The translations under genes and the position numbers were made by a program. Below, in pieces: positions 1 to 64,000 of a stretch of 64,000 nucleotides of DNA (the stretch's first letter is position 1; every line of letters begins with the position of its first letter). Source of the stretch: Candidatus Obscuribacter phosphatis (GTDB lineage Bacteria > Cyanobacteriota > Vampirovibrionia > Obscuribacterales > Obscuribacteraceae); NCBI GenBank assembly GCA_001899315.1, contig MOYA01000003.1, positions 334,369 through 398,368 of the forward strand, given 5' to 3'. Under the pieces are notes generated by a model. The model made no database searches, was not told the origin of the DNA, and was given only the letters and a program-made list of their open reading frames with translations.

Positions 1-687
1 GGCTATCTTGGTGAGCATCTCGGTGGTATAGCCGACATAGTTAAAATCGCGAGTGGCTTTGATATTGCCCAAATCGAGGCTGCCGTCGCCTCTAAGCAGT
101 TGGACAATGATAGAAGGAATCACGGCACGCAAAGACTGACGAGGTCCAAAAGTATTGAAAGGTCTAGCCACGGTCACAGGTGTATGGAAAGCATAATAGA
201 AAGACAGGGCAATCTGGTCGGCGCCAATCTTAGAAGCAGAGTAGGGAGACTGTCCTTTCAATGGATGCTTTTCATCGATGGGGACATATTGAGCCGTACC
301 ATAAACTTCGCTGGTAGACATTTGAATAACGCGTACATTGCCGTTTTCTCTAGCGGCATGCACCACATTTAGTGCGCCGCTGATATTAGTCTCAACATAA
401 GAATTGGGAGCATGGTAAGAATAAGGAATAGCGATCAAAGCAGCCAGATTGTAGACAACCGCTACATCTTTCATGCTCTCTTTGACATAGAAAGAATCTC
501 TGATATCGCCGTCAAAAAATTCAATCTCAGAAGCAATCTCTGTCGGCACAGTGTCAAGCCAGCCGCGGCGTCCAGCACTGTTATAACGCACCAGAGCCTT
601 GACCGAATGACCATCGCGAACTAGCCTTTCTGCCAGATGCGAGCCGATAAAGCCGGCCGCCCCGGTAACAAGGACTTTCTTTGACAT
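1..687 (-). CDS. legB: NAD-dependent sugar-nucleotide 4,6-dehydratase, LegB-like (3' end outside window)
   Basis: Extended short-chain dehydrogenase. Only the first 229 codons lie in the window; the gene runs off the left edge. The N-terminus MSKKVLVTGAAGFIGSHLAE carries the Rossmann GxxGFIG motif. An STSEVYG segment and the YSASK (YxxxK) catalytic pair near residue 150 follow, then ARPFNTFGPRQ. The segments GWLDTVP, GDIRD, LAALIAIPYSYHAP and SPYSASKIGADQ match what I know of LegB (GDP-GlcNAc 4,6-dehydratase of legionaminic acid synthesis) better than RfbB or Gmd. The ATG at 687 is preceded on the minus strand by a GGAGACAGAGG purine run. The divergent neighbour is a NeuD/PglD-like acyltransferase, which suggests a nonulosonic acid or N-acylated amino-sugar pathway continuing to the left. 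The exact substrate is inferred. Confidence 0.85.
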   Translation of the reverse strand, partial: MSKKVLVTGAAGFIGSHLAERLVRDGHSVKALVRYNSAGRRGWLDTVPTEIASEIEFFDGDIRDSFYVKESMKDVAVVYNLAALIAIPYSYHAPNSYVETNISGALNVVHAARENGNVRVIQMSTSEVYGTAQYVPIDEKHPLKGQSPYSASKIGADQIALSFYYAFHTPVTVARPFNTFGPRQSLRAVIPSIIVQLLRGDGSLDLGNIKATRDFNYVGYTTEMLTKIA

Positions 688-782
688 CCTCTGTCTCCTT
701 AGCAAGCATGCAGATCATACAAGAGAACCAACAGGAACTGAAGCTCAGGGTAAAATCTAGTGACGATTTAGAGAGTGGTTCG

Positions 783-1382
783 ATGAAGATATACATTGCC
801 GGTGCCGGTGGTCATGCCAAAGTAGTTACAGCCGCCGCCCAAAGCCAGGGGCTGGAAGTAGAAGCTTATCTGGATGATGCTAAAGCAGGCACAACCCTGC
901 TGGGGCGCCCGGTGCTAAGAGAAGATGGACCCTTGAACCCGGAGATTGCTTTTGTTGTTGCCATAGGCAATAACAAAGTGCGAGAGACCTGCTTTAAGAG
1001 ACTTTTGCATAGGGGCTTGCAAGCTATCTTGGTAAAGCACGAAAGAGCGATCATCGACGGCGCCACATGCGATCTAGGCAGCCAAATAATCGCCGGTGCC
1101 ATTCTCAACCAAGATGCGAGAGTGGGGCGCAACTGCATTATCAATAGCGGCGCCATAGTGGAACATGACTGCCAGGTTGGGGACCATTGCCATGTTGCAC
1201 CAGGGGCAATCATGGGCGGGGGCAGCAGCTTGGGCGAAGGCAGCCTGCTTGGTCTGGGCGCAGTCTTGCTGCCCGGCGTCAAAATCGGGCAAAACGTTAC
1301 TATAGGCGCCGGCTCTGTGGTTATCAAGGACGTTGAAAGCGGCGCTAGAGTGGCCGGAGCGCCAGCGAGAAATCTTACATAA
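783..1382 (+). CDS. NeuD/PglD-like sugar O/N-acyltransferase
   Basis: This 199-residue protein starts MKIYIAGAGGHAKVV, the N-terminal nucleotide-sugar-binding Rossmann motif of the NeuD/PglD/PerB family. A left-handed beta-helix of hexapeptide repeats follows from about residue 90. Acetyl-CoA-dependent acylation would use the conserved His of VEHDC, here His128. The C-terminus VAGAPARNL is typical of the family. An upstream in-frame TTG at 681 would add 34 residues unlike the family, so I chose the ATG at 783. It diverges from the LegB-like gene with 95 bp between, fitting joint action on a modified amino sugar such as legionaminic acid or bacillosamine. The acceptor and regulation cannot be told from sequence. 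Confidence 0.85.
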   Translation: MKIYIAGAGGHAKVVTAAAQSQGLEVEAYLDDAKAGTTLLGRPVLREDGPLNPEIAFVVAIGNNKVRETCFKRLLHRGLQAILVKHERAIIDGATCDLGSQIIAGAILNQDARVGRNCIINSGAIVEHDCQVGDHCHVAPGAIMGGGSSLGEGSLLGLGAVLLPGVKIGQNVTIGAGSVVIKDVESGARVAGAPARNLT

Positions 1383-1496
1383 CTCTTAATTTGCTTGGCT
1401 TGCCGGGGATTCTTTAACCAGCCTTAACCTGAGCAAAGGCAGAATCAAAATGTTGTCAAGCGTCGTTTTCTTCAAAAGCAAAAGCGGTAATGAACA

Positions 1497-2486
1497 ATGC
1501 AAAACAAACAAACCAGGCTCAGGGTTCTCTGCTTAGCCTTTCTTGCACCGTTTTATCTATTTGGCCTATTGGTTTGTTTCTGCGCTTTGGCTGAGAGCGC
1601 AGCTGCAGAAGAAGTGAAAGACTTCACCGTCATCGCCACTCTCGATAAAGAGGGAACACTGGCAGTAGAAGAAACTATCAGAGTCAATTTCACCGAACCG
1701 GACAAACACGGACTGCTGAGAAAAATTCCGCTAGATTTTGCGTCAAACGCCGCCAACCTAAGCATTCAAGCCGTGCAGTGCCCGCCCGGCATAGATGCTG
1801 AGTTTCAAAAGAGCGAGCTGAATAAGTCCTACCAAATCAAAATAGGCAATAAATACAAGAAAGTGAGCGGCAACAAGGCTTATTTCATTAAGTACACCCT
1901 GGCTAACATTTTCGACAAAACAGGCAAGACCAACTGGTCGCCCAACGGCAAAAACTGGCAGATGCCTATTGATCATATGACTGTGAAAATCAAAAGCGAG
2001 GGAACCTCTGTACCCATAATCGCTCCGGTCTCTAGTCACAATTCACAGCCAAAGACAGCTGCGCAAAAACAAAAGGGCAGTGTCACTTTTGAAACCGGAC
2101 GGCTTGAGCCTGGGCAAGCCCTGCGGCTCAGCCTTACAGGAATTCCACAAAAAGACGGCTACAAGAAATCGTCGACCGTTGTTAATAACAACGACACTAT
2201 CTGGGGCTTAGCCTTCATTGTAATTGTCACAGTTTTCTTGTGCGCAGCGCTCAGAAACATGACTCGCCCCAGAAATTATGGCACCGGTTACAACAATAAC
2301 AATTCATATTCAAACTATAACTCAAGCTACGATTCGTACTCAAACTACAATTCTTATTCTGACTATGACTCATCAGACTGGTCTAGTTCATCAGGCTCAT
2401 CAGGCTGGTCAAGTTCAGATTCGTCCAGTTCATCCGATTCTTCCAGCTCAGATAGCGGCTCAAGCGGTGGCGGCGATAGCTGGTAA
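1497..2486 (+). CDS. DUF2207-like exported membrane protein with Ser/Tyr/Asn-rich tail
   Basis: This 329-residue protein has an N-terminal signal peptide or membrane anchor (about residues 8-36). A beta-rich region then resembles the N-terminal DUF2207 domain: KDFTVIATLDKEGTLAVEET and HGLLRKIPL. A second membrane segment lies near residues 235-252 (GLAFIVIVTVFLCAAL). The last 75 residues are low-complexity repeats of Tyr/Asn/Ser and then Ser/Gly, ending GSSGGGDSW; Gly/Ser-rich ends of this sort are common in DUF2207 and TPM proteins. It is shorter than typical DUF2207 proteins, which have a longer cytosolic C-terminal region. The function of the family is unknown. No operon partner is evident. 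Confidence 0.75.
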   Translation: MQNKQTRLRVLCLAFLAPFYLFGLLVCFCALAESAAAEEVKDFTVIATLDKEGTLAVEETIRVNFTEPDKHGLLRKIPLDFASNAANLSIQAVQCPPGIDAEFQKSELNKSYQIKIGNKYKKVSGNKAYFIKYTLANIFDKTGKTNWSPNGKNWQMPIDHMTVKIKSEGTSVPIIAPVSSHNSQPKTAAQKQKGSVTFETGRLEPGQALRLSLTGIPQKDGYKKSSTVVNNNDTIWGLAFIVIVTVFLCAALRNMTRPRNYGTGYNNNNSYSNYNSSYDSYSNYNSYSDYDSSDWSSSSGSSGWSSSDSSSSSDSSSSDSGSSGGGDSW

Positions 2487-2542
2487 CTAACTGCCACCAA
2501 TCCCACTTAGCTTAGAGAGGCAGCACCGAATCAAGCAGCGGC

Positions 2543-2860
2543 TCAGCGAGAAAGCGACTGCGCTGTATCAAGTATGGAAAAGACCGCGATAGCGAGCAAA
2601 TTAATGGCTATAAGTAACAATAGTGTCCGCTTCTGGACCAAGAATGATCGATTGAAGCCTAAATGCTTGATCATCAAGAGAACACATATCAACACCAGAA
2701 GACTTATGTTGATTCCAAAGAACTCCCACGGAAGAACCTTTGGATAAGCCAAGTAAAGACACCATGAAAAGCCTAAAGCCAAAAGAAAATACATGCTGGC
2801 TCTGAAATCATCTCTCATCGTATGTCTCACGGTCAAACTATCCCCTTCTGGCTCAGGCAC
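2543..2860 (-). CDS. Small three-helix membrane protein, unknown function
   Basis: A 105-residue hydrophobic protein. Three probable transmembrane helices lie around residues 22-40 (MYFLLALGFSWCLYLAYP), 47-64 (FGINISLLVLICVLLMI) and 77-97 (KRTLLLLIAINLLAIAVFSI). An internal ATG (MRDDFRASMYF, at 2818) is an equally good start. I do not recognise the family. It stands alone, 267 bp downstream of the amidase gene on the same strand, with a stretch of competing inverted repeats in between (2945-3010). The hydrophobic pattern and the lack of a competing gene support it as real; the function is unknown. Confidence 0.55.
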   Translation of the reverse strand: MPEPEGDSLTVRHTMRDDFRASMYFLLALGFSWCLYLAYPKVLPWEFFGINISLLVLICVLLMIKHLGFNRSFLVQKRTLLLLIAINLLAIAVFSILDTAQSLSR

Positions 2861-2944
2861 TTCCCAGCACGCTTTCAGATGAAGGTCTGCATAAAATCAT
2901 ATTCCTTCCGCAGACTTTCGCCTAGCTGAACCAGATGATATTTA

Positions 2945-3010
2945 GTCCTAATTGGGATTTCAGAAAGCTTTGGAACCCTAATCTTATGGGTCGCCATGAG
3001 AGATTAGGAC
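2945..3010 (-). promoter_or_regulatory. Mutually exclusive inverted repeats upstream of the small membrane protein
   Basis: Read as minus-strand RNA, the segment GUCCUAAUCU (3010-3001) can pair with AGAUUAGG (2984-2977), an 8-bp stem with an inner CAUGG/CCAUA-type match. Alternatively it can pair with AUUAGGAC (2952-2945), also 8 bp. The two pairings exclude each other. The element sits 85-150 nt before the start codon at 2860. It looks like a leader switch, but there is no U-run and no known riboswitch core that I recognise. It may simply be untranslated sequence after the amidase gene. Confidence 0.3.
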
Positions 3011-3127
3011 CGCCCTTTCAGGCACCTTAAAAAAGCGACGCGCGGATCTCGCATCATCATCGCTAAGCGCTAAGAATGACTCAAAGGACATGCAGCGAAA
3101 ACTTGCCACCACCCATTAACCAAGAGC

Positions 3128-4366
3128 CTAACAACTCAATCCAATACTCTCGACCAAGCGACAAAGTGCAAGATCACACCCCGGCAAAGCAAGCAAGCCG
3201 ATAGGAAAATCAAGGTGCCCGAGAACGAGTTCGGGAAAGCCGAGGAAAGAGCCGGGAGCATTGAGCAGAAGATTCTTGCGACGATTATCGCCCAGCTCGC
3301 TGTCAGAGGCGCTCAGCAAGGGCGGCAAATCACACACCACTGGTAATACCAGCACTGTAATGCAAGGCAAGCCCTTGCTCGGCGTCTCTTGCATGCCTTC
3401 CGCCTGCAACCAAGCTACGGTCTCACTAATGATAGCTTCTCGTCTTGCTTGTCCTTCTCTATACTGCGTCTCTGTGACTGAGGCACCGGCAAGCAGGCGC
3501 TCGGCTATAGCCGGCGAAAGCGCAGGCTTATTTTCGCTATACCACTGCCCGTAGTGGCGCCAAGCTTCATAGCCGCGCATTACCGCAAACAAATCGACCA
3601 TCTCTTCTAAATCATAAGGAGGCTCCACCGACTTAAGACCATCAAAAACGCCGATAAGCGAATGATCAAAACGTTCTTGATTGGCTCTATCTAAGACTCG
3701 GCGAGCCGAGGCATCAACCAAAACGGTAAGCTCATTACCAAAAGACTTACCAAAAGCCTTATCAGATACTTCATCAACTTCGCACTTTGAGCTCTCGCCC
3801 AACAAAACAGAAAGCACTCGCGTCAAAACTTGAGCTTGACGGGCGAAAACACCGACAGCGTCAAAAGTTTCACCTAAAGGCAAAATCCCGTCCTTACTGA
3901 GAAGCCCATGACTGCTGCGCAAGCCATAGATTCCGCAATAGGCAGCCGGTACACGCACAGAGCCGGCTGTATCGGTGCCCAGAGCAAAATCGGTAAAACC
4001 AGAGGCTACCACAGAGGCTGAACCACTAGAAGATCCGCCGGGAATTCGCTCAGGATAGCGCGGATTAAGCGGAGTACCATAAAAAGAGTTTATGCCATCC
4101 ATACTGAGAGTGAGCTCGTCGCAGATAGTTGTGCCGACCAATTCGGCTGCCGCATCAAGCACTTTCTGCACGCAATCGGCATGGGCTGGCGCCGGCTGCC
4201 TAGAAGCAGCCCAAGAAGGCGAACCAAAACCGGCAATCAAGCCATTCACTGCCATGTTGTCTTTGACTGCAAAAGTCAAATCACGCAGTGGTCCATCGGC
4301 AGCTGTCTTGACCTTAAGCCTTTGCACAAAGCCGTCGCTTCTTTCACCATCTATATAGGTCGGCAT
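3128..4366 (-). CDS. Amidase-signature family hydrolase
   Basis: A 412-residue amidase-signature enzyme that would hydrolyse an amide using a Ser-cis-Ser-Lys triad. The residues are visible: Lys35 in FAVKDNM, cis-Ser112 in PGGSSSGSA and nucleophile Ser136 in DTAGSVR. The 24-residue serine spacing is the usual one. The length is nearer to the short plant/bacterial AMI1-type amidases than to GatA (about 480), and no gatB or gatC is nearby, so a tRNA-dependent amidotransferase role is unlikely. The substrate is unknown. The gene diverges from the arginine operon, with its start only about 40 bp from the operon's promoter-like sequence. Nothing in the sequence shows whether the two are linked in function. 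Confidence 0.88.
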   Translation of the reverse strand: MPTYIDGERSDGFVQRLKVKTAADGPLRDLTFAVKDNMAVNGLIAGFGSPSWAASRQPAPAHADCVQKVLDAAAELVGTTICDELTLSMDGINSFYGTPLNPRYPERIPGGSSSGSASVVASGFTDFALGTDTAGSVRVPAAYCGIYGLRSSHGLLSKDGILPLGETFDAVGVFARQAQVLTRVLSVLLGESSKCEVDEVSDKAFGKSFGNELTVLVDASARRVLDRANQERFDHSLIGVFDGLKSVEPPYDLEEMVDLFAVMRGYEAWRHYGQWYSENKPALSPAIAERLLAGASVTETQYREGQARREAIISETVAWLQAEGMQETPSKGLPCITVLVLPVVCDLPPLLSASDSELGDNRRKNLLLNAPGSFLGFPELVLGHLDFPIGLLALPGCDLALCRLVESIGLSC

Positions 4367-4405
4367 AAATATTTGGCTGAGCCCGCAATAATTCGTTTTA
4401 CTTTA

Positions 4406-4434
4406 TTGACACAAAATCTCTTTGCCATTTTACT
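4406..4434 (+). promoter_or_regulatory. Probable sigma-70-type promoter of the arg operon
   Basis: A perfect TTGACA (4406-4411) is followed after 17 bp by TTTACT (4429-4434), a 4/6 match to TATAAT. A start site about seven bases downstream would fall at or beside the A of the leader-peptide ATG (4441), so the leader might be translated from a nearly leaderless message. The -10 box is weak, and a start a few bases away cannot be excluded. Confidence 0.5.
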
Positions 4435-4440
4435 AAGCTT

Positions 4441-4491
4441 ATGCTGAAAACAGTTAATACCGTTAGCCGTCGTCGCCGCGAGTTCAATTGA
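4441..4491 (+). CDS. Arginine-rich leader peptide of the arg operon attenuator
   Basis: A 16-codon ORF, MLKTVNTVSRRRREFN, ending in TGA. Codons 10-13 are four successive arginine codons (CGT CGT CGC CGC, 4468-4479). It lies between a promoter-like sequence and an intrinsic terminator, 103 bp before the argF start. Runs of the regulated amino acid in a short leader ORF ahead of a terminator are the hallmark of ribosome-mediated transcription attenuation, as known for his, leu, trp and thr operons. A ribosome stalling on the Arg codons when charged tRNA-Arg is scarce would be the sensor. No strong Shine-Dalgarno is seen upstream (only CTAAG), so initiation may be leaderless or weak. Sequence alone cannot show translation, but the placement and composition are hard to explain otherwise. 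Confidence 0.82.
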   Translation: MLKTVNTVSRRRREFN

Positions 4492-4492
4492 A

Positions 4493-4536
4493 CCCGAGGG
4501 ATTAGCGGCTTGCAGCAAGATCATTAAATCCCCGGG
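4493..4536 (+). promoter_or_regulatory. Candidate antiterminator of the arg leader
   Basis: CCCGAGGGATT (4493-4503) can pair with AATCCCCGGG (4527-4536): ten base pairs with one bulged A at 4497. This would sequester the whole 5' arm of the terminator. The upstream arm begins one base after the leader-peptide stop codon. A ribosome at the stop would cover it and let the terminator form, whereas a ribosome stalled on the Arg codons leaves it free. GCCGC inside the Arg codons (4475-4479) can also pair with GCGGC (4505-4509), a possible competing 1:2 stem. The pairings were read by eye; no folding energy was computed. Confidence 0.68.
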
Positions 4537-4555
4537 TGCACCGGGGATTTTTTTT
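4526..4555 (+). terminator. Intrinsic terminator (attenuator) before argF
   Basis: A perfect 10-bp stem, AAATCCCCGG (4526-4535) with CCGGGGATTT (4541-4550), has a 5-base loop GTGCA. Eight T residues (4548-4555) overlap the stem end. This is a strong rho-independent terminator. It lies upstream of, not after, a gene, 39 bp before the argF ATG, so it must be read through for argFGH to be expressed. Confidence 0.9.
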
Positions 4556-4594
4556 AGTTCAAATAATTTTGTAGTTCAAAACAAGGAACAAAGA

Positions 4595-5626
4595 ATGGAC
4601 CTAACAGCAGAAATAACCAAGTTTGACGGCAGTAAGCTCAACGCCAACAAGCCTCAGCGTATGGCTAAGCCGGACGGTCCATCAGCTCTTGAATATGTAC
4701 TTTATGAGCAGAGCCTACGCGGCAAAGACATTATCGGCATCGAGCATCTCAATGCCCAAGAGCTGATGCTCATTTTAGACCTGGCGGCAAAACTAAAGGC
4801 CAATAAATTCGACGAGACTCAGACTCTCTTTAGCAAGGGGCAAACCCTGGCTATGCTCTTTGAGAAACCCTCACTACGCACCAGAGTAACCTTTGAAGCC
4901 GGTATGACGCAATTGGGCGGACATGCCATTTATCTAGAAGGAAAACTGGGCGAACGCGAAGCTATCAATGATATCGGCAAAAATCTTGAGCGCTGGGTAG
5001 ACGCAGCCATGGCCCGCACTTTTGCCCACGAGACAGTTATTGCCCTGGCCGCCAATGCCAATATACCGGTAATTAACGGGCTTTCCGACAAAGAGCATCC
5101 CTGCCAAGCCTTGGCTGACTTTCAGACAATTATTGAGCACAAAGGCAAACTCAAGGGCATAAAACTTGCCTATGTGGGCGACTCAAACAATGTTTCCAAC
5201 TCACTGCTCTTTACTGCAGCCACTCTCGGTACCGACTTTGCCATGGCTTGCCCTCACAAATATGAACCGCAAGCCTCGGTTTGGATGAAAGCCCTAGAGT
5301 TGGCCGGAAAGTCTGGAGCCAAGCTCAGCTTGACCGCAGACCCGGCGGCGGCGGTAGCTGATGCCGATGCAGTCTATACCGATGTTTGGACTTCGATGGG
5401 GCAAGAAGCAGAGGCTAAAGAGAGAGAAAACATCTTTGCCCCTTATCAGCTTAATAGCGCCCTGCTAAAAAAGGCAAAGCCCGACCACATCGTTATGCAC
5501 TGCCTGCCCGCCCACCGCGGCTTAGAGATCACCGACGAAGTCATCGATGGACCAAACTCGGTTGTTTTTGATCAAGCAGAAAACCGCTTGCATGCTCAGA
5601 AAGCCATTATGGCTCTGATTATGTAA
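4595..5626 (+). CDS. argF: Ornithine carbamoyltransferase
   Basis: Catalyses carbamoyl phosphate plus ornithine to citrulline in cytosolic arginine synthesis. The 343-residue protein shows KPSLRTR (residues 91-97) for carbamoyl phosphate, HPCQALADFQ (168-177), DVWTSMGQE (263-271) for ornithine and the catalytic-Cys motif MHCLPAHRG (301-309). The first 40 residues are an extension relative to most OTCases, which start near LRGKD. AAGGA at 4583-4587 sits well before the ATG at 4595, so I kept this start. It is the first structural gene after the leader peptide and attenuator, and is followed by argG (68 bp) and argH. The order argF-argG-argH covers the last three steps from ornithine to arginine. 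Confidence 0.95.
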   Translation: MDLTAEITKFDGSKLNANKPQRMAKPDGPSALEYVLYEQSLRGKDIIGIEHLNAQELMLILDLAAKLKANKFDETQTLFSKGQTLAMLFEKPSLRTRVTFEAGMTQLGGHAIYLEGKLGEREAINDIGKNLERWVDAAMARTFAHETVIALAANANIPVINGLSDKEHPCQALADFQTIIEHKGKLKGIKLAYVGDSNNVSNSLLFTAATLGTDFAMACPHKYEPQASVWMKALELAGKSGAKLSLTADPAAAVADADAVYTDVWTSMGQEAEAKERENIFAPYQLNSALLKKAKPDHIVMHCLPAHRGLEITDEVIDGPNSVVFDQAENRLHAQKAIMALIM

Positions 5627-5694
5627 ATCACTAATACAAGAAATTCAATTCACATCACGTCAGTCAAATCTGCACTTTGAGCGAGGTCAAACAA

Positions 5695-6915
5695 ATGAAA
5701 AAAATTCTTCTAGCATACAGCGGCGGTCTTGATACTAGCTGCATTCTCACCTGGCTCAAAGAAAAATATCAAGTGCCGATCGTGGCTTATCTAGCCGATG
5801 TCGGTCAAGAAGAAGACTTTGACAAAGTAATTGAGAAAGCCCATAAAACAGGGGCTGAAAAATGCATTATTGATGATCTAAAAGCCGACTTCGCCCAAAA
5901 CTTCATTTTTCCCTCAATCAAAGCCAATGCCGTCTATGAGCTGGTTTATCTAATGGGCACCTCGCTGGCCCGCCCTTGCATCGCTAAAGGTATGGTGGAA
6001 GCGGCTCTTAGAGAAGGCTGCGACACAATCGCCCACGGTGCCACAGGTAAAGGCAACGATCAAGTGCGTTTTGAACTGGCAATCAAGAGCCTTGCCCCTC
6101 AGTTAAATGTTATCGCCCCCTGGCGTGAATGGGAATTTCAAGGCAGAAGCGATCTTTTTGCATATGCAGAAAAACACGGCATTCCCTTGCCTGTGACCAA
6201 AGACAAACCCTATTCTATAGACGCCAACCTTATGCATATTAGCTATGAAGGCGGCATACTTGAAGACCCCTGGGCGGAAGCGCCTGAAGACATCTATATG
6301 TGGACCACAAATCCGGAAGAAGCGCCGGACAAGCCTGAGTTTGTCGAGATAGAATTTGCCGCCGGCTGCCCTGTAGCGATAAACGGCGAAAAACTTGAGC
6401 CTGCCAAATTGGTGGCCAAAGCCAATGAAATTGCCGCCGCCCACGGCGTCGGTCGTATCGATTTGGTGGAGAACCGCTATATCGGCATCAAGTCTAGAGG
6501 TGTCTATGAGACACCTGGCGTGACTATTCTTATGCAAGCCCACCAGGCTGTCGAGTCGCTGACCCTAGATAAAGAAGTTGCCCATCTAAAGGCGAGCCTG
6601 ATAGGCAAGATAGCCGAATTAACTTATAACGGCTATTGGTTTGCACCAGAGACCAAACTTTTGCATAACCTCATCGAAGAATCACAAGCGACAGTGAGCG
6701 GTATAGCCAAGCTGAAACTCTATAAAGGTCACTCGATGGTGGTGGCAAGAAAATCAGAACAGTCTCTCTACAGCGAGAAAATGACGAGCTTCGAAAATAT
6801 GAGCAGCTTCAACCCTGCCGATTCGGGTGGCTTCATCAATATCAGCGGACTGAGACTTTCCACCTGGAGCATGAAAAATGGAAGTATTAAGAAAAGCCTT
6901 CAGCCAAAAGCTTGA
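5695..6915 (+). CDS. argG: Argininosuccinate synthase
   Basis: Ligates citrulline and aspartate with ATP to give argininosuccinate. The N-terminus KKILLAYSGGLDTSCI is the PP-loop ATP-pyrophosphatase signature (SGGLDTS). GATGKGNDQVRFE and the aspartate/citrulline-binding segments such as DANLMHISYEGG are also present. At 406 residues it is the family's normal length. A TTG 18 bp upstream (5677) is in frame, but GCGAGG at 5681-5686 is correctly spaced for the ATG at 5695. Its last 38 bp overlap the start of argH in another frame, implying translational coupling. It is under the same leader attenuator as argF. Confidence 0.95.
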   Translation: MKKILLAYSGGLDTSCILTWLKEKYQVPIVAYLADVGQEEDFDKVIEKAHKTGAEKCIIDDLKADFAQNFIFPSIKANAVYELVYLMGTSLARPCIAKGMVEAALREGCDTIAHGATGKGNDQVRFELAIKSLAPQLNVIAPWREWEFQGRSDLFAYAEKHGIPLPVTKDKPYSIDANLMHISYEGGILEDPWAEAPEDIYMWTTNPEEAPDKPEFVEIEFAAGCPVAINGEKLEPAKLVAKANEIAAAHGVGRIDLVENRYIGIKSRGVYETPGVTILMQAHQAVESLTLDKEVAHLKASLIGKIAELTYNGYWFAPETKLLHNLIEESQATVSGIAKLKLYKGHSMVVARKSEQSLYSEKMTSFENMSSFNPADSGGFINISGLRLSTWSMKNGSIKKSLQPKA

Positions 6916-8242
6916 TCAGGCACTCACCGAATTTGTCGGCTCGATAGATGCCGATGAATTTCTTATCGAAGCCGATATTAGAGGTAGTATCGCCCATGCC
7001 ACCATGCTTGCCGACGGCGGTCTTTTGACCGCCGCTCAGGCAGACAATATTGTCGGCGGGTTGCAAGCCATTCTCGACTTATATAAAGCAGGTGATTTCA
7101 AGCTTAACCCAGCCTTCGAAGACGTGCATATGAATGTCGAGAAAAAGCTGCAAGAACTAATCGGCGAGGATGCCTTGAGGCTGCACACAGCACGCAGTCG
7201 CAACGACCAAGTGGCGCTGGACATCAGGCTTTATGCCCTGGGCTGCATCGAAGCCAATCTTAACGATGTAAATGAGCTGGTGGAAACTATCAAGGTTGTA
7301 GCAGCTGAAAACATCGATGCTATTTTGCCGGGCTATACCCATCTGCAACGAGCACAACCGGTGCATTTCGCCCATGCGCTTTTAGCCTTTGTCGAGATGC
7401 TCGAAAGAGACAAAGCAAGACTAAAAGATCTCACCAAACGCGTGGCGGTATCACCGCTGGGCGCCGGCGCCCAGGCAGGCACTGGCTTGAACATCGATCC
7501 GGCTCTTTCGGCAAAACTTTTGGGCATGCCCTCACACTTTGCCAATTCAATTGACGCAGTGAGTGATCGCGACTTTGTGGCCGAATATTTGTTTGTGGCA
7601 GCCATGTGCGGTGTGCACCTAAGCCAGATGGCCGAAACCCTGATTATCTACGCCAGTAAAGAATTCGGCTTCATTTCATTTAGCGATGCCGTCACCACAG
7701 CCTCAAGCCTCATGCCGCAGAAAAAGAATCCCGACCCGGTGGAACTAATTAGGGGTAAATGCGGCTCAATGGTGGGTGAGCTGGTCAATGTATTGGTCAC
7801 CTTGAAAGGTCTGCCCCTCGGTTACAATCGCGATCTGCAAGAGACCAAACCACCTCTAATCAAGACAGCCAAAGAAATAGGCAATTGTTTAAGAGTGATG
7901 ACCGTGGTCTTACAATGCCTGAGCGTCAATAAAGAAGTGACTCTCAAGGCTGCCGGCGATGCCGAAATGATTAGCACCGACCTGGTCGAATACTTGGTCA
8001 ACAAAGGCATTCCCTTTCGCAAAGCCCATGAAGATGTGTCAGCCTTGGTGGCTCATGCCAGAGAGAGCGGACAAACACTTAACGAGTTGAGTCTCAGTGC
8101 TTGTCAAAGTTTCAATCAAGCTTTTGAAGACGACCTCTTTCAACTATTTGACCCAAAAGGCTCGCTGCAGGCTAAAACTTCGCCGGGCAGCACCGGCACA
8201 GCAAAAGTCAAAGAAGCCCTTGCCAAAGCTGCTAAAATTTAG
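6878..8242 (+). CDS. argH: Argininosuccinate lyase
   Basis: Splits argininosuccinate into arginine and fumarate, the last step of arginine synthesis. A 454-residue member of the fumarase/aspartase superfamily. It has the start-region RKAFSQKLDQALTEF, HTARSRNDQVA, the TGYTHLQRAQPVHF-type segment (PGYTHLQRAQPVHFAHALL) and the catalytic signature SSLMPQKKNPDPVE near residue 280. The ATG at 6878 lies 38 bp inside argG. The usual N-terminal WGGRF motif is replaced by VLRKAF at this start, so the N-terminus is slightly short, but homologous residues follow at once. It closes the argFGH operon; a methyltransferase gene begins 27 bp later. Confidence 0.94.
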   Translation: MEVLRKAFSQKLDQALTEFVGSIDADEFLIEADIRGSIAHATMLADGGLLTAAQADNIVGGLQAILDLYKAGDFKLNPAFEDVHMNVEKKLQELIGEDALRLHTARSRNDQVALDIRLYALGCIEANLNDVNELVETIKVVAAENIDAILPGYTHLQRAQPVHFAHALLAFVEMLERDKARLKDLTKRVAVSPLGAGAQAGTGLNIDPALSAKLLGMPSHFANSIDAVSDRDFVAEYLFVAAMCGVHLSQMAETLIIYASKEFGFISFSDAVTTASSLMPQKKNPDPVELIRGKCGSMVGELVNVLVTLKGLPLGYNRDLQETKPPLIKTAKEIGNCLRVMTVVLQCLSVNKEVTLKAAGDAEMISTDLVEYLVNKGIPFRKAHEDVSALVAHARESGQTLNELSLSACQSFNQAFEDDLFQLFDPKGSLQAKTSPGSTGTAKVKEALAKAAKI

Positions 8243-8269
8243 AATCTAGCAAAAGTCGGGGCAAACCAA

Positions 8270-8944
8270 ATGGCTGAAGAGCACCAAGTACAAAAAGTAC
8301 TAAATGGTCATGAAGTACAAAAGCAAGGCTATGACTGGGACGAACGCTATAAAGTGAAAGACCTGCCCTGGGATACAGGGGTTGTGGCACCGGAATTGAG
8401 CGAATATTTTGCCGCCCTGGCGCCGAATGAGAAACCGGAAGCAGTGTTGGAAGTGGGCTGCGGCACCGGCACTAACGCCGTCTGGATGGCGCAGCAAGGG
8501 GCAAAGGTGAACGCCACCGAAATTGCCCCCACAGCCCTAGAAAAGGCAGTGGAGCGTGCGCAAAGTCTTAAGGTAAAAGTTGACTTTCACTTGCTCGATA
8601 TTTGCGAGAAAGACCCCGTGGCAGCAGGCTCGCAAGACTTTATTTTTGACCGAGGCGTCTACCACGTGATTCCGCAAGAAAGCCGCCCAATCTTTGTCGC
8701 CAAGCTTCATCAAGCCCTAAAGCCCGCAGGTAGATGGCTTTGTATTGCGGGCTCTAAAGATGAAGCCAGAGAGAACCCAGAAGTAGGACCGCCGCAACTG
8801 AGCGCCTGCGAACTATTGAGCGAAACTGAACCATTCTTCGAGTTGATTAGCCTGGGTCGCACCCACTTTGTGCTGCCAGACGGCAAGAAATATCTCGCCT
8901 GGAAAGCCCTCTTTCAAAGACGCACGCCGTGCAAAGTCGGGTAA
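8270..8944 (+). CDS. Class I SAM-dependent methyltransferase
   Basis: A 224-residue Rossmann-fold methyltransferase of the thiopurine-methyltransferase/TehB-like type. The segment WDERYKVKDLPWDTG near residues 23-37 is typical of small-molecule methylators. Motif I is LEVGCGTGTNAVWMA (about 61-75) and motif II has an acidic end (NATEIAP). FIFDRGVYHVIP is a motif IV-like stretch. The first 20 residues are low-conservation and contain a repeated VQK/HEVQK pattern. It starts 27 bp after argH, so it could be read from the arg operon, though nothing ties it to arginine metabolism. The substrate is unknown. Confidence 0.82.
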   Translation: MAEEHQVQKVLNGHEVQKQGYDWDERYKVKDLPWDTGVVAPELSEYFAALAPNEKPEAVLEVGCGTGTNAVWMAQQGAKVNATEIAPTALEKAVERAQSLKVKVDFHLLDICEKDPVAAGSQDFIFDRGVYHVIPQESRPIFVAKLHQALKPAGRWLCIAGSKDEARENPEVGPPQLSACELLSETEPFFELISLGRTHFVLPDGKKYLAWKALFQRRTPCKVG

Positions 8945-9153
8945 GCGAGGGAATGCCGCCGCCTCAGATCCCCTCTGAACCGAGCATGCGACTCCAGCGA
9001 CCTTGCCAAGAACCACCTAAAAGTCAGTCACCTTTCGGTGTGAGAAAAATCTCTATCCATGCCATTACAGCAAAGCACCATAGAAAGCCATTGATAAGGA
9101 TTTAAGGTTTAAAGCCAGAACAGGACCCGATAAAAGGGAATAATAAGGCAACT

Positions 9154-11121
9154 GTGGGAGAAGTGCGCTTCTGTATGGCTGAAGTGGACGACAAAAGCGA
9201 GAAGCGGCCAGTAGAGAGCCGAGCTCTAGAGAATCAGCCAGAAGCACAGGCGGCAAGAGCGGCCGGGGCGGCTGATGTAAGAGCAGTGCAAGCGCTCAAC
9301 CCAAATGCACACAATGGCAGCGCCGGCGGCGACCAAAACGAGAGCATAGAGATAGTGATGCCGAAAAATGGCGGCGGGTATGACGTGTTGGCGTCAAGGT
9401 TACTGGAAACGGAGAAGCCAGCTCAGACTTCGACAACGCAGACGGCACAGACAGCAAAGATAGAGCCTGTAACAGTGGACTTCTTGAAGCAGAAGGCGCA
9501 GCAAGGAGATATCTGGGCGAGGTCGTTCATGCCGGAAGTAGAGCAAGCATACAAGCTGCCAGCCGGGGCGACAAGGGACTTTCTTGTCGAGCAGGTACTG
9601 AAGAAAGCCGAGGTAATCTTTAGACCGGAGGACCAGGTGAAGGCGCAAACAGATCAGCAAGTTGATGACCAAAGCCAAACAAGTACCGGGGCAATAATAG
9701 CGAAGCAGGCAGAAAAGAACCCGGCCGTAGAGCCAGTGAAGGCGCTATATGAATGGGCTAACAAGTTAGAGCCAGGACCAGAGAAAGAGAAACATCAGAA
9801 GCTAGCAAGAGAGCAGCTAGTAGCGCTAGAGCCCCAAGCGAAGGGAGCTTTAGACGCCTTGGACCAGCGGCGGCGATTGGCTGCAAAGCAAGAAGACCCT
9901 GAAGTACATGATTTGCCGCCCAAGCAAAAAGACCCAATGCAAGGGCAAGTCAGCTATCCAGAGAAAGAGATAGAAGGGCTAAGAAGGCTAACGCCTGAAG
10001 ACATCAAGAAGCTAGCCCAGGCGATGGAGAAAGGCGGTCCCGCAGCAGAAGAGTCTATCAAGCAGACAACGCAAGAAATACTAGTGAGGACCGGAGAAAG
10101 CGGACGGGATACCCTGCTAGCCGGTATTAACCTATTGGTGGGGCTCTTGAAGTATGACATTGATTTGATATTCAATCCAGAGCAAGCGAGAGAAGATGCA
10201 AGCAAAGCAGGAGAAGCGCTAGGACTCTTGCTTGTAGCGGGAGTGGAGATTGGCGTCGGCGCAGCTGCGACAGAGCAAGAGGCAAGGCAAAGCGGGGATT
10301 ACAGCCTGCCTCTGAAGCGCATAGGCGAGGCTCTGAACCGGTGGTATGAGAAACAAAGCCCAGCCGACCAGATGGCAATAATGTCGGAGATATGCGCGGG
10401 GTGTGGGGTAGTAGCGTTTGCGGGAGAAGCAAAAAAGCTGAGCAAGCCCGGTGCATTCATGGAGTTTCTGCAAGAAGGACTGGCGGTATTGCCGAGGAAC
10501 CCAGAGGCGGAAAGAAAGGCGCTAGAGGCGCTTACCGGTGTGCTCAAGGGGCGGCAGGCTATGAAGGAAGCAGCCGCGGTTTGTACCGTAGAGAAGGCAG
10601 GCGAAGTGGTCAAGGAAGCCCAGGAGAAGGGCTTAGGCGACCATATCATGGCGATGGTGCAATTCTTTCCTGAACGCGGAAAGGAAATACTTACCGATAG
10701 AAAGCTCAGACAGGAGTATGGTCTAACTAAAAAAGAAGCAATGAAACTGTCAGAAGCCGAGTTAGCAGCATTGAGAATAGAGCGCATTGAAGCTAGCTAC
10801 AGAACTGTGTTCTACACGGCGAATCCACATCTGAAAGGAACGGGGCTAGCGGTACATCATGCTTTGCCGCAATCACTGCGTGACAAATACCCAGGGCTGT
10901 TTAAGGCTAAGGAAGTTCACGCGTTGAAGTATCCGAGCGGTATTCCTGAAACGGCGATCATTGATGGAGAGTCAGTGCACAAGCTCATTACAGACAGTTG
11001 GGAGCAGTTTAAGAAGAAAAATACAACAGCCACCAGGCAGCAAGTACTTGAACACATGCGCAAGCTGGATGAAGAGTATGGGCGGTTCTTCGTGCCGCCG
11101 TTGAAGAAAGGAGAGCGATGA
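9154..11121 (+). CDS. Large soluble protein with putative C-terminal HH-type nuclease domain; candidate polymorphic toxin
   Basis: A 655-residue protein from the GTG at 9154 (AAGG at 9145-9148); the ATG at 9175 is an alternative start. No signal peptide is visible. The first 250 residues are charged, Gln/Glu/Ala-rich and probably disordered. A hydrophobic helix pair lies near 330-375 (LLAGINLLVGLL, GLLLVAGVEIGVGA). The last 95 residues form a distinct domain with VHHALPQ (about 568), VHALKYP, ESVHKLITDSWEQF and DEEYGRFF. Paired His followed by a conserved trailing His/Trp is what HNH/AHH-like toxin nucleases show. A 4-bp ATGA overlap with a DUF1629/Imm11-like gene supports a toxin-immunity pair like the MXAN_0050/MXAN_0049 type. 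I cannot identify a secretion marker, and nuclease activity is inferred. Confidence 0.6.
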   Translation: MGEVRFCMAEVDDKSEKRPVESRALENQPEAQAARAAGAADVRAVQALNPNAHNGSAGGDQNESIEIVMPKNGGGYDVLASRLLETEKPAQTSTTQTAQTAKIEPVTVDFLKQKAQQGDIWARSFMPEVEQAYKLPAGATRDFLVEQVLKKAEVIFRPEDQVKAQTDQQVDDQSQTSTGAIIAKQAEKNPAVEPVKALYEWANKLEPGPEKEKHQKLAREQLVALEPQAKGALDALDQRRRLAAKQEDPEVHDLPPKQKDPMQGQVSYPEKEIEGLRRLTPEDIKKLAQAMEKGGPAAEESIKQTTQEILVRTGESGRDTLLAGINLLVGLLKYDIDLIFNPEQAREDASKAGEALGLLLVAGVEIGVGAAATEQEARQSGDYSLPLKRIGEALNRWYEKQSPADQMAIMSEICAGCGVVAFAGEAKKLSKPGAFMEFLQEGLAVLPRNPEAERKALEALTGVLKGRQAMKEAAAVCTVEKAGEVVKEAQEKGLGDHIMAMVQFFPERGKEILTDRKLRQEYGLTKKEAMKLSEAELAALRIERIEASYRTVFYTANPHLKGTGLAVHHALPQSLRDKYPGLFKAKEVHALKYPSGIPETAIIDGESVHKLITDSWEQFKKKNTTATRQQVLEHMRKLDEEYGRFFVPPLKKGER

Positions 11122-11633
11122 ATTTCTATACGTACCGACCTGAGTATTCTGGAGGATATGGAGAAAATACAGTCTATATCGGTGAAAGGTCAGATCATCC
11201 GTGTGTCCTCAGGCACTTTCACTATGAGTTCAATTATTGGCCGGAAGATGATTTGCAGGGCAGTACTTTTCATTACATTGGCACAGAGAGGCTAAGACGC
11301 ACCCTGGAAGCCTTACGACCGCCTGTCACCGGGCTTGAATTTGCAGAAGTAGAAATCTCTGGAGACGACCAAGAGTTTAAGCATGTATGGCGAAAAGGGC
11401 GCCCGGACTCAGCTTTAGGTAAATGGTACTGGTTCAAGATAACTGGCAAGGCTGGGGTGGATGACTTCGGCGGCGGACCAACACAGGATCTAGTTATATC
11501 TGAGCGGGTGGTGTCGCTGCTTTTGGAGAAAATGACGGTGATCAATCCGAGGAGGAAGATCCGTCCATGGCAAGGCGAGATCGAAGCCGGCGGAGTACCC
11601 TATAAGGGGTTGGCGACGGAGAGTGAGTCTTAA
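11118..11633 (+). CDS. DUF1629/Imm11-like protein, candidate immunity protein
   Basis: A 171-residue soluble protein whose ATG overlaps the stop of the preceding putative toxin (ATGA at 11118-11121), so the two are translated together. The segment DDFGGGPTQDLVISERVVSLLLEK (residues about 116-139) looks like the conserved core of the Imm11/MXAN_0049 (DUF1629) immunity family, where a (L/I)VS(E/D)xxxxLL motif is typical. The protein is acidic and tyrosine-rich, with no membrane segment, as expected for a cytosolic antitoxin that binds a nuclease. The family assignment rests on motif memory and context. An unrelated stabilising partner is possible. Confidence 0.58.
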   Translation: MNFYTYRPEYSGGYGENTVYIGERSDHPCVLRHFHYEFNYWPEDDLQGSTFHYIGTERLRRTLEALRPPVTGLEFAEVEISGDDQEFKHVWRKGRPDSALGKWYWFKITGKAGVDDFGGGPTQDLVISERVVSLLLEKMTVINPRRKIRPWQGEIEAGGVPYKGLATESES

Positions 11634-11961
11634 AACGCCCAAAGAGGAAGAGTGTTTTGCACAGTCCGCCGCTTTTCACAGGACACGCCTCAAGCAACTA
11701 GCGACACCACTATTAGTATCAAAGAAATGGACTACCTTAACCGATTTATTCTCAACCAAAACCGCTGTATTGCCTGAAGATTGAGCTGAATAGGCTGACC
11801 TTATGCTGGAGTTTTCTCCTTCTGCCTAGAAAAATATCAAGATAACCAAACACAGACCTCTTCACCGGGAGCAAGCAGCAACTCCTTAGCCAGAAGACCG
11901 ACTTACTTGAATAATCAGAAAGCAGATGATCGTAGATACTATTTTGAAGCAGCCTTTTCGG

Positions 11962-11991
11962 ACCGCTGAGAGGCGTGCACCCTCTAGCGGT
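11962..11991 (+). terminator. Terminator-like hairpin
   Basis: ACCGCT-G-AGAGG (11962-11973) pairs with CCTCT-AGCGGT (11981-11991): eleven pairs with one bulged G and a loop of about 7 bases. The following sequence GCCCTTTCTGTTT is only partly T-rich. It may end transcription of the toxin-immunity genes, some 330 bp downstream of them, or belong to a structured RNA. Confidence 0.45.
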
Positions 11992-12101
11992 GCCCTTTCT
12001 GTTTCACATTCATTTTGCAAAAATCTATAGCTCTTATCTTGCTAAATGACGCTTAGTGCCAGGTTTTAGCTGTGCTCTGTGGCGCCAGTCTAAACGCAAA
12101 G

Positions 12102-12161
12102 CAAAACGGCAATTCCCTTGTTCAAGCCCTTAAGAGGGTTATGCTTGGAATTGCCGTTTTG
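12102..12161. repeat. Long perfect inverted repeat (15-bp arms)
   Basis: CAAAACGGCAATTCC (12102-12116) is exactly complementary to GGAATTGCCGTTTTG (12147-12161). Inside lies a second short pairing (CCCT/AGGG and CAAG/CTTG around 12123-12146), giving a 60-base cruciform or hairpin. There is no T-run long enough for a standard intrinsic terminator, although both ends carry T/A-rich flanks. It could be a bidirectional terminator, a small RNA or a REP/MITE-type element. Confidence 0.6.
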
Positions 12162-12422
12162 TTTAGCTTTCGGTGGCAACAACCACCGCAGTGAGAGCTC
12201 TAAGTTGGGAACGAAATCTTTAGTGTTGCTCGCTATCAGGAGCATCTCTTTTATTCTTAAACTTCCTCTTGAGCGCCTCTCTTAAATCCACGTTTTTATA
12301 ATAGCGCCGCCGCCAATATTCAACATCAGCATGAAGACTGATTCAAAATTTAGCTCATAGGCTGTTTCAATCATCCCAAAGGTTGGCATAGGGCTCTTGA
12401 AGGTTCCTATAAAGAGGTGAAT

Positions 12423-14420
12423 ATGCCCCGAGATCTCCCTATCGGCAATGGCAATGTGCTTGTTAATTTTGATGGCCAATACCAAATCAGAGACATATAT
12501 TTCCCGAGGGTGGGGCAGGACAATCAGACAGTCGGAAGGGTCAATCATCTAGGCTTCTGGGTAGATGGTCAATTCTCGTGGATTAACGAAGACTGGCATA
12601 TCGAGAAACGCTACTTAAAAGAGAGCCTGGTCACCGATGTGCTTTTGCGCAACGACCGTCTGCATATAGAAGTACGTATGCATGACCTGGTGGATGCCCA
12701 AGACAATATTTTGCTTAGAGAAGTGCATGTCAAATCTCTGGACGGCAAAGACCATCTGGTCAGGGTCTTCTTTCACCAAGACTTCAGCATCTCGGAAAAT
12801 GAAGTGGGCGACACGGCATTTTATGACCCCCGCACACTCTCGGTAATTCACTATAAGAAAAATCGCTGGTTTTTGATAAGCACAAAGACCCCGCTTAAAT
12901 GCGGCGTCACCGACTGGTCGGTGGGCAAAAAAGGTGTAGATGGGCTGGAAGGTACATATAAAGATGCCGAAGACGGCAAATTAGGCGGCAACCCGATTGT
13001 GCAGGGTTCGGTCGATTCGGTAGTCGGGCTCAATTTGTCGGTGCCGGCAAATGGCGAGGCTTGCGGACATTACTGGATGTGCATGGGCCGCAACTATGAA
13101 GAAGTAAAGGCTCTCAACGATGAGATGATCAAAGAGGAGCACGCCGAGCGCATGGTGCCGCGCAATCAGAACTATTGGAAGCTCTGGGTTAATCCCGAGC
13201 ATATAGATTTTCATGGTCTGCCCCCGAAAGTAACCGAGCTTTTCAAACGCTCGCTCTTGACCATAAGAACCCAGGTGGACAACGGAGGCGCCATCATCGC
13301 CGCCAACGATCACGATATCACTCAGTTTGCCCGCGACACCTATAGCTATATGTGGCCGCGCGATGGGGCGCTGGTTGCCTATGCCATGACCAAAGCCGGT
13401 CACCGAGACCTGACCCAGCGCTTCTTCAAATTTTGCAGCGACGTCATCAAAGACGAAGGCTATCTCTTGCACAAATACAATCCAGACCGCAGCGTCGCCT
13501 CCAGCTGGCATCCCTGGCTGAAAGACGGCAAAGAAGTTTTGCCTATACAAGAAGATGAAACAGCTTTGGTGATTTGGTCGCTCTGGCATCATTTCAAAAA
13601 ATTCCGCAATATCGAATTTATTAGATCTGTAGCCGACAATCTCATTTTTAAAGCGGCCGACTTTCTCTGCAACTACCGTGACGAGGAGACCAAGTTGCCG
13701 CACCCATCTTACGACCTCTGGGAAGAGAGATGGGGCGTGCATCTTTTCACCGTCTGTAGTGTCATTGGCGGGCTCAATGCCGCTGCCAATTTCTGCCAGG
13801 CTATAGGCGAGTTGACTAAAGCACACCGCTATCAAGCTGTTGCCGATGAAGTGCAAGAAGCCATGGTCGAACATATGTGGAGCAAAGAGCATAAACGCTT
13901 CTGCCGCATGGCCACCCGCACCGAAAGCGGCTATAACCTCGACATGAATATAGACGCCGCCATGTATGCCTTGTTTGCTTTCGGCAATATGAGCCCCCAT
14001 GACTCAAAAGTAGCAGCCACAATGAAAGCCATCAAAGATAGACTGTGGATAAAAACCGAAGTAGGTGGTCTGGCTCGTTATGAAAACGACTATTATCATC
14101 AAATCTCGCAAGATGTAGAAAATGTGCCGGGCAACCCCTGGTTCATCTGTACGATGTGGCTGGCCCAATATGACATTGCCGCCGCCCGCAGCCCTGAAGA
14201 TCTGAAAGATGCAGTCAAAATGATGGAATGGGTGGCCAATCGAGCCTTGATGTCGGGCGTCTTGGCTGAACAAGTGCATCCCTACAGCAACGAGCCCCTC
14301 TCTGTATCACCGCTGACTTGGAGCCATGCCACTTTTGTCACTTGCGTGCTGGAATATCTAGACCGCAAGAAGCAATTGATGAGCGAGAATGTCTTCGCCC
14401 AAACAATTATTCCTGTTTAG
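12423..14420 (+). CDS. GH15 glucoamylase-like glycoside hydrolase
   Basis: A 665-residue enzyme that would release glucose from alpha-glucans such as glycogen, starch or trehalose-like substrates. It has an N-terminal beta-sandwich domain (about 1-260, with DIYFPRVGQ and GQFSWI) and an (alpha/alpha)6 barrel. The signature MWPRDG is at 310-315. A general acid region is YDLWEER with Glu434/435, and a second acidic site is LAEQVHP near the end. No signal peptide is present, so it probably acts in the cytosol. AAAGAGG at 12411-12417 favours the ATG at 12423 over an overlapping GTG at 12417. It ends 2 bp from the convergent kinase gene. Exact specificity is open. Confidence 0.9.
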   Translation: MPRDLPIGNGNVLVNFDGQYQIRDIYFPRVGQDNQTVGRVNHLGFWVDGQFSWINEDWHIEKRYLKESLVTDVLLRNDRLHIEVRMHDLVDAQDNILLREVHVKSLDGKDHLVRVFFHQDFSISENEVGDTAFYDPRTLSVIHYKKNRWFLISTKTPLKCGVTDWSVGKKGVDGLEGTYKDAEDGKLGGNPIVQGSVDSVVGLNLSVPANGEACGHYWMCMGRNYEEVKALNDEMIKEEHAERMVPRNQNYWKLWVNPEHIDFHGLPPKVTELFKRSLLTIRTQVDNGGAIIAANDHDITQFARDTYSYMWPRDGALVAYAMTKAGHRDLTQRFFKFCSDVIKDEGYLLHKYNPDRSVASSWHPWLKDGKEVLPIQEDETALVIWSLWHHFKKFRNIEFIRSVADNLIFKAADFLCNYRDEETKLPHPSYDLWEERWGVHLFTVCSVIGGLNAAANFCQAIGELTKAHRYQAVADEVQEAMVEHMWSKEHKRFCRMATRTESGYNLDMNIDAAMYALFAFGNMSPHDSKVAATMKAIKDRLWIKTEVGGLARYENDYYHQISQDVENVPGNPWFICTMWLAQYDIAAARSPEDLKDAVKMMEWVANRALMSGVLAEQVHPYSNEPLSVSPLTWSHATFVTCVLEYLDRKKQLMSENVFAQTIIPV

Positions 14421-14422
14421 AG

Positions 14423-16981
14423 CTATTGCGATACAGACTGCATAAGCTTGAGGGCTTGCACAGTGCGGTCATCTTTCTCACCAAATAGGGTCTTACGAAT
14501 CTCATAAGCCCCTTGAGCATACTCTTGTGCTTTGCCTTTGTCGTTCTGCGCCTTGCAAACCATAGCCAGACAGAACTGGGCATCGGCCAAGCCATCTTGG
14601 CGCGAGCCGCCGCTACGCTTGTTGATATCGAGAGCCCGCTCAAAATGCTCACGGGCTTCATCTAGCCGCTTGGCGTGGTATTCGATTGAGCCTAGAGTAA
14701 CTAGTGAATCAGCAATAGCCGGATTATCAGGACTGAGACTCTTCTCGCGCAAATCGAGGGCTTTCTCGTAAAGATCGCGGGCTTTCATAATCTTGCCGGT
14801 GAGCTGATAGGCCTGACCAAGCGCACTTTCAATATTTGCTTTGTCGATTGGGTTAAAAGCTAGAGAAAACTCAGCAATACTGAGGGCTTGCGAAAGATAT
14901 TTAACAGCGTCCCGCGGCTTATTTTGAGCCAAAGAAAGATTGCCCAAAGCGGCCATAGTTTCTGCCACTTTGTCTTTTTCAGGACCGGTGAAAGTTTTGC
15001 GTATTTTCAAAGCTTTGTCTAAATAAAGACGAGACTCTTTGAAGTTGCCTTTAGCCAAATAAATTTCGCCCATATCATTGAGAGCTTCACTGGCCTCAGG
15101 CGAACTCATCTGACCGGCACTCTCTCTTACTTTTAGAACAGCCCGACAAGCCTCAAGAGCTTCGTCGAACTTACCAAGCTCAAAACAAGCCTTGTTTATC
15201 CAAATTTGAGCCTCTGGCACCTGCTTTTCATAGCGACCCTTTTCTTTAGCCAAGGCCAGGGCGCTATTATACTGATCAAGAGCGACAGCATAATCGCCAT
15301 GCTCGAAAGCGGCGTGGCCGCGCTTCATGATCTCTTCAAAAGCCAGTCCGGCATTTGAAGGCTTATTATCACCGCCGCCGACCACATTGAGCACGCTGTT
15401 AAAGCCGCCCAAGCCGGTGCTTGAGCCACCACTGCCAGAGGAAGAAGTTTTCGAGTCGCCATTTTTGCCCGAGAAAGCCACAAAAGACAGCACACCAACA
15501 ATAAGCACCAAGACAACGGCACCGATTATTACTGGGCGCGGCAAGGCGCTGCTGTCATACTTTCTGCTGGCGGCAACCGTTTGACTCTTGACCGAGCCGC
15601 CGCCAGAGCCTGCACCTGAGCCTGAACCAGATCCAGCGCCTGAGCCGGCACCGGCACCGACAAAAGTCCGCAGTTGTGCTTCATCGACTTTTTGCGGTCC
15701 GGTCTGCGACTGCTTTTCTGCCGAGACTGCCGGTTTATCAGTTGTATCTTTGCCTGATGCAGCCGCCCTCGCTTGTTCGGGAGTGCGAGCATCGGTGGTA
15801 ATGGAGCGGAAGACCGGCGGTGCATCGGTACCGCCAGCCGAAGGGACACGCACCGTCTGCGATACCACCTCTTCATCGGCGGCAGCAACGCCTTCGGCGC
15901 GGGCCTGGGCAGCGACCTCACTCATGTTCAAGCTGGCAACCGAATTGGTTTCTTTCTGAGCATAAATCGAACCGGACAAAGTGCCATAAAGACCAGACAT
16001 CTCTTTGCGCGCCAATTCGACCAGATCGTCTTTCAGCTCATCCATGCTTTGATAGCGTTGCTCGGGCTCTTTAGCCATGGCTTTAAATACGATTTCTTCC
16101 AAGCCCGGCGGGAACTGAAAATCAGGCACGACCTCGGCAAAGCAGCGCGGTACGCCGCTTACATGATTGGAAAAACATTCGATGGCACTTTGCCCCGAAA
16201 CAGCAGTGACGCCGGTCAAAACCCGATACATGACACAGCCAAACGAATAAATATCAGAGCGGGCATCGAGGGTCTTACCCATACACTGCTCTGGACTCAT
16301 ATAAAGCGGGCTGCCGAATACTTCACCGCTCTTGGTCAGATCTTCCGATTCACCATCTACAGCACCGGTGATTTTGGCCATACCAAAGTCGACGACTTTG
16401 ACAAAATTTTTGCGCCCTTCCCATTCCACAAGCATGATGTTGGCGGGCTTCAAGTCTCGATGCACAATTCCTTTGCGATGCGCATGACCAAGCCCCGATG
16501 CCGCTTGAATAAAAATATCGACAGCGGCATCAAGAGGCAAATGCTGATTGGCATCAAGCATTTTGGAAAGATTAGTCCCTTCCAAAAAGTCCATGACCAA
16601 GTAGGGCATACCATCAGGCGTGACACCAAAGTCATAAACAGTAAGAATATTTGGATGATTGAGACTGCTTGCCGCCTGAGCTTCTTGCTTAAAGCGCTTG
16701 AGAGCTGAAACACTGGCGATGAGCTGGGGCAGCATGATCTTTATCGCTACCATGCGCTTCATCAGGGTGTGCTTAGCCTTATACACCAAGCCCATGCCAC
16801 CGGCGCCAAGCTTTTCAAGAATCTCGTATTTGCCCGAAAGCATGGTGCCGATTAAGCTATCGGTCTTTACCGGCGTCAATAACTCATCATCGTCCGGACA
16901 GAGCACAATATCCTCTGTGAACTCTTTGCCGCAGGTCAAACAGACCTTGCGATAGGAACCGGACTGAGCTTCTTTTGACAA
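14423..16981 (-). CDS. Transmembrane serine/threonine protein kinase with TPR sensor domain
   Basis: An 852-residue PknB-type (Hanks) kinase. A short zinc-ribbon-like start, CLTCGKEF...CPDDD (14-32), is followed by the kinase domain (about 50-325). The glycine loop is GAGGMGLV (59-66), with Lys81, HRDLKPAN (175-182), DFGMAK (199-204) and the APE-like SPEQ. A low-complexity Gly/Ser linker (443-464) precedes one membrane helix (about 483-505). The extracytoplasmic part (about 555-850) holds repeated TPRs such as AEALNDMGEIYLAKGNFKES-type units. All catalytic residues are present, so it should be active. It converges tail to tail with the GH15 gene and diverges from the diheme cytochrome gene. 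Ligand and targets are unknown. Confidence 0.92.
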   Translation of the reverse strand: MSKEAQSGSYRKVCLTCGKEFTEDIVLCPDDDELLTPVKTDSLIGTMLSGKYEILEKLGAGGMGLVYKAKHTLMKRMVAIKIMLPQLIASVSALKRFKQEAQAASSLNHPNILTVYDFGVTPDGMPYLVMDFLEGTNLSKMLDANQHLPLDAAVDIFIQAASGLGHAHRKGIVHRDLKPANIMLVEWEGRKNFVKVVDFGMAKITGAVDGESEDLTKSGEVFGSPLYMSPEQCMGKTLDARSDIYSFGCVMYRVLTGVTAVSGQSAIECFSNHVSGVPRCFAEVVPDFQFPPGLEEIVFKAMAKEPEQRYQSMDELKDDLVELARKEMSGLYGTLSGSIYAQKETNSVASLNMSEVAAQARAEGVAAADEEVVSQTVRVPSAGGTDAPPVFRSITTDARTPEQARAAASGKDTTDKPAVSAEKQSQTGPQKVDEAQLRTFVGAGAGSGAGSGSGSGAGSGGGSVKSQTVAASRKYDSSALPRPVIIGAVVLVLIVGVLSFVAFSGKNGDSKTSSSGSGGSSTGLGGFNSVLNVVGGGDNKPSNAGLAFEEIMKRGHAAFEHGDYAVALDQYNSALALAKEKGRYEKQVPEAQIWINKACFELGKFDEALEACRAVLKVRESAGQMSSPEASEALNDMGEIYLAKGNFKESRLYLDKALKIRKTFTGPEKDKVAETMAALGNLSLAQNKPRDAVKYLSQALSIAEFSLAFNPIDKANIESALGQAYQLTGKIMKARDLYEKALDLREKSLSPDNPAIADSLVTLGSIEYHAKRLDEAREHFERALDINKRSGGSRQDGLADAQFCLAMVCKAQNDKGKAQEYAQGAYEIRKTLFGEKDDRTVQALKLMQSVSQ

Positions 16982-17031
16982 CTAAAATTACCAGGCTGTA
17001 GATCTAGTTAAATATCCAGCATTGACAACCA

Positions 17032-17071
17032 CTTTTGGCTCAAAATGACAATACTTTTGACCTTTTGGCTC
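17032..17071. repeat. Direct repeat in the kinase-cytochrome divergent intergenic region
   Basis: CTTTTGGCTC occurs at 17032-17041 and again at 17062-17071, exactly 30 bp apart, about three helical turns. A TTGACA (17022-17027) sits just before the first copy. The placement, 50-90 bp before the kinase start and 120-160 bp before the cytochrome start, is compatible with a tandem operator. No regulator is known. Confidence 0.35.
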
Positions 17072-17190
17072 CTTCTTTCTTTTTATCATCCCTTAGACTC
17101 TTGCGCTTAGGCCGCTAAACCCCTAGATTTTCTTTACAATGACCCAAGCGGCAGAGACCCAAGTGGCGGAAGAGCGAAACAGGGAGTTTT

Positions 17191-17994
17191 ATGAAAGCGA
17201 AGAGAAGCCCATCTTTATTAGCTTACAGCTTGGCGGCTCTAGCCATCACAGCCGTCATTCCGGCTCTAGGCGGCGGCACAGGCTATCAGCTGGTCAAGCC
17301 CAAGAGCTATAAAGGCAAGAGCACAAGCAATGTGGCTGCCGGTAAGGCTCTCTTTGAAAAGAACAACTGTCAAAACTGCCATTCGATAAGCGAAAAGGGT
17401 GGTTGTCTGGCGCCGCCTCTGGACGGCATCGGAGCCTATCGTGGACGTCCCTATATTATCGCCCGCATCACCTTGGGTGATAAATTCATCAAAGACTTCG
17501 CCCGCCGCTATAAAGACGAAGAGCTTATGCCCCACCCCCGTCTGCCTCTGAAAGATTCTTCGGCAATCGCAGACTATTTGCTCAGCCTCTCTTCGCCTGA
17601 AAGCGGCTATAAAGTCTATGGGCATAGTCGCGAAGAAACAAGCGAAGAGAAGTTGACCAACCCCTTGCCGCCCTCAGATAAAAAGCTGCCGAGCGATCTG
17701 GCACTCAGTGAAGAGGGTCGCAATAAGTTTCTACAATCGGGCTGCCTGGCCTGTCATTCAATAGGAAATCTGGGCGGCAGACTAGCACCAAATTTAGCCG
17801 GCATAGGCAGCAGAAGAACGATAGACAGTATAGAAAGTCGCATCACCCGAGCCGAACTGCAACCGGCCACCCTCGATGATGTTAAGGAAGGCTCGTCGAG
17901 CGGCATACAGCATAGCAGCGTCATGCCATCATCGTCTTTGAGCCCGGAAGAAATTCACGCCATAGCGGCGTTCTTAGCCACACTGACGAAATAA
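17191..17994 (+). CDS. Diheme cytochrome c
   Basis: A 267-residue exported electron carrier. The signal peptide spans about residues 1-28 (LLAYSLAALAITAVIPALGGG). Two cytochrome c class I domains follow. The first heme site is CQNCH (60-64) with probable axial Met113 in ELMPHP. The second is CLACH (185-189) with probable Met245 in SSVMPS. Both domains end in the usual helix (SAIADYLLSL and IHAIAAFLATL). A Ser/Lys/Pro-rich linker joins them (about 136-170). GGGAG at 17182-17186 precedes the ATG at 17191. It stands alone, divergent from the kinase, with no oxidase or reductase gene beside it, so the redox partner is not evident. Confidence 0.9.
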   Translation: MKAKRSPSLLAYSLAALAITAVIPALGGGTGYQLVKPKSYKGKSTSNVAAGKALFEKNNCQNCHSISEKGGCLAPPLDGIGAYRGRPYIIARITLGDKFIKDFARRYKDEELMPHPRLPLKDSSAIADYLLSLSSPESGYKVYGHSREETSEEKLTNPLPPSDKKLPSDLALSEEGRNKFLQSGCLACHSIGNLGGRLAPNLAGIGSRRTIDSIESRITRAELQPATLDDVKEGSSSGIQHSSVMPSSSLSPEEIHAIAAFLATLTK

Positions 17995-18010
17995 GCAAGC
18001 AACCAACTAT

Positions 18011-19072
18011 TTATTTGAGCTTACGAATGGCACGCAGTGGTGCAGTCACTTTCCAAGAAAGCGACCGATGAATCTTATCGATTTCGTTTTGAAAATTGAT
18101 ATGGTCTTTTTCTCGGCAACGTTTCAAATGGTCTAACTCGGCAATGGTTGGACTGATATAGCGCAAAGCGAGAAAGAGCATCTGGGCATAGTCATCCGAG
18201 AGTTCCGGTCTGCCGCTCGGTATTGCTTCCGGCGCAGTGCGCCTGACTGCTTGCAGCGAAAGCCCTTGCTCTCTCACCAAGTGATCAACCTGCAGGGAAG
18301 AAAATTCAATCAATCTTTTAAAGTAGTGATCGAGACTTTCACCAATTTCTTCCAGGTAGCAATAATATTGCACGCCCAACTTGAAGCAATCGAGCAAGTC
18401 TCGCAAATGGCGATGATTGACCGTGGTGGTGCCGCCTTCATGCAAACGAAAAGAACAAAGGGGCTCGTTTATAAAGTAGAGATCGCCTTTCTCTAAAATG
18501 CGAAACCAATACTCAAGATCGCCGAAATGGAAATAACGAGTATCGTAACCATAACCTTTGTCTTTAGCGCGAAACATACCAACAACCGGCTCACCCAGCC
18601 GATTATCGAGAAGTATGAGACTCCAGGTGATCAAAAACTTGCCCGGGAAAATACATTCGCGATTGAGTGAAGGCGCTCGAGTCTCGCCGCCTTGTCCATC
18701 GAGTATAGACTTGGCAGTGAGCACCAGTGAAACCTGCGGATGCTCATCGAGAGCGCGACGCGCTTTGGCAAGATAATGCGGTGAGAGCTTATCGTCTTGG
18801 GCAAAAGGTTTGATGAACTCTCCGGCAGCCAGTTGCAGACACTGATTGTAATTACCAAAGAGCCCGAGATTTTTCTCGTTTATATGCACTTTCAGTTGAG
18901 GAAAACGCCCAGCATAGTTCTGCAAAATAGAGAGGCTCTCGTCGGTAGATCCATCATCGCAGGCTATGATTTCGAAGTTTTGATCGGTCTGAGCAAAGAG
19001 ACTGTCCAAAGCCGACTCGAGATACTTGGCGCCGTTATAAACGGGCAAGAGAATAGATATCAGACCAGCCAT
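18011..19072 (-). CDS. Family 2 glycosyltransferase
   Basis: A 353-residue GT-A fold enzyme. It has the inverting GT2 N-terminus LISILLPVYNGAKYLESALD, CDDGSTDES (nucleotide-binding Asp, about 38-46) and AGEFIKPFAQDD (about 83-94), the DxD-equivalent. The C-terminus ends in a basic helix, SLSWKVTAPLRAIRKLK, often seen in enzymes of cell-surface polysaccharide clusters. It lies 11 bp downstream of the Wzt-like ATPase gene on the same strand, so the two form an operon. The role is sugar addition to an exported glycan; donor and acceptor are unknown. Confidence 0.88.
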   Translation of the reverse strand: MAGLISILLPVYNGAKYLESALDSLFAQTDQNFEIIACDDGSTDESLSILQNYAGRFPQLKVHINEKNLGLFGNYNQCLQLAAGEFIKPFAQDDKLSPHYLAKARRALDEHPQVSLVLTAKSILDGQGGETRAPSLNRECIFPGKFLITWSLILLDNRLGEPVVGMFRAKDKGYGYDTRYFHFGDLEYWFRILEKGDLYFINEPLCSFRLHEGGTTTVNHRHLRDLLDCFKLGVQYYCYLEEIGESLDHYFKRLIEFSSLQVDHLVREQGLSLQAVRRTAPEAIPSGRPELSDDYAQMLFLALRYISPTIAELDHLKRCREKDHINFQNEIDKIHRSLSWKVTAPLRAIRKLK

Positions 19073-19083
19073 TTAGCAGACAT

Positions 19084-19911
19084 CTAAGACACGGGCGCCG
19101 TAAAACGCTTCACTGCCACTTTCTCATGATGGTCCATGAGATCTTCAAAAGCGTCGACGACTTCGTCCACATTACCAATTTTGACTGTACGACCGCCATT
19201 CAAAAGAACAGCTTGATCGCACCAAGACTTGACCATATTCATGTCATGGGTGACAAAAATAATTGTCTTACCCGACTCCTTCATCTGCCAGATATGGTCT
19301 CTGCACTTCACCTGAAAGCTTTGGTCGCCCACTGCCATGGCTTCATCAACGAGAAGAATCTCGGGCTCGACACTAACGGCGGTGGCAAAGGCCAAACGCA
19401 CAATCATACCGCTGGAATAAGTCTTTATAGGCTGATCGAAGAAATCACCAATCTCAGCGAATTCGGCGATAGACTCGACTCGCTCTTCCATTTCTTCTCT
19501 GGGAATACCTAGAATCATGCCGTTCAAAAGCACGTTCTCGCGACCGCTGTAGTCGGGCTGAAAGCCTGCGCCCAGCTCCAAAATAGCGGTGATGCGACCA
19601 CGTCGCTCGACATTTCCTGAGGTGGGTTCAAGCACACCGGCGATTATCTGCAGGAGTGTAGATTTACCCGAACCATTCGGACCAATAAGAGCGGTCACTC
19701 CCTTGGGAAACTGCACATTGATGTCGCGCAGAGCCCAATACTCGCGATGACAACAAATCTTGTTGCGAGTAATGATTTCTTTTAGACGATCTACCGGACG
19801 TTCGTAGATGTTGTATCTCTTCGAGACACCGGTTACTTCGACTTTAAATTGCTCGTTTGAACTTTCAGAACTCATAGGGCTTTTCGGGATTGGTTCCGAA
19901 GATGCTAGCAC
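19084..19911 (-). CDS. Polysaccharide-export ABC transporter ATPase, Wzt/TagH-like
   Basis: A 275-residue ATP-binding subunit for export of O-antigen or teichoic-type polysaccharide. The N-terminal segment VTGVSKRYNIYERPVDRLKE and YWALRDINVQFPKG are hallmarks of the Wzt/TagH group. Walker A is GPNGSGKST, the ABC signature appears as YSSGMIVRLAFA, Walker B as ILLVDEAMAVGD, and the switch His as VTHDMN. The start is uncertain: GTG at 19911 or, 12 codons on, ATG at 19875 (MSSESSNEQ). The protein lacks the long C-terminal glycan-binding domain of some Wzt proteins. No permease (Wzm/TagG) gene adjoins it in this window, which is unusual. A glycosyltransferase gene follows at once. Confidence 0.9.
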   Translation of the reverse strand: MLASSEPIPKSPMSSESSNEQFKVEVTGVSKRYNIYERPVDRLKEIITRNKICCHREYWALRDINVQFPKGVTALIGPNGSGKSTLLQIIAGVLEPTSGNVERRGRITAILELGAGFQPDYSGRENVLLNGMILGIPREEMEERVESIAEFAEIGDFFDQPIKTYSSGMIVRLAFATAVSVEPEILLVDEAMAVGDQSFQVKCRDHIWQMKESGKTIIFVTHDMNMVKSWCDQAVLLNGGRTVKIGNVDEVVDAFEDLMDHHEKVAVKRFTAPVS

Positions 19912-19967
19912 AAAAGCTCTACCGGCCCATGAAAAGCCTTAAATTCTCACTTGCTGAAAGCCGCCAT

Positions 19968-20372
19968 TTAGGGATTATTGCCGCCTCGACCGACATTACT
20001 GCCATCCTGTTGCATGGCTTGACGTTGGGCGCGCCTAGCCTCGCGGGCCTGCTTCATCGCCTGCTTTTCGTTGTCGTCCAAGACGCCGTCGCCGTTGCTG
20101 TCGAAACGCTTGAGCATCTTAGCCTTGCGATCGCCGTTCATTTGCCCCTTATTGCCCTTGCCGCCACCACGACGACCACGATGCCCCCGGTGACGACCAC
20201 CGTGTCGACCGCCCATCTGTGTGCCGTCAGCGCCACCCATTGCTGCACCCCCTTGAGGGTCACCGATGGGAGCTGAGTCTTGCCCCTGGGCGAAAGCCGG
20301 CAAGCCGCTTAGACCAATTGCGGCAAAGGCAAAAAGTGAGACTACTCGTTTTAGATTTGCTGTGAAATTCAT
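19968..20372 (-). CDS. Small exported EF-hand protein, Gly/His/Arg-rich
   Basis: A 134-residue protein with a clear signal peptide (1-29, ending AFAQG). A Gly/Arg/His-rich middle follows (about 42-78, GGRHGGRHRGHRGRRGGG). One canonical EF-hand calcium loop, DSNGDGVLDDNE (91-102), starts inside KRFDSN and ends at Glu102. The tail is an Ala/Arg/Gln-rich helix. A single EF-hand with an exiting helix but a basic, disordered context suggests a secreted calcium-responsive or calcium-binding protein. The His-rich part might bind metals. It lies alone between the ABC ATPase and nucleotidyltransferase genes. The function is unknown. Confidence 0.78.
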   Translation of the reverse strand: MNFTANLKRVVSLFAFAAIGLSGLPAFAQGQDSAPIGDPQGGAAMGGADGTQMGGRHGGRHRGHRGRRGGGKGNKGQMNGDRKAKMLKRFDSNGDGVLDDNEKQAMKQAREARRAQRQAMQQDGSNVGRGGNNP

Positions 20373-20482
20373 TTCAGACTTACCTCATATAGACGGTCGA
20401 AAAATAACGCCTATTCTCTAAACGTAATTTCGAGCGAAAAGGTTCAATTTTCTGAGCCGAATTAATCCAAATTAAAAACTAT

Positions 20483-21337
20483 TTAGACAATGCTGATTCG
20501 ATTGACCGAGACAAAAGAAGCTTCTTCAGCCTCAATAACCTCTGCAGATGATGGTTCGGCAGCTTTCACATAAGAAAGCCCCTGATTGCTCTGTCGCAAA
20601 GCATTATTGGCCGCATAACTGACCACTGGCGAGAAGAAGAGCGAGAGGAAGAGTTTTTCCATATCGGCCCGCAGCTCACTTATGTCTCTGACATTATTTA
20701 TTGAACGCCAGAAAGCTTGAGACTTGAAGGCATGCAACTGTCCTTTTTCAGCCAGTAAGGGGAAAGTGACCTGTTCTTGCGAGCCACGATCGGGCAAGAG
20801 TTCATAGATGCTTGGATCGATGACATAGATGCCGGCATTGACCCAATAGGGAAGTTCTGGTTTTTCTCTAAAGGCAGTCACCTGACCTTTTTCGTTAAAG
20901 TCGACAACACCGTAAGGACTGACCATCGGGACAGAAACCATGGTCACTTTGGCTTTGCGCAAATCGTGATAGGCAAAGACATCGCCTAGATTGAGGTTGG
21001 TTATAGAATCGGCATTAACCACCAAAACAGGCTCGTCTGATGCCGGCGCCAGAAAGCGCAGGGCATTTTTGACGGCGCCGCCCGAACCCAAAGGTTCATC
21101 TTCTAATAGATAGTTGATATTGACGCCCATAGCCTGGCCGTCGCCGAAATATTCGCGGATCATCTCATAGCGATGAGAACAAGTAATGGTGATATTGCGG
21201 ATGCCGTTGGCCGAAAGCCACTGAATAAGACAAGCAAGTAAGGGACGCCCCATCACCGAGATCATCGATGTTGGCTTGTCATCCTGCACCGGTCTAACTT
21301 TGTCACCGCTGCCTGCAAGAATCACGGCATGTTTCAT
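20483..21337 (-). CDS. Sugar-1-phosphate nucleotidyltransferase family protein with altered G-loop
   Basis: A 284-residue NTP-transferase-fold protein starting MKHAVILAGSGDKVRP; the in-frame codon at 21349 would add four residues. Family features are KPTSMISVMGRPLLACLIQWL, LLEDEPLGSGGAVKNAL, VVNADSITNLNLGDV (metal-binding Asp) and FREKPELPYWVNAGIYV. The activating loop differs from the usual GGxGTRLxPLT: it reads GSGDKVRPVQDDKPTSM, with Lys in place of the usual Thr-Arg start. The core otherwise looks intact, so it may use an unusual nucleotide or be regulatory. The tail of about 45 residues is unlike the family. Likely product: an activated sugar (GDP-mannose type or heptose type) for surface glycan synthesis. 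Confidence 0.8.
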   Translation of the reverse strand: MKHAVILAGSGDKVRPVQDDKPTSMISVMGRPLLACLIQWLSANGIRNITITCSHRYEMIREYFGDGQAMGVNINYLLEDEPLGSGGAVKNALRFLAPASDEPVLVVNADSITNLNLGDVFAYHDLRKAKVTMVSVPMVSPYGVVDFNEKGQVTAFREKPELPYWVNAGIYVIDPSIYELLPDRGSQEQVTFPLLAEKGQLHAFKSQAFWRSINNVRDISELRADMEKLFLSLFFSPVVSYAANNALRQSNQGLSYVKAAEPSSAEVIEAEEASFVSVNRISIV

Positions 21338-21469
21338 GGTCTGACCCACCCTCGACGAATATACATATGCAGCATATTAAGACAGCCGGCTACCAGATCA
21401 CAAAAAGAAATATTTAAGAGGGAAGGAGCATGCTCTAGAATTCAAATACTCTCTGGAAAGGACTTTTGC

Positions 21470-23119
21470 TTGAGCGCCCACTTGCAGCAAAGTGAGGACA
21501 AAAATCGCCTCTACCTACCGGCTTTGCTGGTCGGTGCAACCTTTGCCCTGCTTTTAGCCCTCTGGTGGAGTCTCGACCATAGCTATCCTATTTGGGATGC
21601 CGGCTCGCATTTTCAAGACGCTATCAAATATGCCGAGCTAATTCGCCACCCCAAGCTTTTCAGTGCTAAGTTCTGGTACGAATTTCTCACAGTCAATTTC
21701 AACTATCCACTCACCCAGCACTTTATTTATGGGCTTTCAAAAGCTTTGTTCGGCTGCGGCCGCTTTTCAGATGCTTTGGTCAATCTACTGTTCTCCCTTA
21801 CTCTTTCTTTTGCCATTGCGCTTCTGACAAAACTCTGCGGCGGCTCTAGAAAAGCTATGGTCCTGGCCATCGCTCTAGTCAATTTCTATCCGGCCACGAT
21901 TCAGTTCAGCCACAGCCAAATGCTTGATTTCGGACATCTGGCTCTATCAGCCTTAGCACTTGCTGCCCTAGGCACTTTTCAGCAAAAGCAAAACAGACAG
22001 ACTTTTCTATCTTTAGCCTTAGCCCTTGCCCTAGGGGCAACGGCAAAACAAGCCGCTGCAGTCTTTCTCGTTGCACCAGCGCTTTTTCTCTTGTTTTATT
22101 TTCTCAAGCAAAGACGCTTTAGGGCCGCCGCCGCCCTTGCCACCGCCGGCGGCATCACCGCCCTGTCCTTGCTTTTATGGATCTTGCCCAATTATAAAGC
22201 CCTAAAAGACTGGCGCGACTATTATCAGCCCCAAACTGCAGTTTCAGTAGAATCGGCCGGGCATGCACCGGTGTTTTTTGAGCACTTGCGCCTTTATCTG
22301 GAAGGGCTGACCGGACTGATGTCGCCGCTTTTGCTGGCACTTTTTCTTATTGCACTGGCAGTCAGTTTAAGACAGTTCAAGAAGCGTAGCCTGTTGGAAA
22401 ATCTACTCTTATTGAGCGCCGTCAGTGGGATTCCACTGATGTCGATTTTAGCCATGAACAATGCTGAAGCTCGTTACGTCATGCCGGTTCTCACCTGGAC
22501 AGCCGTAGAGTCGGCGCTCTTTCTAGAGAGGCTTTTAGAGAGGGGCAAGGCGGCTCGGCTACTGGCAGCAGTATGGATATTCTTGGCTTGCACTCAGTAC
22601 ACTATTCTCGCCTTCAGCCCTTATCCGCTGCCTCTTGCCAAAGAGCTAACGGCGGCGACCAAAAAACTGGCTATGGCCGAATTTGATTTCACCGGTCCAT
22701 CCTTCTCACCAAGCCCGCCTGATGACCCCTGGGGACAGCTCTGGCTGATTCAAAATCTGGAAAAGGACGCCTGTGGCAAGCCTGTTTATTTAAACCTCTT
22801 GCCCAGCACCAGAGAACTGAGCGTGCATACCCTAACTGTCGCCTTCAAACTAGAGAGCAAACAGCCTGTTGCAATCTCGACTTTCAGACGCTTTACCCTC
22901 AATGGCGATGCCTTTGAATACAGCCCCGAGCAAATAAACTTTTATCAGTATTATTTGGTGAAAGACGGCTATAACGGCAAACCGCTGCTCAATGAGGCAA
23001 GCCGTAAAAACTGGGCGAATATACTCAGTGCGCTAAGCGACAAAAATAGATATGTCGAACTGGCCCACAAGACTCTCGCCGACGGCAGCGAAATGCGGCT
23101 CTATAAGCGCCTTTTCTAA
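21470..23119 (+). CDS. GT39-like integral-membrane glycosyltransferase
   Basis: A polytopic protein of about 549 residues from the proposed TTG start at 21470, which has GGAAAGGA 10 bp upstream. In-frame codons back to 21329 give a charged, unconvincing extension overlapping the divergent gene. After LYLPALLVGATFALLLALWW comes SYPIWDAGSHFQ, the first-loop acidic motif typical of polyprenyl-phosphate-sugar-dependent GT-C enzymes (PMT/ArnT/GT39 group). About ten more hydrophobic helices follow, for example LPLLMSILAMNNAEARYVMP-like segments. A soluble C-terminal domain of about 140 residues faces the periplasm. It converges with the OafA-like acyltransferase gene 12 bp away. The sugar donor is unknown. 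Confidence 0.75.
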   Translation: MSAHLQQSEDKNRLYLPALLVGATFALLLALWWSLDHSYPIWDAGSHFQDAIKYAELIRHPKLFSAKFWYEFLTVNFNYPLTQHFIYGLSKALFGCGRFSDALVNLLFSLTLSFAIALLTKLCGGSRKAMVLAIALVNFYPATIQFSHSQMLDFGHLALSALALAALGTFQQKQNRQTFLSLALALALGATAKQAAAVFLVAPALFLLFYFLKQRRFRAAAALATAGGITALSLLLWILPNYKALKDWRDYYQPQTAVSVESAGHAPVFFEHLRLYLEGLTGLMSPLLLALFLIALAVSLRQFKKRSLLENLLLLSAVSGIPLMSILAMNNAEARYVMPVLTWTAVESALFLERLLERGKAARLLAAVWIFLACTQYTILAFSPYPLPLAKELTAATKKLAMAEFDFTGPSFSPSPPDDPWGQLWLIQNLEKDACGKPVYLNLLPSTRELSVHTLTVAFKLESKQPVAISTFRRFTLNGDAFEYSPEQINFYQYYLVKDGYNGKPLLNEASRKNWANILSALSDKNRYVELAHKTLADGSEMRLYKRLF

Positions 23120-23130
23120 GACTGAGAAAT

Positions 23131-24936
23131 CTATTTGACGGCTAGTGGCAAAGTCACTTTGTCATCACTAAGTCGCTCATTGCCGGCATAGGCAGGTAAG
23201 GTCGCTAAATCATTGCCGATGCCCCAGATGCCTATCTTGAGAAAAGCTGTGTTTTCGAGTTCTTGATTAGAGAGAATAATCTTGTCTTGATAGAGCGCCC
23301 CTTCGGCAAGGTGGTCCTCCCGCCAAGCTCTCTTATAATCTCGACGCTTGTAATATTCGTCTTTTGCAGTGCGCAATTGCAACGAAACGAAACCCTCGAG
23401 ACTCTGCGCTTTGAGAGTGCGCCAAGTGAGATAGCAAATCGCACCTTCAGGTCTTCTTTCAACACTTGAAGCAACCAGTTCGACATCTTGGCCAAACCGC
23501 GCCGCCACAGCTGAGTGATTATCTTGCACTTGGCTCACTTGAGCCACTGCACTTTGCCCAAAATGTATAAATAAAAGCAAAGCAGCGATGAACAAGCAGT
23601 CTATTGCCAGAAAACCACGATTAAACCAAGCCAGCTGCGGCAGTTGCCAGACCGGCTTCTTTGTTTTCCAACAAGAAACAATTGCCTGCCTGAAAGGACA
23701 TTCGACGAAAACATAAAGCAAGTGACTGGCCGCTAGAACAGTGCCAGCATAAAGTGTTATGGGCAGCCAACCTTCAAAGGTAGCAAAGTGATTGTAGTAA
23801 TAGTACAAAAGCAGCCGGTGCACAAGATAAACCGAAAAGCTAATCTCACCCAAATAAACCAACAGAGGCGAACCGAGGGCGCGGCTAAACCAGCCTCGAT
23901 TGAGGGCAAAGACGACAATGGTCAAAGCAAAGGCCGGTGCCACCGTACCGGCATGATAAAGCCAGGTAAATAGAGGGGCTTGGGCGGCGGTCTGGAAAGT
24001 GAGCAAGCCAGATAAAAAATGGGCGATACGCTCACTATAGAATGCACTTGCAATTGAGGCGGCCACTGCCGCCAGTTCTAAAGCCGTAAAGAGCAAAGGG
24101 GCTCGCCAACTGGTTTCTAGAGACTTTACCGGTTTGGAAGCAGTGTTCTGCTTGAGGGCAAGAAAAAGATAATAGGCGCTTATGCCCAGTGTAAATTCAA
24201 AAACCCGACAAAGCGGTCCGGCATAGAGTAGTTCATGATAAGAAACCGTGCCGCAAGCCATTTCAGGCAAGTTGAAAAAGCCGCTGAGGGCAACAAAAAA
24301 GGTCACCGAAAGCAAGGTAATAGTCAAATTAGCCAGACGGCGAGCGGGTAAATTACTCTGCCAAATAAGCAGGGGAAAAACCAAATAAAAGAAAAATTCA
24401 GCCGAAAGACTCCAACTGACGCTATTGAAAGCAAATGTAGTGTCTAGTATGGGAATCCAAGCTTGCACCAAAAATAGGGAAGCAAGCAGGTTGAAGACTG
24501 TGAAGTCGGCCTGAAACTTGCTTGGCAGAAGCAATAGAGTAAGCAGCAAACAGGCGATGTGCAAAGGCCAAATGCGAGCCAGACGCGCCACTAAAAAGGT
24601 GGAGACGAGCTTGCTCCAAGCTTTCTTTTCTGACTGAGAACTGCCGACAGTCTGCAATCTTGTGCCGTAGACAAAACTCAAGATAAAACCAGAGAGAACA
24701 AAGAAAAAGCTGACACCCTGGTCGAGGGCAAAGGGTTCGAGAAAATGCGAACCTAGACCGAAATGCCCCTTCATATGGTGCAAGACCACACACAAAGCAG
24801 CAAAGAAACGCAGTGCCGTCAATGAGCTAATTTTCTCGGGACTGTCCGCCTTTTGAGGGGCAAGCAGCGCAGTCGAAACAATTCGGTCGGCGCCAGAGGC
24901 GACGACACTTTTTTCAACTGCAGCGGTTTCGACCAT
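23131..24936 (-). CDS. OafA/YrhL-type acyltransferase 3 family membrane protein with periplasmic tail
   Basis: A 601-residue protein that would transfer acyl groups onto surface glycans. The acyltransferase-3 core (about 37-425) shows LTALRFFAALCVVLHHMKGH with the catalytic-type His pair (53-54) and GVSFFFVLSGFILSFVYG. About ten membrane helices follow, for example SWSLSAEFFFYLVFPLL and FSVYLVHRLLLYYYY. The last 145 residues after helix 446-468 are soluble, with beta-rich segments (GAICYLTWRTL, SLEGFVSLQLRT, TAFLKIGIWGIG), and are absent from short family members. It converges with the GT39-like gene, so both probably modify the same polymer. The acyl donor is unknown. Confidence 0.87.
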   Translation of the reverse strand: MVETAAVEKSVVASGADRIVSTALLAPQKADSPEKISSLTALRFFAALCVVLHHMKGHFGLGSHFLEPFALDQGVSFFFVLSGFILSFVYGTRLQTVGSSQSEKKAWSKLVSTFLVARLARIWPLHIACLLLTLLLLPSKFQADFTVFNLLASLFLVQAWIPILDTTFAFNSVSWSLSAEFFFYLVFPLLIWQSNLPARRLANLTITLLSVTFFVALSGFFNLPEMACGTVSYHELLYAGPLCRVFEFTLGISAYYLFLALKQNTASKPVKSLETSWRAPLLFTALELAAVAASIASAFYSERIAHFLSGLLTFQTAAQAPLFTWLYHAGTVAPAFALTIVVFALNRGWFSRALGSPLLVYLGEISFSVYLVHRLLLYYYYNHFATFEGWLPITLYAGTVLAASHLLYVFVECPFRQAIVSCWKTKKPVWQLPQLAWFNRGFLAIDCLFIAALLLFIHFGQSAVAQVSQVQDNHSAVAARFGQDVELVASSVERRPEGAICYLTWRTLKAQSLEGFVSLQLRTAKDEYYKRRDYKRAWREDHLAEGALYQDKIILSNQELENTAFLKIGIWGIGNDLATLPAYAGNERLSDDKVTLPLAVK

Positions 24937-25251
24937 TAAACGCCTTCTTACTAGCCTTACTCAAAAAAGATAAAGCTCAACAAAATCAGCCATCGAAGCA
25001 AAACAAGAGAGCCGACCACTTGGCATGATACAGCTTGTCAGAGCAGCTTTCCTTACATAAAGATCAGCCTCTTGGCCGAGCACAAAAGCTGCAGATAATA
25101 ACTAGCTTTACTTATTTGACAAGATTGTCTCTAAATATGCATGAAAATAGGGCGATCGTGGCTTAAACTAACTATGGTCGGCTTTGCCGCCCAAGCAGGC
25201 GATTAGCTTGAAAACTTACCAGTTATCCCCGTTTAGTAAGCCCAGAATACG
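24937..25251. other. Intergenic region of about 315 bp
   Basis: Divergent spacer between the acyltransferase and the DUF4388-like gene. The only promoter-like word is a TTGACA at 25116-25121, without a convincing -10 box at the right distance. I see no coding frame, no strong hairpin and no repeat. Confidence 0.5.
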
Positions 25252-27390
25252 ATGCTGCGACCAGGAAAAGGACCAGACCAGGGAAAAATTCGCCTGCCCA
25301 GGCAGACGGCGGCACCGGGCGTGCGCGAATTGCAGGCGCTCTACGAACAGGCAAGAGAAAACCGCGGGCGCGAAGTAGAGCTTATCTGGCAGGTTCCTGG
25401 CACCTACAAAACCTATAGCATTTTGATCAAATTTGACCGTGTTACACCTCACCCGCTCTGGCAGGTCTGGGAAGACAATGGCAGAGAAACAAAAATGGTC
25501 TGGCGCTTTGAAACCTCAGACATAAACATGCTCTTCGATGTCATTGCCATGCTCGAAGTGACTCACCAGAAAACCACCGGCACAGTTCAAACTCTTTCAC
25601 AAAGCCAGACCGGCATGCCGGCGCCTACACCGCGAGCCACCGGCTCTTTCCCGGCGCTGGGGCAGACGCCGCGAGCCACAGGCTCCTTCCCTGCTTTAGG
25701 CAATAACGGTCAGCAAGCCCAGCGCTCCGGCATTGTGGGCAGCGGCGGCGCCGCCAATTCAGGGGTTTTCGGTACAAGTTCGGGGAACTATCAAAACTCT
25801 CCGACGCAACAGCAGACAAGCGGCTGGAAGCCGGCTGAAGAAGGCAGCAGTTGGAAAGCCGCCGACCCTGCCACCGCCAGCGGCACCTGGCAAGCGGCAC
25901 CGCAAAACGCCATGCCCGGTCAGGGTGTTACAGGCTGGAAACCCGCTGCTGAACCGGCAGCCCCAGCGCCTGCGCCAACTCCAAGCGGACTCAATCCTTT
26001 ACAGGCGGCTATGGCCAATCTGGCAGCGGGACAGCCCCTGCCTAATACTCCGCCCTTACCGGCAAGCCAAGCCTTGATCAAAGCCGGACAAGCCCCAGCG
26101 CCGGTTCCACCCCCGGTCAATCCGCAAGTTTCGCAGCAAGCTTTGCTAGCCGGCACAGCCAGCCATGGCATGCCCGAAGGTTCTTTACCGGCAGATTTCT
26201 TTTCAGACGCACCCGCCACCATAGCCGGGGCGGCGCCGGTGAGAAGCAGCGCCATCGAAGGTCTGATCGAACAAAATCCGCTTAACACAGTGCTCACCAA
26301 TATCGGTATGCAACAGCTGACGGGCAAATTGGAATGTGTCAGCGACACAGCCGTTGCCCATGTCTATTTCGAAAACGGCATTCCCAAAGACGCCCAAACT
26401 TCGACAAACCGCGGCGATGAAGCGATAAAAGAATTAGTTTTGTGGCGCAAAGGCAATTATCTTTTCAAACAAGGTCTGCGCACCGAAATGTCTTCGGTAG
26501 AGCGCAGCTTACAAACAGTCTTGCTGGAAGGCGTCGCCCTTTTGGACCAACTCAAGCACCTAGAAAAAGCCGGTCTTGTCTATGAGTCGATTTTGGTACA
26601 AAAGCAGAAAAACTTGGGTGAGCCGGAGCTCAAGCTCATGTTGTCTAAAGGACATCCCCTCGATTTTCAAACCCAGAAAGTAATTTACGATGCCCTTAGT
26701 CACAAAAAGACTTTCACCGACTTGCTGCGCGACCATCCCATGGAGCAAACCCAGTGGGCACCAATCTTGTTCAACCTGCTTTACTGCGGATTGATTGAGA
26801 TCAAAGCACCAGCCGCCACCAGAGGTGGTGCTTTAGACTTCCTTGGTGAAGGCAAGCAAATCATTCAAAATCTAGGTCATCACTTTGTCAGACCAGACAC
26901 AGGCATCGTCAGCTTCGAAGCCCTTCTCTATTTCTTAGAGTATGAATATTATCGTTATGAAGCCTATAACTGGCCCCTATCAATTATTGCTTTCGAAATG
27001 AGTCTGCGCCGCCCCGGCTCAGCCATCGGCGAGACCGAGCCCTTACCCATCCAAGCGCTATCCTCGGCGGCAATGAGAATCGGTCTGGTCAAGCGTCCCC
27101 TCGACCTGCTCACCCATTTCCAGGTAAATGAATTCGCCATTCTCATGCCGAACACAAAGGCTTCACAAGCAGCCTTCGTAGCCAATCGCATTCTTGATGC
27201 CCTGACTGTAACACCGCTTTCTCCCGGTATCGACCGCGCCAATATTTCGCTTTCTTTCGGCATCGCCAACCTGCCTTCCGACGGCGAAGACATCGAGAGC
27301 CTGCTGCAAGCGGCAGAACAAGCCAGATTGGAAGCCAGAGAGGGGACATTCCCGATTGTCCTAGCCAGAACACAGACCACAAGAATTTAG
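25252..27390 (+). CDS. Signalling protein: DUF4388/PATAN-like domain plus degenerate GGDEF-like domain
   Basis: A 712-residue cytosolic protein in four parts. An N-terminal alpha/beta domain (about 20-105) contains VELIWQVPGTYKTYSILIKF. A Pro/Ala/Gly/Gln-rich linker (about 110-320) carries a tandem TPRATGSFPALG-type repeat and WKPA motifs. A DUF4388/PATAN-like domain (about 335-450) has LTGKLECVSDTAVAHVYFENG and GNYLFKQGLRTEM. The C-terminal domain (about 535-705) has the fold pattern of GGDEF proteins (FEALLYFLEYEYYRYEAYNWPLSI-type start, SLSFGIANLPSDGEDIESLL end). At the catalytic site VNEFAILMP replaces GGDEF, so diguanylate cyclase activity is doubtful. It is followed 32 bp later by the MshEN-like repeat protein, probably as an operon. 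Confidence 0.75.
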   Translation: MLRPGKGPDQGKIRLPRQTAAPGVRELQALYEQARENRGREVELIWQVPGTYKTYSILIKFDRVTPHPLWQVWEDNGRETKMVWRFETSDINMLFDVIAMLEVTHQKTTGTVQTLSQSQTGMPAPTPRATGSFPALGQTPRATGSFPALGNNGQQAQRSGIVGSGGAANSGVFGTSSGNYQNSPTQQQTSGWKPAEEGSSWKAADPATASGTWQAAPQNAMPGQGVTGWKPAAEPAAPAPAPTPSGLNPLQAAMANLAAGQPLPNTPPLPASQALIKAGQAPAPVPPPVNPQVSQQALLAGTASHGMPEGSLPADFFSDAPATIAGAAPVRSSAIEGLIEQNPLNTVLTNIGMQQLTGKLECVSDTAVAHVYFENGIPKDAQTSTNRGDEAIKELVLWRKGNYLFKQGLRTEMSSVERSLQTVLLEGVALLDQLKHLEKAGLVYESILVQKQKNLGEPELKLMLSKGHPLDFQTQKVIYDALSHKKTFTDLLRDHPMEQTQWAPILFNLLYCGLIEIKAPAATRGGALDFLGEGKQIIQNLGHHFVRPDTGIVSFEALLYFLEYEYYRYEAYNWPLSIIAFEMSLRRPGSAIGETEPLPIQALSSAAMRIGLVKRPLDLLTHFQVNEFAILMPNTKASQAAFVANRILDALTVTPLSPGIDRANISLSFGIANLPSDGEDIESLLQAAEQARLEAREGTFPIVLARTQTTRI

Positions 27391-27422
27391 AGCGTTCATT
27401 CACTTAAATAGGGAATTTAGCG

Positions 27423-28628
27423 GTGTCCGACGGGCAAACCATACAACTAGGCGATCTGCTGGTGAAAGCGGGGCTTTTGCCGGAAGAAAAGCTTGATGAG
27501 GCAAGCCGTCTAGCTCTGAAGATGCGCCTACCTATCGGTCGCATACTGACCATGCATGGTCATGTCAGCGAAGCTATTTTGGCCAAAGCCATTGAAGTGC
27601 AGGCCAGAATGAGAGACCAAGCCATAAGCATCGACCTAGGCATAAAAGCCCTGGCGATGGTTGCCCGCGAAAATATAGATATAGACCAGGCAGTCGAAAA
27701 ACTGACACCTAAAGCCAAGCCCCTACCGGTGCCCACCGAAAATCGCCTGGGCGAAATAATTATGGCAGCCGGCTATGCCACCCCCAAACAAGTGCAAGAA
27801 GCCATGGTACACGCCGCCGATACCGGACTGCCACTAGGGATGGTGCTAGTCAGCAAGGGCATCATCACTCGCTCTGGGTTAAATTCCGCTCTAGGAGCCC
27901 AAAGACTAATTAGATTGGGCGAAAACGAAAGAGACAAGATTATCTTTGCCCTAAAAGAAGCCAGACTAAGAGCCAAGAGCTTCTCCGAAACTCTGCGCAA
28001 AAACGCCATCGACCCCTCAGTTTTAGAACAAGACTTTGGCGTCGGAGAACTGCTGGTTATGGCCGGTGTACTTTCTGAAAGTCAGCTGCTGACAGCAAAA
28101 GAGCAAGAAGTGGTGGATGGCACACCGTTGGAAAAAGCAATCACCAACTGCGGAGCAGCCTCTGAGCCTTGCGTGCAAACAGCCACCCAACTTTTGAAGA
28201 TGATCAAAGAAGGCATGCTCTTCGAAAATCAAGCCGCCAACATACTCAAGAAGATTCAGTTTGTTACCTCTTATGATGAGCTGAACAAAGTATTGGCGTC
28301 TATTGATGAAATTCAAGAAGAGATGGGCGAAGAAATCGTGGAAGTTGAAATTCCCGAGATTCTCAAAAAAGCTGGTTTGCTCTCTGATAAAGAACTGCAA
28401 ATAGCCACCAATCTCGCTCTTTCTAATCGCCAACCTTTGCTGAAGACACTGATTGACGCGAAACTGGTGAGCGAACGCAATCTGACTATTGCCAATCAGT
28501 GCAAGGTCTATCTAGACCATAAGCTGATTCAGCCCAATCAAGCCACCATCGCTATTGTCTATGCCCTAGAAAACAACTTATCTATAGACGAAACACTTGA
28601 TAGTTTCGGCTGGTCGGCGCCTGCCTAA
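27423..28628 (+). CDS. Protein of four MshEN/T2SSE_N-like repeats
   Basis: A 401-residue cytosolic protein with a GTG start; AGGGAA precedes it. It is built from repeats resembling the MshEN (GspE/PilB N-terminal) module, whose consensus is LGxxLvxxGxlsxxxLxxAL...LGxxLxxxG. Repeat 1 is about 8-48 (LGDLLVKAGLLPEEKL, PIGRILTMHG) and repeat 2 is 108-148 (RLGEIIMAAGYATPKQV, PLGMVLVSKG). Repeat 3 is 205-245 (VGELLVMAGVLSESQL) and repeat 4 is 309-350 (IPEILKKAGLLSDKEL). Some MshEN domains bind c-di-GMP; repeats 1 and 2 keep the Leu-Gly spacing, while 3 and 4 have lost glycines. No ATPase follows, so it is not a type II/IV secretion motor. It is probably a scaffold or c-di-GMP reader acting with the preceding protein. 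Confidence 0.72.
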   Translation: MSDGQTIQLGDLLVKAGLLPEEKLDEASRLALKMRLPIGRILTMHGHVSEAILAKAIEVQARMRDQAISIDLGIKALAMVARENIDIDQAVEKLTPKAKPLPVPTENRLGEIIMAAGYATPKQVQEAMVHAADTGLPLGMVLVSKGIITRSGLNSALGAQRLIRLGENERDKIIFALKEARLRAKSFSETLRKNAIDPSVLEQDFGVGELLVMAGVLSESQLLTAKEQEVVDGTPLEKAITNCGAASEPCVQTATQLLKMIKEGMLFENQAANILKKIQFVTSYDELNKVLASIDEIQEEMGEEIVEVEIPEILKKAGLLSDKELQIATNLALSNRQPLLKTLIDAKLVSERNLTIANQCKVYLDHKLIQPNQATIAIVYALENNLSIDETLDSFGWSAPA

Positions 28629-28641
28629 CTAGTTATATAGA

Positions 28642-28857
28642 TCAACTATTTATATAAAGCCTGGTCAAACTAATAAGAAAAACCAGCACAAAAGCACATG
28701 CAGAAAATAGAAAAGCAGTCTCTATGAAGCTGGACTGCGCGCCGGAGGACACAACATACAGAGGTGCCGTCTGGCCAAGAAATGCACCAGTCTCAAGCAA
28801 TTGCTCAAAATTACCGCCTTGGATTCCAGAAATTGATGCCGACATAAGCGCGCTCAT
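28642..28857 (-). CDS. Small membrane protein, unknown function
   Basis: A 71-residue protein with a polar N-terminal half and one strong C-terminal membrane helix (about 47-66, AFLFSACAFVLVFLISLTRL). On the minus strand GAAGGGGGG lies six bases before the ATG at 28857, a strong ribosome site, and this is the main reason for calling it. It converges with the MshEN-repeat gene, 13 bp from its stop. No family is recognised. Confidence 0.5.
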   Translation of the reverse strand: MSALMSASISGIQGGNFEQLLETGAFLGQTAPLYVVSSGAQSSFIETAFLFSACAFVLVFLISLTRLYINS

Positions 28858-28960
28858 ACAAGCCCCCCTTCAGAAAATCTGTTTGCGAGTTCCTATATAT
28901 AAGACGTAATTTGCCGACAAAAAGTTCAAAAGCGCGGGCAAAATCTTAGATTAATTCAGC

Positions 28961-30421
28961 CTAGAACTGGAAATAGATAAAGGGTGCCGAGTTATCAGGC
29001 TGGAAAGTGACCATGGCTACGATCAACAAAGTGCAAAAGACTGCCTGCACAATAGCCGGAGTGCGCTGGAAGAAGCGCTTTTCGTTGAGCCAGCTCACCG
29101 GTAGATTGGTGAGCAACAAAGCAAGCACCATGATCATTACTATAGGCACAATCACAGGCATTTCCTGACGCATGACCAAGAAATGTTCGGGAGCCCCCAT
29201 GCTGTAGAAGGGGCGCATGATCAGCATGCGCTTCACCATAAGGAAGGCGGCATTAATGTCTTGAATGCGGAAGAAGACCCAGCCGATACAAACCGCATGA
29301 AAAGTAAGGAAGAGGGAAAGATAGTGCCAAATCTGACCACCCACCTTGCTCTCAATAAAGCTCTTGATACTAGGTATAGTGGCACGCCAGGCAGCAAATT
29401 CGCGATGGACAATGAGAGCCAGTCCGTGGAAGACTCCCCAAACGACGAAGTTCCAGGAAGCACCGTGCCAGAGACCACCGAGAGCCATAGTCAGAAAAAG
29501 ATTGCGATTAGTCAGCCAACGACCACCACGCGAACCGCCCAAAGGAATGAAGAGATAATCGCGTAACCAGGTGGAAAGTGAGACATGCCAACGGTGCCAG
29601 AAATCAGCCATATTGGCGGCTATATAGGGCATGTTGAAGTTGATTGGAATATGATAGCCAAAGAGCAGTGCCGAACCGCGTCCTACATCAGTATAGCCAG
29701 AGAAGTCAAAATAAATTTGGAAGGCGAAGGCATAGGCGAAGAGCCATAACTCGGGGCCGCTGTATAGTTCAGGATGCTCCATGCCCATCTGCACGAAGAC
29801 TGAAAGATTGTCGGCGAGCAAAAGCTTTTTGGCTAAACCAATGATGATGAGCGGCACACCTTCATCAAAATAGCTGAGCCTGACTTTGTTGTCGGCTTGC
29901 ATCTGGGCGACAAAATCAGGGAAACGCTTGATTGGTCCGGCAATTTGGGTCGGGAAGAAAGCGGCAAACAAAGCGAAGAGCACAAAAGAATCTATAGGCT
30001 TTTTGCCGCGATAGATTTCAAATAGATAGTGAATGAACTCGAAAGTAAAAAAGGAGATGCCTAGAGGCAGAATGATGTTGAAGCTCCAGTGTGGATTTTG
30101 CGCCCCAAATAAAGGAAAGAGCCCCCCCACTGAATCGGCAAAGAAATTGGCATACTTGAAGATAGCCAAGACCACTAAGTTGATCACTATGCCGGCGCCG
30201 AGGATTTTTTTGTTGCTGTGGTCTTTGGCTAGGTACTTGCCCCACAACCAGTTGAACAAAGTGAGCGGCACAATTAGGGCCAGGAACTGCCAAATGAAGC
30301 TGGCATAAAAGTAGTAACTGGCGACAAGCAGCATGGGCAGACGCCAGGCTTTGGGCAAGACCCAAAACAATGCCACGATGACTGGCAAGAAAACCAAATA
30401 CTGCAGACTTGTGAAAAGCAT
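28961..30421 (-). CDS. MBOAT-family O-acyltransferase (AlgI/DltB-like)
   Basis: A 486-residue polytopic membrane enzyme. The N-terminus MLFTSLQYLVFLPVIVALFW is characteristic of AlgI-type MBOAT proteins. The catalytic region shows NMADFWHRWHVSLSTWLRDY with LFIPLGGSRGG, then ALGGLWHGASWNFVVWG, which carries the invariant MBOAT histidine. These enzymes pass acyl groups across the membrane to glycans such as alginate, peptidoglycan or teichoic acid, usually with an SGNH-hydrolase partner (AlgJ/AlgX/PatB type). No such partner gene adjoins it here. It lies in the polysaccharide region, upstream on the minus strand of the small membrane gene. The acceptor is unknown. Confidence 0.92.
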   Translation of the reverse strand: MLFTSLQYLVFLPVIVALFWVLPKAWRLPMLLVASYYFYASFIWQFLALIVPLTLFNWLWGKYLAKDHSNKKILGAGIVINLVVLAIFKYANFFADSVGGLFPLFGAQNPHWSFNIILPLGISFFTFEFIHYLFEIYRGKKPIDSFVLFALFAAFFPTQIAGPIKRFPDFVAQMQADNKVRLSYFDEGVPLIIIGLAKKLLLADNLSVFVQMGMEHPELYSGPELWLFAYAFAFQIYFDFSGYTDVGRGSALLFGYHIPINFNMPYIAANMADFWHRWHVSLSTWLRDYLFIPLGGSRGGRWLTNRNLFLTMALGGLWHGASWNFVVWGVFHGLALIVHREFAAWRATIPSIKSFIESKVGGQIWHYLSLFLTFHAVCIGWVFFRIQDINAAFLMVKRMLIMRPFYSMGAPEHFLVMRQEMPVIVPIVMIMVLALLLTNLPVSWLNEKRFFQRTPAIVQAVFCTLLIVAMVTFQPDNSAPFIYFQF

Positions 30422-30606
30422 CTATAGACTCTTCGAAGAGGATTTGGCGTGATAATACCACCCTTCCTCTTTTCAAGCCCTAAGCCCAGTTAAGCCAGCC
30501 GGTCGTAAAACTTTTCTTATCTTAATTCGAGGGCTTTGCTGAGCTTTAGTTTTTATTTCAGCTCGAGCTCTCGGTCGAGCTTGCGGTCTTCTCTCGGCTC
30601 TAACCG

Positions 30607-31500
30607 TTATTTGAGCTTATACATGGCAATGCGCAGATAAGCCAGCGACATAAGCCCGCAATAGGCGAAGCCGTCCAACCACCAACGATTGCCCCGATAA
30701 TGCTTATGCCAAAAGCGATAGAGCCCTTTGTGCGATGAAATAATCATGGGCACTTTCACTTGCTTAATCGACTGACCATAATGGTGCACGACTTGAGCAC
30801 TGGGCGTAAACCAGATTTCGTAACCGCTTTGGATGATCCGAAAGCACCAATCTACTTCTTCGAAAAGCATGAAATAACCTTCATCGAGGCTGCCTACTTT
30901 CTCAAAAATCTCTCGTTTGACCATGAGACAAGCCCCTTCAGGCTGGTCTACACAGCGCTCATCATCATGATTCCAGTCAAGCATCTTATAGCGGCGAAAC
31001 TCTTTGCCGAATTTGCTTGAGGCGGGAAAGAGCCTAGACAGCCCGAGAAGCTCGTAGAGCATGCCGGTAAAAGTAGGAAACTCGCGGCAGGATCTCTGAA
31101 TCGAACCATCGCTGTTAAGCAGTTGCGGCGCCACGACACCGCAGCCAGGATGCTTGGCGAAGAAGCGCAGCAAAGTAGCCAGGGCGCCCGGCTTAATCTC
31201 TGTATCGGGATTGAGCAAAAGAATATAGTCGCCGGTGGCTAGTTTGAAAGCCTGATTATTAGCCTTGGCAAAGCCCAAATTTTGCTCATTGGCGATGAGA
31301 TGCACCCAGGGGTGCTCGCTTTTGGCCATATCGGCCGAGCCATCAGCAGAAGCGTTATCGACCAGAAAGACTTCTACATCGTTATGCGAGGCGAAGTCGC
31401 TTTCAGCCTTGAACCGCTCGATTTCAGCCTGCAGAGCCACAAGACAGGCGCGCAAGAGATCTTTGGTATTCCAGCTGACGATTACGATAGATAACAGCAT
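30607..31500 (-). CDS. Family 2 glycosyltransferase, rhamnosyltransferase-like
   Basis: A 297-residue enzyme of the WbbL/RfbF-like group. It has LSIVIVSWNTKDLLRACLVAL, VFLVDNASADGS (nucleotide site, about 47-58), NLGFAKANNQAF and LLLNPDTEI, the DxD-type metal site (PDT). GACLMVKREIFEKVGSLDEGYFMLFEEVDWCFR is the acceptor/catalytic-base region. These motifs are typical of dTDP-rhamnose-using rhamnosyltransferases, and a complete dTDP-L-rhamnose gene set lies divergently 0.8 kb away, which fits. The C-terminal 50 residues are aromatic and hydrophobic, suggesting membrane association. The donor is inferred. Confidence 0.88.
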   Translation of the reverse strand: MLLSIVIVSWNTKDLLRACLVALQAEIERFKAESDFASHNDVEVFLVDNASADGSADMAKSEHPWVHLIANEQNLGFAKANNQAFKLATGDYILLLNPDTEIKPGALATLLRFFAKHPGCGVVAPQLLNSDGSIQRSCREFPTFTGMLYELLGLSRLFPASSKFGKEFRRYKMLDWNHDDERCVDQPEGACLMVKREIFEKVGSLDEGYFMLFEEVDWCFRIIQSGYEIWFTPSAQVVHHYGQSIKQVKVPMIISSHKGLYRFWHKHYRGNRWWLDGFAYCGLMSLAYLRIAMYKLK

Positions 31501-31661
31501 TTCTTTGACATTTTTAAAACCGCCTTAGTTTAGCCCTTTCGGGCGGCAATTAATTTAGGTCATTTTTATAAGCGCTTTTTATACTCTTGTTCATGCGCAC
31601 CCTGTCCACATCTTTTAGACTATCTAGCGGGTTGAGACCGTGTTTGTATGACTGTTAGATA

Positions 31662-32237
31662 GTGAATAGCGCCATGCTTGCCAAGAGACTTACCGACTTT
31701 ATAATATCTGCTTCCGCCCTGGTGGTATTGGCACCCTTACTCATTTTTATCGCCGTGGCCATCAAGCTTGATTCAAAAGGTCCGATTATCTTTAAACAGC
31801 GAAGAGTGGGTCAAAACGGCGAATTCTTTGAAATTTATAAATTTCGCACTATGCGCACAGGCACGCCGGATCTGCCTACAGACCAGATGCTCAAACTACC
31901 CAGCCCTATCACCAGGGTCGGAAATTTCCTGCGAAAAACCAGTCTAGATGAGCTTCCGCAGCTATTCAATGTTCTTTCAGGACAGATGAGCTTAGTAGGA
32001 CCGAGACCGGCTCTGTATAATCAACTGGAATTGACGGAGCGGAGAAAGGACGAAGGCGTCCTCAAATTCCTCCCCGGCATAACTGGTTGGGCCCAGGTCA
32101 ATGGCCGAGACGAGCTTCCCGATGAAGTGAAAGTCAAAGCCGACAAGTGGTACTGCGACCACTGGAGTTACTGGCTCGATTTGCGCATTATATTTATGAC
32201 GTTCGGCGCGGTGTTCAGCAAGAAAGGAGCCAATTGA
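31662..32237 (+). CDS. Initiating sugar-phosphate transferase, PglC/WcaJ-type
   Basis: A 191-residue monotopic phosphoglycosyltransferase that puts the first sugar phosphate on undecaprenyl phosphate at the inner membrane face. It has one re-entrant membrane helix (about 14-33), KRLTDFIISASALVVLAPL and GPIIFKQRRVGQNGEFFEIYKFRTM. The catalytic Asp-Glu pair is in TSLDELPQ (Asp96-Glu97), with SLVGPRP and FLPGITGWAQVNGR. The small size matches PglC rather than the longer WcaJ. The start is GTG at 31662 or ATG at 31674; neither has a strong ribosome site. It is followed 25 bp later by rfbA, so it heads the rhamnose operon. Confidence 0.92.
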   Translation: MNSAMLAKRLTDFIISASALVVLAPLLIFIAVAIKLDSKGPIIFKQRRVGQNGEFFEIYKFRTMRTGTPDLPTDQMLKLPSPITRVGNFLRKTSLDELPQLFNVLSGQMSLVGPRPALYNQLELTERRKDEGVLKFLPGITGWAQVNGRDELPDEVKVKADKWYCDHWSYWLDLRIIFMTFGAVFSKKGAN

Positions 32238-32262
32238 GGCTCGTTTTCTAAGGAGAGAAGAA

Positions 32263-33336
32263 ATGAAAGGTCTAATATTGAGCGGCGGAAAAGGCACAAG
32301 AATGCGCCCGATCACCCATACAGCCGCCAAGCAGCTTCTACCCGTGGCCAACAAGCCTATTTTGTTCTACGGCATCGAAGCCCTCATAGATGCGGGCATC
32401 AAAGAAATAGGCATCATCATCAGCCCTGAAACAGGCAATGATGTCAAAGAATGTGTCGGCGACGGCAGCCGCTGGGGCATAAAAATTGATTACATTCTGC
32501 AGGCTGAGCCCCTCGGACTGGCCCACGCAGTCAAGACAGCCAGAGACTTTTTGAAAGATTCACCTTTTGTGATGTACCTGGGCGACAACCTGATCAAAGA
32601 CGGAGTAGGACCGCTGGTGGAGCGCTTCAAGCAAGGCGGCGCCGATGCCTTTATTTTGCTCAAAGAAGTAGCCAATCCCAGTTCTTTCGGCGTGGCGCTG
32701 CTTGATCCGGATGGTCGCATCAACTGCCTGGAAGAAAAGCCGGCCAAGCCAAAGAGCAATCTAGCCCTTGTTGGTGTTTATCTTTTCAACCCAAAAATCC
32801 ATGTCGCTATAGACCGCATCAAGCCCAGCAAAAGAGGCGAGCTTGAAATAACCGACGCCATTCAAGAATTGATCAATACCGGAAACCGCGTCGATAGCCA
32901 CATTCTTACTTCATGGTGGCTGGATACCGGGAAGAAAGACGACATGCTTGAAGCCAATCGCGTCGTGCTTGACGAAATGACCGATGTGGCTATGAACGGC
33001 GATATGGACGGGAGCTCGAGAGTTTCAGGGCGTGTACAAATCGGTAAGGGCAGCAAGCTAATCAACTGCACAGTGAGAGGCCCGGCTGTTATCGGCGAAA
33101 ACTGCCACCTGGAAAACAGCTATGTCGGTCCCTTCACCTCAATCGGCGACGGCGCCCGCGTCAGTCATGCCGAAATTGAACACTGCATCTTGCGCGAGAA
33201 GTGTCAGATCATGGAATTCCACGGACGCATTGCCGACAGCTTGATTGGTGTAAACGTGGAGCTGACCCGCTCGAACAACAAGCCACATGCATTTCGCCTC
33301 ATGATCGGCGACGACTCTAAAGTAGAAGTAGTCTAG
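32263..33336 (+). CDS. rfbA: Glucose-1-phosphate thymidylyltransferase, long form
   Basis: Makes dTDP-glucose from glucose-1-phosphate and dTTP, the first step to dTDP-L-rhamnose. The nucleotidyltransferase domain (about 1-240) has LSGGKGTRMRPITHTAAKQLLPVANKP, YLGDNLI with the metal Asp, FGVALLDPDGRI and EEKPAKPKSNLALVGVYLF. A C-terminal left-handed beta-helix (about 245-355) is made of hexapeptide-type repeats, for example RVQIGKGSKLINCTVRGPAVIG. The 357-residue length and added helix domain match the long RmlA form rather than the 290-residue enteric enzyme. AAGGAGAG at 32251-32258 precedes the ATG. It is in an operon with the sugar transferase before and rfbB, rfbD and rfbC after. Confidence 0.92.
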   Translation: MKGLILSGGKGTRMRPITHTAAKQLLPVANKPILFYGIEALIDAGIKEIGIIISPETGNDVKECVGDGSRWGIKIDYILQAEPLGLAHAVKTARDFLKDSPFVMYLGDNLIKDGVGPLVERFKQGGADAFILLKEVANPSSFGVALLDPDGRINCLEEKPAKPKSNLALVGVYLFNPKIHVAIDRIKPSKRGELEITDAIQELINTGNRVDSHILTSWWLDTGKKDDMLEANRVVLDEMTDVAMNGDMDGSSRVSGRVQIGKGSKLINCTVRGPAVIGENCHLENSYVGPFTSIGDGARVSHAEIEHCILREKCQIMEFHGRIADSLIGVNVELTRSNNKPHAFRLMIGDDSKVEVV

Positions 33337-33368
33337 AGAGCGCACCGCTAAGTTAAATAATTCTGAGC

Positions 33369-33396
33369 AATTTAAGGCGCTATAACGCCTTAAATT
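33369..33396 (+). terminator. Hairpin between rfbA and rfbB
   Basis: AATTTAAGGCG (33369-33379) pairs perfectly with CGCCTTAAATT (33386-33396), an 11-bp stem with a CTATAA loop. The following ACCCCTTTTCGC has only four Ts. It may be a weak terminator or an RNA-processing/stability stem that lowers expression of rfbB-D-C relative to rfbA. Confidence 0.5.
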
Positions 33397-33484
33397 ACCC
33401 CTTTTCGCTTGATCAGAAGCACCTTTCAAGTGGAAAATTGCATATCTGTAGAAGACCCGTATTTTGAATCACGAGGAAATTTCG

Positions 33485-34546
33485 ATGAGACTTCTCATTA
33501 CCGGCGGATTGGGCTTTATCGGCAGCAATCTTGTTAGATACCTGCTTGAGACCCATCCCGACTATGAAATCATCAATCTCGACGCCGAGACCTATGCCGG
33601 TCACAGAGAAAATCTGGCCGACGTAGACAAAAATCCCAAGTATAAACTGGTCGTCGGTCGCGTCGAAGACGAGAAGCTGGTAGATGAAATAGTCTCAGGC
33701 AAAAAGTTCGGAGCCATCGACGGCATAATCAACTTGGCTGCTGAAAGCCATGTCGACCGCTCGATCTCAGACCCCTTTGTTTTTGTGAAGAGCAATGTCA
33801 TGGGTACCCATGTGCTGCTCGACGCCGCCTTCAGACATGGTCTGAAAGCCGGTGCCAGCCAGCCCTACAAGCCGGAAGATTACAAAATCAAATATGTCCA
33901 AGTCTCGACAGACGAAGTTTATGGCTCACTGGGACCGGAAGGTCTCTTCACCGAAGAAACACCGCTGCAACCAAATAGCCCTTATTCAGCCAGTAAAGCA
34001 TCGGCCGACATGCTCTGCCGCGCTTACTTCCATACCTACGGTATGCCCACTGTAATCACCCGTTGTTCCAACAACTACGGTCCCTATCAGCATCCCGAAA
34101 AACTCATCCCTCTTTTCATCACCAATCTGCTCAAAGGTGAGAAAGTACCGGTTTATGGCGACGGACTCAACGTCAGAGATTGGCTGCAAGTGGAAGACCA
34201 CTGTTCAGCCATCGATCTAGCCTTCCACAAAGGCGTTCCCGGCGAAGTCTACAACGTGGGCGGTCACAATGAGCGCACCAATATGTACATCACCAAGCTG
34301 ATCATTTCTGAACTGGGCAAAGGCGAAGAGATGATCAAATACGTACAAGACAGACTTGGTCACGATCGTCGTTATGCCATAGACTCCAGCAAAATTCAAA
34401 AAGAACTGGGCTGGAAACCGAAGCATACATTCGAAACCGGTATCAGAGCCACTATCAAGTGGTACACCGAGAACACCGAGTGGGTAAAAACAGTAAGCAC
34501 TCCTCATAAAGAAGCAGAGCGCGAACTGGCAAAGGCAACACACTAA
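33485..34546 (+). CDS. rfbB: dTDP-glucose 4,6-dehydratase
   Basis: Converts dTDP-glucose to dTDP-4-keto-6-deoxyglucose with bound NAD. The 353-residue protein starts MRLLITGGLGFIGSNLVRYL. It has NLAAESHVDRSI, the catalytic STDEVYGSLG and the pair Tyr167/Lys171 in PYSASKASAD. RCSNNYGPYQHPEKLIP, RDWLQVEDHC and YNVGGHNERTN are further RfbB signatures. GAGGA at 33473-33477 fixes the ATG at 33485. It is separated from rfbA by 148 bp containing a hairpin; rfbD follows 14 bp after its stop. Confidence 0.94.
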   Translation: MRLLITGGLGFIGSNLVRYLLETHPDYEIINLDAETYAGHRENLADVDKNPKYKLVVGRVEDEKLVDEIVSGKKFGAIDGIINLAAESHVDRSISDPFVFVKSNVMGTHVLLDAAFRHGLKAGASQPYKPEDYKIKYVQVSTDEVYGSLGPEGLFTEETPLQPNSPYSASKASADMLCRAYFHTYGMPTVITRCSNNYGPYQHPEKLIPLFITNLLKGEKVPVYGDGLNVRDWLQVEDHCSAIDLAFHKGVPGEVYNVGGHNERTNMYITKLIISELGKGEEMIKYVQDRLGHDRRYAIDSSKIQKELGWKPKHTFETGIRATIKWYTENTEWVKTVSTPHKEAERELAKATH

Positions 34547-34560
34547 ATTAGGCGCAGCAA

Positions 34561-35442
34561 GTGACTGAAGATCTGAACCGACAAAAAATCCTTGTCACCG
34601 GTGCTGGTGGCATGTTGGGCAGAGCCCTCGCCCCCTGTCTCCAAAAAAGGGGACATGAAGTCGTAGCCCTGCCCAAAGAAGACCTAGACGTCACAAGCTA
34701 TACCCAGGTAGCCGGTACTCTCAAGAGTGTTAAACCCGAGCTGGTGATTCACTGTGCAGCCTATACCAAGGTAGACCAGGCCGAGTCTGAACCCGGCCTG
34801 GCTTACTTGATTAATGGCTATGGCAGCGAAAACATAGCCCTTGCCGCTCAAGCTCAAGATATCCCGGTTGTCTACATTAGTTCAGACTATGTTTTTGATG
34901 GCGAGCAAACCAGCCCCTACACCACTTGGGACAAAACTCGCCCGCTTTCTATCTATGGCAAGTCTAAACTAGCCGGTGAAGAAGCCATTCAAAGACATCT
35001 GCGCAAGTTTTATATTGTCAGAACCAGCTGGCTTTATGGACCAAACGGACCAAACTTTGTAGATACAATCAGCCGCATGGCCAAAGAAGGCAAGCCGCTA
35101 AAAGTGGTCTGCGACCAGATTGGCACTCCCACCTGCACCCTTACACTTTCAGAATATCTTGCCGATCTAATCGCCACCGGCAGATATGGTGTTTATCACG
35201 CCACCGACGAGGGCGTTACCAATTGGTACGAATTCGCCAAAGAGATTGTCAAAGACCTGAAAGTAGAAGTCTCTCCCATTGAAACAAAAGATTTCCCAAG
35301 ACCGGCAACCAGACCCAAATATTCAGTGCTTGACAAAACCACTCTGGTGCACACAATCGGCAAAGAGTTAACACCCTGGAAAAAGGCTCTTGCTGATTAT
35401 CTCGCCTCAGTAAGAGAGGCGCAGAAAGCAGCCAGTCACTAA
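34561..35442 (+). CDS. rfbD: dTDP-4-dehydrorhamnose reductase
   Basis: Reduces dTDP-4-dehydro-L-rhamnose to dTDP-L-rhamnose with NAD(P)H. A 293-residue short-chain dehydrogenase with a GTG start. It has ILVTGAGGMLGRALAP (about 9-25), HCAAYTKVDQAESEP, YISSDYVFDGEQTSPY, the active-site YGKSKLAGE and VRTSWLYGPNGPNFV. Gene order puts it before rfbC, a common variation. It begins 14 bp after rfbB, consistent with one transcript. Confidence 0.93.
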   Translation: MTEDLNRQKILVTGAGGMLGRALAPCLQKRGHEVVALPKEDLDVTSYTQVAGTLKSVKPELVIHCAAYTKVDQAESEPGLAYLINGYGSENIALAAQAQDIPVVYISSDYVFDGEQTSPYTTWDKTRPLSIYGKSKLAGEEAIQRHLRKFYIVRTSWLYGPNGPNFVDTISRMAKEGKPLKVVCDQIGTPTCTLTLSEYLADLIATGRYGVYHATDEGVTNWYEFAKEIVKDLKVEVSPIETKDFPRPATRPKYSVLDKTTLVHTIGKELTPWKKALADYLASVREAQKAASH

Positions 35443-35494
35443 TGTTATAATTGCCTAGTCATAGTAGCCGCCAACACATTAACAGTCGATAATT

Positions 35495-36055
35495 ATGCTC
35501 ATGTTGAAACCCTTAACACACGAAGCCATCGGAGAAGAGTACAACAAAGAACTCTCCGTGCAAGATTATTCAAAAAAGACAGTCATTGACGGTGTAAAAA
35601 TCATTACCCTCAATATGTTTGTCGATGATGGCGGCTCGCTGGCTGAAATCGTGCGCTTCGACGACAATGGCAATTTGCAAATTTTGCCCGACTTCAAAGT
35701 GAAGCAATCGACTTATTCACAAATGTTGCCCGGCACAATCAAAGCTTTTCACCTGCATTACAATCAAGAAGATGTCTGGTTCATCATGCCTTACGACCGT
35801 CTTCTCATCGGTCTCTTTGATGCCAGAAAAGATTCACCCACCTACAATCAAACCATGCGTTTCGTACTGGGTGCCGGACGAGCCCAAGCTCTCTATATTC
35901 CCCGCGGCGTCGCCCACGGGCTAGCTAATCCCTGGCAAAATCCAGCCAATATGATCTATTTCGTCAATCAGTGCTTCGATCCAAATGAGCCTGATGAGAG
36001 AAGATTGCCCTGGGATATCCTCGGCGAAGATTTCTGGCAGATTCGCAAAGGCTAG
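35495..36055 (+). CDS. rfbC: dTDP-4-dehydrorhamnose 3,5-epimerase family protein
   Basis: A 186-residue cupin that would epimerise C3 and C5 of the 4-keto sugar. The jelly-roll core shows KAFHLHYNQED, where His86 matches the catalytic His of RmlC. DRLLIGLFDARKDSPTYNQ and ALYIPRGVAHGLANP also match the RmlC pattern. It is more divergent than the other three rfb products (KAFHLH replaces the usual RGLHxQ), so the exact stereochemistry is inferred from the operon. The start may be ATG 35495 or ATG 35501. Its last 92 bp overlap the 3' end of a convergent membrane-protein gene. Confidence 0.82.
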   Translation: MLMLKPLTHEAIGEEYNKELSVQDYSKKTVIDGVKIITLNMFVDDGGSLAEIVRFDDNGNLQILPDFKVKQSTYSQMLPGTIKAFHLHYNQEDVWFIMPYDRLLIGLFDARKDSPTYNQTMRFVLGAGRAQALYIPRGVAHGLANPWQNPANMIYFVNQCFDPNEPDERRLPWDILGEDFWQIRKG

Positions 36056-37133
36056 ACAAAGCAGAGAAATTTTTGAAAGAGCGATTTTGTAATCGCTCTT
36101 TCTTCTTTTTCCAAATATGCCCGTCTAAATGAAAATGCCAGAGCTGAAAGATGACAAAGAGAGCGGCAATAACTTTCCAACCGCTGCCCAAAAAGATGAG
36201 CCAAGGCAAGCCATAAAGAAACAAGACCAAGAGCAAACTGACCGGATAAAAGAAGCTGCTGTAGTCTTTCAGTGACTCTCTCAAGTTCTCTTTGAGCCTC
36301 TCGTTGACCACGATTAGATACTGCAAGCCATGAAAGAAGGATGGCACAAAGAGCCATAGTTCCTTGACGCACCAGATAGGCAGCAAAAAGAAAGCCAGCC
36401 CGCTAGATAGTAAGAGTATGGCAATCCAGGGTACCCTGTTAACCTTTCGCCCAAGCCCAAACAAGAGTCGACTGCAATAGCAAAAAGCGAAGACGCTCAC
36501 AAGTAAGCGCAAAATATCGACAAAGCTCTCGCTAAAGAGAGCCCAGGCTGGCAATTCTTGAAAAAGGAAGGTCTGCCCGGCCTGCTGACCAGACGACAAA
36601 AGAAAAGCCACCCAGTAAAAGGCGGTTGTATGAAAGAGAAAATCCAACTGCCTGCGCCCGGTACTATCTAGAGGAAAGCCGCCTCTTCGGCAATAAATGA
36701 GGAAGATACCCTTGATTTGGAAGAGGAAGTGATAAGGCACGAGCAAAAGATAATACTTGCAAAGCACCGCTATTAGTGGCAGCCTCAGCCAAACATCAAG
36801 CGATAGAATTATGGCGGCTAAGATGATTAAAGCGAAAAGCGAGCCCAGTCCCGGCTTACAAGAAGAACAAAGCGAAGACTTAAAACTAGAGTTCTTGCTA
36901 TTAAAAATTTCGACCGCTTCCAAGACCGGAGTGGCGAGAGAATGGCAAGCCGAAAAGAAGATAGCTCCGAGGGCTGAGATCTGGTAAAGAAGCTGCATTT
37001 GGTGGCTATTGCTTGTTTGAGAGCTTACAGAAAGCGTCATAGCAAATAAGATCCAGACGGCACCGCCGCAGACAAAAAGAGAGTCGAATAGAGGCGAAAC
37101 AAAATATGGTCTCATTTCTTTCTCATTGATCAT
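35964..37133 (-). CDS. Polytopic membrane protein, unknown function
   Basis: A 389-residue protein with about eight or nine hydrophobic helices. Conserved-looking polar residues sit in or near helices (SACHSLATPVLEAVEIF, KYYLLLVPYHFLFQIKG, SFFHGLQYLIVVNERLK, LWHFHLDGHIWK). The final HFHLDGHIWK motif recalls a family of uncharacterised bacterial membrane proteins ending in HYxxDGxIWK; I know of no function for them. The last 35 residues run antisense into the rfbC coding end (92 bp overlap) and may be a non-conserved tail. The ATG overlaps the stop of the upstream 96-residue gene (ATGA), so the two are coupled. Confidence 0.78.
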   Translation of the reverse strand: MINEKEMRPYFVSPLFDSLFVCGGAVWILFAMTLSVSSQTSNSHQMQLLYQISALGAIFFSACHSLATPVLEAVEIFNSKNSSFKSSLCSSCKPGLGSLFALIILAAIILSLDVWLRLPLIAVLCKYYLLLVPYHFLFQIKGIFLIYCRRGGFPLDSTGRRQLDFLFHTTAFYWVAFLLSSGQQAGQTFLFQELPAWALFSESFVDILRLLVSVFAFCYCSRLLFGLGRKVNRVPWIAILLLSSGLAFFLLPIWCVKELWLFVPSFFHGLQYLIVVNERLKENLRESLKDYSSFFYPVSLLLVLFLYGLPWLIFLGSGWKVIAALFVIFQLWHFHLDGHIWKKKKERLQNRSFKNFSALSSLCESARNLRRGYPRAIFSHQAHLDRSTD

Positions 37134-37420
37134 TTACTATCCAAAACGGCAGCCAAAGCCCAATTTACTAAAACAGGCACGAAGAAAGCGAGGGTGAGCA
37201 AGCCGCCGCCAAGAGCGCAGCCATTCTTGTGGAGAGCTTGGGGAAGCAGTTGCTTGCCCATTTTTTTATAGAAGTAGATGCCGGAGAATAAGAAGAAAAA
37301 CCCACCAAGCAGGAGCCCAATCTGCAATGTGCTGGTAAAAATATTGAGAAAAGCCTCAAGACAAGCAAGCATATTGACCCTAAATGCGGTGCTGCTACCC
37401 TGAACCACAAGCTCGTCCAT
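37130..37420 (-). CDS. Small two-helix membrane protein, unknown function
   Basis: A 96-residue protein with hydrophobic helices at about 28-50 (FTSTLQIGLLLGGFFFLFSGIYF) and 68-90 (CALGGGLLTLAFFVPVLVNW), joined by a basic loop. A strong ribosome site, GAGGAGGT, lies six bases before the ATG on the minus strand. Its stop overlaps the start of the downstream membrane-protein gene by four bases, so they probably form a two-gene unit. No family is recognised. Confidence 0.7.
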   Translation of the reverse strand: MDELVVQGSSTAFRVNMLACLEAFLNIFTSTLQIGLLLGGFFFLFSGIYFYKKMGKQLLPQALHKNGCALGGGLLTLAFFVPVLVNWALAAVLDSK

Positions 37421-37546
37421 GGCAGACCTCCTCTATATAAAAGTAGTAAGTGCAGACAGCTTATGCTTTGACAAGGATCAAGAACAGGTTGAAAACCCTA
37501 TGGTGCGCTCGCCCAAAAGACTAGTTTCGAACTGACTAAAGAGCCT

Positions 37547-38479
37547 TCAAGCTCTTCTAGCAGTATTTATGAGCCAAACAGTAAAAAGTACAGTCAGACC
37601 AGAAAGTAATACTCTGGGTGTGAAAGCCTCGCCGTTCCAGAGCCAGCCCAGAAAGACAGCCACTATCGGATTGACATAGGCATAGGTAGCCACTCTTGAT
37701 GGGGTCACATTCTGCAAGAGATAAACATAAGCAGAGAAAGCAACAATCGAGCCAAACACCGCTAAATAGGCGAGAGCCAGCCAAGCTTCGCCCTTGGCGT
37801 TTGCTAGAGCCGACCAACTATGACCACTTTCGCCGGTAAGACAAGAGAGCAAGAAAAGAATGAGGCCGGCAGCAAGCATCTGCATACCCACTGAATAGAC
37901 CTGGGAAGGATGATTGACTGCCTTACGAGTATAGATAGCCCCGCAGGCCGAACCAAAGGCACCGACAAGCACACAAGCGGCGCCGAATAAGTCGACCTGG
38001 CCGTCCTTATCTAAACTATCGAGATCTAGCAAAAGAGAAAGCCCGACAATACCCATAAAGAGACCCAACCAAGTCTTACCGGAGGGTCGCTTGCCCGAGA
38101 AAAGCCATTGCAAAAGCACAATATAGATTGGCACCGATGTCACTAAAAGCGACACCAGACCGGTGGCTACGGTCTTTTCAGCAAGCGCGACACCGGTACT
38201 ACCAAAGACCAAAAGCAGGGTGCCCAAAATTGTGGCTGAAACAAGCTCTTTCATTTGGGGCGGTCTTTCACCACGAAATATAGCCACTAAACACATCAGC
38301 AAACCGGCAAAAGTAAAACGGATGCCGCCCATGAAGAAAGGCTGAAAAGACTGAAGGGCGAACTTGATAGCTATATAGGTCGAACCCCAGATAATGTAGA
38401 CCAGAGCAAAAGAAAGCAAGATCTTGAAAGAATCTACCTTATCTTCTTTCTTGAACAGAGAGTGGTCCGGGGCTTCCAT
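37547..38479 (-). CDS. EamA/DMT-family transporter
   Basis: A 310-residue inner-membrane exporter-type protein with ten predicted helices in two EamA repeats. Repeat one contains FALVYIIWGSTYIAIKFALQSFQPFFMGGIRF and repeat two ends with PSRVATYAYVNPIVAVFLGWLWNGE, both classic RhaT/YedA/EamA signatures. Members export metabolites or amino acids; the substrate cannot be told here. It stands alone, divergent from the thioredoxin-like lipoprotein gene with about 100 bp between. Confidence 0.9.
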   Translation of the reverse strand: MEAPDHSLFKKEDKVDSFKILLSFALVYIIWGSTYIAIKFALQSFQPFFMGGIRFTFAGLLMCLVAIFRGERPPQMKELVSATILGTLLLVFGSTGVALAEKTVATGLVSLLVTSVPIYIVLLQWLFSGKRPSGKTWLGLFMGIVGLSLLLDLDSLDKDGQVDLFGAACVLVGAFGSACGAIYTRKAVNHPSQVYSVGMQMLAAGLILFLLSCLTGESGHSWSALANAKGEAWLALAYLAVFGSIVAFSAYVYLLQNVTPSRVATYAYVNPIVAVFLGWLWNGEAFTPRVLLSGLTVLFTVWLINTARRA

Positions 38480-38579
38480 AAAAACCTAAAATTTGCCAAA
38501 GGCGGGAATAAATGCGGCACGAAAGACGTTCTAATAAGCATACTCTATGAAGAAGAGAAGAAAAGTGCGGAGAAAACAT

Positions 38580-39032
38580 ATGATGCAAGTATTTAGCAAA
38601 GCCGGTCTGACTGCGGCACTTACTATTGCCACCGCCATTCTTTCTTTATCTGCCTGCAGTCACAGCCCTGAAAAGCAGGCGGCAAGCTCTGCCGAGGCCA
38701 ATATAGAAGCAATCTCTATAGAAAAAACTAACGACGAGACTTTCAAGAAAGACGTACTAATGTCTAAAGAACCAGTGGTAGTAGACTTTTATGCCGACTG
38801 GTGTCAGCCCTGCAAGATGATGGAACCAGTGGTGGAATCGCTGGCCGGCGAGTATAAAGGCAAGGTCAAATTCTATAAACTCAATATAGACGAAAGCCCG
38901 ATCACCACAGGGCTATGCGGCATCGGTCCCATTCCTACCTTAGCAGTTTTCAAAAACGGTGAACTGGTAGGCGGCAATGTGGGCATGGCGCCCCGCTCTC
39001 ACTTAAAGATGGTTTTAGAGAAATTTCTCTAA
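38580..39032 (+). CDS. Thioredoxin-fold lipoprotein
   Basis: About 150 residues. A lipoprotein signal peptide ends LSAC (acylated Cys at 26 from this start). A Pro/Ser-rich linker leads to a thioredoxin domain with DFYADWCQPCK (active-site CxxC) and cis-Pro in GPIPTLAVFKNGE. It is probably tethered to the outer face of the inner membrane or the periplasmic side of the outer membrane, acting in disulfide exchange. GGAGA at 38569-38573 fits the ATG at 38580. An in-frame ATG at 38547 would add a very basic 11-residue leader (MKKRRKVRRKH) but has no ribosome site. The CQPC dipeptide differs from CGPC of cytosolic thioredoxin. Confidence 0.87.
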   Translation: MMQVFSKAGLTAALTIATAILSLSACSHSPEKQAASSAEANIEAISIEKTNDETFKKDVLMSKEPVVVDFYADWCQPCKMMEPVVESLAGEYKGKVKFYKLNIDESPITTGLCGIGPIPTLAVFKNGELVGGNVGMAPRSHLKMVLEKFL

Positions 39033-39033
39033 A
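39014..39033. repeat. 20-bp perfect palindrome over the thioredoxin stop codon
   Basis: TTTAGAGAAA (39014-39023) is followed directly by its exact complement TTTCTCTAAA (39024-39033), spanning the last codons and the TAA stop. It lies between convergent genes and could act as a weak AT-rich bidirectional terminator. No T-run follows. Confidence 0.4.
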
Positions 39034-39049
39034 TCAATAAACCGATGCT

Positions 39050-40360
39050 CTAAATATAAGCGGCATCGGCCACGGCATCTGCAACCCGTTGATGCACCTC
39101 GCGATCGAGGATGCTGGGGACGATATTATCGAGCTTGGTCTGACGACAGATAGCATGGGCGGCCGCCAACTTCATGGCATCGGTAAAACGCTCTGAATGC
39201 GCTTTGAGTGCCCCCTTGAAGAGACCGGGGAAAGATAGTGCATTGTTGATGGTGCGGCCATCGGCAGCAAAGAGCGCCCCTTGAGCCATAGCCACTTCGG
39301 GCAAGATCTCAGGGTCAGGATTAGACAAAGCCAAAATGACCTGACCTTTCTTGACCATCTCGGGCTTGATTAGACCGGGCACACCGGTGGTGGTCACCAC
39401 CACGTCGCAGTCGGACATAATTTCTTTGAGGCTGACGGCTTTGCCACCCAATGTCTCTAGCCTGGAAGCGGCATCAGCTCTGAGGTCGGTGCCAAAGACA
39501 TGTTGAACGCCGTAAGAGAGCAAAAGCTGAGCGATGCCGGAACCGGCAGCGCCAAGCCCGATGATGCCGACAGAGCAGAGGGGCAGCTCTAGACCGTTGC
39601 GCATCGCTATGGTCATCAGTGCAGACAGAACAACCACGGCTGTGGCATGCTGATCATCATGCAAAACCGGCACATTTAGCTCGTTCTGCAAACGTCTTTC
39701 AATTTCAAAACATTCGGGAGCGGCAATGTCCTCCAGGTGAATAGCACCAAATGTAGGGGCAATTGCTTTGACTGTTTCAACCACAGTATCGATATCGGTA
39801 CTATCGATGAGAATCGGTACCCCACTGACCCCGACCAGCTGCTCATAAAGTACCGACTTGCCTTCCATGACCGGCATGCCGGCCACCGGACCAATATTGC
39901 CCAGACCCAGAATAGCAGTGCCGTTTGTCACGACCGCCACCGAATTACCGATACAGGTGTAGGAGCGGCTGTAAGCAGGCTCGCGCTGAATGAGCTTACA
40001 AATTTGGGCGACGCCGGGGGTATAAATCTTGCGCATCTGCGCGATACTATCTAAAGGAAAGCGGCTCTTCACCGCTATTTTGCCACCCTCGTGGGCCTGC
40101 TCCACCGGATCTAGAACCGACTCCAGACTGACGTCTTCTAAGGAAGAAAGACCGGCAATGACAGCGGCTAAATGCTCTTGATTGGTGAACTGTAAACTGA
40201 TTTCTCTAATTAGAAAGTCTGGTCCTTGGGCAACAATGTGGATCTCGCCTATGTTGGCGCCCAACTCACCCAATTTGGTGGCCAATCGTCCCAGATAGCC
40301 CGGCTTATCGAGTACCCTAATGCGAAACACGCGCAAAAGTCGCTGCTCAGCTTTTATCAC
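39050..40360 (-). CDS. NAD(P)-dependent malic enzyme with N-terminal ACT domain
   Basis: Decarboxylates malate to pyruvate. From the GTG at 40360 (AAGGA seven bases before it) it has 436 residues. The open frame extends 82 codons further upstream into the next gene, but that part looks non-coding. An ACT domain (about 9-75, [31 protein letters not shown]) is followed by the malic core. The core has [20 protein letters not shown] with the catalytic Tyr, the metal-binding [14 protein letters not shown] and [15 protein letters not shown]. The Rossmann loop is [17 protein letters not shown]. Fused ACT domains usually bind an amino acid, so allosteric control is likely. Confidence 0.9.
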
Positions 40361-40469
40361 TTCTAGTTCCTTACGGTGACGCTCAATGAGCTTACTTGTG
40401 AAAGGACCGAATTTTAAGCCTGTCTGAACAAATGTGACAGTTGTATACTCGATATTTACTTCAAAAACT

Positions 40470-41750
40470 TTAGTTAAGCGAAATGTGATGGTCTTGCACT
40501 TCGGTCCAGGTGCCGAACCAACGCAAGACCTTACCACTTGCCTCTTTAACCGGTACAGCCCGACAGAGATGCCAGAGATAATCACGACTGGCCGAATCGC
40601 GCTCACGTCCGTTGCGGCGATGGCGGTTCAGTCCAAGCACGCGCTTGAGGCGAAACTGCACCTCAAAGGCTTCGCCCTTAGTCAAAGCTTCACTCCAGGC
40701 TTGATCATAAACCGGCAAGTCTTCGCTATGAATGAGCAAGCGCCAACCGCCATGGGAACTCTGCTGGGCGGTCAGACCAGTGTATTCGAACCAACGGTGA
40801 TTCCAAAAGTCAATCTGACCGCCGGCGTCAGCCGTCCAAACTATCTGAGGCAGGGCATCGGCAATTAAGCGCAACTGCTCTTCAGAAGCCATTAGCGCAT
40901 CAGTTACACGCCTTTGCTCGTCGATATCGGCGGCAATGGTGAGCCAATTTAGTGAAGCGCGGTCGGCATCAAAGAAGGGTACCACCTTGAGTAAGTGCCA
41001 CTTATAGACACCATCTTTGTCGCATATGCGTACTTCGCTCTGAAAATCAGCATAGATTTCCCCCACCGAAAAACCAACGCCGCTAAAATTGACCTGGTCG
41101 GAAGGATGCAGTAAATGCGCCCAAAGCAGAGGCTCTTCTTCGCTGTCTTTGGCAATGCCTGTATAGGCATAGAACTTATCGTTGGCGTAAATGACCGCAC
41201 CTTCAGCATCAGAGACCCACAAAAGCTGCGGAATCACCGAGGTGAGAGCGCGCAAGTTTGCTTCTTTGTAGGCGAGTTTTTCAGCCAATTTGGTTCTTTC
41301 ATCAATATCAAGAAAATAGGCAATAAGTTCGTCTTTCTCTGAACCAATACGTGTTAAGCCAAGCAAGGCTGTTTTGGTCTTACCCTCGCGACACTTCAGC
41401 CCCACCTCAATTGGCTCAAACCCAAGACCGCTCCTTATTTGGGCGCAACCGCCTTTGAGCAGCTCCATCGTTTCTTGATCAAAAAATATGTCGACCGACT
41501 GCCCACGACTCAATTCATCGCTATAGCCGGTGAAGCGGGCGAAGCTATGATTAACTCTGATTAGACGCAAGTCTAAGCTCATCTGCAAGACGAGACCGGG
41601 CTCGCTGCTGACTATGCGAGAGAGAGCAAGGCAGTCTTCATCAATAACTGCCTTTTCTAAGTTGTCGATGCGCACTTTTGCTTGAGCGATAAGCTCTTGC
41701 AAAAGCTTCACTTTCTTAGTTTTTTCAAGCTGGATATTGCGATACTTCAT
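40470..41750 (-). CDS. PAS-repeat sensor protein without output domain (downstream copy)
   Basis: A 426-residue soluble protein of three PAS/PAC units after a short coiled coil (about 5-35, KTKKVKLLQELIAQAKVRI). The PAS units lie at about 48-155, 165-290 and 290-420. The second and third carry IPQLLWVSDAEGAVIYANDKFYAYTG and LPQIVWTADAGGQIDFWNHRWFEYTG. No kinase, cyclase, phosphodiesterase or DNA-binding domain follows; the protein ends just after the last PAC. Its ATG lies one base after the stop of the upstream paralogue, so translation is coupled and the open frame further upstream is not used. It probably senses small ligands or redox and signals by protein contact. Target unknown. Confidence 0.82.
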   Translation of the reverse strand: MKYRNIQLEKTKKVKLLQELIAQAKVRIDNLEKAVIDEDCLALSRIVSSEPGLVLQMSLDLRLIRVNHSFARFTGYSDELSRGQSVDIFFDQETMELLKGGCAQIRSGLGFEPIEVGLKCREGKTKTALLGLTRIGSEKDELIAYFLDIDERTKLAEKLAYKEANLRALTSVIPQLLWVSDAEGAVIYANDKFYAYTGIAKDSEEEPLLWAHLLHPSDQVNFSGVGFSVGEIYADFQSEVRICDKDGVYKWHLLKVVPFFDADRASLNWLTIAADIDEQRRVTDALMASEEQLRLIADALPQIVWTADAGGQIDFWNHRWFEYTGLTAQQSSHGGWRLLIHSEDLPVYDQAWSEALTKGEAFEVQFRLKRVLGLNRHRRNGRERDSASRDYLWHLCRAVPVKEASGKVLRWFGTWTEVQDHHISLN

Positions 41751-41751
41751 T

Positions 41752-43212
41752 TTAGATAGATGTCCAGGTGCCAATCCACTGGGCGATTTCACCGCGATAG
41801 TTGCGCAAAGCCACAGCACGAGCCAGACAGCGCACATAGTCTTCCTTGCTTTCTAGGGCTTCCCGCAAACGAAAATCAGCTTCAAAAGCATCACCAGAAC
41901 GCACACTACTTTTCCAACGGTTCATATATTCACGGCGGTCGTCCGGATGAATAAAGAGGGCAAAATCAAGACCCATTTTATGCTCGCGGCTATGTCCGCT
42001 AAACTCATACCAGCGCTCATTCAAAAACTCAATGCGACCATCAGGCGCCGCCGTCCAGACAATCTGCGGAATCTGATTGGCTAAAGACTGAAAAGCCTGG
42101 GCCGATTCCAAAACTTCATCCATAATGCGCTTGCGCCGATCTATATCGGTGGCGGTGCCAATCCAGAGTTTGGCGGAGTCGGCAAAGTGCGCCAATTTTT
42201 CACCGTCCATACTGTTATTGATGGTCAATGCCAAAAGTCCATTGACGCAAGATAGCGGTTGCAGCTTAATCGTATGCCAATAGCATTCGCCGTCTTGAGC
42301 AAGCAAACGAAACTCGTCGCTCAGCTCTCGCTCTTCCTTTACAGCCTGCTTGAAGCGCCGCAAAAAGGTCTGCCTGTCGTCTTCATGCATACTATCTAGG
42401 AAAATCGATCCGTCGTCCTGCGCCGCCGTTTTGCCGGTCAGTTCGTAAAGCCTGCGGTTGAATTGCCTAGTCAGGCCTTGCTCGTCGCAAAGAAAGACAA
42501 TATGGGGCATTTCTTCTACGATAGCGGAAAAAATACTGTTCCTTCTACGCAGATTTTCTTCCAGAGTGCGCACTCCAGTTAGATCAAGCATAAAGCCGAC
42601 ATATTCGAGGGGTGCAAGCGAAAGCAAGCGAAGAGTGGTGGCTGTAGGAATATACCTACCATCAACGCTGATGCGATTTCCTTCAAAACTATTTGAAACA
42701 ATAGAACCGGCAAAGTCGGCAAAATGGGCTCTCTCTTTAGCTATATCTTCAGCCGGCGTAAAATCGGCAAGCTGCAAGGCCTCGCCCAGCACTTGCTCGG
42801 GCTTGTAGCCCAACCAGTTATAGAAACTGGAATTGGCATCCAAGACTCGACCGTCGGCGCAGACTCTGTAGGCAGGCACAGTTATAACTGAATCGGCAAT
42901 AAGATAATGCATCTGACTGGCCGAATCACGCAAGAGTAGCTCTATTTGATGACTGTCTAAATTTTCCAGACCAACCACGCAAGAGTTCGGGGGGTGGCGC
43001 CTTTCATAGGCGTCTTTCTCAAGGGCCTGGAGCGAGAGCAATTCCAACTCGCGCTTCTCTAATTGATCAAGCTCTAACAAAAGCGCCTCGATCTCTGGGT
43101 CGGGGTCGAGTTCTGGTTGAGCAGCTATATCGGGGGTATCGTTGTCTTGCATTCTCAAATCAGCCAGAGAGCCAATAAAATTTGCGGCGGCATCACTATT
43201 GAAGGACGCCAC
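41752..43212 (-). CDS. PAS-repeat sensor protein without output domain (upstream copy)
   Basis: 486 residues. An acidic start with a coiled coil (about 38-66, PEIEALLLELDQLEKRELELL) precedes three PAS/PAC units at about 90-215, 222-360 and 365-485. The last contains IPQIVWTAAPDGRIEFLNERWYEFSG, closely similar to the downstream neighbour's third PAS (IPQIVWTA versus LPQIVWTA; both end W-G-T-W-T). The pair are therefore tandem paralogues. No output domain is present. Start choices are GTG 43212 or ATG 43152 (MQDNDTPD); the ribosome sites are weak for both. The region lies downstream of the sigma-factor pair, separated from it by an intrinsic terminator. Confidence 0.8.
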   Translation of the reverse strand: MASFNSDAAANFIGSLADLRMQDNDTPDIAAQPELDPDPEIEALLLELDQLEKRELELLSLQALEKDAYERRHPPNSCVVGLENLDSHQIELLLRDSASQMHYLIADSVITVPAYRVCADGRVLDANSSFYNWLGYKPEQVLGEALQLADFTPAEDIAKERAHFADFAGSIVSNSFEGNRISVDGRYIPTATTLRLLSLAPLEYVGFMLDLTGVRTLEENLRRRNSIFSAIVEEMPHIVFLCDEQGLTRQFNRRLYELTGKTAAQDDGSIFLDSMHEDDRQTFLRRFKQAVKEERELSDEFRLLAQDGECYWHTIKLQPLSCVNGLLALTINNSMDGEKLAHFADSAKLWIGTATDIDRRKRIMDEVLESAQAFQSLANQIPQIVWTAAPDGRIEFLNERWYEFSGHSREHKMGLDFALFIHPDDRREYMNRWKSSVRSGDAFEADFRLREALESKEDYVRCLARAVALRNYRGEIAQWIGTWTSI

Positions 43213-43307
43213 AAAATCATCTCTGTCTTTATTGCCATCGCCAGAAAAGAGAATAACACAAAAAACCCCTCCTCTTTGAAACCTTGCAAAATATAAACTG
43301 CAGAAAC

Positions 43308-43332
43308 AAAAGGCGCCATTTCGGCGCCTTTT
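43308..43332 (-). terminator. Intrinsic terminator after the sigma-factor operon
   Basis: AAAAGGCGCC (43308-43317) pairs with GGCGCCTTTT (43323-43332), a perfect 10-bp stem with loop ATTTC. Read on the minus strand, the stem ends in TTTTGTTTC, a usable U-tract. It sits 78 bp after the stop of the sigma-partner gene and 96 bp before the PAS gene start, so it separates the two units. Confidence 0.82.
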
Positions 43333-43409
43333 GCAGCATTAGATTTTCTTTTAACGTGGAGCCGGGACGACAAAACCCGGTGGAGATAGTTGTAGGCAAG
43401 ACAGCAGAC

Positions 43410-44117
43410 TTAGACTCTGAAAAAGGGAGTTTCCACCACTTTGTCAGACCAGAAGACCTGAATTTGATATTGACCTGGCTCGATCTTGACCGAAGGAGCC
43501 ACCACAGCACCATCTTCATTGGTTTTAGAAGAATAGACAATGCCCTTATCGTTCTCAGTTACTCTTACTTCTACATCGGCTATAGCGTTCTCGCCTGCAT
43601 CCTTAGCCTGCAAAAGCAAGCGCAGGTTATTCTGGTCGACCATCCAACCAAGATTGACCTGAATGCGCACATCGCCTTCGACCTTTTCAAAAGTGCCGAG
43701 CGAAACCAACTGATTACCGACACCGCGAGTGGCGCCTGCCGGTACCATCTGCTGCCAGGAAGAAGCAGCAAGCATATCTTGCCAGGTGCCGATGGCAGTA
43801 TCGCGGGCTTGACCAAGCAAGTCTTTGAGATGAAAGACAGCTTTATCCATAGCCGCTTCCACAGCCTTATCGACTTTGTGAACCAGGCTAAGCTCAGCTT
43901 CCATGCGACCTGTGACTCGCTTCACCACTTCTTCATCGGCTTTAGATAAAGAAAGGAACTGGGAAGCCATCCACATGGCTTTATCGAACATTTTATTTTC
44001 CCCGGGCAGGGGTAGGTCGTTGAAGTTCTCATGACAGAACTTCTCGAATGACTTGGCACACTCATTCTCGTCTTGAATAGAGAGCACCTGCTCTAGTTTG
44101 TCGTTTAAGGTAGTCAT
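43410..44117 (-). CDS. Sigma-factor partner protein of unknown family with C-terminal Ig-like domain
   Basis: About 235 residues. The N-terminal half (1-120) is helical, acidic and soluble, with a Cys/His-containing stretch (CAKSFEKFCHENF). The C-terminal half (about 145-235) is beta-rich with VRIQVNLGWMVDQNNLRLLLQAKDA and SVKIEPGQYQIQVFW, resembling a CnaB/Ig-like beta-sandwich. There is no membrane helix. GGAG touches an ATG at 44123 and is correctly spaced for the ATG at 44117, so I chose 44117. It follows the ECF-like sigma gene by about 15 bp, the position where anti-sigma or regulator genes usually lie, but the sequence is not a standard ZAS-type anti-sigma. The role is inferred only from position. 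Confidence 0.7.
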   Translation of the reverse strand: MTTLNDKLEQVLSIQDENECAKSFEKFCHENFNDLPLPGENKMFDKAMWMASQFLSLSKADEEVVKRVTGRMEAELSLVHKVDKAVEAAMDKAVFHLKDLLGQARDTAIGTWQDMLAASSWQQMVPAGATRGVGNQLVSLGTFEKVEGDVRIQVNLGWMVDQNNLRLLLQAKDAGENAIADVEVRVTENDKGIVYSSKTNEDGAVVAPSVKIEPGQYQIQVFWSDKVVETPFFRV

Positions 44118-44132
44118 TGCCATCTCCTGAAT

Positions 44133-44924
44133 CTATCTAATGCGGGCATCGTCCTGATCAAGCTTGTCTTTGAATGCTTTCAACGTACGGACGATTCTCT
44201 TGTCGATGGTATCTATACTCTTCGCATCCATTTTTAGACATTCAATCAAATCTTCTCGCTTATATCCTTCTACATACTTCAAAACGAAGCAGGTACGGTG
44301 TATCGCCGAAGGAAGCTCCTGCAAAACCTGTTCAACCAGATCATTAATTAATGCTCTACCAGCTGGGTCGCCTCCGCCGCTGGCTCCGGTGACACTCACT
44401 TCTTCACCGAACAAATCTTCCGCCGACCGTCCATCTTCTTCGTCGAACATACTATCTAAAGATGTAGTGCGGTACTGACTGGTGGTCGAGGGGGTATCGT
44501 CAAAGGCCTTTGCCGGAGCGAGAGTCTTCACTGTCAGCACCGAGCCATCTACCACAGCTTCCCGGCTCTCCATCTCTAACTCTAGATTGGCACGCTTTAG
44601 ATTACCTTGGGGCTTTTTGCCATCAGCATCTTGGTCATCATCTTGGTCTTTTTCTATGGGCTTTTTGCGCAAAGAGACTTTGTGATAACGTTCCAAATTT
44701 TGCGCAATCGCCTTATTGCAGGCCCCCATGCAATACAAGGCTAGCTTGGCATCGGGGTGGGCTGGGTCAAAATGTTGGGTGACCAAAAGCAAAGCATTTT
44801 GCAGAATATCTTCTGCATCCTCACTGGTGGCAAGCCGCGCCCTCGATCTTATATATCGCATCATTCTTTGGGGGGTGAACTCCATCTCCCCCCTTAAAAA
44901 CGCCCTGCTTTCCTTACTGTTCAT
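44133..44924 (-). CDS. ECF-like RNA polymerase sigma factor with long acidic insert
   Basis: 263 residues. Sigma region 2 spans about 15-85 (MMRYIRSRARLATSEDAEDILQNALLLV, the DAEDxxQ core-binding pattern). Region 4 spans about 195-258 (LVEQVLQELPSAIHRTCFVLKYVEGYKREDL and AKSIDTIDKRIVRTLKAFK, a helix-turn-helix). The two are joined by about 110 residues instead of the usual short linker. The insert is rich in Asp/Glu/Ser/Thr (QDDDQDADG, DEEDGRSAEDLFGEE) and probably disordered. ECF linkers can take part in control, so the insert may be a regulatory or anti-sigma-like segment. It forms an operon with the following gene. A near-perfect palindrome lies 58-82 bp upstream. Confidence 0.82.
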   Translation of the reverse strand: MNSKESRAFLRGEMEFTPQRMMRYIRSRARLATSEDAEDILQNALLLVTQHFDPAHPDAKLALYCMGACNKAIAQNLERYHKVSLRKKPIEKDQDDDQDADGKKPQGNLKRANLELEMESREAVVDGSVLTVKTLAPAKAFDDTPSTTSQYRTTSLDSMFDEEDGRSAEDLFGEEVSVTGASGGGDPAGRALINDLVEQVLQELPSAIHRTCFVLKYVEGYKREDLIECLKMDAKSIDTIDKRIVRTLKAFKDKLDQDDARIR

Positions 44925-45270
44925 GCCGATATATAGCTTTCAAAAATGGCCCGGATAACTTTCAAAATTCTTTCCAAGTTTTATGCAAGTGCATGCACTT
45001 TGCATAATATTTACCACTGCACTCCCCTTACAACCACCGCCTCTCTAACCTGGATTGCAAGCGGGCTCGGCTTTAGACCAGAACCAGCCGGTACAAAGCC
45101 CAATGTTAGCAGATTATAAGAAGAAGTCAGCCCAAGAGAACCCGTTATACTTGTGCCGGTTAGAGAAAAACCTGAACTAAACTTTGAAATCAAGTTTGAA
45201 ATCGAGTTTGTAATAAGTACTAGATAGGTATCCACAACTGTCCACCCTGTCACAATCTATACGATTTCTA
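44925..45270. other. Intergenic region with palindrome, 346 bp
   Basis: Divergent spacer between the ECF-like sigma gene and the TolC-type gene. It holds the palindrome at 44982-45006, described separately. A minus-strand frame at 45011-45253 has composition unlike the neighbours and no ribosome site, so I do not call it. No clear -35/-10 pair was found for either side. Confidence 0.5.
44982..45006. promoter_or_regulatory. Near-perfect 25-bp palindrome, probable operator
   Basis: The core AAGTGCATGCACTT (44987-45000) is a perfect 14-bp palindrome. Outer arms TATGC (44982-44986) and GCATA (45002-45006) match as well, with one extra T between core and right arm. The symmetry and size suit a dimeric repressor or two-fold regulator. 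It lies 58 bp before the sigma-factor ATG and 265 bp before the TolC-type ATG, so the sigma gene is the likelier target. Confidence 0.55.
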
Positions 45271-46857
45271 ATGCTCGCCACCACTCTCACGAGCGCGTCG
45301 GCGGCTTTAGCGCAAGGAGCAGGACCGAAAGAAGCGAATGCTTCGCGTTTACCTGCCCAAGTTTATGTACCCTCAAAAGAGGGTATTTTGGACACTCTGG
45401 CCCAAAATCCGGTTCTTAAACCCGTACAAAGCCCAACTATAGACCAGAGCAAGTTTTTACCCCAAAGCCAGTCGGACTCAGGCTCCACCCCTTCCCCGTC
45501 TACAAATTCGAGTACGATTAATGCCAGCCCGATTCAAGCTCTAGACTTAAAGCCGCCTATTGAAAGCCCAACCAATGCCAAAGTGCTGGGCACCGTGCAG
45601 TTCACCGAAGAAAACAACCGTAGTGAAAGCGGTCCGGGCACATCTATTTTGCAAGCACTGGACGAAGCCTTGGTGAAAAGCCCCCGGGCCTCAGCCATAA
45701 GAGCCCAGCTCAATATAACCCGGTCCGCTTTTGCTGAAGCCACCGCCCAGCCGAACCCGGGCATCTTCTTCGACCGTGGTCCCTATGCCGAACAGGTGAA
45801 GAGATTAGGTCCGACATTCAATTGGGAACCACCATGGAAACTGGTCTTTCGTCTTCTTGCCACTAAAAGACTGGTGGACCAAGCCAAGACCGACTTGATG
45901 GCCCTGCTCTGGAGCCTCCGGGCAGATGTACGTCGCGCTTATACCGAAGTGGTGGTCGCACAAGAAACAGTGGAAACACTCAATTCTTTGTATGACTTGG
46001 CTAGCCGCCTTTCCACAGTCTCGGAAAAACGCTTCCAGGCTGGTGACGTGCCTGAATTGGACGTCTTAAAGGCGAGGCTGGCTACTTCGCAAGCCGACGT
46101 GGAAAGACAGGTGGGACAAAGAAGGGTTATAAGAGCCAAACAGCAGCTCAACATAATCATGGGACGCGCCCCCGAGACGCCCATTAATGTGCCTAGATTG
46201 CCGGCCTTCCTGCAAGAGCAACGCTCAGTGGTGCTCGATGAAAATCAGAAGAACCAGCTTTTGCCCGACTTTACTCAAGAAATGAAGCCCCTGGACTTCT
46301 TTATCGGCAAAGCTATGGAACAAAGGTTGGAGTTGAAGAGCATCGCTCAAAAGCAAAAGCTGAACGAAGCCAACCTCAGAACCGCCTACGGAAATATCGT
46401 TCCCAACCCACAGGTGAGCTTCGGTTCATCAGAATCAGGCAACGCCCCCACAGGTCCCAAACTCAATTCAATTTATGTCTCGCTCAATATTGAAACCCCG
46501 GCCACGAACTGGAACCAAGGCGAAATTTTCCGCCTCAAAGCCCTCGGCAAACAGCTTAAATATGAAATGGATAGCCAGAAGAACATAGTCAGTCAGCAGG
46601 TCTCGTCGGCTTACAACAATGTATTGGCTGCCAGACAAAAACTCAAGGTCTATCAAGATCACGTACTGGCCGACTCTTCTGAAGTAGCACGCTTGGCCAG
46701 ACGCAGTTATGAAGTAGGACAGTCGGACATCACCGCCACTTTGCAAGTACAGCAGGCTAACATCAACATCAGAGGGCAATATCTTGATGCCGTTAGACTC
46801 TATCAAGACGCCTATACTGAGTTGGAACAGGCTTGCGGCAGACCGCTTGAGTATTAG
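45271..46857 (+). CDS. Outer-membrane efflux channel, TolC/CzcC family
   Basis: A 528-residue TolC-fold channel for the RND pump encoded next. A Pro/Ser/Gln-rich region (about 20-115) precedes two homologous coiled-coil/beta repeats. Repeat one has LRADVRRAYTEVVVAQETVETLNSLYDLASRL and repeat two ends VGQSDITATLQVQQANINIRGQYLDAVRLYQDAYTELEQA. The ATG at 45271 gives an unusually short export signal, MLATTLTSASAALAQ, without a basic start. The frame stays open 18 codons upstream without ATG, GTG or TTG, so a non-standard start such as CTG is possible. It begins the efflux operon with the pump (115 bp on), adaptor and PII-like genes. Confidence 0.87.
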   Translation: MLATTLTSASAALAQGAGPKEANASRLPAQVYVPSKEGILDTLAQNPVLKPVQSPTIDQSKFLPQSQSDSGSTPSPSTNSSTINASPIQALDLKPPIESPTNAKVLGTVQFTEENNRSESGPGTSILQALDEALVKSPRASAIRAQLNITRSAFAEATAQPNPGIFFDRGPYAEQVKRLGPTFNWEPPWKLVFRLLATKRLVDQAKTDLMALLWSLRADVRRAYTEVVVAQETVETLNSLYDLASRLSTVSEKRFQAGDVPELDVLKARLATSQADVERQVGQRRVIRAKQQLNIIMGRAPETPINVPRLPAFLQEQRSVVLDENQKNQLLPDFTQEMKPLDFFIGKAMEQRLELKSIAQKQKLNEANLRTAYGNIVPNPQVSFGSSESGNAPTGPKLNSIYVSLNIETPATNWNQGEIFRLKALGKQLKYEMDSQKNIVSQQVSSAYNNVLAARQKLKVYQDHVLADSSEVARLARRSYEVGQSDITATLQVQQANINIRGQYLDAVRLYQDAYTELEQACGRPLEY

Positions 46858-46972
46858 AGTTCTCTTTACTCTATTTAGCCCTGACTAACCCTGGGTCTTT
46901 CATCACAAGTTCACAACAATCTTCTGAGACAATAAGCTGAATGCTTTTTATTGAGGACCAGCCTGGAATTAG

Positions 46973-49900
46973 ATGCTTCAGACTATAGATGACTTTATCG
47001 ATGCAGCCATCAAGGGTCGTTATCTCACCCTGTTTGCCTGCATTGCCGTATTTATAGCCGGAGTTATCGCCTGGAAACTTCTACCTATTGAAGCTTATCC
47101 CGAACTTGCCAACCCGCAAGTGCGGGTGATTAGTCTTGTCCCTGGTAAAGGTCCGGAAGAGATAGAAAAACTAGTCACCATTCCCCTTGAAAAAGAGATG
47201 AATGGAATACCCGGACAAACCGCTCTGCGCTCAATTTCTATTTATGGTTTATCGGTCATCATCTCGACCTTTTCAGACACTACTCCCACCACCCTGGCAA
47301 GACAGCAGGTGCTTGAGCGCATTCAGGGCGCCAGTCTACCCGATGGCGTCAACCCGCGACTGGAGCCGGAAGTGGGTTCTTTGCGCGAGATATATAGATA
47401 CTGCTTGCACAGCCCTTACTATAGTTCGATGGGTCTGCGCTCCATCCAGCAATGGGAGCTGGAAAAGCTTTTCCGACAAATTCCCGGTGTCATAGGCGTG
47501 GTCAGCGCCGGCGGGCCGACCAAGTCTTATCAAGTCAATGTCGACCCCTATAGATTAAAGGCCTACGGCATCACCCTCAAGGAAGTCTTTGACGCAGTAA
47601 GCAAATCTAACGCCACCACTGGCGGAGGCTTTTTAGAACATAATGGTTCAGCCTTGATAATCAGACAGCTGGGGCTAATCAAAAATCTCGACGACATCAA
47701 AAATGTCGTCATCAAAGCGACACCGCAGGGCACTCCGGTGCGAGTCTCTGATGTGGCTGATGTAAAAATCGGACCACTCGTGCGGCGCGGACAAGTAGGC
47801 AAAGATTATGAAGACGATGTGGTGGAAGGCATCGTCCTCTTGCGTAGAGGCGAAAACCCCACCCAAGTCTTGAAAGCTCTAAAGAGTAGACTGCCCGCCA
47901 TCGAAGAACAATTGCCAAAAGGTGTTCAGCTGGCTCCGCTCTATGACCGTGACAAACTTATTAATCAAACCCTGCAAACAGTAGGCAATAACGTCACCAT
48001 GGGCATCAGCCTGGTGGTAGTGCTGCTGGCCGTCTTTCTAGCCGACCTGGGTTCAGCAGTGATCACCGCCGTGGTCATTCCACTGAGCATCTTGATTGCC
48101 TTTATCTGTCTTACTCTTATGGGCGTACCGGCCAATCTCTTGTCTCTAGGAGCCATAGACTTCGGCATTTTGGTAGATTCGGCCGTAGTCATGACCGAAA
48201 ACATAGTCAGGCGCCTATCGCAAGAAGGACAAGACTTGTCACCCGGTGAAAGGCTCATTTTGCTGGGTGAATCGGCCCGCGAAGTGGGCGGACCGATTGT
48301 CTTCGGCATCATCACCATCATCGCTACATTCCTGCCCATCTTTACTTTCTCAGGAGTAGAAGGCAAGCTGTTCAAGCCGCTTGCCATCACCATGGTCACA
48401 GCCTTGATTGGAGCCGGCTTTGTCGCCTTGACCTTGATACCTGTGCTGATGTCTTTCTTTATGGTCAAGAAACCGGTAAAAGAATCGACATCACCACTGG
48501 TGGCAATTGCTCGCTTTATCTACAAGCCGACCTTAGGCTGGTCGCTCAAGCACCCTCTTGTGGTGATAAGCTTTGCCGCCCTGGCTGTGAGCGGTGCAGC
48601 ACTTTTGTTCGGTAATATCGGCAGTGAGTTTTTACCCCACCTGGAAGAAGGTAATATCTGGCTGAGAGCCACTCTCAAACCCGGCTCGGTCACCCTTGAA
48701 GAAAGCGTCAAAGTAGCCAGACGCATTCGTACTACTTTGATAGAGAAGTACCCGGAAGTAAGACAAGTTTTGTCCCAGGAAGGAGGCCCGGATGACGGCA
48801 CCGACCCGGCTAAGTTTGCCGACCAAGAACACTATGTAGACTTAAAGCCGGCAAGAGAATGGCGGCCGGAGTTTAAGGAGAACAAAGAACTCTTGATTGC
48901 CGCCATGCGCAAAGATCTAGAGCAGATACCGGGTGTGGGCTTCTATTTCACCCAATATATTCAAACCACTCTCGACGAAGCCCTTTCCGGAGTGCAGGGT
49001 TCGCTTGTAGCCAAAATAGCCGGACCAGATTTAGCCGAGCTGGAAAAACTAGGCAGACAAGTCGGACATATCATGGGCGAAACCCCTGGTATAGTCGATG
49101 TAATCGTCGACCCCTTGCTTGGCCAACCACAGTTTGTCATTGAAATCGACCGCGCCCAGGCAGCCCGATATGGACTATCAGAAGACGACCTGAAAGAGTT
49201 GGTGGAAATTGCTATTGGCGGCGCCAGCGCTTCCACCGTCATTGAAGGCGAGCGCCGTTATGATTTGATGGTGCGCCTAGCCGCCCCTTACCGCAACAGT
49301 CAAGAAGCTTTGAAAGACGTTCTGGTCGATACACCAAGCGGCAAAAAAGTGCCCCTCAGTCAATTAGCTTCTCTAAGGACTATGAACGGCGCCACTCAGA
49401 TTTGGCGTGAAGCCGGCTCACGCATGGCTACTATCAGGGCCAATGTAAGAGGGCGAGACCTGGCTACGGCTGTAGAAGACGCCCAAGCGCGTGTGCAAAA
49501 GGAACTCAACCTGCCTGAGTCTTACAGCGTTAAATGGACCGGTGAATTTCAAAGACAAAGAGAAGCTTCGCACCAACTGGCTATTATCTTGCCTGTTACC
49601 CTGGTGCTCATAATCATCATTCTTTATCTCTCTTGCGGCACCTTGGGCGGTGCCATAGTGATGTTCTCGGTTGTGCCGCTTGCGGCTATCGGCGCTATTT
49701 GTGCCCTTTTTCTCACCCATACTTACTTTTCTATATCTGCCGGGGTGGGCTTGATCGCTCTCTTTGGACTGGCGGTGAAGAACGGCATTCTGCTGGTTTC
49801 TTTTGTCAACGAAATGCGTCATGAGGGCTTCAGCATCGAAGAAGCCATCTATCAAGGTTCACTGGTGCGCATGCGCCCAGTGCTGATGACCGCCACCATA

Positions 49901-50125
49901 GCGGCAGTGGGGCTCTTGCCCGCCGCACTCTCTAATGAAATCGGATCACAGACCCAAAAACCCTTTGCCATTGTCATTATCGGCGGCTTGATCAGTTGCA
50001 CCTTACTGACACTCTATGTATTACCCGCCCTATATTTAAAATTTGGACCCAGCCCCGGGAAGAAATCAGGCAGCGGCAGCCGGACTTCGATAAGAGCAGA
50101 ATTGAGCGATATCAGTGGAAAGTAG
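46973..50125 (+). CDS. Heavy-metal efflux RND pump, CzcA/CusA family (plus-strand system)
   Basis: A 1050-residue inner-membrane proton antiporter for metal cations. It has twelve membrane helices with two large periplasmic loops. The start, LPIEAYPELANPQVRV, is the HME-RND form of the family motif. The proton-relay helix reads DFGILVDSAVVMTEN with Asp396, Asp402 and Glu409. These three acidic residues typify divalent-cation CzcA-type pumps rather than the Cu/Ag CusA type (which has AIGAMVDAA). The last helices (GLAVKNGILLVSFVNEM) are intact, and the length is normal. It overlaps the adaptor gene by about 10 bp. Zn, Co, Cd or Ni are likely substrates; specificity is inferred. Confidence 0.92.
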   Translation: MLQTIDDFIDAAIKGRYLTLFACIAVFIAGVIAWKLLPIEAYPELANPQVRVISLVPGKGPEEIEKLVTIPLEKEMNGIPGQTALRSISIYGLSVIISTFSDTTPTTLARQQVLERIQGASLPDGVNPRLEPEVGSLREIYRYCLHSPYYSSMGLRSIQQWELEKLFRQIPGVIGVVSAGGPTKSYQVNVDPYRLKAYGITLKEVFDAVSKSNATTGGGFLEHNGSALIIRQLGLIKNLDDIKNVVIKATPQGTPVRVSDVADVKIGPLVRRGQVGKDYEDDVVEGIVLLRRGENPTQVLKALKSRLPAIEEQLPKGVQLAPLYDRDKLINQTLQTVGNNVTMGISLVVVLLAVFLADLGSAVITAVVIPLSILIAFICLTLMGVPANLLSLGAIDFGILVDSAVVMTENIVRRLSQEGQDLSPGERLILLGESAREVGGPIVFGIITIIATFLPIFTFSGVEGKLFKPLAITMVTALIGAGFVALTLIPVLMSFFMVKKPVKESTSPLVAIARFIYKPTLGWSLKHPLVVISFAALAVSGAALLFGNIGSEFLPHLEEGNIWLRATLKPGSVTLEESVKVARRIRTTLIEKYPEVRQVLSQEGGPDDGTDPAKFADQEHYVDLKPAREWRPEFKENKELLIAAMRKDLEQIPGVGFYFTQYIQTTLDEALSGVQGSLVAKIAGPDLAELEKLGRQVGHIMGETPGIVDVIVDPLLGQPQFVIEIDRAQAARYGLSEDDLKELVEIAIGGASASTVIEGERRYDLMVRLAAPYRNSQEALKDVLVDTPSGKKVPLSQLASLRTMNGATQIWREAGSRMATIRANVRGRDLATAVEDAQARVQKELNLPESYSVKWTGEFQRQREASHQLAIILPVTLVLIIIILYLSCGTLGGAIVMFSVVPLAAIGAICALFLTHTYFSISAGVGLIALFGLAVKNGILLVSFVNEMRHEGFSIEEAIYQGSLVRMRPVLMTATIAAVGLLPAALSNEIGSQTQKPFAIVIIGGLISCTLLTLYVLPALYLKFGPSPGKKSGSGSRTSIRAELSDISGK

Positions 50126-51404
50126 AGCGAAAAAATCTATGAAAGAGCTAAGCAAAGCAAGGGCAAGAACAATTGAGGCTGTCGCCGCCGGCTTTCTAAT
50201 CGTCAATCTCGCAGGCTGTGCGCAGGAAGGCGGCGAACCCAAAAGCAGTTTATTTAAGAAACCGCCCGGCGAAGTTCGCCCCGATGTAAGCGCCGAAGAT
50301 CCTCTCAAAATCACAAATGAGCAGGCCAAACAAATGGATTTACGCACTATAGAAGTAGTGCGCCGTACCCTGCCCGAAGAATTAAAGATACCGGCAGTGG
50401 TGCAAGCCAACCCCAATATGACCACGCCGGTCGCATCTCTAGTGCCTGGGCGAGTCGAAGACGTGCACGTGCAACACGGCGACGAGATTAGCAAAGGGCA
50501 GCTATTGGGGCTAATTAGATCAGACGAAGTCGGTCAAATTGAAAGTGAATTGATAAGCAAATTGCTCGAGTTGGAAGCCGAACGCAAACAATATCAAGTA
50601 AAAATGCAGCTGGCTGAGAAAATCTATGAACGCAAAAAACTACTGCTGGAAGAAAAAATCGGCTCTCGCGCTGATCTAGAACTCGCTGAAAACGAATTAG
50701 AACAAGAGCGGGCAGCACTGAGAGCCATTTCGGACAAGCAATCGGCAGCCACTGAAGCTTGCGTGCAGAGATTAAAGCTTTTTGGCATCGAGCGTCACGA
50801 AATCGACCGGGTGATTAAAACCCGCGAGGTACACCATCTCTTTGAAATAAGGGCGCCGCGCTCCGGGGTCTTGACCATGAGAGACGCCGATCCAGGCGAG
50901 ATCATTTCAGCCGGCAAAACTTTGTTCATTATCGCCGACCTCTCACAGGTCTGGCTTACCGCCCAGCTTTCCGAAAGAGATGTGAGCAAGGTCAAATGCG
51001 GTCTATGTGTTAAGGCGCAGGTCGAGGGCTATCCCAGCCTGGAATTCCCCGGCCACCTCAACTTTATCGACTCTCATATCGAAACAGAGACCCGCACCCT
51101 GCCGGTTAGAGCCACGATTGAAAACAAAGAAAGAATATTGAAACCAGAGATGTTCGGCACCCTGACAATCGAGACCGGCAAAGCCTCAGCCCTCTTTCTG
51201 CCTAGCAAATGCATACAACAAGTCGGTGAAGCTAGTGTTGTATATGTGCGCAAAAGCGGTGATTTTTATGAAAGACGGGTAGAAACAGGTAGAAGCCTAG
51301 GGGACAATGTGGAAGTCTTGAGCGGTCTAAATGAAGGCGAGACTGTGGCCGAAGAAGGCAGTCTTAAACTGCTCGGTATGGCATTGCAGCGCCTGAGCAA
51401 ATAA
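50115..51404 (+). CDS. RND periplasmic adaptor lipoprotein, CzcB/CusB-like
   Basis: A 429-residue membrane-fusion protein linking pump and channel. Its lipoprotein signal ends LAGC (Cys35). A barrel-sandwich half ASLVPGRVEDVHVQHGDEISKGQLLGLI is followed by a long helical hairpin (about 145-225, rich in ELEAERKQYQ-type heptads). The second half is FEIRAPRSGVLTMRDADPGEII, then a beta-barrel (VWLTAQLSERDVSKV) and a membrane-proximal domain. The GTG at 50115 overlaps the pump stop; an ATG at 50139 is the other option. There are no His-rich metal-binding ends of the CzcB type. It lies in an operon between the pump and the PII-like gene. Confidence 0.9.
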   Translation: MESRAKKSMKELSKARARTIEAVAAGFLIVNLAGCAQEGGEPKSSLFKKPPGEVRPDVSAEDPLKITNEQAKQMDLRTIEVVRRTLPEELKIPAVVQANPNMTTPVASLVPGRVEDVHVQHGDEISKGQLLGLIRSDEVGQIESELISKLLELEAERKQYQVKMQLAEKIYERKKLLLEEKIGSRADLELAENELEQERAALRAISDKQSAATEACVQRLKLFGIERHEIDRVIKTREVHHLFEIRAPRSGVLTMRDADPGEIISAGKTLFIIADLSQVWLTAQLSERDVSKVKCGLCVKAQVEGYPSLEFPGHLNFIDSHIETETRTLPVRATIENKERILKPEMFGTLTIETGKASALFLPSKCIQQVGEASVVYVRKSGDFYERRVETGRSLGDNVEVLSGLNEGETVAEEGSLKLLGMALQRLSK

Positions 51405-51479
51405 AGCGAAGCACTTAAGCCCCAAAAGTCAAAGCCCAAAAGCTTATGCCCAAAAGCCTATTCAAGGACAAATATATAA

Positions 51480-51794
51480 ATGCAGTTAGTGACGGCGATA
51501 ATTCAACCCTTTATGGTGGACAGACTGACCCGCGCCCTGCGCAAAGCCAATGTGCCAGGCTATACAGTTATTGATGTGGAAGGCTCGGTGAATGTGGCCG
51601 ATGAGCCGGTGAGCGCCATGCCCCGCGTAAGAGTAGATGTGGCGGTCAACGACGCCCGTGCTGATGAAGTAATGGAAATTATGGCAAACACTGTGCGCAC
51701 CCATCAAAAGGGAGATGGCATAGTCTATGCCATTCCAATCAGCCGTTTCATCCACATAGAAACCGGCAAAGCCGATATGAAGGCTTTAGAGTAG
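51480..51794 (+). CDS. PII-like signalling protein at the end of a metal-efflux operon
   Basis: A 104-residue ferredoxin-like protein. It has the PII N-terminus LVTAIIQPFMVDRLTRALRKANVPGYTVIDVEG and the C-terminal GDGIVYAIPISRFIHIETGK, equivalent to the PII B-loop and C-terminus. The T-loop is short (VNVADEPVSAMPRVRV) and lacks the uridylylated Tyr51 site. PII-like groups without the Tyr, found next to CusABC/CzcABC-type efflux genes, are known (the PII-NG type). This gene has that position, 75 bp after the adaptor. AAGGA at 51465-51469 precedes the ATG. The likely role is to sense a nucleotide or metal state and modulate the pump; that is inference. Confidence 0.85.
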   Translation: MQLVTAIIQPFMVDRLTRALRKANVPGYTVIDVEGSVNVADEPVSAMPRVRVDVAVNDARADEVMEIMANTVRTHQKGDGIVYAIPISRFIHIETGKADMKALE

Positions 51795-51834
51795 CCCGAC
51801 GCTTTCCCAAAAGCTAGCTTGCAAAATAGCTTGT

Positions 51835-52770
51835 CTAGAATCTTGAAACCGAACTTGGCACAGTCGGGAAATTGAAGACATAGTTGGCTATGTCGGCCTG
51901 TTGAAAGGAATTCAGTTTATTGATGGCGCCTCTTTCGCCGAGCGGCACCACAAGGGGAATAGCGACAATTGGCGCAAGAGTATTGATGGTGTCCATGGCG
52001 ATCATGCCGGCAATCTTGTTCTTGGTGATACCGCCTTCTGTACCGGGAAGCCGCGAAGCAGGCAAATAAGTCTCGCCCCTATTGCCTAAAGAAAGACCGG
52101 AAGAAGCAGTGAGAATAGCTTTATTAGACCCCGGCGCCGGACCAGCTTGGGGTGAGCGCAGAGCCACCGATGCCGCCTCGGCAGTTAGTTCTTGTGTGTC
52201 GGGATTGAGTTTGACATCGCCGACCTTGAAATCGAGACGAAAGGCAAATGGCGAGCTAATAGATTGGATATCAGAAAGAGCCAGAGCCTGAACCTGACCG
52301 GGCAGAACTTCAAAATTCAACTTACCGCCGCTCACCGAGCGCACATTGCCGGTCAAAGAAGAACCGCTCTTGAGAGTGATGGTCTCTTTAGCCCGCTTGC
52401 GACCAGAAGTAAGCTCAGAGAGCCAATCGCCACCAGTAAAATAGGTTAAGGCAGAGACCGACTGACTGGAGGCGTCATAGTTTGCCGAGACGACCTGTCC
52501 GCTCAACACTGTGTGTCTATCAAAAAGCCAGTCTGGAACAGCTTTGATACTCAAATCGCTGCCCGCAATCTTGACTTGCCCCTGGGGCAATTGCAAACGT
52601 CCCAGTTTATCGGCCGCTTGATTGACATTGAGCTGCCCTTCCTTGAGAGAGAGAGGCGCACTCTGGGCAGATGAAACAGCCAGTAGCGAAGAAATCGCTA
52701 GAGCGGCGGCTAGACAAGCCGGTCTCTTGCTTAAAAGGCTTTTTCTCAGGGCTAATCTGCTCAATTCCAT
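51835..52770 (-). CDS. Exported protein of unknown function
   Basis: 311 residues. A long N-terminal signal (about 1-38: basic start with KRPACLAAALAISSLLAVSSAQSA). The mature part is Ser/Ala/Leu-rich and predicted beta-rich. Segments such as LSLKEGQLNVNQAADKLGRLQLP, ETITLKSGSSLTGNVRSVSGGKLNFEVLPG and LALSDIQSISS recall short repeated beta-strands, as in small beta-barrel or SH3-like folds (an LKSGxxLxGxVxxVxxGxLxF pattern). It is on the opposite strand to the preceding efflux operon, 40 bp from the PII-like stop. No family is recognised. It may be a cell-envelope protein. Confidence 0.72.
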   Translation of the reverse strand: MELSRLALRKSLLSKRPACLAAALAISSLLAVSSAQSAPLSLKEGQLNVNQAADKLGRLQLPQGQVKIAGSDLSIKAVPDWLFDRHTVLSGQVVSANYDASSQSVSALTYFTGGDWLSELTSGRKRAKETITLKSGSSLTGNVRSVSGGKLNFEVLPGQVQALALSDIQSISSPFAFRLDFKVGDVKLNPDTQELTAEAASVALRSPQAGPAPGSNKAILTASSGLSLGNRGETYLPASRLPGTEGGITKNKIAGMIAMDTINTLAPIVAIPLVVPLGERGAINKLNSFQQADIANYVFNFPTVPSSVSRF

Positions 52771-52920
52771 AAGTCTTATCTGAACTCTCGTCTAGTTCGG
52801 GCCGACACACTTAGATTCTAAGATATGGGGAACATCGCCTCCCTAATTCCGTCTCATTTTCTGTTGTCAATTCACACGAAGTAACCAATGTTTACCGCCA
52901 CAAGCCGGCTGGAGGTCTAG

Positions 52921-53109
52921 ATGAACACGTCTTTCAACCCAAAAAACTCTGGATTTACAGCAAAAGAAGCCAAAGCGGCTAAAGAAAATCTAGAAATGTC
53001 AGAACACCAGGTCCCAAAAGCCAGTCAGGACAATCAACTAAACCAAGACTGCAGCGGCGGAATCTGCACTCTCAAATGGAAGCCTAGAGCGCCAAAGAAA
53101 GCCTCTTAG
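52921..53109 (+). CDS. Small Lys-rich protein with CSGGIC motif
   Basis: A 62-residue protein without a membrane segment. A strong ribosome site, GGAGGT (52912-52917), is correctly spaced from the ATG. A charged Ala/Lys/Glu-rich helix (about 13-26) and a Gln/Asn stretch are followed by DCSGGICTLKWKPRAPKK, with a CxxxxC pair, and a basic end. The two cysteines could bind metal or a cofactor, or form a disulfide. It lies alone between two divergent blocks, in the gap between the two metal-efflux systems. No family is recognised with confidence. Confidence 0.65.
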   Translation: MNTSFNPKNSGFTAKEAKAAKENLEMSEHQVPKASQDNQLNQDCSGGICTLKWKPRAPKKAS

Positions 53110-53215
53110 GCAAGAAAAGCCAAGAAGAGCCAAGCAAGTTATATAGTTGGCTAATGCTAGAAAAATCAGACTCTCTTAGAATATGGTGCTGTAAGCTCTA
53201 GATGAGACGCCGCCC

Positions 53216-55021
53216 ATGCTTGAAACAGAAAACAGAGAAGCCGTCGCCGACTCGAGTCTGAGATACGACTATAAGCAAGATGAGTTCGAAGAAGACAGCC
53301 ATTATGGCCGTCTCTTGCACCGGGTTGGCAAGTCAAAGCGAGTGCTGGAGCTAGGTTCAAGCACCGGTTATCTCACCCAAGCCATGCAGGAAAAATTTGG
53401 CTGCCGCGTCACCGGAGTGGAAATCGACCCTGCCGCAGCCCAAAAAGCCCGAGACAAGGGTCTTGATGTGAGAGTGCTAGACTTAGACTTTGCCGACCTC
53501 AGTGTTGAATTTGCCGGTGAGAAATTTGAAGCGGTCCTGCTTGCCGATGTACTCGAACATCTGCGCGACCCCGCGACCACTCTGCGCCAAATAAGCAAAA
53601 TACTTGCTGATGGGGGCAAGATTGTTGCTTCTATACCCCATGCCGGGCATGGCGACATCAAAATGGCTCTCCTTACCGGCCGCCTGCCCTTCCGCCCCAT
53701 GGGACTGCTCGACCATACCCATGTCAAATTTTTCACCCGCAGTTTATTGGAAGACCTCTTTATCAAAAGCGGCTATCGCATCGATGAAATAGAAAGAAAC
53801 CGCTGGAACACTTCTTCCACCGAAGTTTCCTTTGCCGCAGCCAATGCCCTGCCCGAGAACTTGGCAGAGCTTAAGAACTTGCTTGACTGTGATCCGGAAG
53901 GAGATACTTATCAGTTTATTGTGCAAGCCACATTGACCCAAAATAGCGCTCAAGAAAACTCTCAAAATAATCTGCCAACTGTCGACATAGTCGTGCTTGA
54001 AACGGCGCTGCAAAAGGCTTGTGACCTTTATCATGCCGCCTTGCGCAACATAGACTATCCCAAGGCAAAATTGAAATTTTGGTTTGTTTCTGGAGAAGCC
54101 GAGAAAGACCAGATTGAGTATAGCGACAGCGCCGACAAAGCCAGTCCGCCTATGACGGCAAGCGACTTTCGCAGCTTTCGCTTCCTTTCGGGAGGCAGCC
54201 TGGACAAAACACCGCCACACGCCAGTGATTGCATTTTGAAGCAGCACAGTCTCTCGTCCCTGGCTATTTCAAACCGCGGTCGTGCCCTCAAAAAAATAGC
54301 CATGGGTTCAAATGCCGACTTGCTCTTTGTCTTGAACACAGACAGCTTGCCTGCCTCTGACTGTCTTTATAAACTCGCCCAAGCCTATGAAAAGCTCGAC
54401 CCAAGGGCAAAGCTAATGACCGTGCTTTGCGCCAGAGCAGAAGTAAGACAGGCGGGGCCGGCCCGCTCCGATGCGTCGCTCAGCCGCAAAGACGACAACC
54501 TTGCCTGGCACGAATTTAGCGGTATGCTCTTGCCAAAAGCCCTTGTTTTAGGCGACTTTCCCCAAGATATCAAAAATCAACTGGTTACAATCGATACCAA
54601 TAAGAGCAAACTAGAAATAGAGAAAGATGCCGCCGGCAGCCCGATAGATTCTTCCTTTTTGACAGAAGAAGCACAAGCGCAAGACTTTTGTTTCAGAATC
54701 TGGCAATTGGGCGGATGCGTCAAAGAAGTCTATCAAGCTCGCTATTTTTCAAACGGGCCAAGATTAAGTCAGGGCACAGCCGACGAAAGGAAATTCGACG
54801 GCATGCGGCTGCGCAGACGTTGGGGTACATCTAGACAACTTATCTCTTTTGCCAGAGAGAAAGAAAATGAACAAAGCCCAGATTGGCTGAGACTGTTCAA
54901 TCACCTAGTGGCGGCCATGATTGTCGAAAAGCCAACGGCACTGCCGCAAAACGAGCCCGGGAAAAGTCTGGTGGGCTTTCACGGACCACACTCTATTTTG
55001 GTGGGCGCCGCTCTCAAATAA
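53216..55021 (+). CDS. Fusion of SAM methyltransferase and GT-A-like domain
   Basis: 601 residues. The N-terminal class I methyltransferase (about 10-240) has VLELGSSTGYLTQAMQE (motif I, ELGSSTG), GVEIDPAAAQKARDKG and VLLADVLEHLRDP with LADGGKIVASIPHAGH. These are marks of the Methyltransf_11/23 types that modify sugars or lipid-linked glycans. The C-terminal part (about 255-500) resembles a GT2 fold: TVDIVVLETALQKACDLYHAALRNIDYPK, then LLFVLNTDSLPASDCLYKL with an Asp-centred DxD-like site, and a WHEFSGMLLPKA segment. No signal or membrane helix is seen. Such fusions occur in surface-polysaccharide loci, but the nearest glycan genes are about 16 kb away. Confidence 0.75.
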   Translation: MLETENREAVADSSLRYDYKQDEFEEDSHYGRLLHRVGKSKRVLELGSSTGYLTQAMQEKFGCRVTGVEIDPAAAQKARDKGLDVRVLDLDFADLSVEFAGEKFEAVLLADVLEHLRDPATTLRQISKILADGGKIVASIPHAGHGDIKMALLTGRLPFRPMGLLDHTHVKFFTRSLLEDLFIKSGYRIDEIERNRWNTSSTEVSFAAANALPENLAELKNLLDCDPEGDTYQFIVQATLTQNSAQENSQNNLPTVDIVVLETALQKACDLYHAALRNIDYPKAKLKFWFVSGEAEKDQIEYSDSADKASPPMTASDFRSFRFLSGGSLDKTPPHASDCILKQHSLSSLAISNRGRALKKIAMGSNADLLFVLNTDSLPASDCLYKLAQAYEKLDPRAKLMTVLCARAEVRQAGPARSDASLSRKDDNLAWHEFSGMLLPKALVLGDFPQDIKNQLVTIDTNKSKLEIEKDAAGSPIDSSFLTEEAQAQDFCFRIWQLGGCVKEVYQARYFSNGPRLSQGTADERKFDGMRLRRRWGTSRQLISFAREKENEQSPDWLRLFNHLVAAMIVEKPTALPQNEPGKSLVGFHGPHSILVGAALK

Positions 55022-55026
55022 CTGAC

Positions 55027-58000
55027 TCAGCTCTCGCTCGGATGCACTGTCTGTGCCGGCTTTTCTTTGGCGTCAGTGCCTGAGCCGCCGTTATTACCTG
55101 CCGTCGGCGCTTCGTCGGGATCTTTATTTATTAGAGTATAAAGAGTCGGCAAAACAATCAAAGTAAGAATGGTCGAGGTGAATAGCCCGCCCAAGACCAC
55201 AGTGGCTAGCGGTCTTTGCACTTCGGCACCGGTACCATGCGAGAAAATCAAGGGCAGGAAGCCGACCATCGCCACAAGTGCGGTCATCAATACCGGTCTC
55301 ATCCTCACTTTCACACCTTCCAAGGTTGCTTGCAAGACCGGCATACCTTGTTTTTCAAGTTGCATAATATAGCTGACCATGATTACACCGTTCTGCACAG
55401 CCACACCGAACAAGGCGATAAAACCGATAATGGCGGGCACCGAAATGGGTTGGTGAGAGACAAGCAGGGCAATGATACCGCCGATAATGGCGAAGGGTAC
55501 GTTGAGCATGATCAGTCCGGCATTGCGCAAACTATTGAAAGATGCGAAGAGCAAGATAAAGATCAAGAGCAGCACCACCGGCACCACCATACAAAGACGA
55601 GCCATAGCTCTTTGCTGGTTCTCAAACTGACCGCCCCAGACTACCCTGTAACCCTTGGGTATCTCTACTTCTTTATTGACGCGGGCTTGTACTTCTTCCA
55701 CAAAACTGCCGAGATCTCGACCACGCACATTAGCCAAAACAGCTGTACGACGCTGTCCATCTTCGCGGTTGATCATGACTGTACCGCTGGTATTGGTAAT
55801 TTCGGCCAATTGCTTGAGGGGCACTTTACCACCCTGGGGGGTGTCCACCAAAATCGATTCGATATCTTCCTGGGTATCTCTAAACATGACCGGGAAGCGC
55901 ACCAATAGACCAAAGCGCTTGGTACCTTCCACCACTTCAGTCACTTGCCGTCCCGCTAATGCAGTAGCGACAATTTCTTGCACATCATCGACATTGAGAC
56001 CATAACGAGCGATAACATCGCGGCGCAGTTTGATATTGAGCTGGGGCAAGCCGAGCAAATGTTCTTTCTGCACATCGGCAGAGCCTCGCACTTCTCTAAC
56101 GATTTTTTCAATCTTAGAGGCGATATTGTTGAGCGTCACAAGGTCTTCGCCAAAGACTTTGATACCGAGGTCGGCTTTGATACCGGCCACCAAGTCATCG
56201 ATCATGTCGGCGATAGGCTGCGAAAAGCTATAAATCAAGCCGGGGATTTTATCCACTTTGTCGGCCATTCTATTGACCAAGTCTTCTTTATCGTGGGTGG
56301 TCTTCCATTCGCTCTTGGGTTTCAAGCCGACATAAACGTCGGCGTTGTCGACACCTTCGAGGTCACCGCCCATACCAGATCGTCCAATCTTTGAGACGAC
56401 CACGTCCACTTCCGGGAACTCCATCAAGGTTTTTTCTACAATGGTTGCGACGCGGCGTGACTCAGTGTGAGAAACACTGGCGGAGAGCTTGGTGCGCAAA
56501 AGAATGGAACCTTCATCCAGTGAGGGAATGAACTCCGAACCAAGAAATGGGAAGAGACAAAAGGAGAAGAAAAGCAGCGCCAGTGCCCCGGCAATAGTCA
56601 TACGCGGATGCTTGAGAGACTTATACAAAGCCGGTTCGGCAAACTTACGAAAGCCTTCGATAATCGGGCTCGGCCTTTCCACAATCTTGCCGCGCATAAA
56701 CCAGAAACAGAGCACCGGTATGACAGTGAGCGAGACGACCAAGGCGCCGGAAAGAGCGTAGATATAGTTAAGCGCCAGAGGCGTAAACATTCGCCCTTCC
56801 ACACCCTCTAGGGTAAAGAGCGGCAGATAGACAGCAATAATGATGGCAATAGCAAAGAAAATTGGGCTACCCACTTCTTTGGCTGCCGTGTAAACCACAG
56901 AAAAGCGATTTCTTTCGTATTCTTCTTTGGATATTAGGCCGTGGTGAATCTTTTCTTGTTCTTCGGCCAAATGTCTAAATATGTTCTCGACCATTACCAC
57001 GCCGGCATCGACGATCACACCAAAGTCGACTGCACCAAGGGTCATCAGGTTGGCAGTCAGACCAGTGTGCTTCATCATGATGAAGCTGAAAAGCAGAGCC
57101 AGGGGAATAATCACAGCTACAATCAGAGAACAAGGCAAGTTGAGCAAGATAGCGCCCAAAACCAAGATCACCAAGGAACCGCCCAAGGTCAAGACTTCTT
57201 TTACAGTCTCGATGGTTTTGTCCACCAGGGCGCTCTGGTCATAGTAAACATGAATCTTGACGCCGTCGGGCAACTCTTTAGAAATCTCATCGACCACGTC
57301 TCTGACGCGCTCAACCACAGCTTTGGTGTTGACGCCTTTGCGGGTCAAGACCACGCCGGTGACTGTCTCACCGTTGCCATTCATCGAGGCCGAACCGCGC
57401 CGGAAAGCCGGACCGATCTCGACTGTGGCGATTTGTCCAATCTTGACCGGAGTGCCGTCCACCGACTTGAGCAAAACATCTTTGATGTCTTGCACACTTT
57501 CAATGCGACCAAGACCGCGAATGATAATCTCTTCGCCGCCGCGCTCGATAAAGTTACCACCGGCATTTAAGTTATTGGTCTGCAAGGCATGGATGACATC
57601 TTGAATGGTGATGTCGAAGCCTTTCATCAAATGCGGATTAACGAGCACTTGATATTGTTTGACATAACCACCATAGCTGACCACATTGCCGACACCGTTC
57701 ACGGCGCGCAAACGTCTTGCCACTTGCCAGTCTTGAATGGTGCGCAGCTCAACTAGATCATGTCTATCGGAAGTAAGATAGTAAGACATGACGTTCGAAA
57801 AGGTGGAAACAACCGGACCGAGCACCGGCTTGGCCGAGCCCTGCGGCAGCTCAATTTGCGAAAGCCTTTGCTGAACAAGATTGCGCGCCCAGTAAACATC
57901 GACATCGTCGTCGAAAATTGCCGTCACCACAGACAAACCAAAGCTTGAATTGCTGCGAATCTTGTTTACTTTGGGCAAGCCATTGAGACCATTCTCGATG

Positions 58001-58200
58001 GGAAAAGTGACTAGAGCTTCCACTTCTTCGGTGGCCATACTCTCGGGCTCGGTGATGATTTGCACCTGCACGTTGGAGACATCGGGAAATGAGTCGATGG
58101 GGATATTCATGGCGCTATAAACGCCGAAACCAGCCACACCAAGGGCGGCTGCCACAGTAAGCAATCTTTGTTTGAGCGCGAATCTAATTAATTTGATCAT
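55027..58200 (-). CDS. Heavy-metal efflux RND pump, CzcA/CusA family (minus-strand system)
   Basis: A 1057-residue HME-RND pump. It starts MIKLIRFALKQRLLTVAAAL and has NIPIDSFPDVSNVQVQIIT, the family motif with SFPD where the other pump has AYPE. The proton-relay helix is DFGVIVDAGVVMVEN with Asp392, Asp398 and Glu405, again the divalent-type triad. GVAVQNGVIMVSYI lies in the later helix repeat. The C-terminal 30 residues are Gly/Asn/Asp-rich and polar. It is the second gene of a two-gene unit, 24 bp after its adaptor; no TolC gene accompanies it, so it may share a channel. The two pumps are clearly different paralogues, not a recent duplication. Confidence 0.92.
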   Translation of the reverse strand: MIKLIRFALKQRLLTVAAALGVAGFGVYSAMNIPIDSFPDVSNVQVQIITEPESMATEEVEALVTFPIENGLNGLPKVNKIRSNSSFGLSVVTAIFDDDVDVYWARNLVQQRLSQIELPQGSAKPVLGPVVSTFSNVMSYYLTSDRHDLVELRTIQDWQVARRLRAVNGVGNVVSYGGYVKQYQVLVNPHLMKGFDITIQDVIHALQTNNLNAGGNFIERGGEEIIIRGLGRIESVQDIKDVLLKSVDGTPVKIGQIATVEIGPAFRRGSASMNGNGETVTGVVLTRKGVNTKAVVERVRDVVDEISKELPDGVKIHVYYDQSALVDKTIETVKEVLTLGGSLVILVLGAILLNLPCSLIVAVIIPLALLFSFIMMKHTGLTANLMTLGAVDFGVIVDAGVVMVENIFRHLAEEQEKIHHGLISKEEYERNRFSVVYTAAKEVGSPIFFAIAIIIAVYLPLFTLEGVEGRMFTPLALNYIYALSGALVVSLTVIPVLCFWFMRGKIVERPSPIIEGFRKFAEPALYKSLKHPRMTIAGALALLFFSFCLFPFLGSEFIPSLDEGSILLRTKLSASVSHTESRRVATIVEKTLMEFPEVDVVVSKIGRSGMGGDLEGVDNADVYVGLKPKSEWKTTHDKEDLVNRMADKVDKIPGLIYSFSQPIADMIDDLVAGIKADLGIKVFGEDLVTLNNIASKIEKIVREVRGSADVQKEHLLGLPQLNIKLRRDVIARYGLNVDDVQEIVATALAGRQVTEVVEGTKRFGLLVRFPVMFRDTQEDIESILVDTPQGGKVPLKQLAEITNTSGTVMINREDGQRRTAVLANVRGRDLGSFVEEVQARVNKEVEIPKGYRVVWGGQFENQQRAMARLCMVVPVVLLLIFILLFASFNSLRNAGLIMLNVPFAIIGGIIALLVSHQPISVPAIIGFIALFGVAVQNGVIMVSYIMQLEKQGMPVLQATLEGVKVRMRPVLMTALVAMVGFLPLIFSHGTGAEVQRPLATVVLGGLFTSTILTLIVLPTLYTLINKDPDEAPTAGNNGGSGTDAKEKPAQTVHPSES

Positions 58201-58224
58201 GAATTATTTAGAGCGCCTCTGGCT

Positions 58225-59688
58225 TTAATTTCTATAGCTCAGTTCGGTCTTGAGCATAAGTGAACCCTGGGTGGCCACAGTCTCTCCGTCGGTCAGTCCA
58301 GACTTCACTTCAATGTAGTCTTCACCAATGACGCCTAAAGTCACTGGTCTTTCTTCATAGCCGTCGGGATGTTTGACGAAGACGACCTTGCGATTGTCGC
58401 GCTCTTGTATAGCCGCTTTCGGGCAGGCGAGGAAGTTGCGTGAAGCACCTTCCAAATCAATCTCGGCATACATATTAGCTTTGAGCAAACCAGTAGTGTT
58501 GATCAGGCGGGCTCTGATGGGCACCGTTCTTGTGAGTGGATTGACATCGGGTGAAATGAAGCTGATTCGACCTTCAAAGAGACGATCAGGAAAACTCGGA
58601 ACATTTATTTTGACTGTGTCACCGATGCGCACCCGGCGCAAATCAATTTCGGGCAGATCGGCACTGGCTTGCACAGTCTTCAGGTCGGTAATCTTAAACA
58701 TAGAAATATCGGGCTGCACCATTTCACCGACACCGATTTCATACTTACTGACAACACCGGCAATAGGGGCGACTATACGCACCAAGCCATTGATATTGCC
58801 TGTTTTAAGAACTTTCTGGGTCATGGAGCGATCAGCGCCCAAAAAATCAAGACGTTTGACAATAGTATTGACATGCTGCTTCATACGAGTCACTTCAGCG
58901 ATGGCAAGCTGATAGTCGCGCTTCATCAAGGCACGGTTTTTATAGAGCTGCTCTTCACGAGCCAGAGCGGTTGAGGCATTTTCATAGTCGACCTTGGCTT
59001 TAGCAAGGGCAGCCTTAGCGGCTAAATAATCTTTAGTGGCAGCAATTTTCTCTTTATAGAGACCTTCCTGTCTCTGATACTCCAACTCAGCCAGTTCAGC
59101 CTGCACTCGGGTATTTTGCATAAGGGCGCGGGCATCTAAGAGACCTTTGGGGCGCTCCAGATACTCTTCATAAATCTGTCTTTCGCGGTCGGCATGAGCT
59201 TCTGCTATGCCAAGCTTAGAGGTGGCCTCGACCAGTTCGCCCTGCAAGTCGGTGACCTGCGGACTGTCGACCATAGCGAGCAGTTGACCACGGGCAACAA
59301 TGTCCCCAGGCTTTACTTGGATATCGGTAATGCGGCCGGCAATACGCGCCGAAACGTCTACAGAGGCGCCATAATCGGCTTCAATGCGTCCAGTCAGGTG
59401 CAGGGGCACAATAACGTCTCTATTGACCACCTTTTCGGTCTTAAACTCGATTTTCTTAGCTGTCTCTTCAGATAAAGGAATGATTTTTGAGGTCGAACTC
59501 GTCTCTGTTTTCTTTTCGGGTTCGGGTTTGCTGTGTTCGCCGCAACCGGTCAGACTAAAACTGAGAGCGCAACAAATGACTAGTGGCAAAATGCCAGAGG
59601 TCAAGACACTCTCAAGCGAATGACCGGAAGCCGCTGACTTGCTCGGCGATTTGCAATTGGAAGAAGCTGATTTACTATGGTTGAACAA
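58225..59688 (-). CDS. RND periplasmic adaptor lipoprotein, CzcB-like
   Basis: A 487-residue adaptor for the following pump. A long, Ser-rich N-terminus is followed by a lipoprotein signal ending LTGC (Cys49; residues 30-49 LTSGILPLVICCALSFSLTGC). Barrel-sandwich halves are DVSARIAGRITDIQVKPGDIVARGQLLAMV and RIVAPIAGVVSKYEIGVGEMV. Between them runs a long coiled hairpin (about 160-285) with repeated Lys/Ala/Glu heptads. Then come a beta-barrel (VQASADLPEIDLRRVRIG) and a domain ending SLMLKTELSYRN. It is longer than the other adaptor and only distantly similar. First gene of the unit. Confidence 0.9.
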   Translation of the reverse strand: MFNHSKSASSNCKSPSKSAASGHSLESVLTSGILPLVICCALSFSLTGCGEHSKPEPEKKTETSSTSKIIPLSEETAKKIEFKTEKVVNRDVIVPLHLTGRIEADYGASVDVSARIAGRITDIQVKPGDIVARGQLLAMVDSPQVTDLQGELVEATSKLGIAEAHADRERQIYEEYLERPKGLLDARALMQNTRVQAELAELEYQRQEGLYKEKIAATKDYLAAKAALAKAKVDYENASTALAREEQLYKNRALMKRDYQLAIAEVTRMKQHVNTIVKRLDFLGADRSMTQKVLKTGNINGLVRIVAPIAGVVSKYEIGVGEMVQPDISMFKITDLKTVQASADLPEIDLRRVRIGDTVKINVPSFPDRLFEGRISFISPDVNPLTRTVPIRARLINTTGLLKANMYAEIDLEGASRNFLACPKAAIQERDNRKVVFVKHPDGYEERPVTLGVIGEDYIEVKSGLTDGETVATQGSLMLKTELSYRN

Positions 59689-59866
59689 AGCTTTGTAATG
59701 TACGGGCGAATGCTCGCGCTCTATCTGAGGGGTTGCCTTTTAAAATTAGAGCATACACCTCAAAAAGATTTTTGGGCAGAAAATCTGCACTAAACTCTTG
59801 AAAAATCGCAATGTTCACTATTTAGCAAAGCCCTGCACTGGTGAGCATTTTCAAAAAGAGGACCGC

Positions 59867-60172
59867 ATGAGAATTGACAAATGGCTGAAAGTTTCAAGGC
59901 TTATCAAGCGCAGAACTGTAGCCCAAATGGCTTGTGAGCAGGGAAGAGTTTATATCAACGAAAGACCGGCGAAAGCTTCGCTCGTTCTCAAAGCTGAAGA
60001 TAAAGTTCATATTGAGCTTGGCGCTAGGGCGATAACGGTTAAGGTCGTTTCGGTGCCCGAAAAAAATGTAGCCGCCCAAGATGCAGCCAAGCTCTATGAA
60101 ATTCTCGAAGAAATCAGACGACCACCCGAAGTGCTGGAGTGGCTCGACGAGCAATCTGAATTAGACGAATAA
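59867..60172 (+). CDS. S4-domain RNA-binding protein, Hsp15/RqcP-like
   Basis: A 101-residue protein with an S4 domain at the start (1-60: MRIDKWLKVSRLIKRRTVAQ, GRVYINERPAKAS, KVHIELG). A short acidic helical end follows. The family includes Hsp15 and RqcP (YabO), which bind 50S subunits carrying stalled nascent-chain tRNA in ribosome quality control. GAGGA at 59859-59863 fixes the ATG at 59867; an in-frame ATG at 59798 would add 23 unlikely residues. It converges with rpoD. Assignment as RqcP rather than Hsp15 is not certain. Confidence 0.87.
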   Translation: MRIDKWLKVSRLIKRRTVAQMACEQGRVYINERPAKASLVLKAEDKVHIELGARAITVKVVSVPEKNVAAQDAAKLYEILEEIRRPPEVLEWLDEQSELDE

Positions 60173-60190
60173 GGCGACCGGCTAAATTTG

Positions 60191-61258
60191 CTAGTCGATA
60201 TACTCTCTCAACCTTCTACTTCTATTAGGATGCCGCAACTTACGGAGAGCCTTGGCTTCAATTTGGCGAATACGCTCTCTGGTGACTCCAAACAACTGCC
60301 CAACTTCTTCCAGAGTACGCTGCCTGCCGTCGTCCAGCCCAAAACGAAGCCTGAGCACGTCTCTTTCTCTAGGCGAAAGTGAGGCCATTACTTCATGAAT
60401 ATCTTCGCGCAGTAAATCTTGGGTGACTGAGGCAGCCGGGGTTTCGGCGTCTCTATCTTCGATAAAATCGCCGAGTTTGCTGTCTTCTTCTTTACCGATT
60501 GGCGTTTCTAGAGAGACCGGCTCCTGGGCCACCTTAATGATGTCGCGCAGCTTGGCGATGCTAATCTCCATCGATTCAGCAATTTCTTCTTCGGTGGGCT
60601 TGCGGCCCTTATCTTGCTGAAGCTTTCTGGTCACCTTTTTCAGTTTATTGATGGTCTCGACCATGTGCACCGGTATACGAATAGTGCGAGCCTGGTCGGC
60701 AATGGCGCGGGTAATCGCCTGGCGAATCCACCAGGTGGCATAGGTACTGAATTTATAGCCGCGCTCATAGTCGAACTTTTCAGCAGCACGAATCAAGCCC
60801 ATATTGCCCTCTTGAATCAAGTCAAGGAAGAGCATGCCTCTTCCCACATACTTCTTGGCAATAGAGACAACCAAACGCAGGTTAGCCTGCACCAACCGTC
60901 TCTTGGCGATGGCGCCCTCGGCACCGCCCATTTCAATCTTACGAGCCAGTTCAATTTCTTGGTCGGCGGTGAGCAGCGGAATGCGACCGATCTCACGCAA
61001 ATACATACGGACTGGATCATCGGAGGAAAGACCTTGGGAGACTTTCTCTTCAAAACGCTCTGGATCGTCTTCGAGGTCGTCCTTGAACTCGAAAGTATCC
61101 TCGGAACTAGCCTCGGGCAAACTGGGCATTTCCTCGTCCAGCTCATTTTCCCCGGGGGAAAGCAGCTCTTCTAATCCTGATTCTCTTTGTTTTCCTGACA
61201 CTTCTAACTTATCCAACTTTTGAATGAAACTATCTTCTTTATCTTTGCCCTTAGTCAC
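60191..61258 (-). CDS. rpoD: Primary sigma factor
   Basis: A 355-residue group 1-type sigma-70. A short acidic region 1.1-like part (about 20-75) precedes [21 protein letters not shown] (region 1.2). Region 2 has [35 protein letters not shown]. Region 3 contains [21 protein letters not shown], and region 4.2 has [30 protein letters not shown]. Every canonical core and promoter-recognition block is present. The start is a GTG whose last bases overlap the dnaG stop (GTGA at 61255-61258), giving translational coupling, a common arrangement for the housekeeping sigma. Its presence next to dnaG argues against it being an alternative factor. Confidence 0.95.
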
Positions 61259-63657
61259 ACATGGGTCTCCGTCTTGTCCGAACTATTTATTTCGTCCTCT
61301 ATGGCGTCCAGTTTGCGCTTCAAGTCTTCCAACTCTTCTAGAGTCTCAATTTTGGGCAATACCATCGAATCAAGAGTGGAGAGTTCTTTTATTCTACCCT
61401 GCAATTGGGTGGCCCTGCTCTCATCCTCCTCCATAGAAAGCTGTCCGCGAGCGCCGGTAATCAAGAGCGACAAGCGCTCCTTTATTAATCTTGCCCGGGA
61501 TTCTTTCAAAACAACCTGTACCGGCACTTTTTGTTTTCTAAATTCCTCGCATTTTAGAATTACCTCGACCAAAGACTTGGTGGCGGTAGGGTCGGGGGCA
61601 AGGCGGTCCATAAGCTGGTACTGCAAATCTTCAATTGTCGAAAAGGTCGTCCCGACGCCATATACGGCATTCTTGATTTCCTGGTGACTAGGGCTCAAGA
61701 AGCGCTCCTCGGCGAGAGCGGCATAGGCTATGTCATAGTCCTCGCGCGAAGTGAGATAAAGGGCGAGAAGCTGCCTTTCGGCTTCCATCGAACCAGAAAG
61801 GGGACCACGACGCATGGCCGGCCCCATGGCTGAAAGAGGCATAGGCATGGTCTCTTCATCGGCTATGTCTTTCTCGTGCTTGCCTTTTTTGAAATTCTTG
61901 TTGTTTTTCTTAAAACCGCCAAATTGCTGGGACTGCGGCTGAAAGGGCGGTGGACCAGAATTAGTGTATTGCGGAGGCTCAATACGCATCTGCTTGGGCG
62001 CCGCCATTCTGCCATCGCCCGCACCGTCCCCCGATTTACTGACAACCCTGACTTCTTTCTCGAATTCTTCGCCGCGAAAATTATTCAGGCTTGAATCATC
62101 GGCAAGTGAGTCGCCAACCTCTAGAAAGGGGTCTTGCTCGGGGGCATTGCCTTGATATTGACTCTTGCCATACTGATTTTGATTAGCCCCCTGATTATAT
62201 TGACCCTGCTTATACTGGCGCTGGTAACCCTGATTTTGCGAATACTGATTCTGCGAATACTGATTTTGTGAATATTGGCCGGGTCTGAACTGGCTTTGCT
62301 TATTGTTGTACGAATAGGCATCACGGTCCATGCGATTGGCTCGCCGATATTGACCAACATCGGCCAATATTTCTTCTTCTCGCACCTGCAATTTCATGGC
62401 CCAGAGCCTAATGTATTCGCCTCGACCAACGGCATTTTTGATCAGAGCCAAGATGGGCACAATCTTACGGGCGGCATCAATTCGACCTAGACGCGAATGC
62501 AAATCAATGCCCTTAACCGCTTGTTCTAGTTGATAATCGACCATCAACGCCGCTTTATCTATGGCCGCTTGAAAGGAAGTTACACCGGTCGGTCCGGAGC
62601 GCAGACATTCATCAGGATCTTTACCGCCGGGTATGGCAATGACCCGCAATTCGATGCCGATGCCTTCGGCAATTTGGCTGAGCATCTCGATACCGCGCTC
62701 TACGGCTCGTACACCGGCGGCATCGGCGTCGAAAGACAGATAAACTCGCTTGCTTTCGGTGTAACGCACCAAGAGCTTAGACTGTTGCTCGGTAAGCGCC
62801 GTGCCGAGAGTAGCCACAGTATTGGTAAAGCCAAACTGATGAGAAGTTATCGCGTCAAAATAACCCTCGACCACTATCACCGAGTCTTTAGACTTGATTG
62901 CTTCCTTAGCCAGGTTAAAACCAAATAGATGCAAACCCTTGTGATAAATGGGTGTTTCAGGCGAGTTGAGATATTTGACCTGATCGTCGCCCAGGGTTCT
63001 GCCACCAAAGGCGATGACACGACCTTCGCTGTCGCAAATGGGAATCATAAGACGATTGCGGAACAAATCATAATGCCCGCTAGACTCTTGCCGCCGCCGC
63101 ACCAGACCAGCCTCCTCCAAAGTAGCGGCCGAAACCTTGGTCTTCTCGGTGAGGAAACGCAAGAGCCCGTCCCAACTATTTGGGGCATAGCCGAGCTTGA
63201 ACTTCTCGATTGTTTCAGGCGAAAGTCCACGATCTTCAAGATACTTACGGGCGAAAGCGCCTTCCACAGGGTCGCGCAAAAGGCGCAGATAATATTCGCT
63301 GGCTTGCTGGTAAAGCATCAAAATTTGCGAGCGGCGATCGTACTCTTTGCGATCTTCCACCGATTCAGCCAGCTTGACGCCATATTTGCGCGCCAATTCG
63401 CGCACCGAATCAATAAATTCAAGACCTTTGGTCTTTTGCACAAAGGCAAAAACATCGCCGCCTTCGCCACAGCCAAAACACTTAAAAATGCCTTTCTCTG
63501 CATTTACATGAAATGATGGGGTTTTCTCGCCATGAAAGGGACAGAGCCCCTTGTAATCTTTACCGGCGCGCTTGAGAACAACGGTCTCTGATATGACCTC
63601 AAGAATGCCTGCGCGCATTCTCACTTCAGCAATGACTTCAGACGTCACGCCTTTCAA
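61255..63657 (-). CDS. dnaG: DNA primase with Q/N/Y-rich insert
   Basis: Makes RNA primers for replication. The start is TTG at 63657 ([13 protein letters not shown]), six bases after GGGAGG; an in-frame GTG at 63678 lies before the ribosome site. At 800 residues it is longer than the usual 600. The zinc-binding domain [13 protein letters not shown]...CFGCGEGG is followed by the RNA-polymerase/TOPRIM core, with [29 protein letters not shown] and [13 protein letters not shown]. An insert of about 160 residues, rich in Gln, Asn, Tyr and Gly, lies between core and C-terminal helicase-binding domain ([20 protein letters not shown]). The insert contains a tandem 15-bp repeat. It overlaps rpoD by four bases. 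Confidence 0.93.
62231..62275 (-). repeat. Three tandem 15-bp repeats in the dnaG insert
   Basis: TGATTTTGCGAATAC, TGATTCTGCGAATAC and TGATTTTGTGAATAT follow each other without gaps (62231-62245, 62246-62260, 62261-62275). On the coding (minus) strand they give three copies of a QNQYS unit in the Q/N/Y-rich part of DnaG. The 15-bp period keeps the reading frame, so copy-number change would lengthen the protein without disrupting it. Confidence 0.88.
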
Positions 63658-63929
63658 AGAGGAACCTCCCGTGCGCAAGCACGCTTTCGCTTTCTATATC
63701 TAGTCAAGTTTATAACAACTTGGCGCCCTCTAAATAGAAAAGCCAAGTAAGCAAACAACAGCAAAATAAGCCTTTCCAGAGCAGCGAAGCAGCCCCGAAC
63801 CGGCACCGCAGACCACCGCCCCAGCTTGACATGCCGCCTTCTCAGGTGAAAGACGTTTGGATTGTTTATAATTTCCAGCTAATATTTCCACCCTGAGTTG
63901 GTTCCTTAAATTCAGCCGCGGAGGCTCTC

Positions 63930-64000
63930 ATGAGAACACTAATCAAAAACGGCCGTGTCATAACCGCTGTGGATGACTATTTTGGCGACATTTTGATTGA
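63930..64000 (+). CDS. Dihydropyrimidinase/D-hydantoinase family, 5' end only
   Basis: Only 23 codons are in the window: MRTLIKNGRVITAVDDYFGD and following. This matches the N-terminal beta-strand motif of cyclic amidohydrolases (LIKNGxVVTAxDxxxADI), which open dihydropyrimidine or hydantoin rings using a dinuclear zinc site. GGAGG at 63920-63924 sits before the ATG. Upstream a TATAAT (63867-63872) has no convincing -35 box. The assignment rests on a short stretch; allantoinase or dihydroorotase relatives are possible. Confidence 0.6.
   Translation, partial: MRTLIKNGRVITAVDDYFGDILI

Follow-up and report, generated by a model that had tools for sequence, protein, structure and literature searches.

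Arginine-codon leader peptides as candidate transcription attenuators of arginine biosynthesis genes in Obscuribacteraceae

Results

Organization of the argFGH locus

The locus lies in a 64-kb stretch of DNA, here called the window, from genome G000 of Candidatus Obscuribacterales (95% complete), an order of Candidatus Melainabacteria, and from a family of nonphotosynthetic relatives of cyanobacteria. Three genes of arginine synthesis follow a short open reading frame (ORF) and an intrinsic terminator (Table 1). The window argF is 97% identical to argF of a Candidatus Obscuribacterales MAG (locus L034) and has its own AAGGA a few bases 5′ of its ATG, outside the hairpins described below. The argG gene is listed from TTG 5677, whereas related proteins point to ATG 5695 as its start, and argH begins inside the 3′ end of argG (overlap 6878–6915). 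A preliminary description of this DNA, made by reading the sequence, had placed argF, argG, and argH after the terminator with no further promoter-like sequence. The three gene calls score above their NCBIfam cut-offs, and a promoter scan of the plus strand between the terminator and argF found no promoter-like site, both in agreement with that statement.

A promoter-like pair that was absent from the earlier account sits upstream of the leader ORF; its TTTACT is a −10 element too weak for the rule of the promoter scanner. TTGACA is found similarly placed 5′ of most copies of the element, commonly as TTGACA-N17-TAAC[CGT]T in relatives. The placement of the pair in the window predicts a transcription start at the leader ATG or within a few bases of it, suggesting that the leader peptide may come from a leaderless mRNA in the window's genus. 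No Shine-Dalgarno sequence precedes the leader ORF in this genus; in other genera, the 5′ stretch ahead of the leader ATG is longer.

Table 1. Features of the argFGH leader region and operon (window coordinates)
Feature	Position	Strand	Basis
Promoter-like pair, TTGACA (4406–4411), 17-nt spacer, TTTACT (4429–4434)	4406..4434	+	direct reading
Leader peptide ORF, MLKTVNTVSRRRREFN + stop, 16 codons	4441..4491	+	ATG 4441–4443, TGA 4489–4491; frame and Arg run kept in relatives
Hairpin 1:2, sequesters segment 2, predicted to form with Arg codons unoccupied	4465..4510	+	ViennaRNA fold
Four Arg codons CGT CGT CGC CGC (codons 10–13; putative sensor codons)	4468..4479	+	direct reading
Segment 2, ACCCGAGGGATT, complementary to terminator 5′ arm	4492..4503	+	ViennaRNA fold, covariation in relatives
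Antiterminator hairpin 2:3, −18.7 kcal/mol	4492..4537	+	ViennaRNA fold, covariation in aligned rows
Intrinsic terminator 3:4, stem 4526–4550, −17.2 kcal/mol, T-run 4548–4555	4526..4555	+	ViennaRNA, covariation
argF, ornithine carbamoyltransferase	4595..5626	+	NF001986 and TIGR00658 above cut-off
argG, argininosuccinate synthase	5677..6915	+	NF001770 and TIGR00032 above cut-off
argH, argininosuccinate lyase	6878..8242	+	TIGR00838 above cut-off

A leader ORF, a terminator, and three exclusive hairpins

The 16-codon ORF with its run of four Arg codons and the terminator with its perfect 10-bp stem and eight Ts are located just as the preliminary description had them. The terminator has 10 uninterrupted pairs closing a loop of 5 and is the sole terminator-like site in positions 3600–5200. 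It could be that the only role of this terminator is to end a transcript from upstream, or an antisense one, and that the Arg-rich ORF is a coincidence, given that intergenic intrinsic terminators are common and that the ORF is just 16 codons long. The gene upstream of the leader is oriented opposite, however, and no plus-strand gene reads into the terminator. The window has a single instance of a short ORF with four Arg codons in a row and a terminator no more than 120 nt away, and the combination is found in 0 of 40 simulated 64-kb sequences of equal dinucleotide composition; with the retention of the arrangement in relatives, these simulations uphold the earlier judgment that chance is unlikely. 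Because the Arg frame and segment 2 are conserved, coincidence is already contradicted, and with ORF, segment 2, and terminator kept jointly before five different arginine genes, we consider it very improbable.

Segment 2 is complementary to positions 4527–4537 (AATCCCCGGGT), which form the 5′ arm of the terminator. It can pair either with this arm or with the region of the Arg codons, a point that the preliminary description did not make. The resulting set of three mutually exclusive hairpins matches that of a classic ribosome-mediated attenuator. When a ribosome is simulated on the window RNA with codons 10–13 in the A site, the RNA through segment 3 adopts the antiterminator fold (−19.0 kcal/mol). 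A ribosome at the stop codon abolishes the antiterminator (−2.5 kcal/mol), and with one near the start (codons 2–4) hairpin 1:2 competes and can exclude it. In these predictions 48 of 48 distinct copies of the element behave likewise: a ribosome at the first Arg codon leaves the antiterminator in place (mean −20.5), and one at the stop codon removes it (mean −0.7). In the full window RNA at equilibrium, the stability of the terminator equals or exceeds that of the antiterminator (terminator pair probability 0.57–0.95), indicating that the switch must be decided by the order in which the segments are transcribed, like the trp and his attenuators. The final Arg codons lie near segment 2 in argJ/argB-type copies and in some argC copies, so that a ribosome stalled on them would not help the antiterminator.

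Distribution within the family

The preliminary description had proposed comparing the regions upstream of argF in related genomes, with absence of the Arg run or the terminator counting against an attenuator. The comparison came out the opposite way. Among the first 20 family genomes with argF, 11 have the arrangement upstream of that gene. A covariance model, built from a seed alignment of eight copies, was then run on 53 genomes of the order, 382 of the class, and 386 of the phylum. Arg-run ORF, antiterminator segment, and terminator are kept in 28 genomes from 11 genera, each with at least one copy of the element; two of these genomes (G016, full-length, and G031) were settled from individual loci. 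The window copy is a diverged member that scores 35 bits. No full-length match lies outside the window's family in the samples of order (53), class (382), or phylum (386). Matches in G195, G256, G272, G283, and G379, and weakly in G036, all outside the family, span the terminator half of the model only and were discarded, as was a weak false match at L156:3621–3720 (E 0.09 in its genome), which does not adjoin an arginine gene. A simple scan for an Arg leader and terminator at 75 argF loci, mostly from other phyla, recovered a known family member (L082) and five other cases, which were unconvincing and had none of the conserved features.

The gene downstream is argF, argC, argJ, argB, or argG for every full-length copy with E ≤ 0.001 and known downstream sequence; at L114, the locus sequence ends within argF, which was assigned by reading it. 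Copies before argC and argJ stand in series in one arg cluster in G006, G024, G027, G030, G033, and others; a separate TTGACA lies upstream of most argJ copies. Two attenuators follow each other within a single argCJBD cluster at L143, L144, L145, and L149, where the one between argC and argJ comes second and usually has a TTGACA of its own. Just 3′ of argD in G006, L143:8050–8202 (+) matches the Rfam poplar-1 RNA at 123.5 bits, above the gathering score.

Conservation of the leader peptide

Arg makes up 19% of the leader-peptide residues over 48 distinct copies. The third bases of the Arg codons vary among relatives (CGT, CGC, CGA) with Arg retained, and the Arg residues come in arrangements such as RRRR, RRTRR, RRFPRRRA, SRRRPG, and RHTLRRRVR. 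In the same 48 copies, the N- and C-terminal residues of the leader drift and the spacing of the Arg codons varies. Judged by these substitutions, the leader coding frame is under selection. The synonymous third-base changes and altered arrangements, together with the drifting termini, speak for sensing of codons and against either a specific arrest peptide or a motif that acts as RNA alone. Conservation of CGCCGCCGC purely as RNA was rejected on the grounds that the Arg frame survives synonymous changes and altered spacing.

An arginine-binding riboswitch, in which the RNA itself would bind arginine and switch the terminator with the ORF incidental, would likewise account for conservation of a leader RNA in which alternative hairpins accompany a terminator. 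Conservation here, however, resides in the Arg codons, the switch segments, and the terminator, whereas the linker varies in length and sequence; the Arg codons change in the manner just described with the frame retained; and neither an Rfam riboswitch nor a T-box matches. We find a riboswitch highly unlikely. An arrest peptide of the fungal type, in which arginine would stall the nascent peptide and lower expression, has in common with the element a leader peptide that is linked to arginine and precedes an arginine gene. Outside its Arg residues, however, the peptide is unconserved between copies, unlike arrest peptides, and stalling on the Arg codons of this leader would favor the antiterminator, which is the opposite sign. 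The probability of such an arrest mechanism is close to negligible.

Covariation of the switch segments

Covariation of the terminator on the seed alignment lies above all 500 shuffles. For the antiterminator, 52 distinct rows were aligned by their fit to the terminator only. Antiterminator partners are paired in 91% of cells, 37 cells are changed on both sides, and the covariation score was reached by 0 of 500 shuffles; as the shuffles ignore relatedness, these covariation figures are indicative. Shifting the antiterminator partner by one column lowers pairing to 56–64%. Segments 2/3/4 vary jointly, reading CCCGGGG / CCCTGGG / CCCGGGG in argF copies, GCTCGGGG / CCCCGAGT / GCTCGGGG in L012, and GCGCTCGGG / CCCTGAGCGC / GCACTCAGGG in argJ copies.

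The leader could instead act mainly after transcription, on mRNA stability or on argF translation, as at Salmonella speF, where orf34 uses two Arg codons in that way (PMC6386406). Essentially every copy has both a covarying antiterminator and an intrinsic terminator followed by a T-run, and the argF AAGGA lies outside the hairpins; both observations argue against a mainly posttranscriptional action, to which we give very little credence.

ArgR and putative attenuators

A search of G000 for ArgR (PF01316) gave no match, so the locus is unlikely to be part of an ArgR regulon, for which ArgR would have to be encoded in the genome; the contrast that had been drawn with ArgR repression is borne out to this extent. 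In the family, ArgR is found in 8 genomes, all among the 34 with arginine genes. None of the 20 genomes with an argF or argG attenuator encodes ArgR, compared with 8 of the 14 others (Fisher P = 0.0002, not corrected for phylogeny). ArgR-less genomes in which no attenuator was found are only G005 (65% complete) and G035.

Strict mutual exclusion of ArgR and attenuators is too strong a statement, as G003, G014, G031, and G066 encode ArgR and also have an attenuator upstream of argJ or argB; exclusion of ArgR is confined to the copies at argF and argG. No attenuator was detected in g24 and g8, two genera with ArgR, and genera g13 and g2 combine ArgR with an attenuator at argB or argJ. At the ArgR-bearing loci of g13 and g2 (L222, L225, L226, and G003:C35), argR adjoins argG and attenuators occur only at argB or argJ; in these genera, control would be split within one pathway.

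No match to argC or argJ was found at E 1e-30 in G000, G001, or G002, so argFGH is apparently the only arginine operon of these three genomes, or the main one, and the attenuator appears to be its only recognized control. With argC and argJ undetected and argFGH intact, the ornithine used by argF must come from elsewhere, by uptake or another route.

Discussion

The anatomy, conservation, and covariation observed here, with every convincing copy placed before an arginine gene, point to a ribosome-mediated (leader-peptide) transcription attenuator that would sense charged tRNA-Arg and control argFGH, a reading to which we assign a probability of about 0.93. The arginine attenuator originally proposed for this DNA is thus supported at the sequence level by conservation before argF, argC, argJ, argB, and argG. 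The 48 distinct copies have a leader ORF in which codons for the end-product amino acid of the operon form a run, and an intrinsic terminator separates the leader ORF from the first structural gene. By computed folding only, the antiterminator is exclusive with the terminator and is free with a ribosome at the sensor codons, and a ribosome at the stop codon blocks it.

We infer stalling, switching, and the arginine response as follows. At low arginine, the ribosome would stall on the Arg codons and block hairpin 1:2, leaving segment 2 free to pair with segment 3 during transcription; this pairing would prevent the terminator, and argFGH would be transcribed. With ample arginine, the ribosome would reach the stop codon and cover segment 2, segments 3 and 4 would pair, and transcription would stop at the T-run. 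If the leader is not translated, hairpin 1:2 would form, and termination would also be expected. Arginine leaders of this kind precede most of the arginine-making operons of the family and, by their predicted design, very probably switch these genes on only when arginine is low.

Ribosome-mediated attenuators are well known from his, trp, leu, thr, phe, and ilv operons, whereas control of arginine synthesis has been described in terms of ArgR or T-boxes. With the enterobacterial attenuators, the element shares an end-product-codon leader peptide, three exclusive hairpins, an intrinsic terminator, and a biosynthetic operon downstream. It differs from them in that it is predicted to sense arginine, precedes arg genes, and occurs in Melainabacteria, and in that several separate copies cover one pathway with no matching Rfam leader family. 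ArgR repression likewise provides feedback control of arginine synthesis but is protein–DNA repression. A T-box RNA binds uncharged tRNA directly and has no leader peptide. The fungal arginine attenuator peptide has its name and an arginine-linked leader peptide in common with the element; it is eukaryotic and acts by arginine-caused translation arrest, with a conserved peptide and no terminator.

Arginine T-boxes, which have been mentioned (PMC1262725), share with the element RNA-level control of arginine genes; neither the sequence nor the stem I fold sought for a T-box was matched in Rfam at the gathering score or among the weak matches. In Salmonella, consecutive Arg codons in the short ORF orf34 sense arginine by ribosome pausing, and putrescine synthesis is controlled by way of Rho-dependent termination and decay by RNase G (PMC6386406), whereas the element here is predicted to use an intrinsic terminator and an antiterminator. 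It is not an orf34 of the speF type (ORF34, DUF2618, ahead of speF), as arginine biosynthesis genes lie downstream and the peptide has no HIRRT core. A short leader peptide with Arg codons, rbfL, senses arginine limitation in Staphylococcus aureus and acts on translation of a biofilm regulator without transcription attenuation (PMC13009471); its sign is opposite to that predicted here. For the carA leader peptide of Pseudomonas aeruginosa, attenuation has been attributed to pyrimidines (PMC4997734).

Neither the window copy of the element nor those of relatives matched any Rfam model, curated leader families included. A search of papers outside subscription journals found no Arg-codon attenuator on arginine biosynthesis, and the literature found on the Melainabacteria describes no attenuator. 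Within these bounds, the earlier suggestion that an Arg-codon leader on an arginine operon would be distinct still stands. As far as we found, the mechanism is known by its anatomy, that of the classic leader-peptide attenuator, and the amino acid, the regulon, and the lineage would be new.

We lean toward a broader proposal in which cis-acting leaders at argF, argC, argJ, argB, and argG jointly replace ArgR in most Obscuribacteraceae, with some argCJBD clusters carrying serial attenuators and the window's genus reading its leader ORF from a leaderless mRNA. A regulon-wide arginine attenuator, if true, would mean that the logic of attenuation serves arginine too and that a dedicated repressor can be replaced by RNA and translation. 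With neighboring genera that have ArgR, putative attenuators, or both, the family also represents a natural experiment in the control of arginine synthesis.
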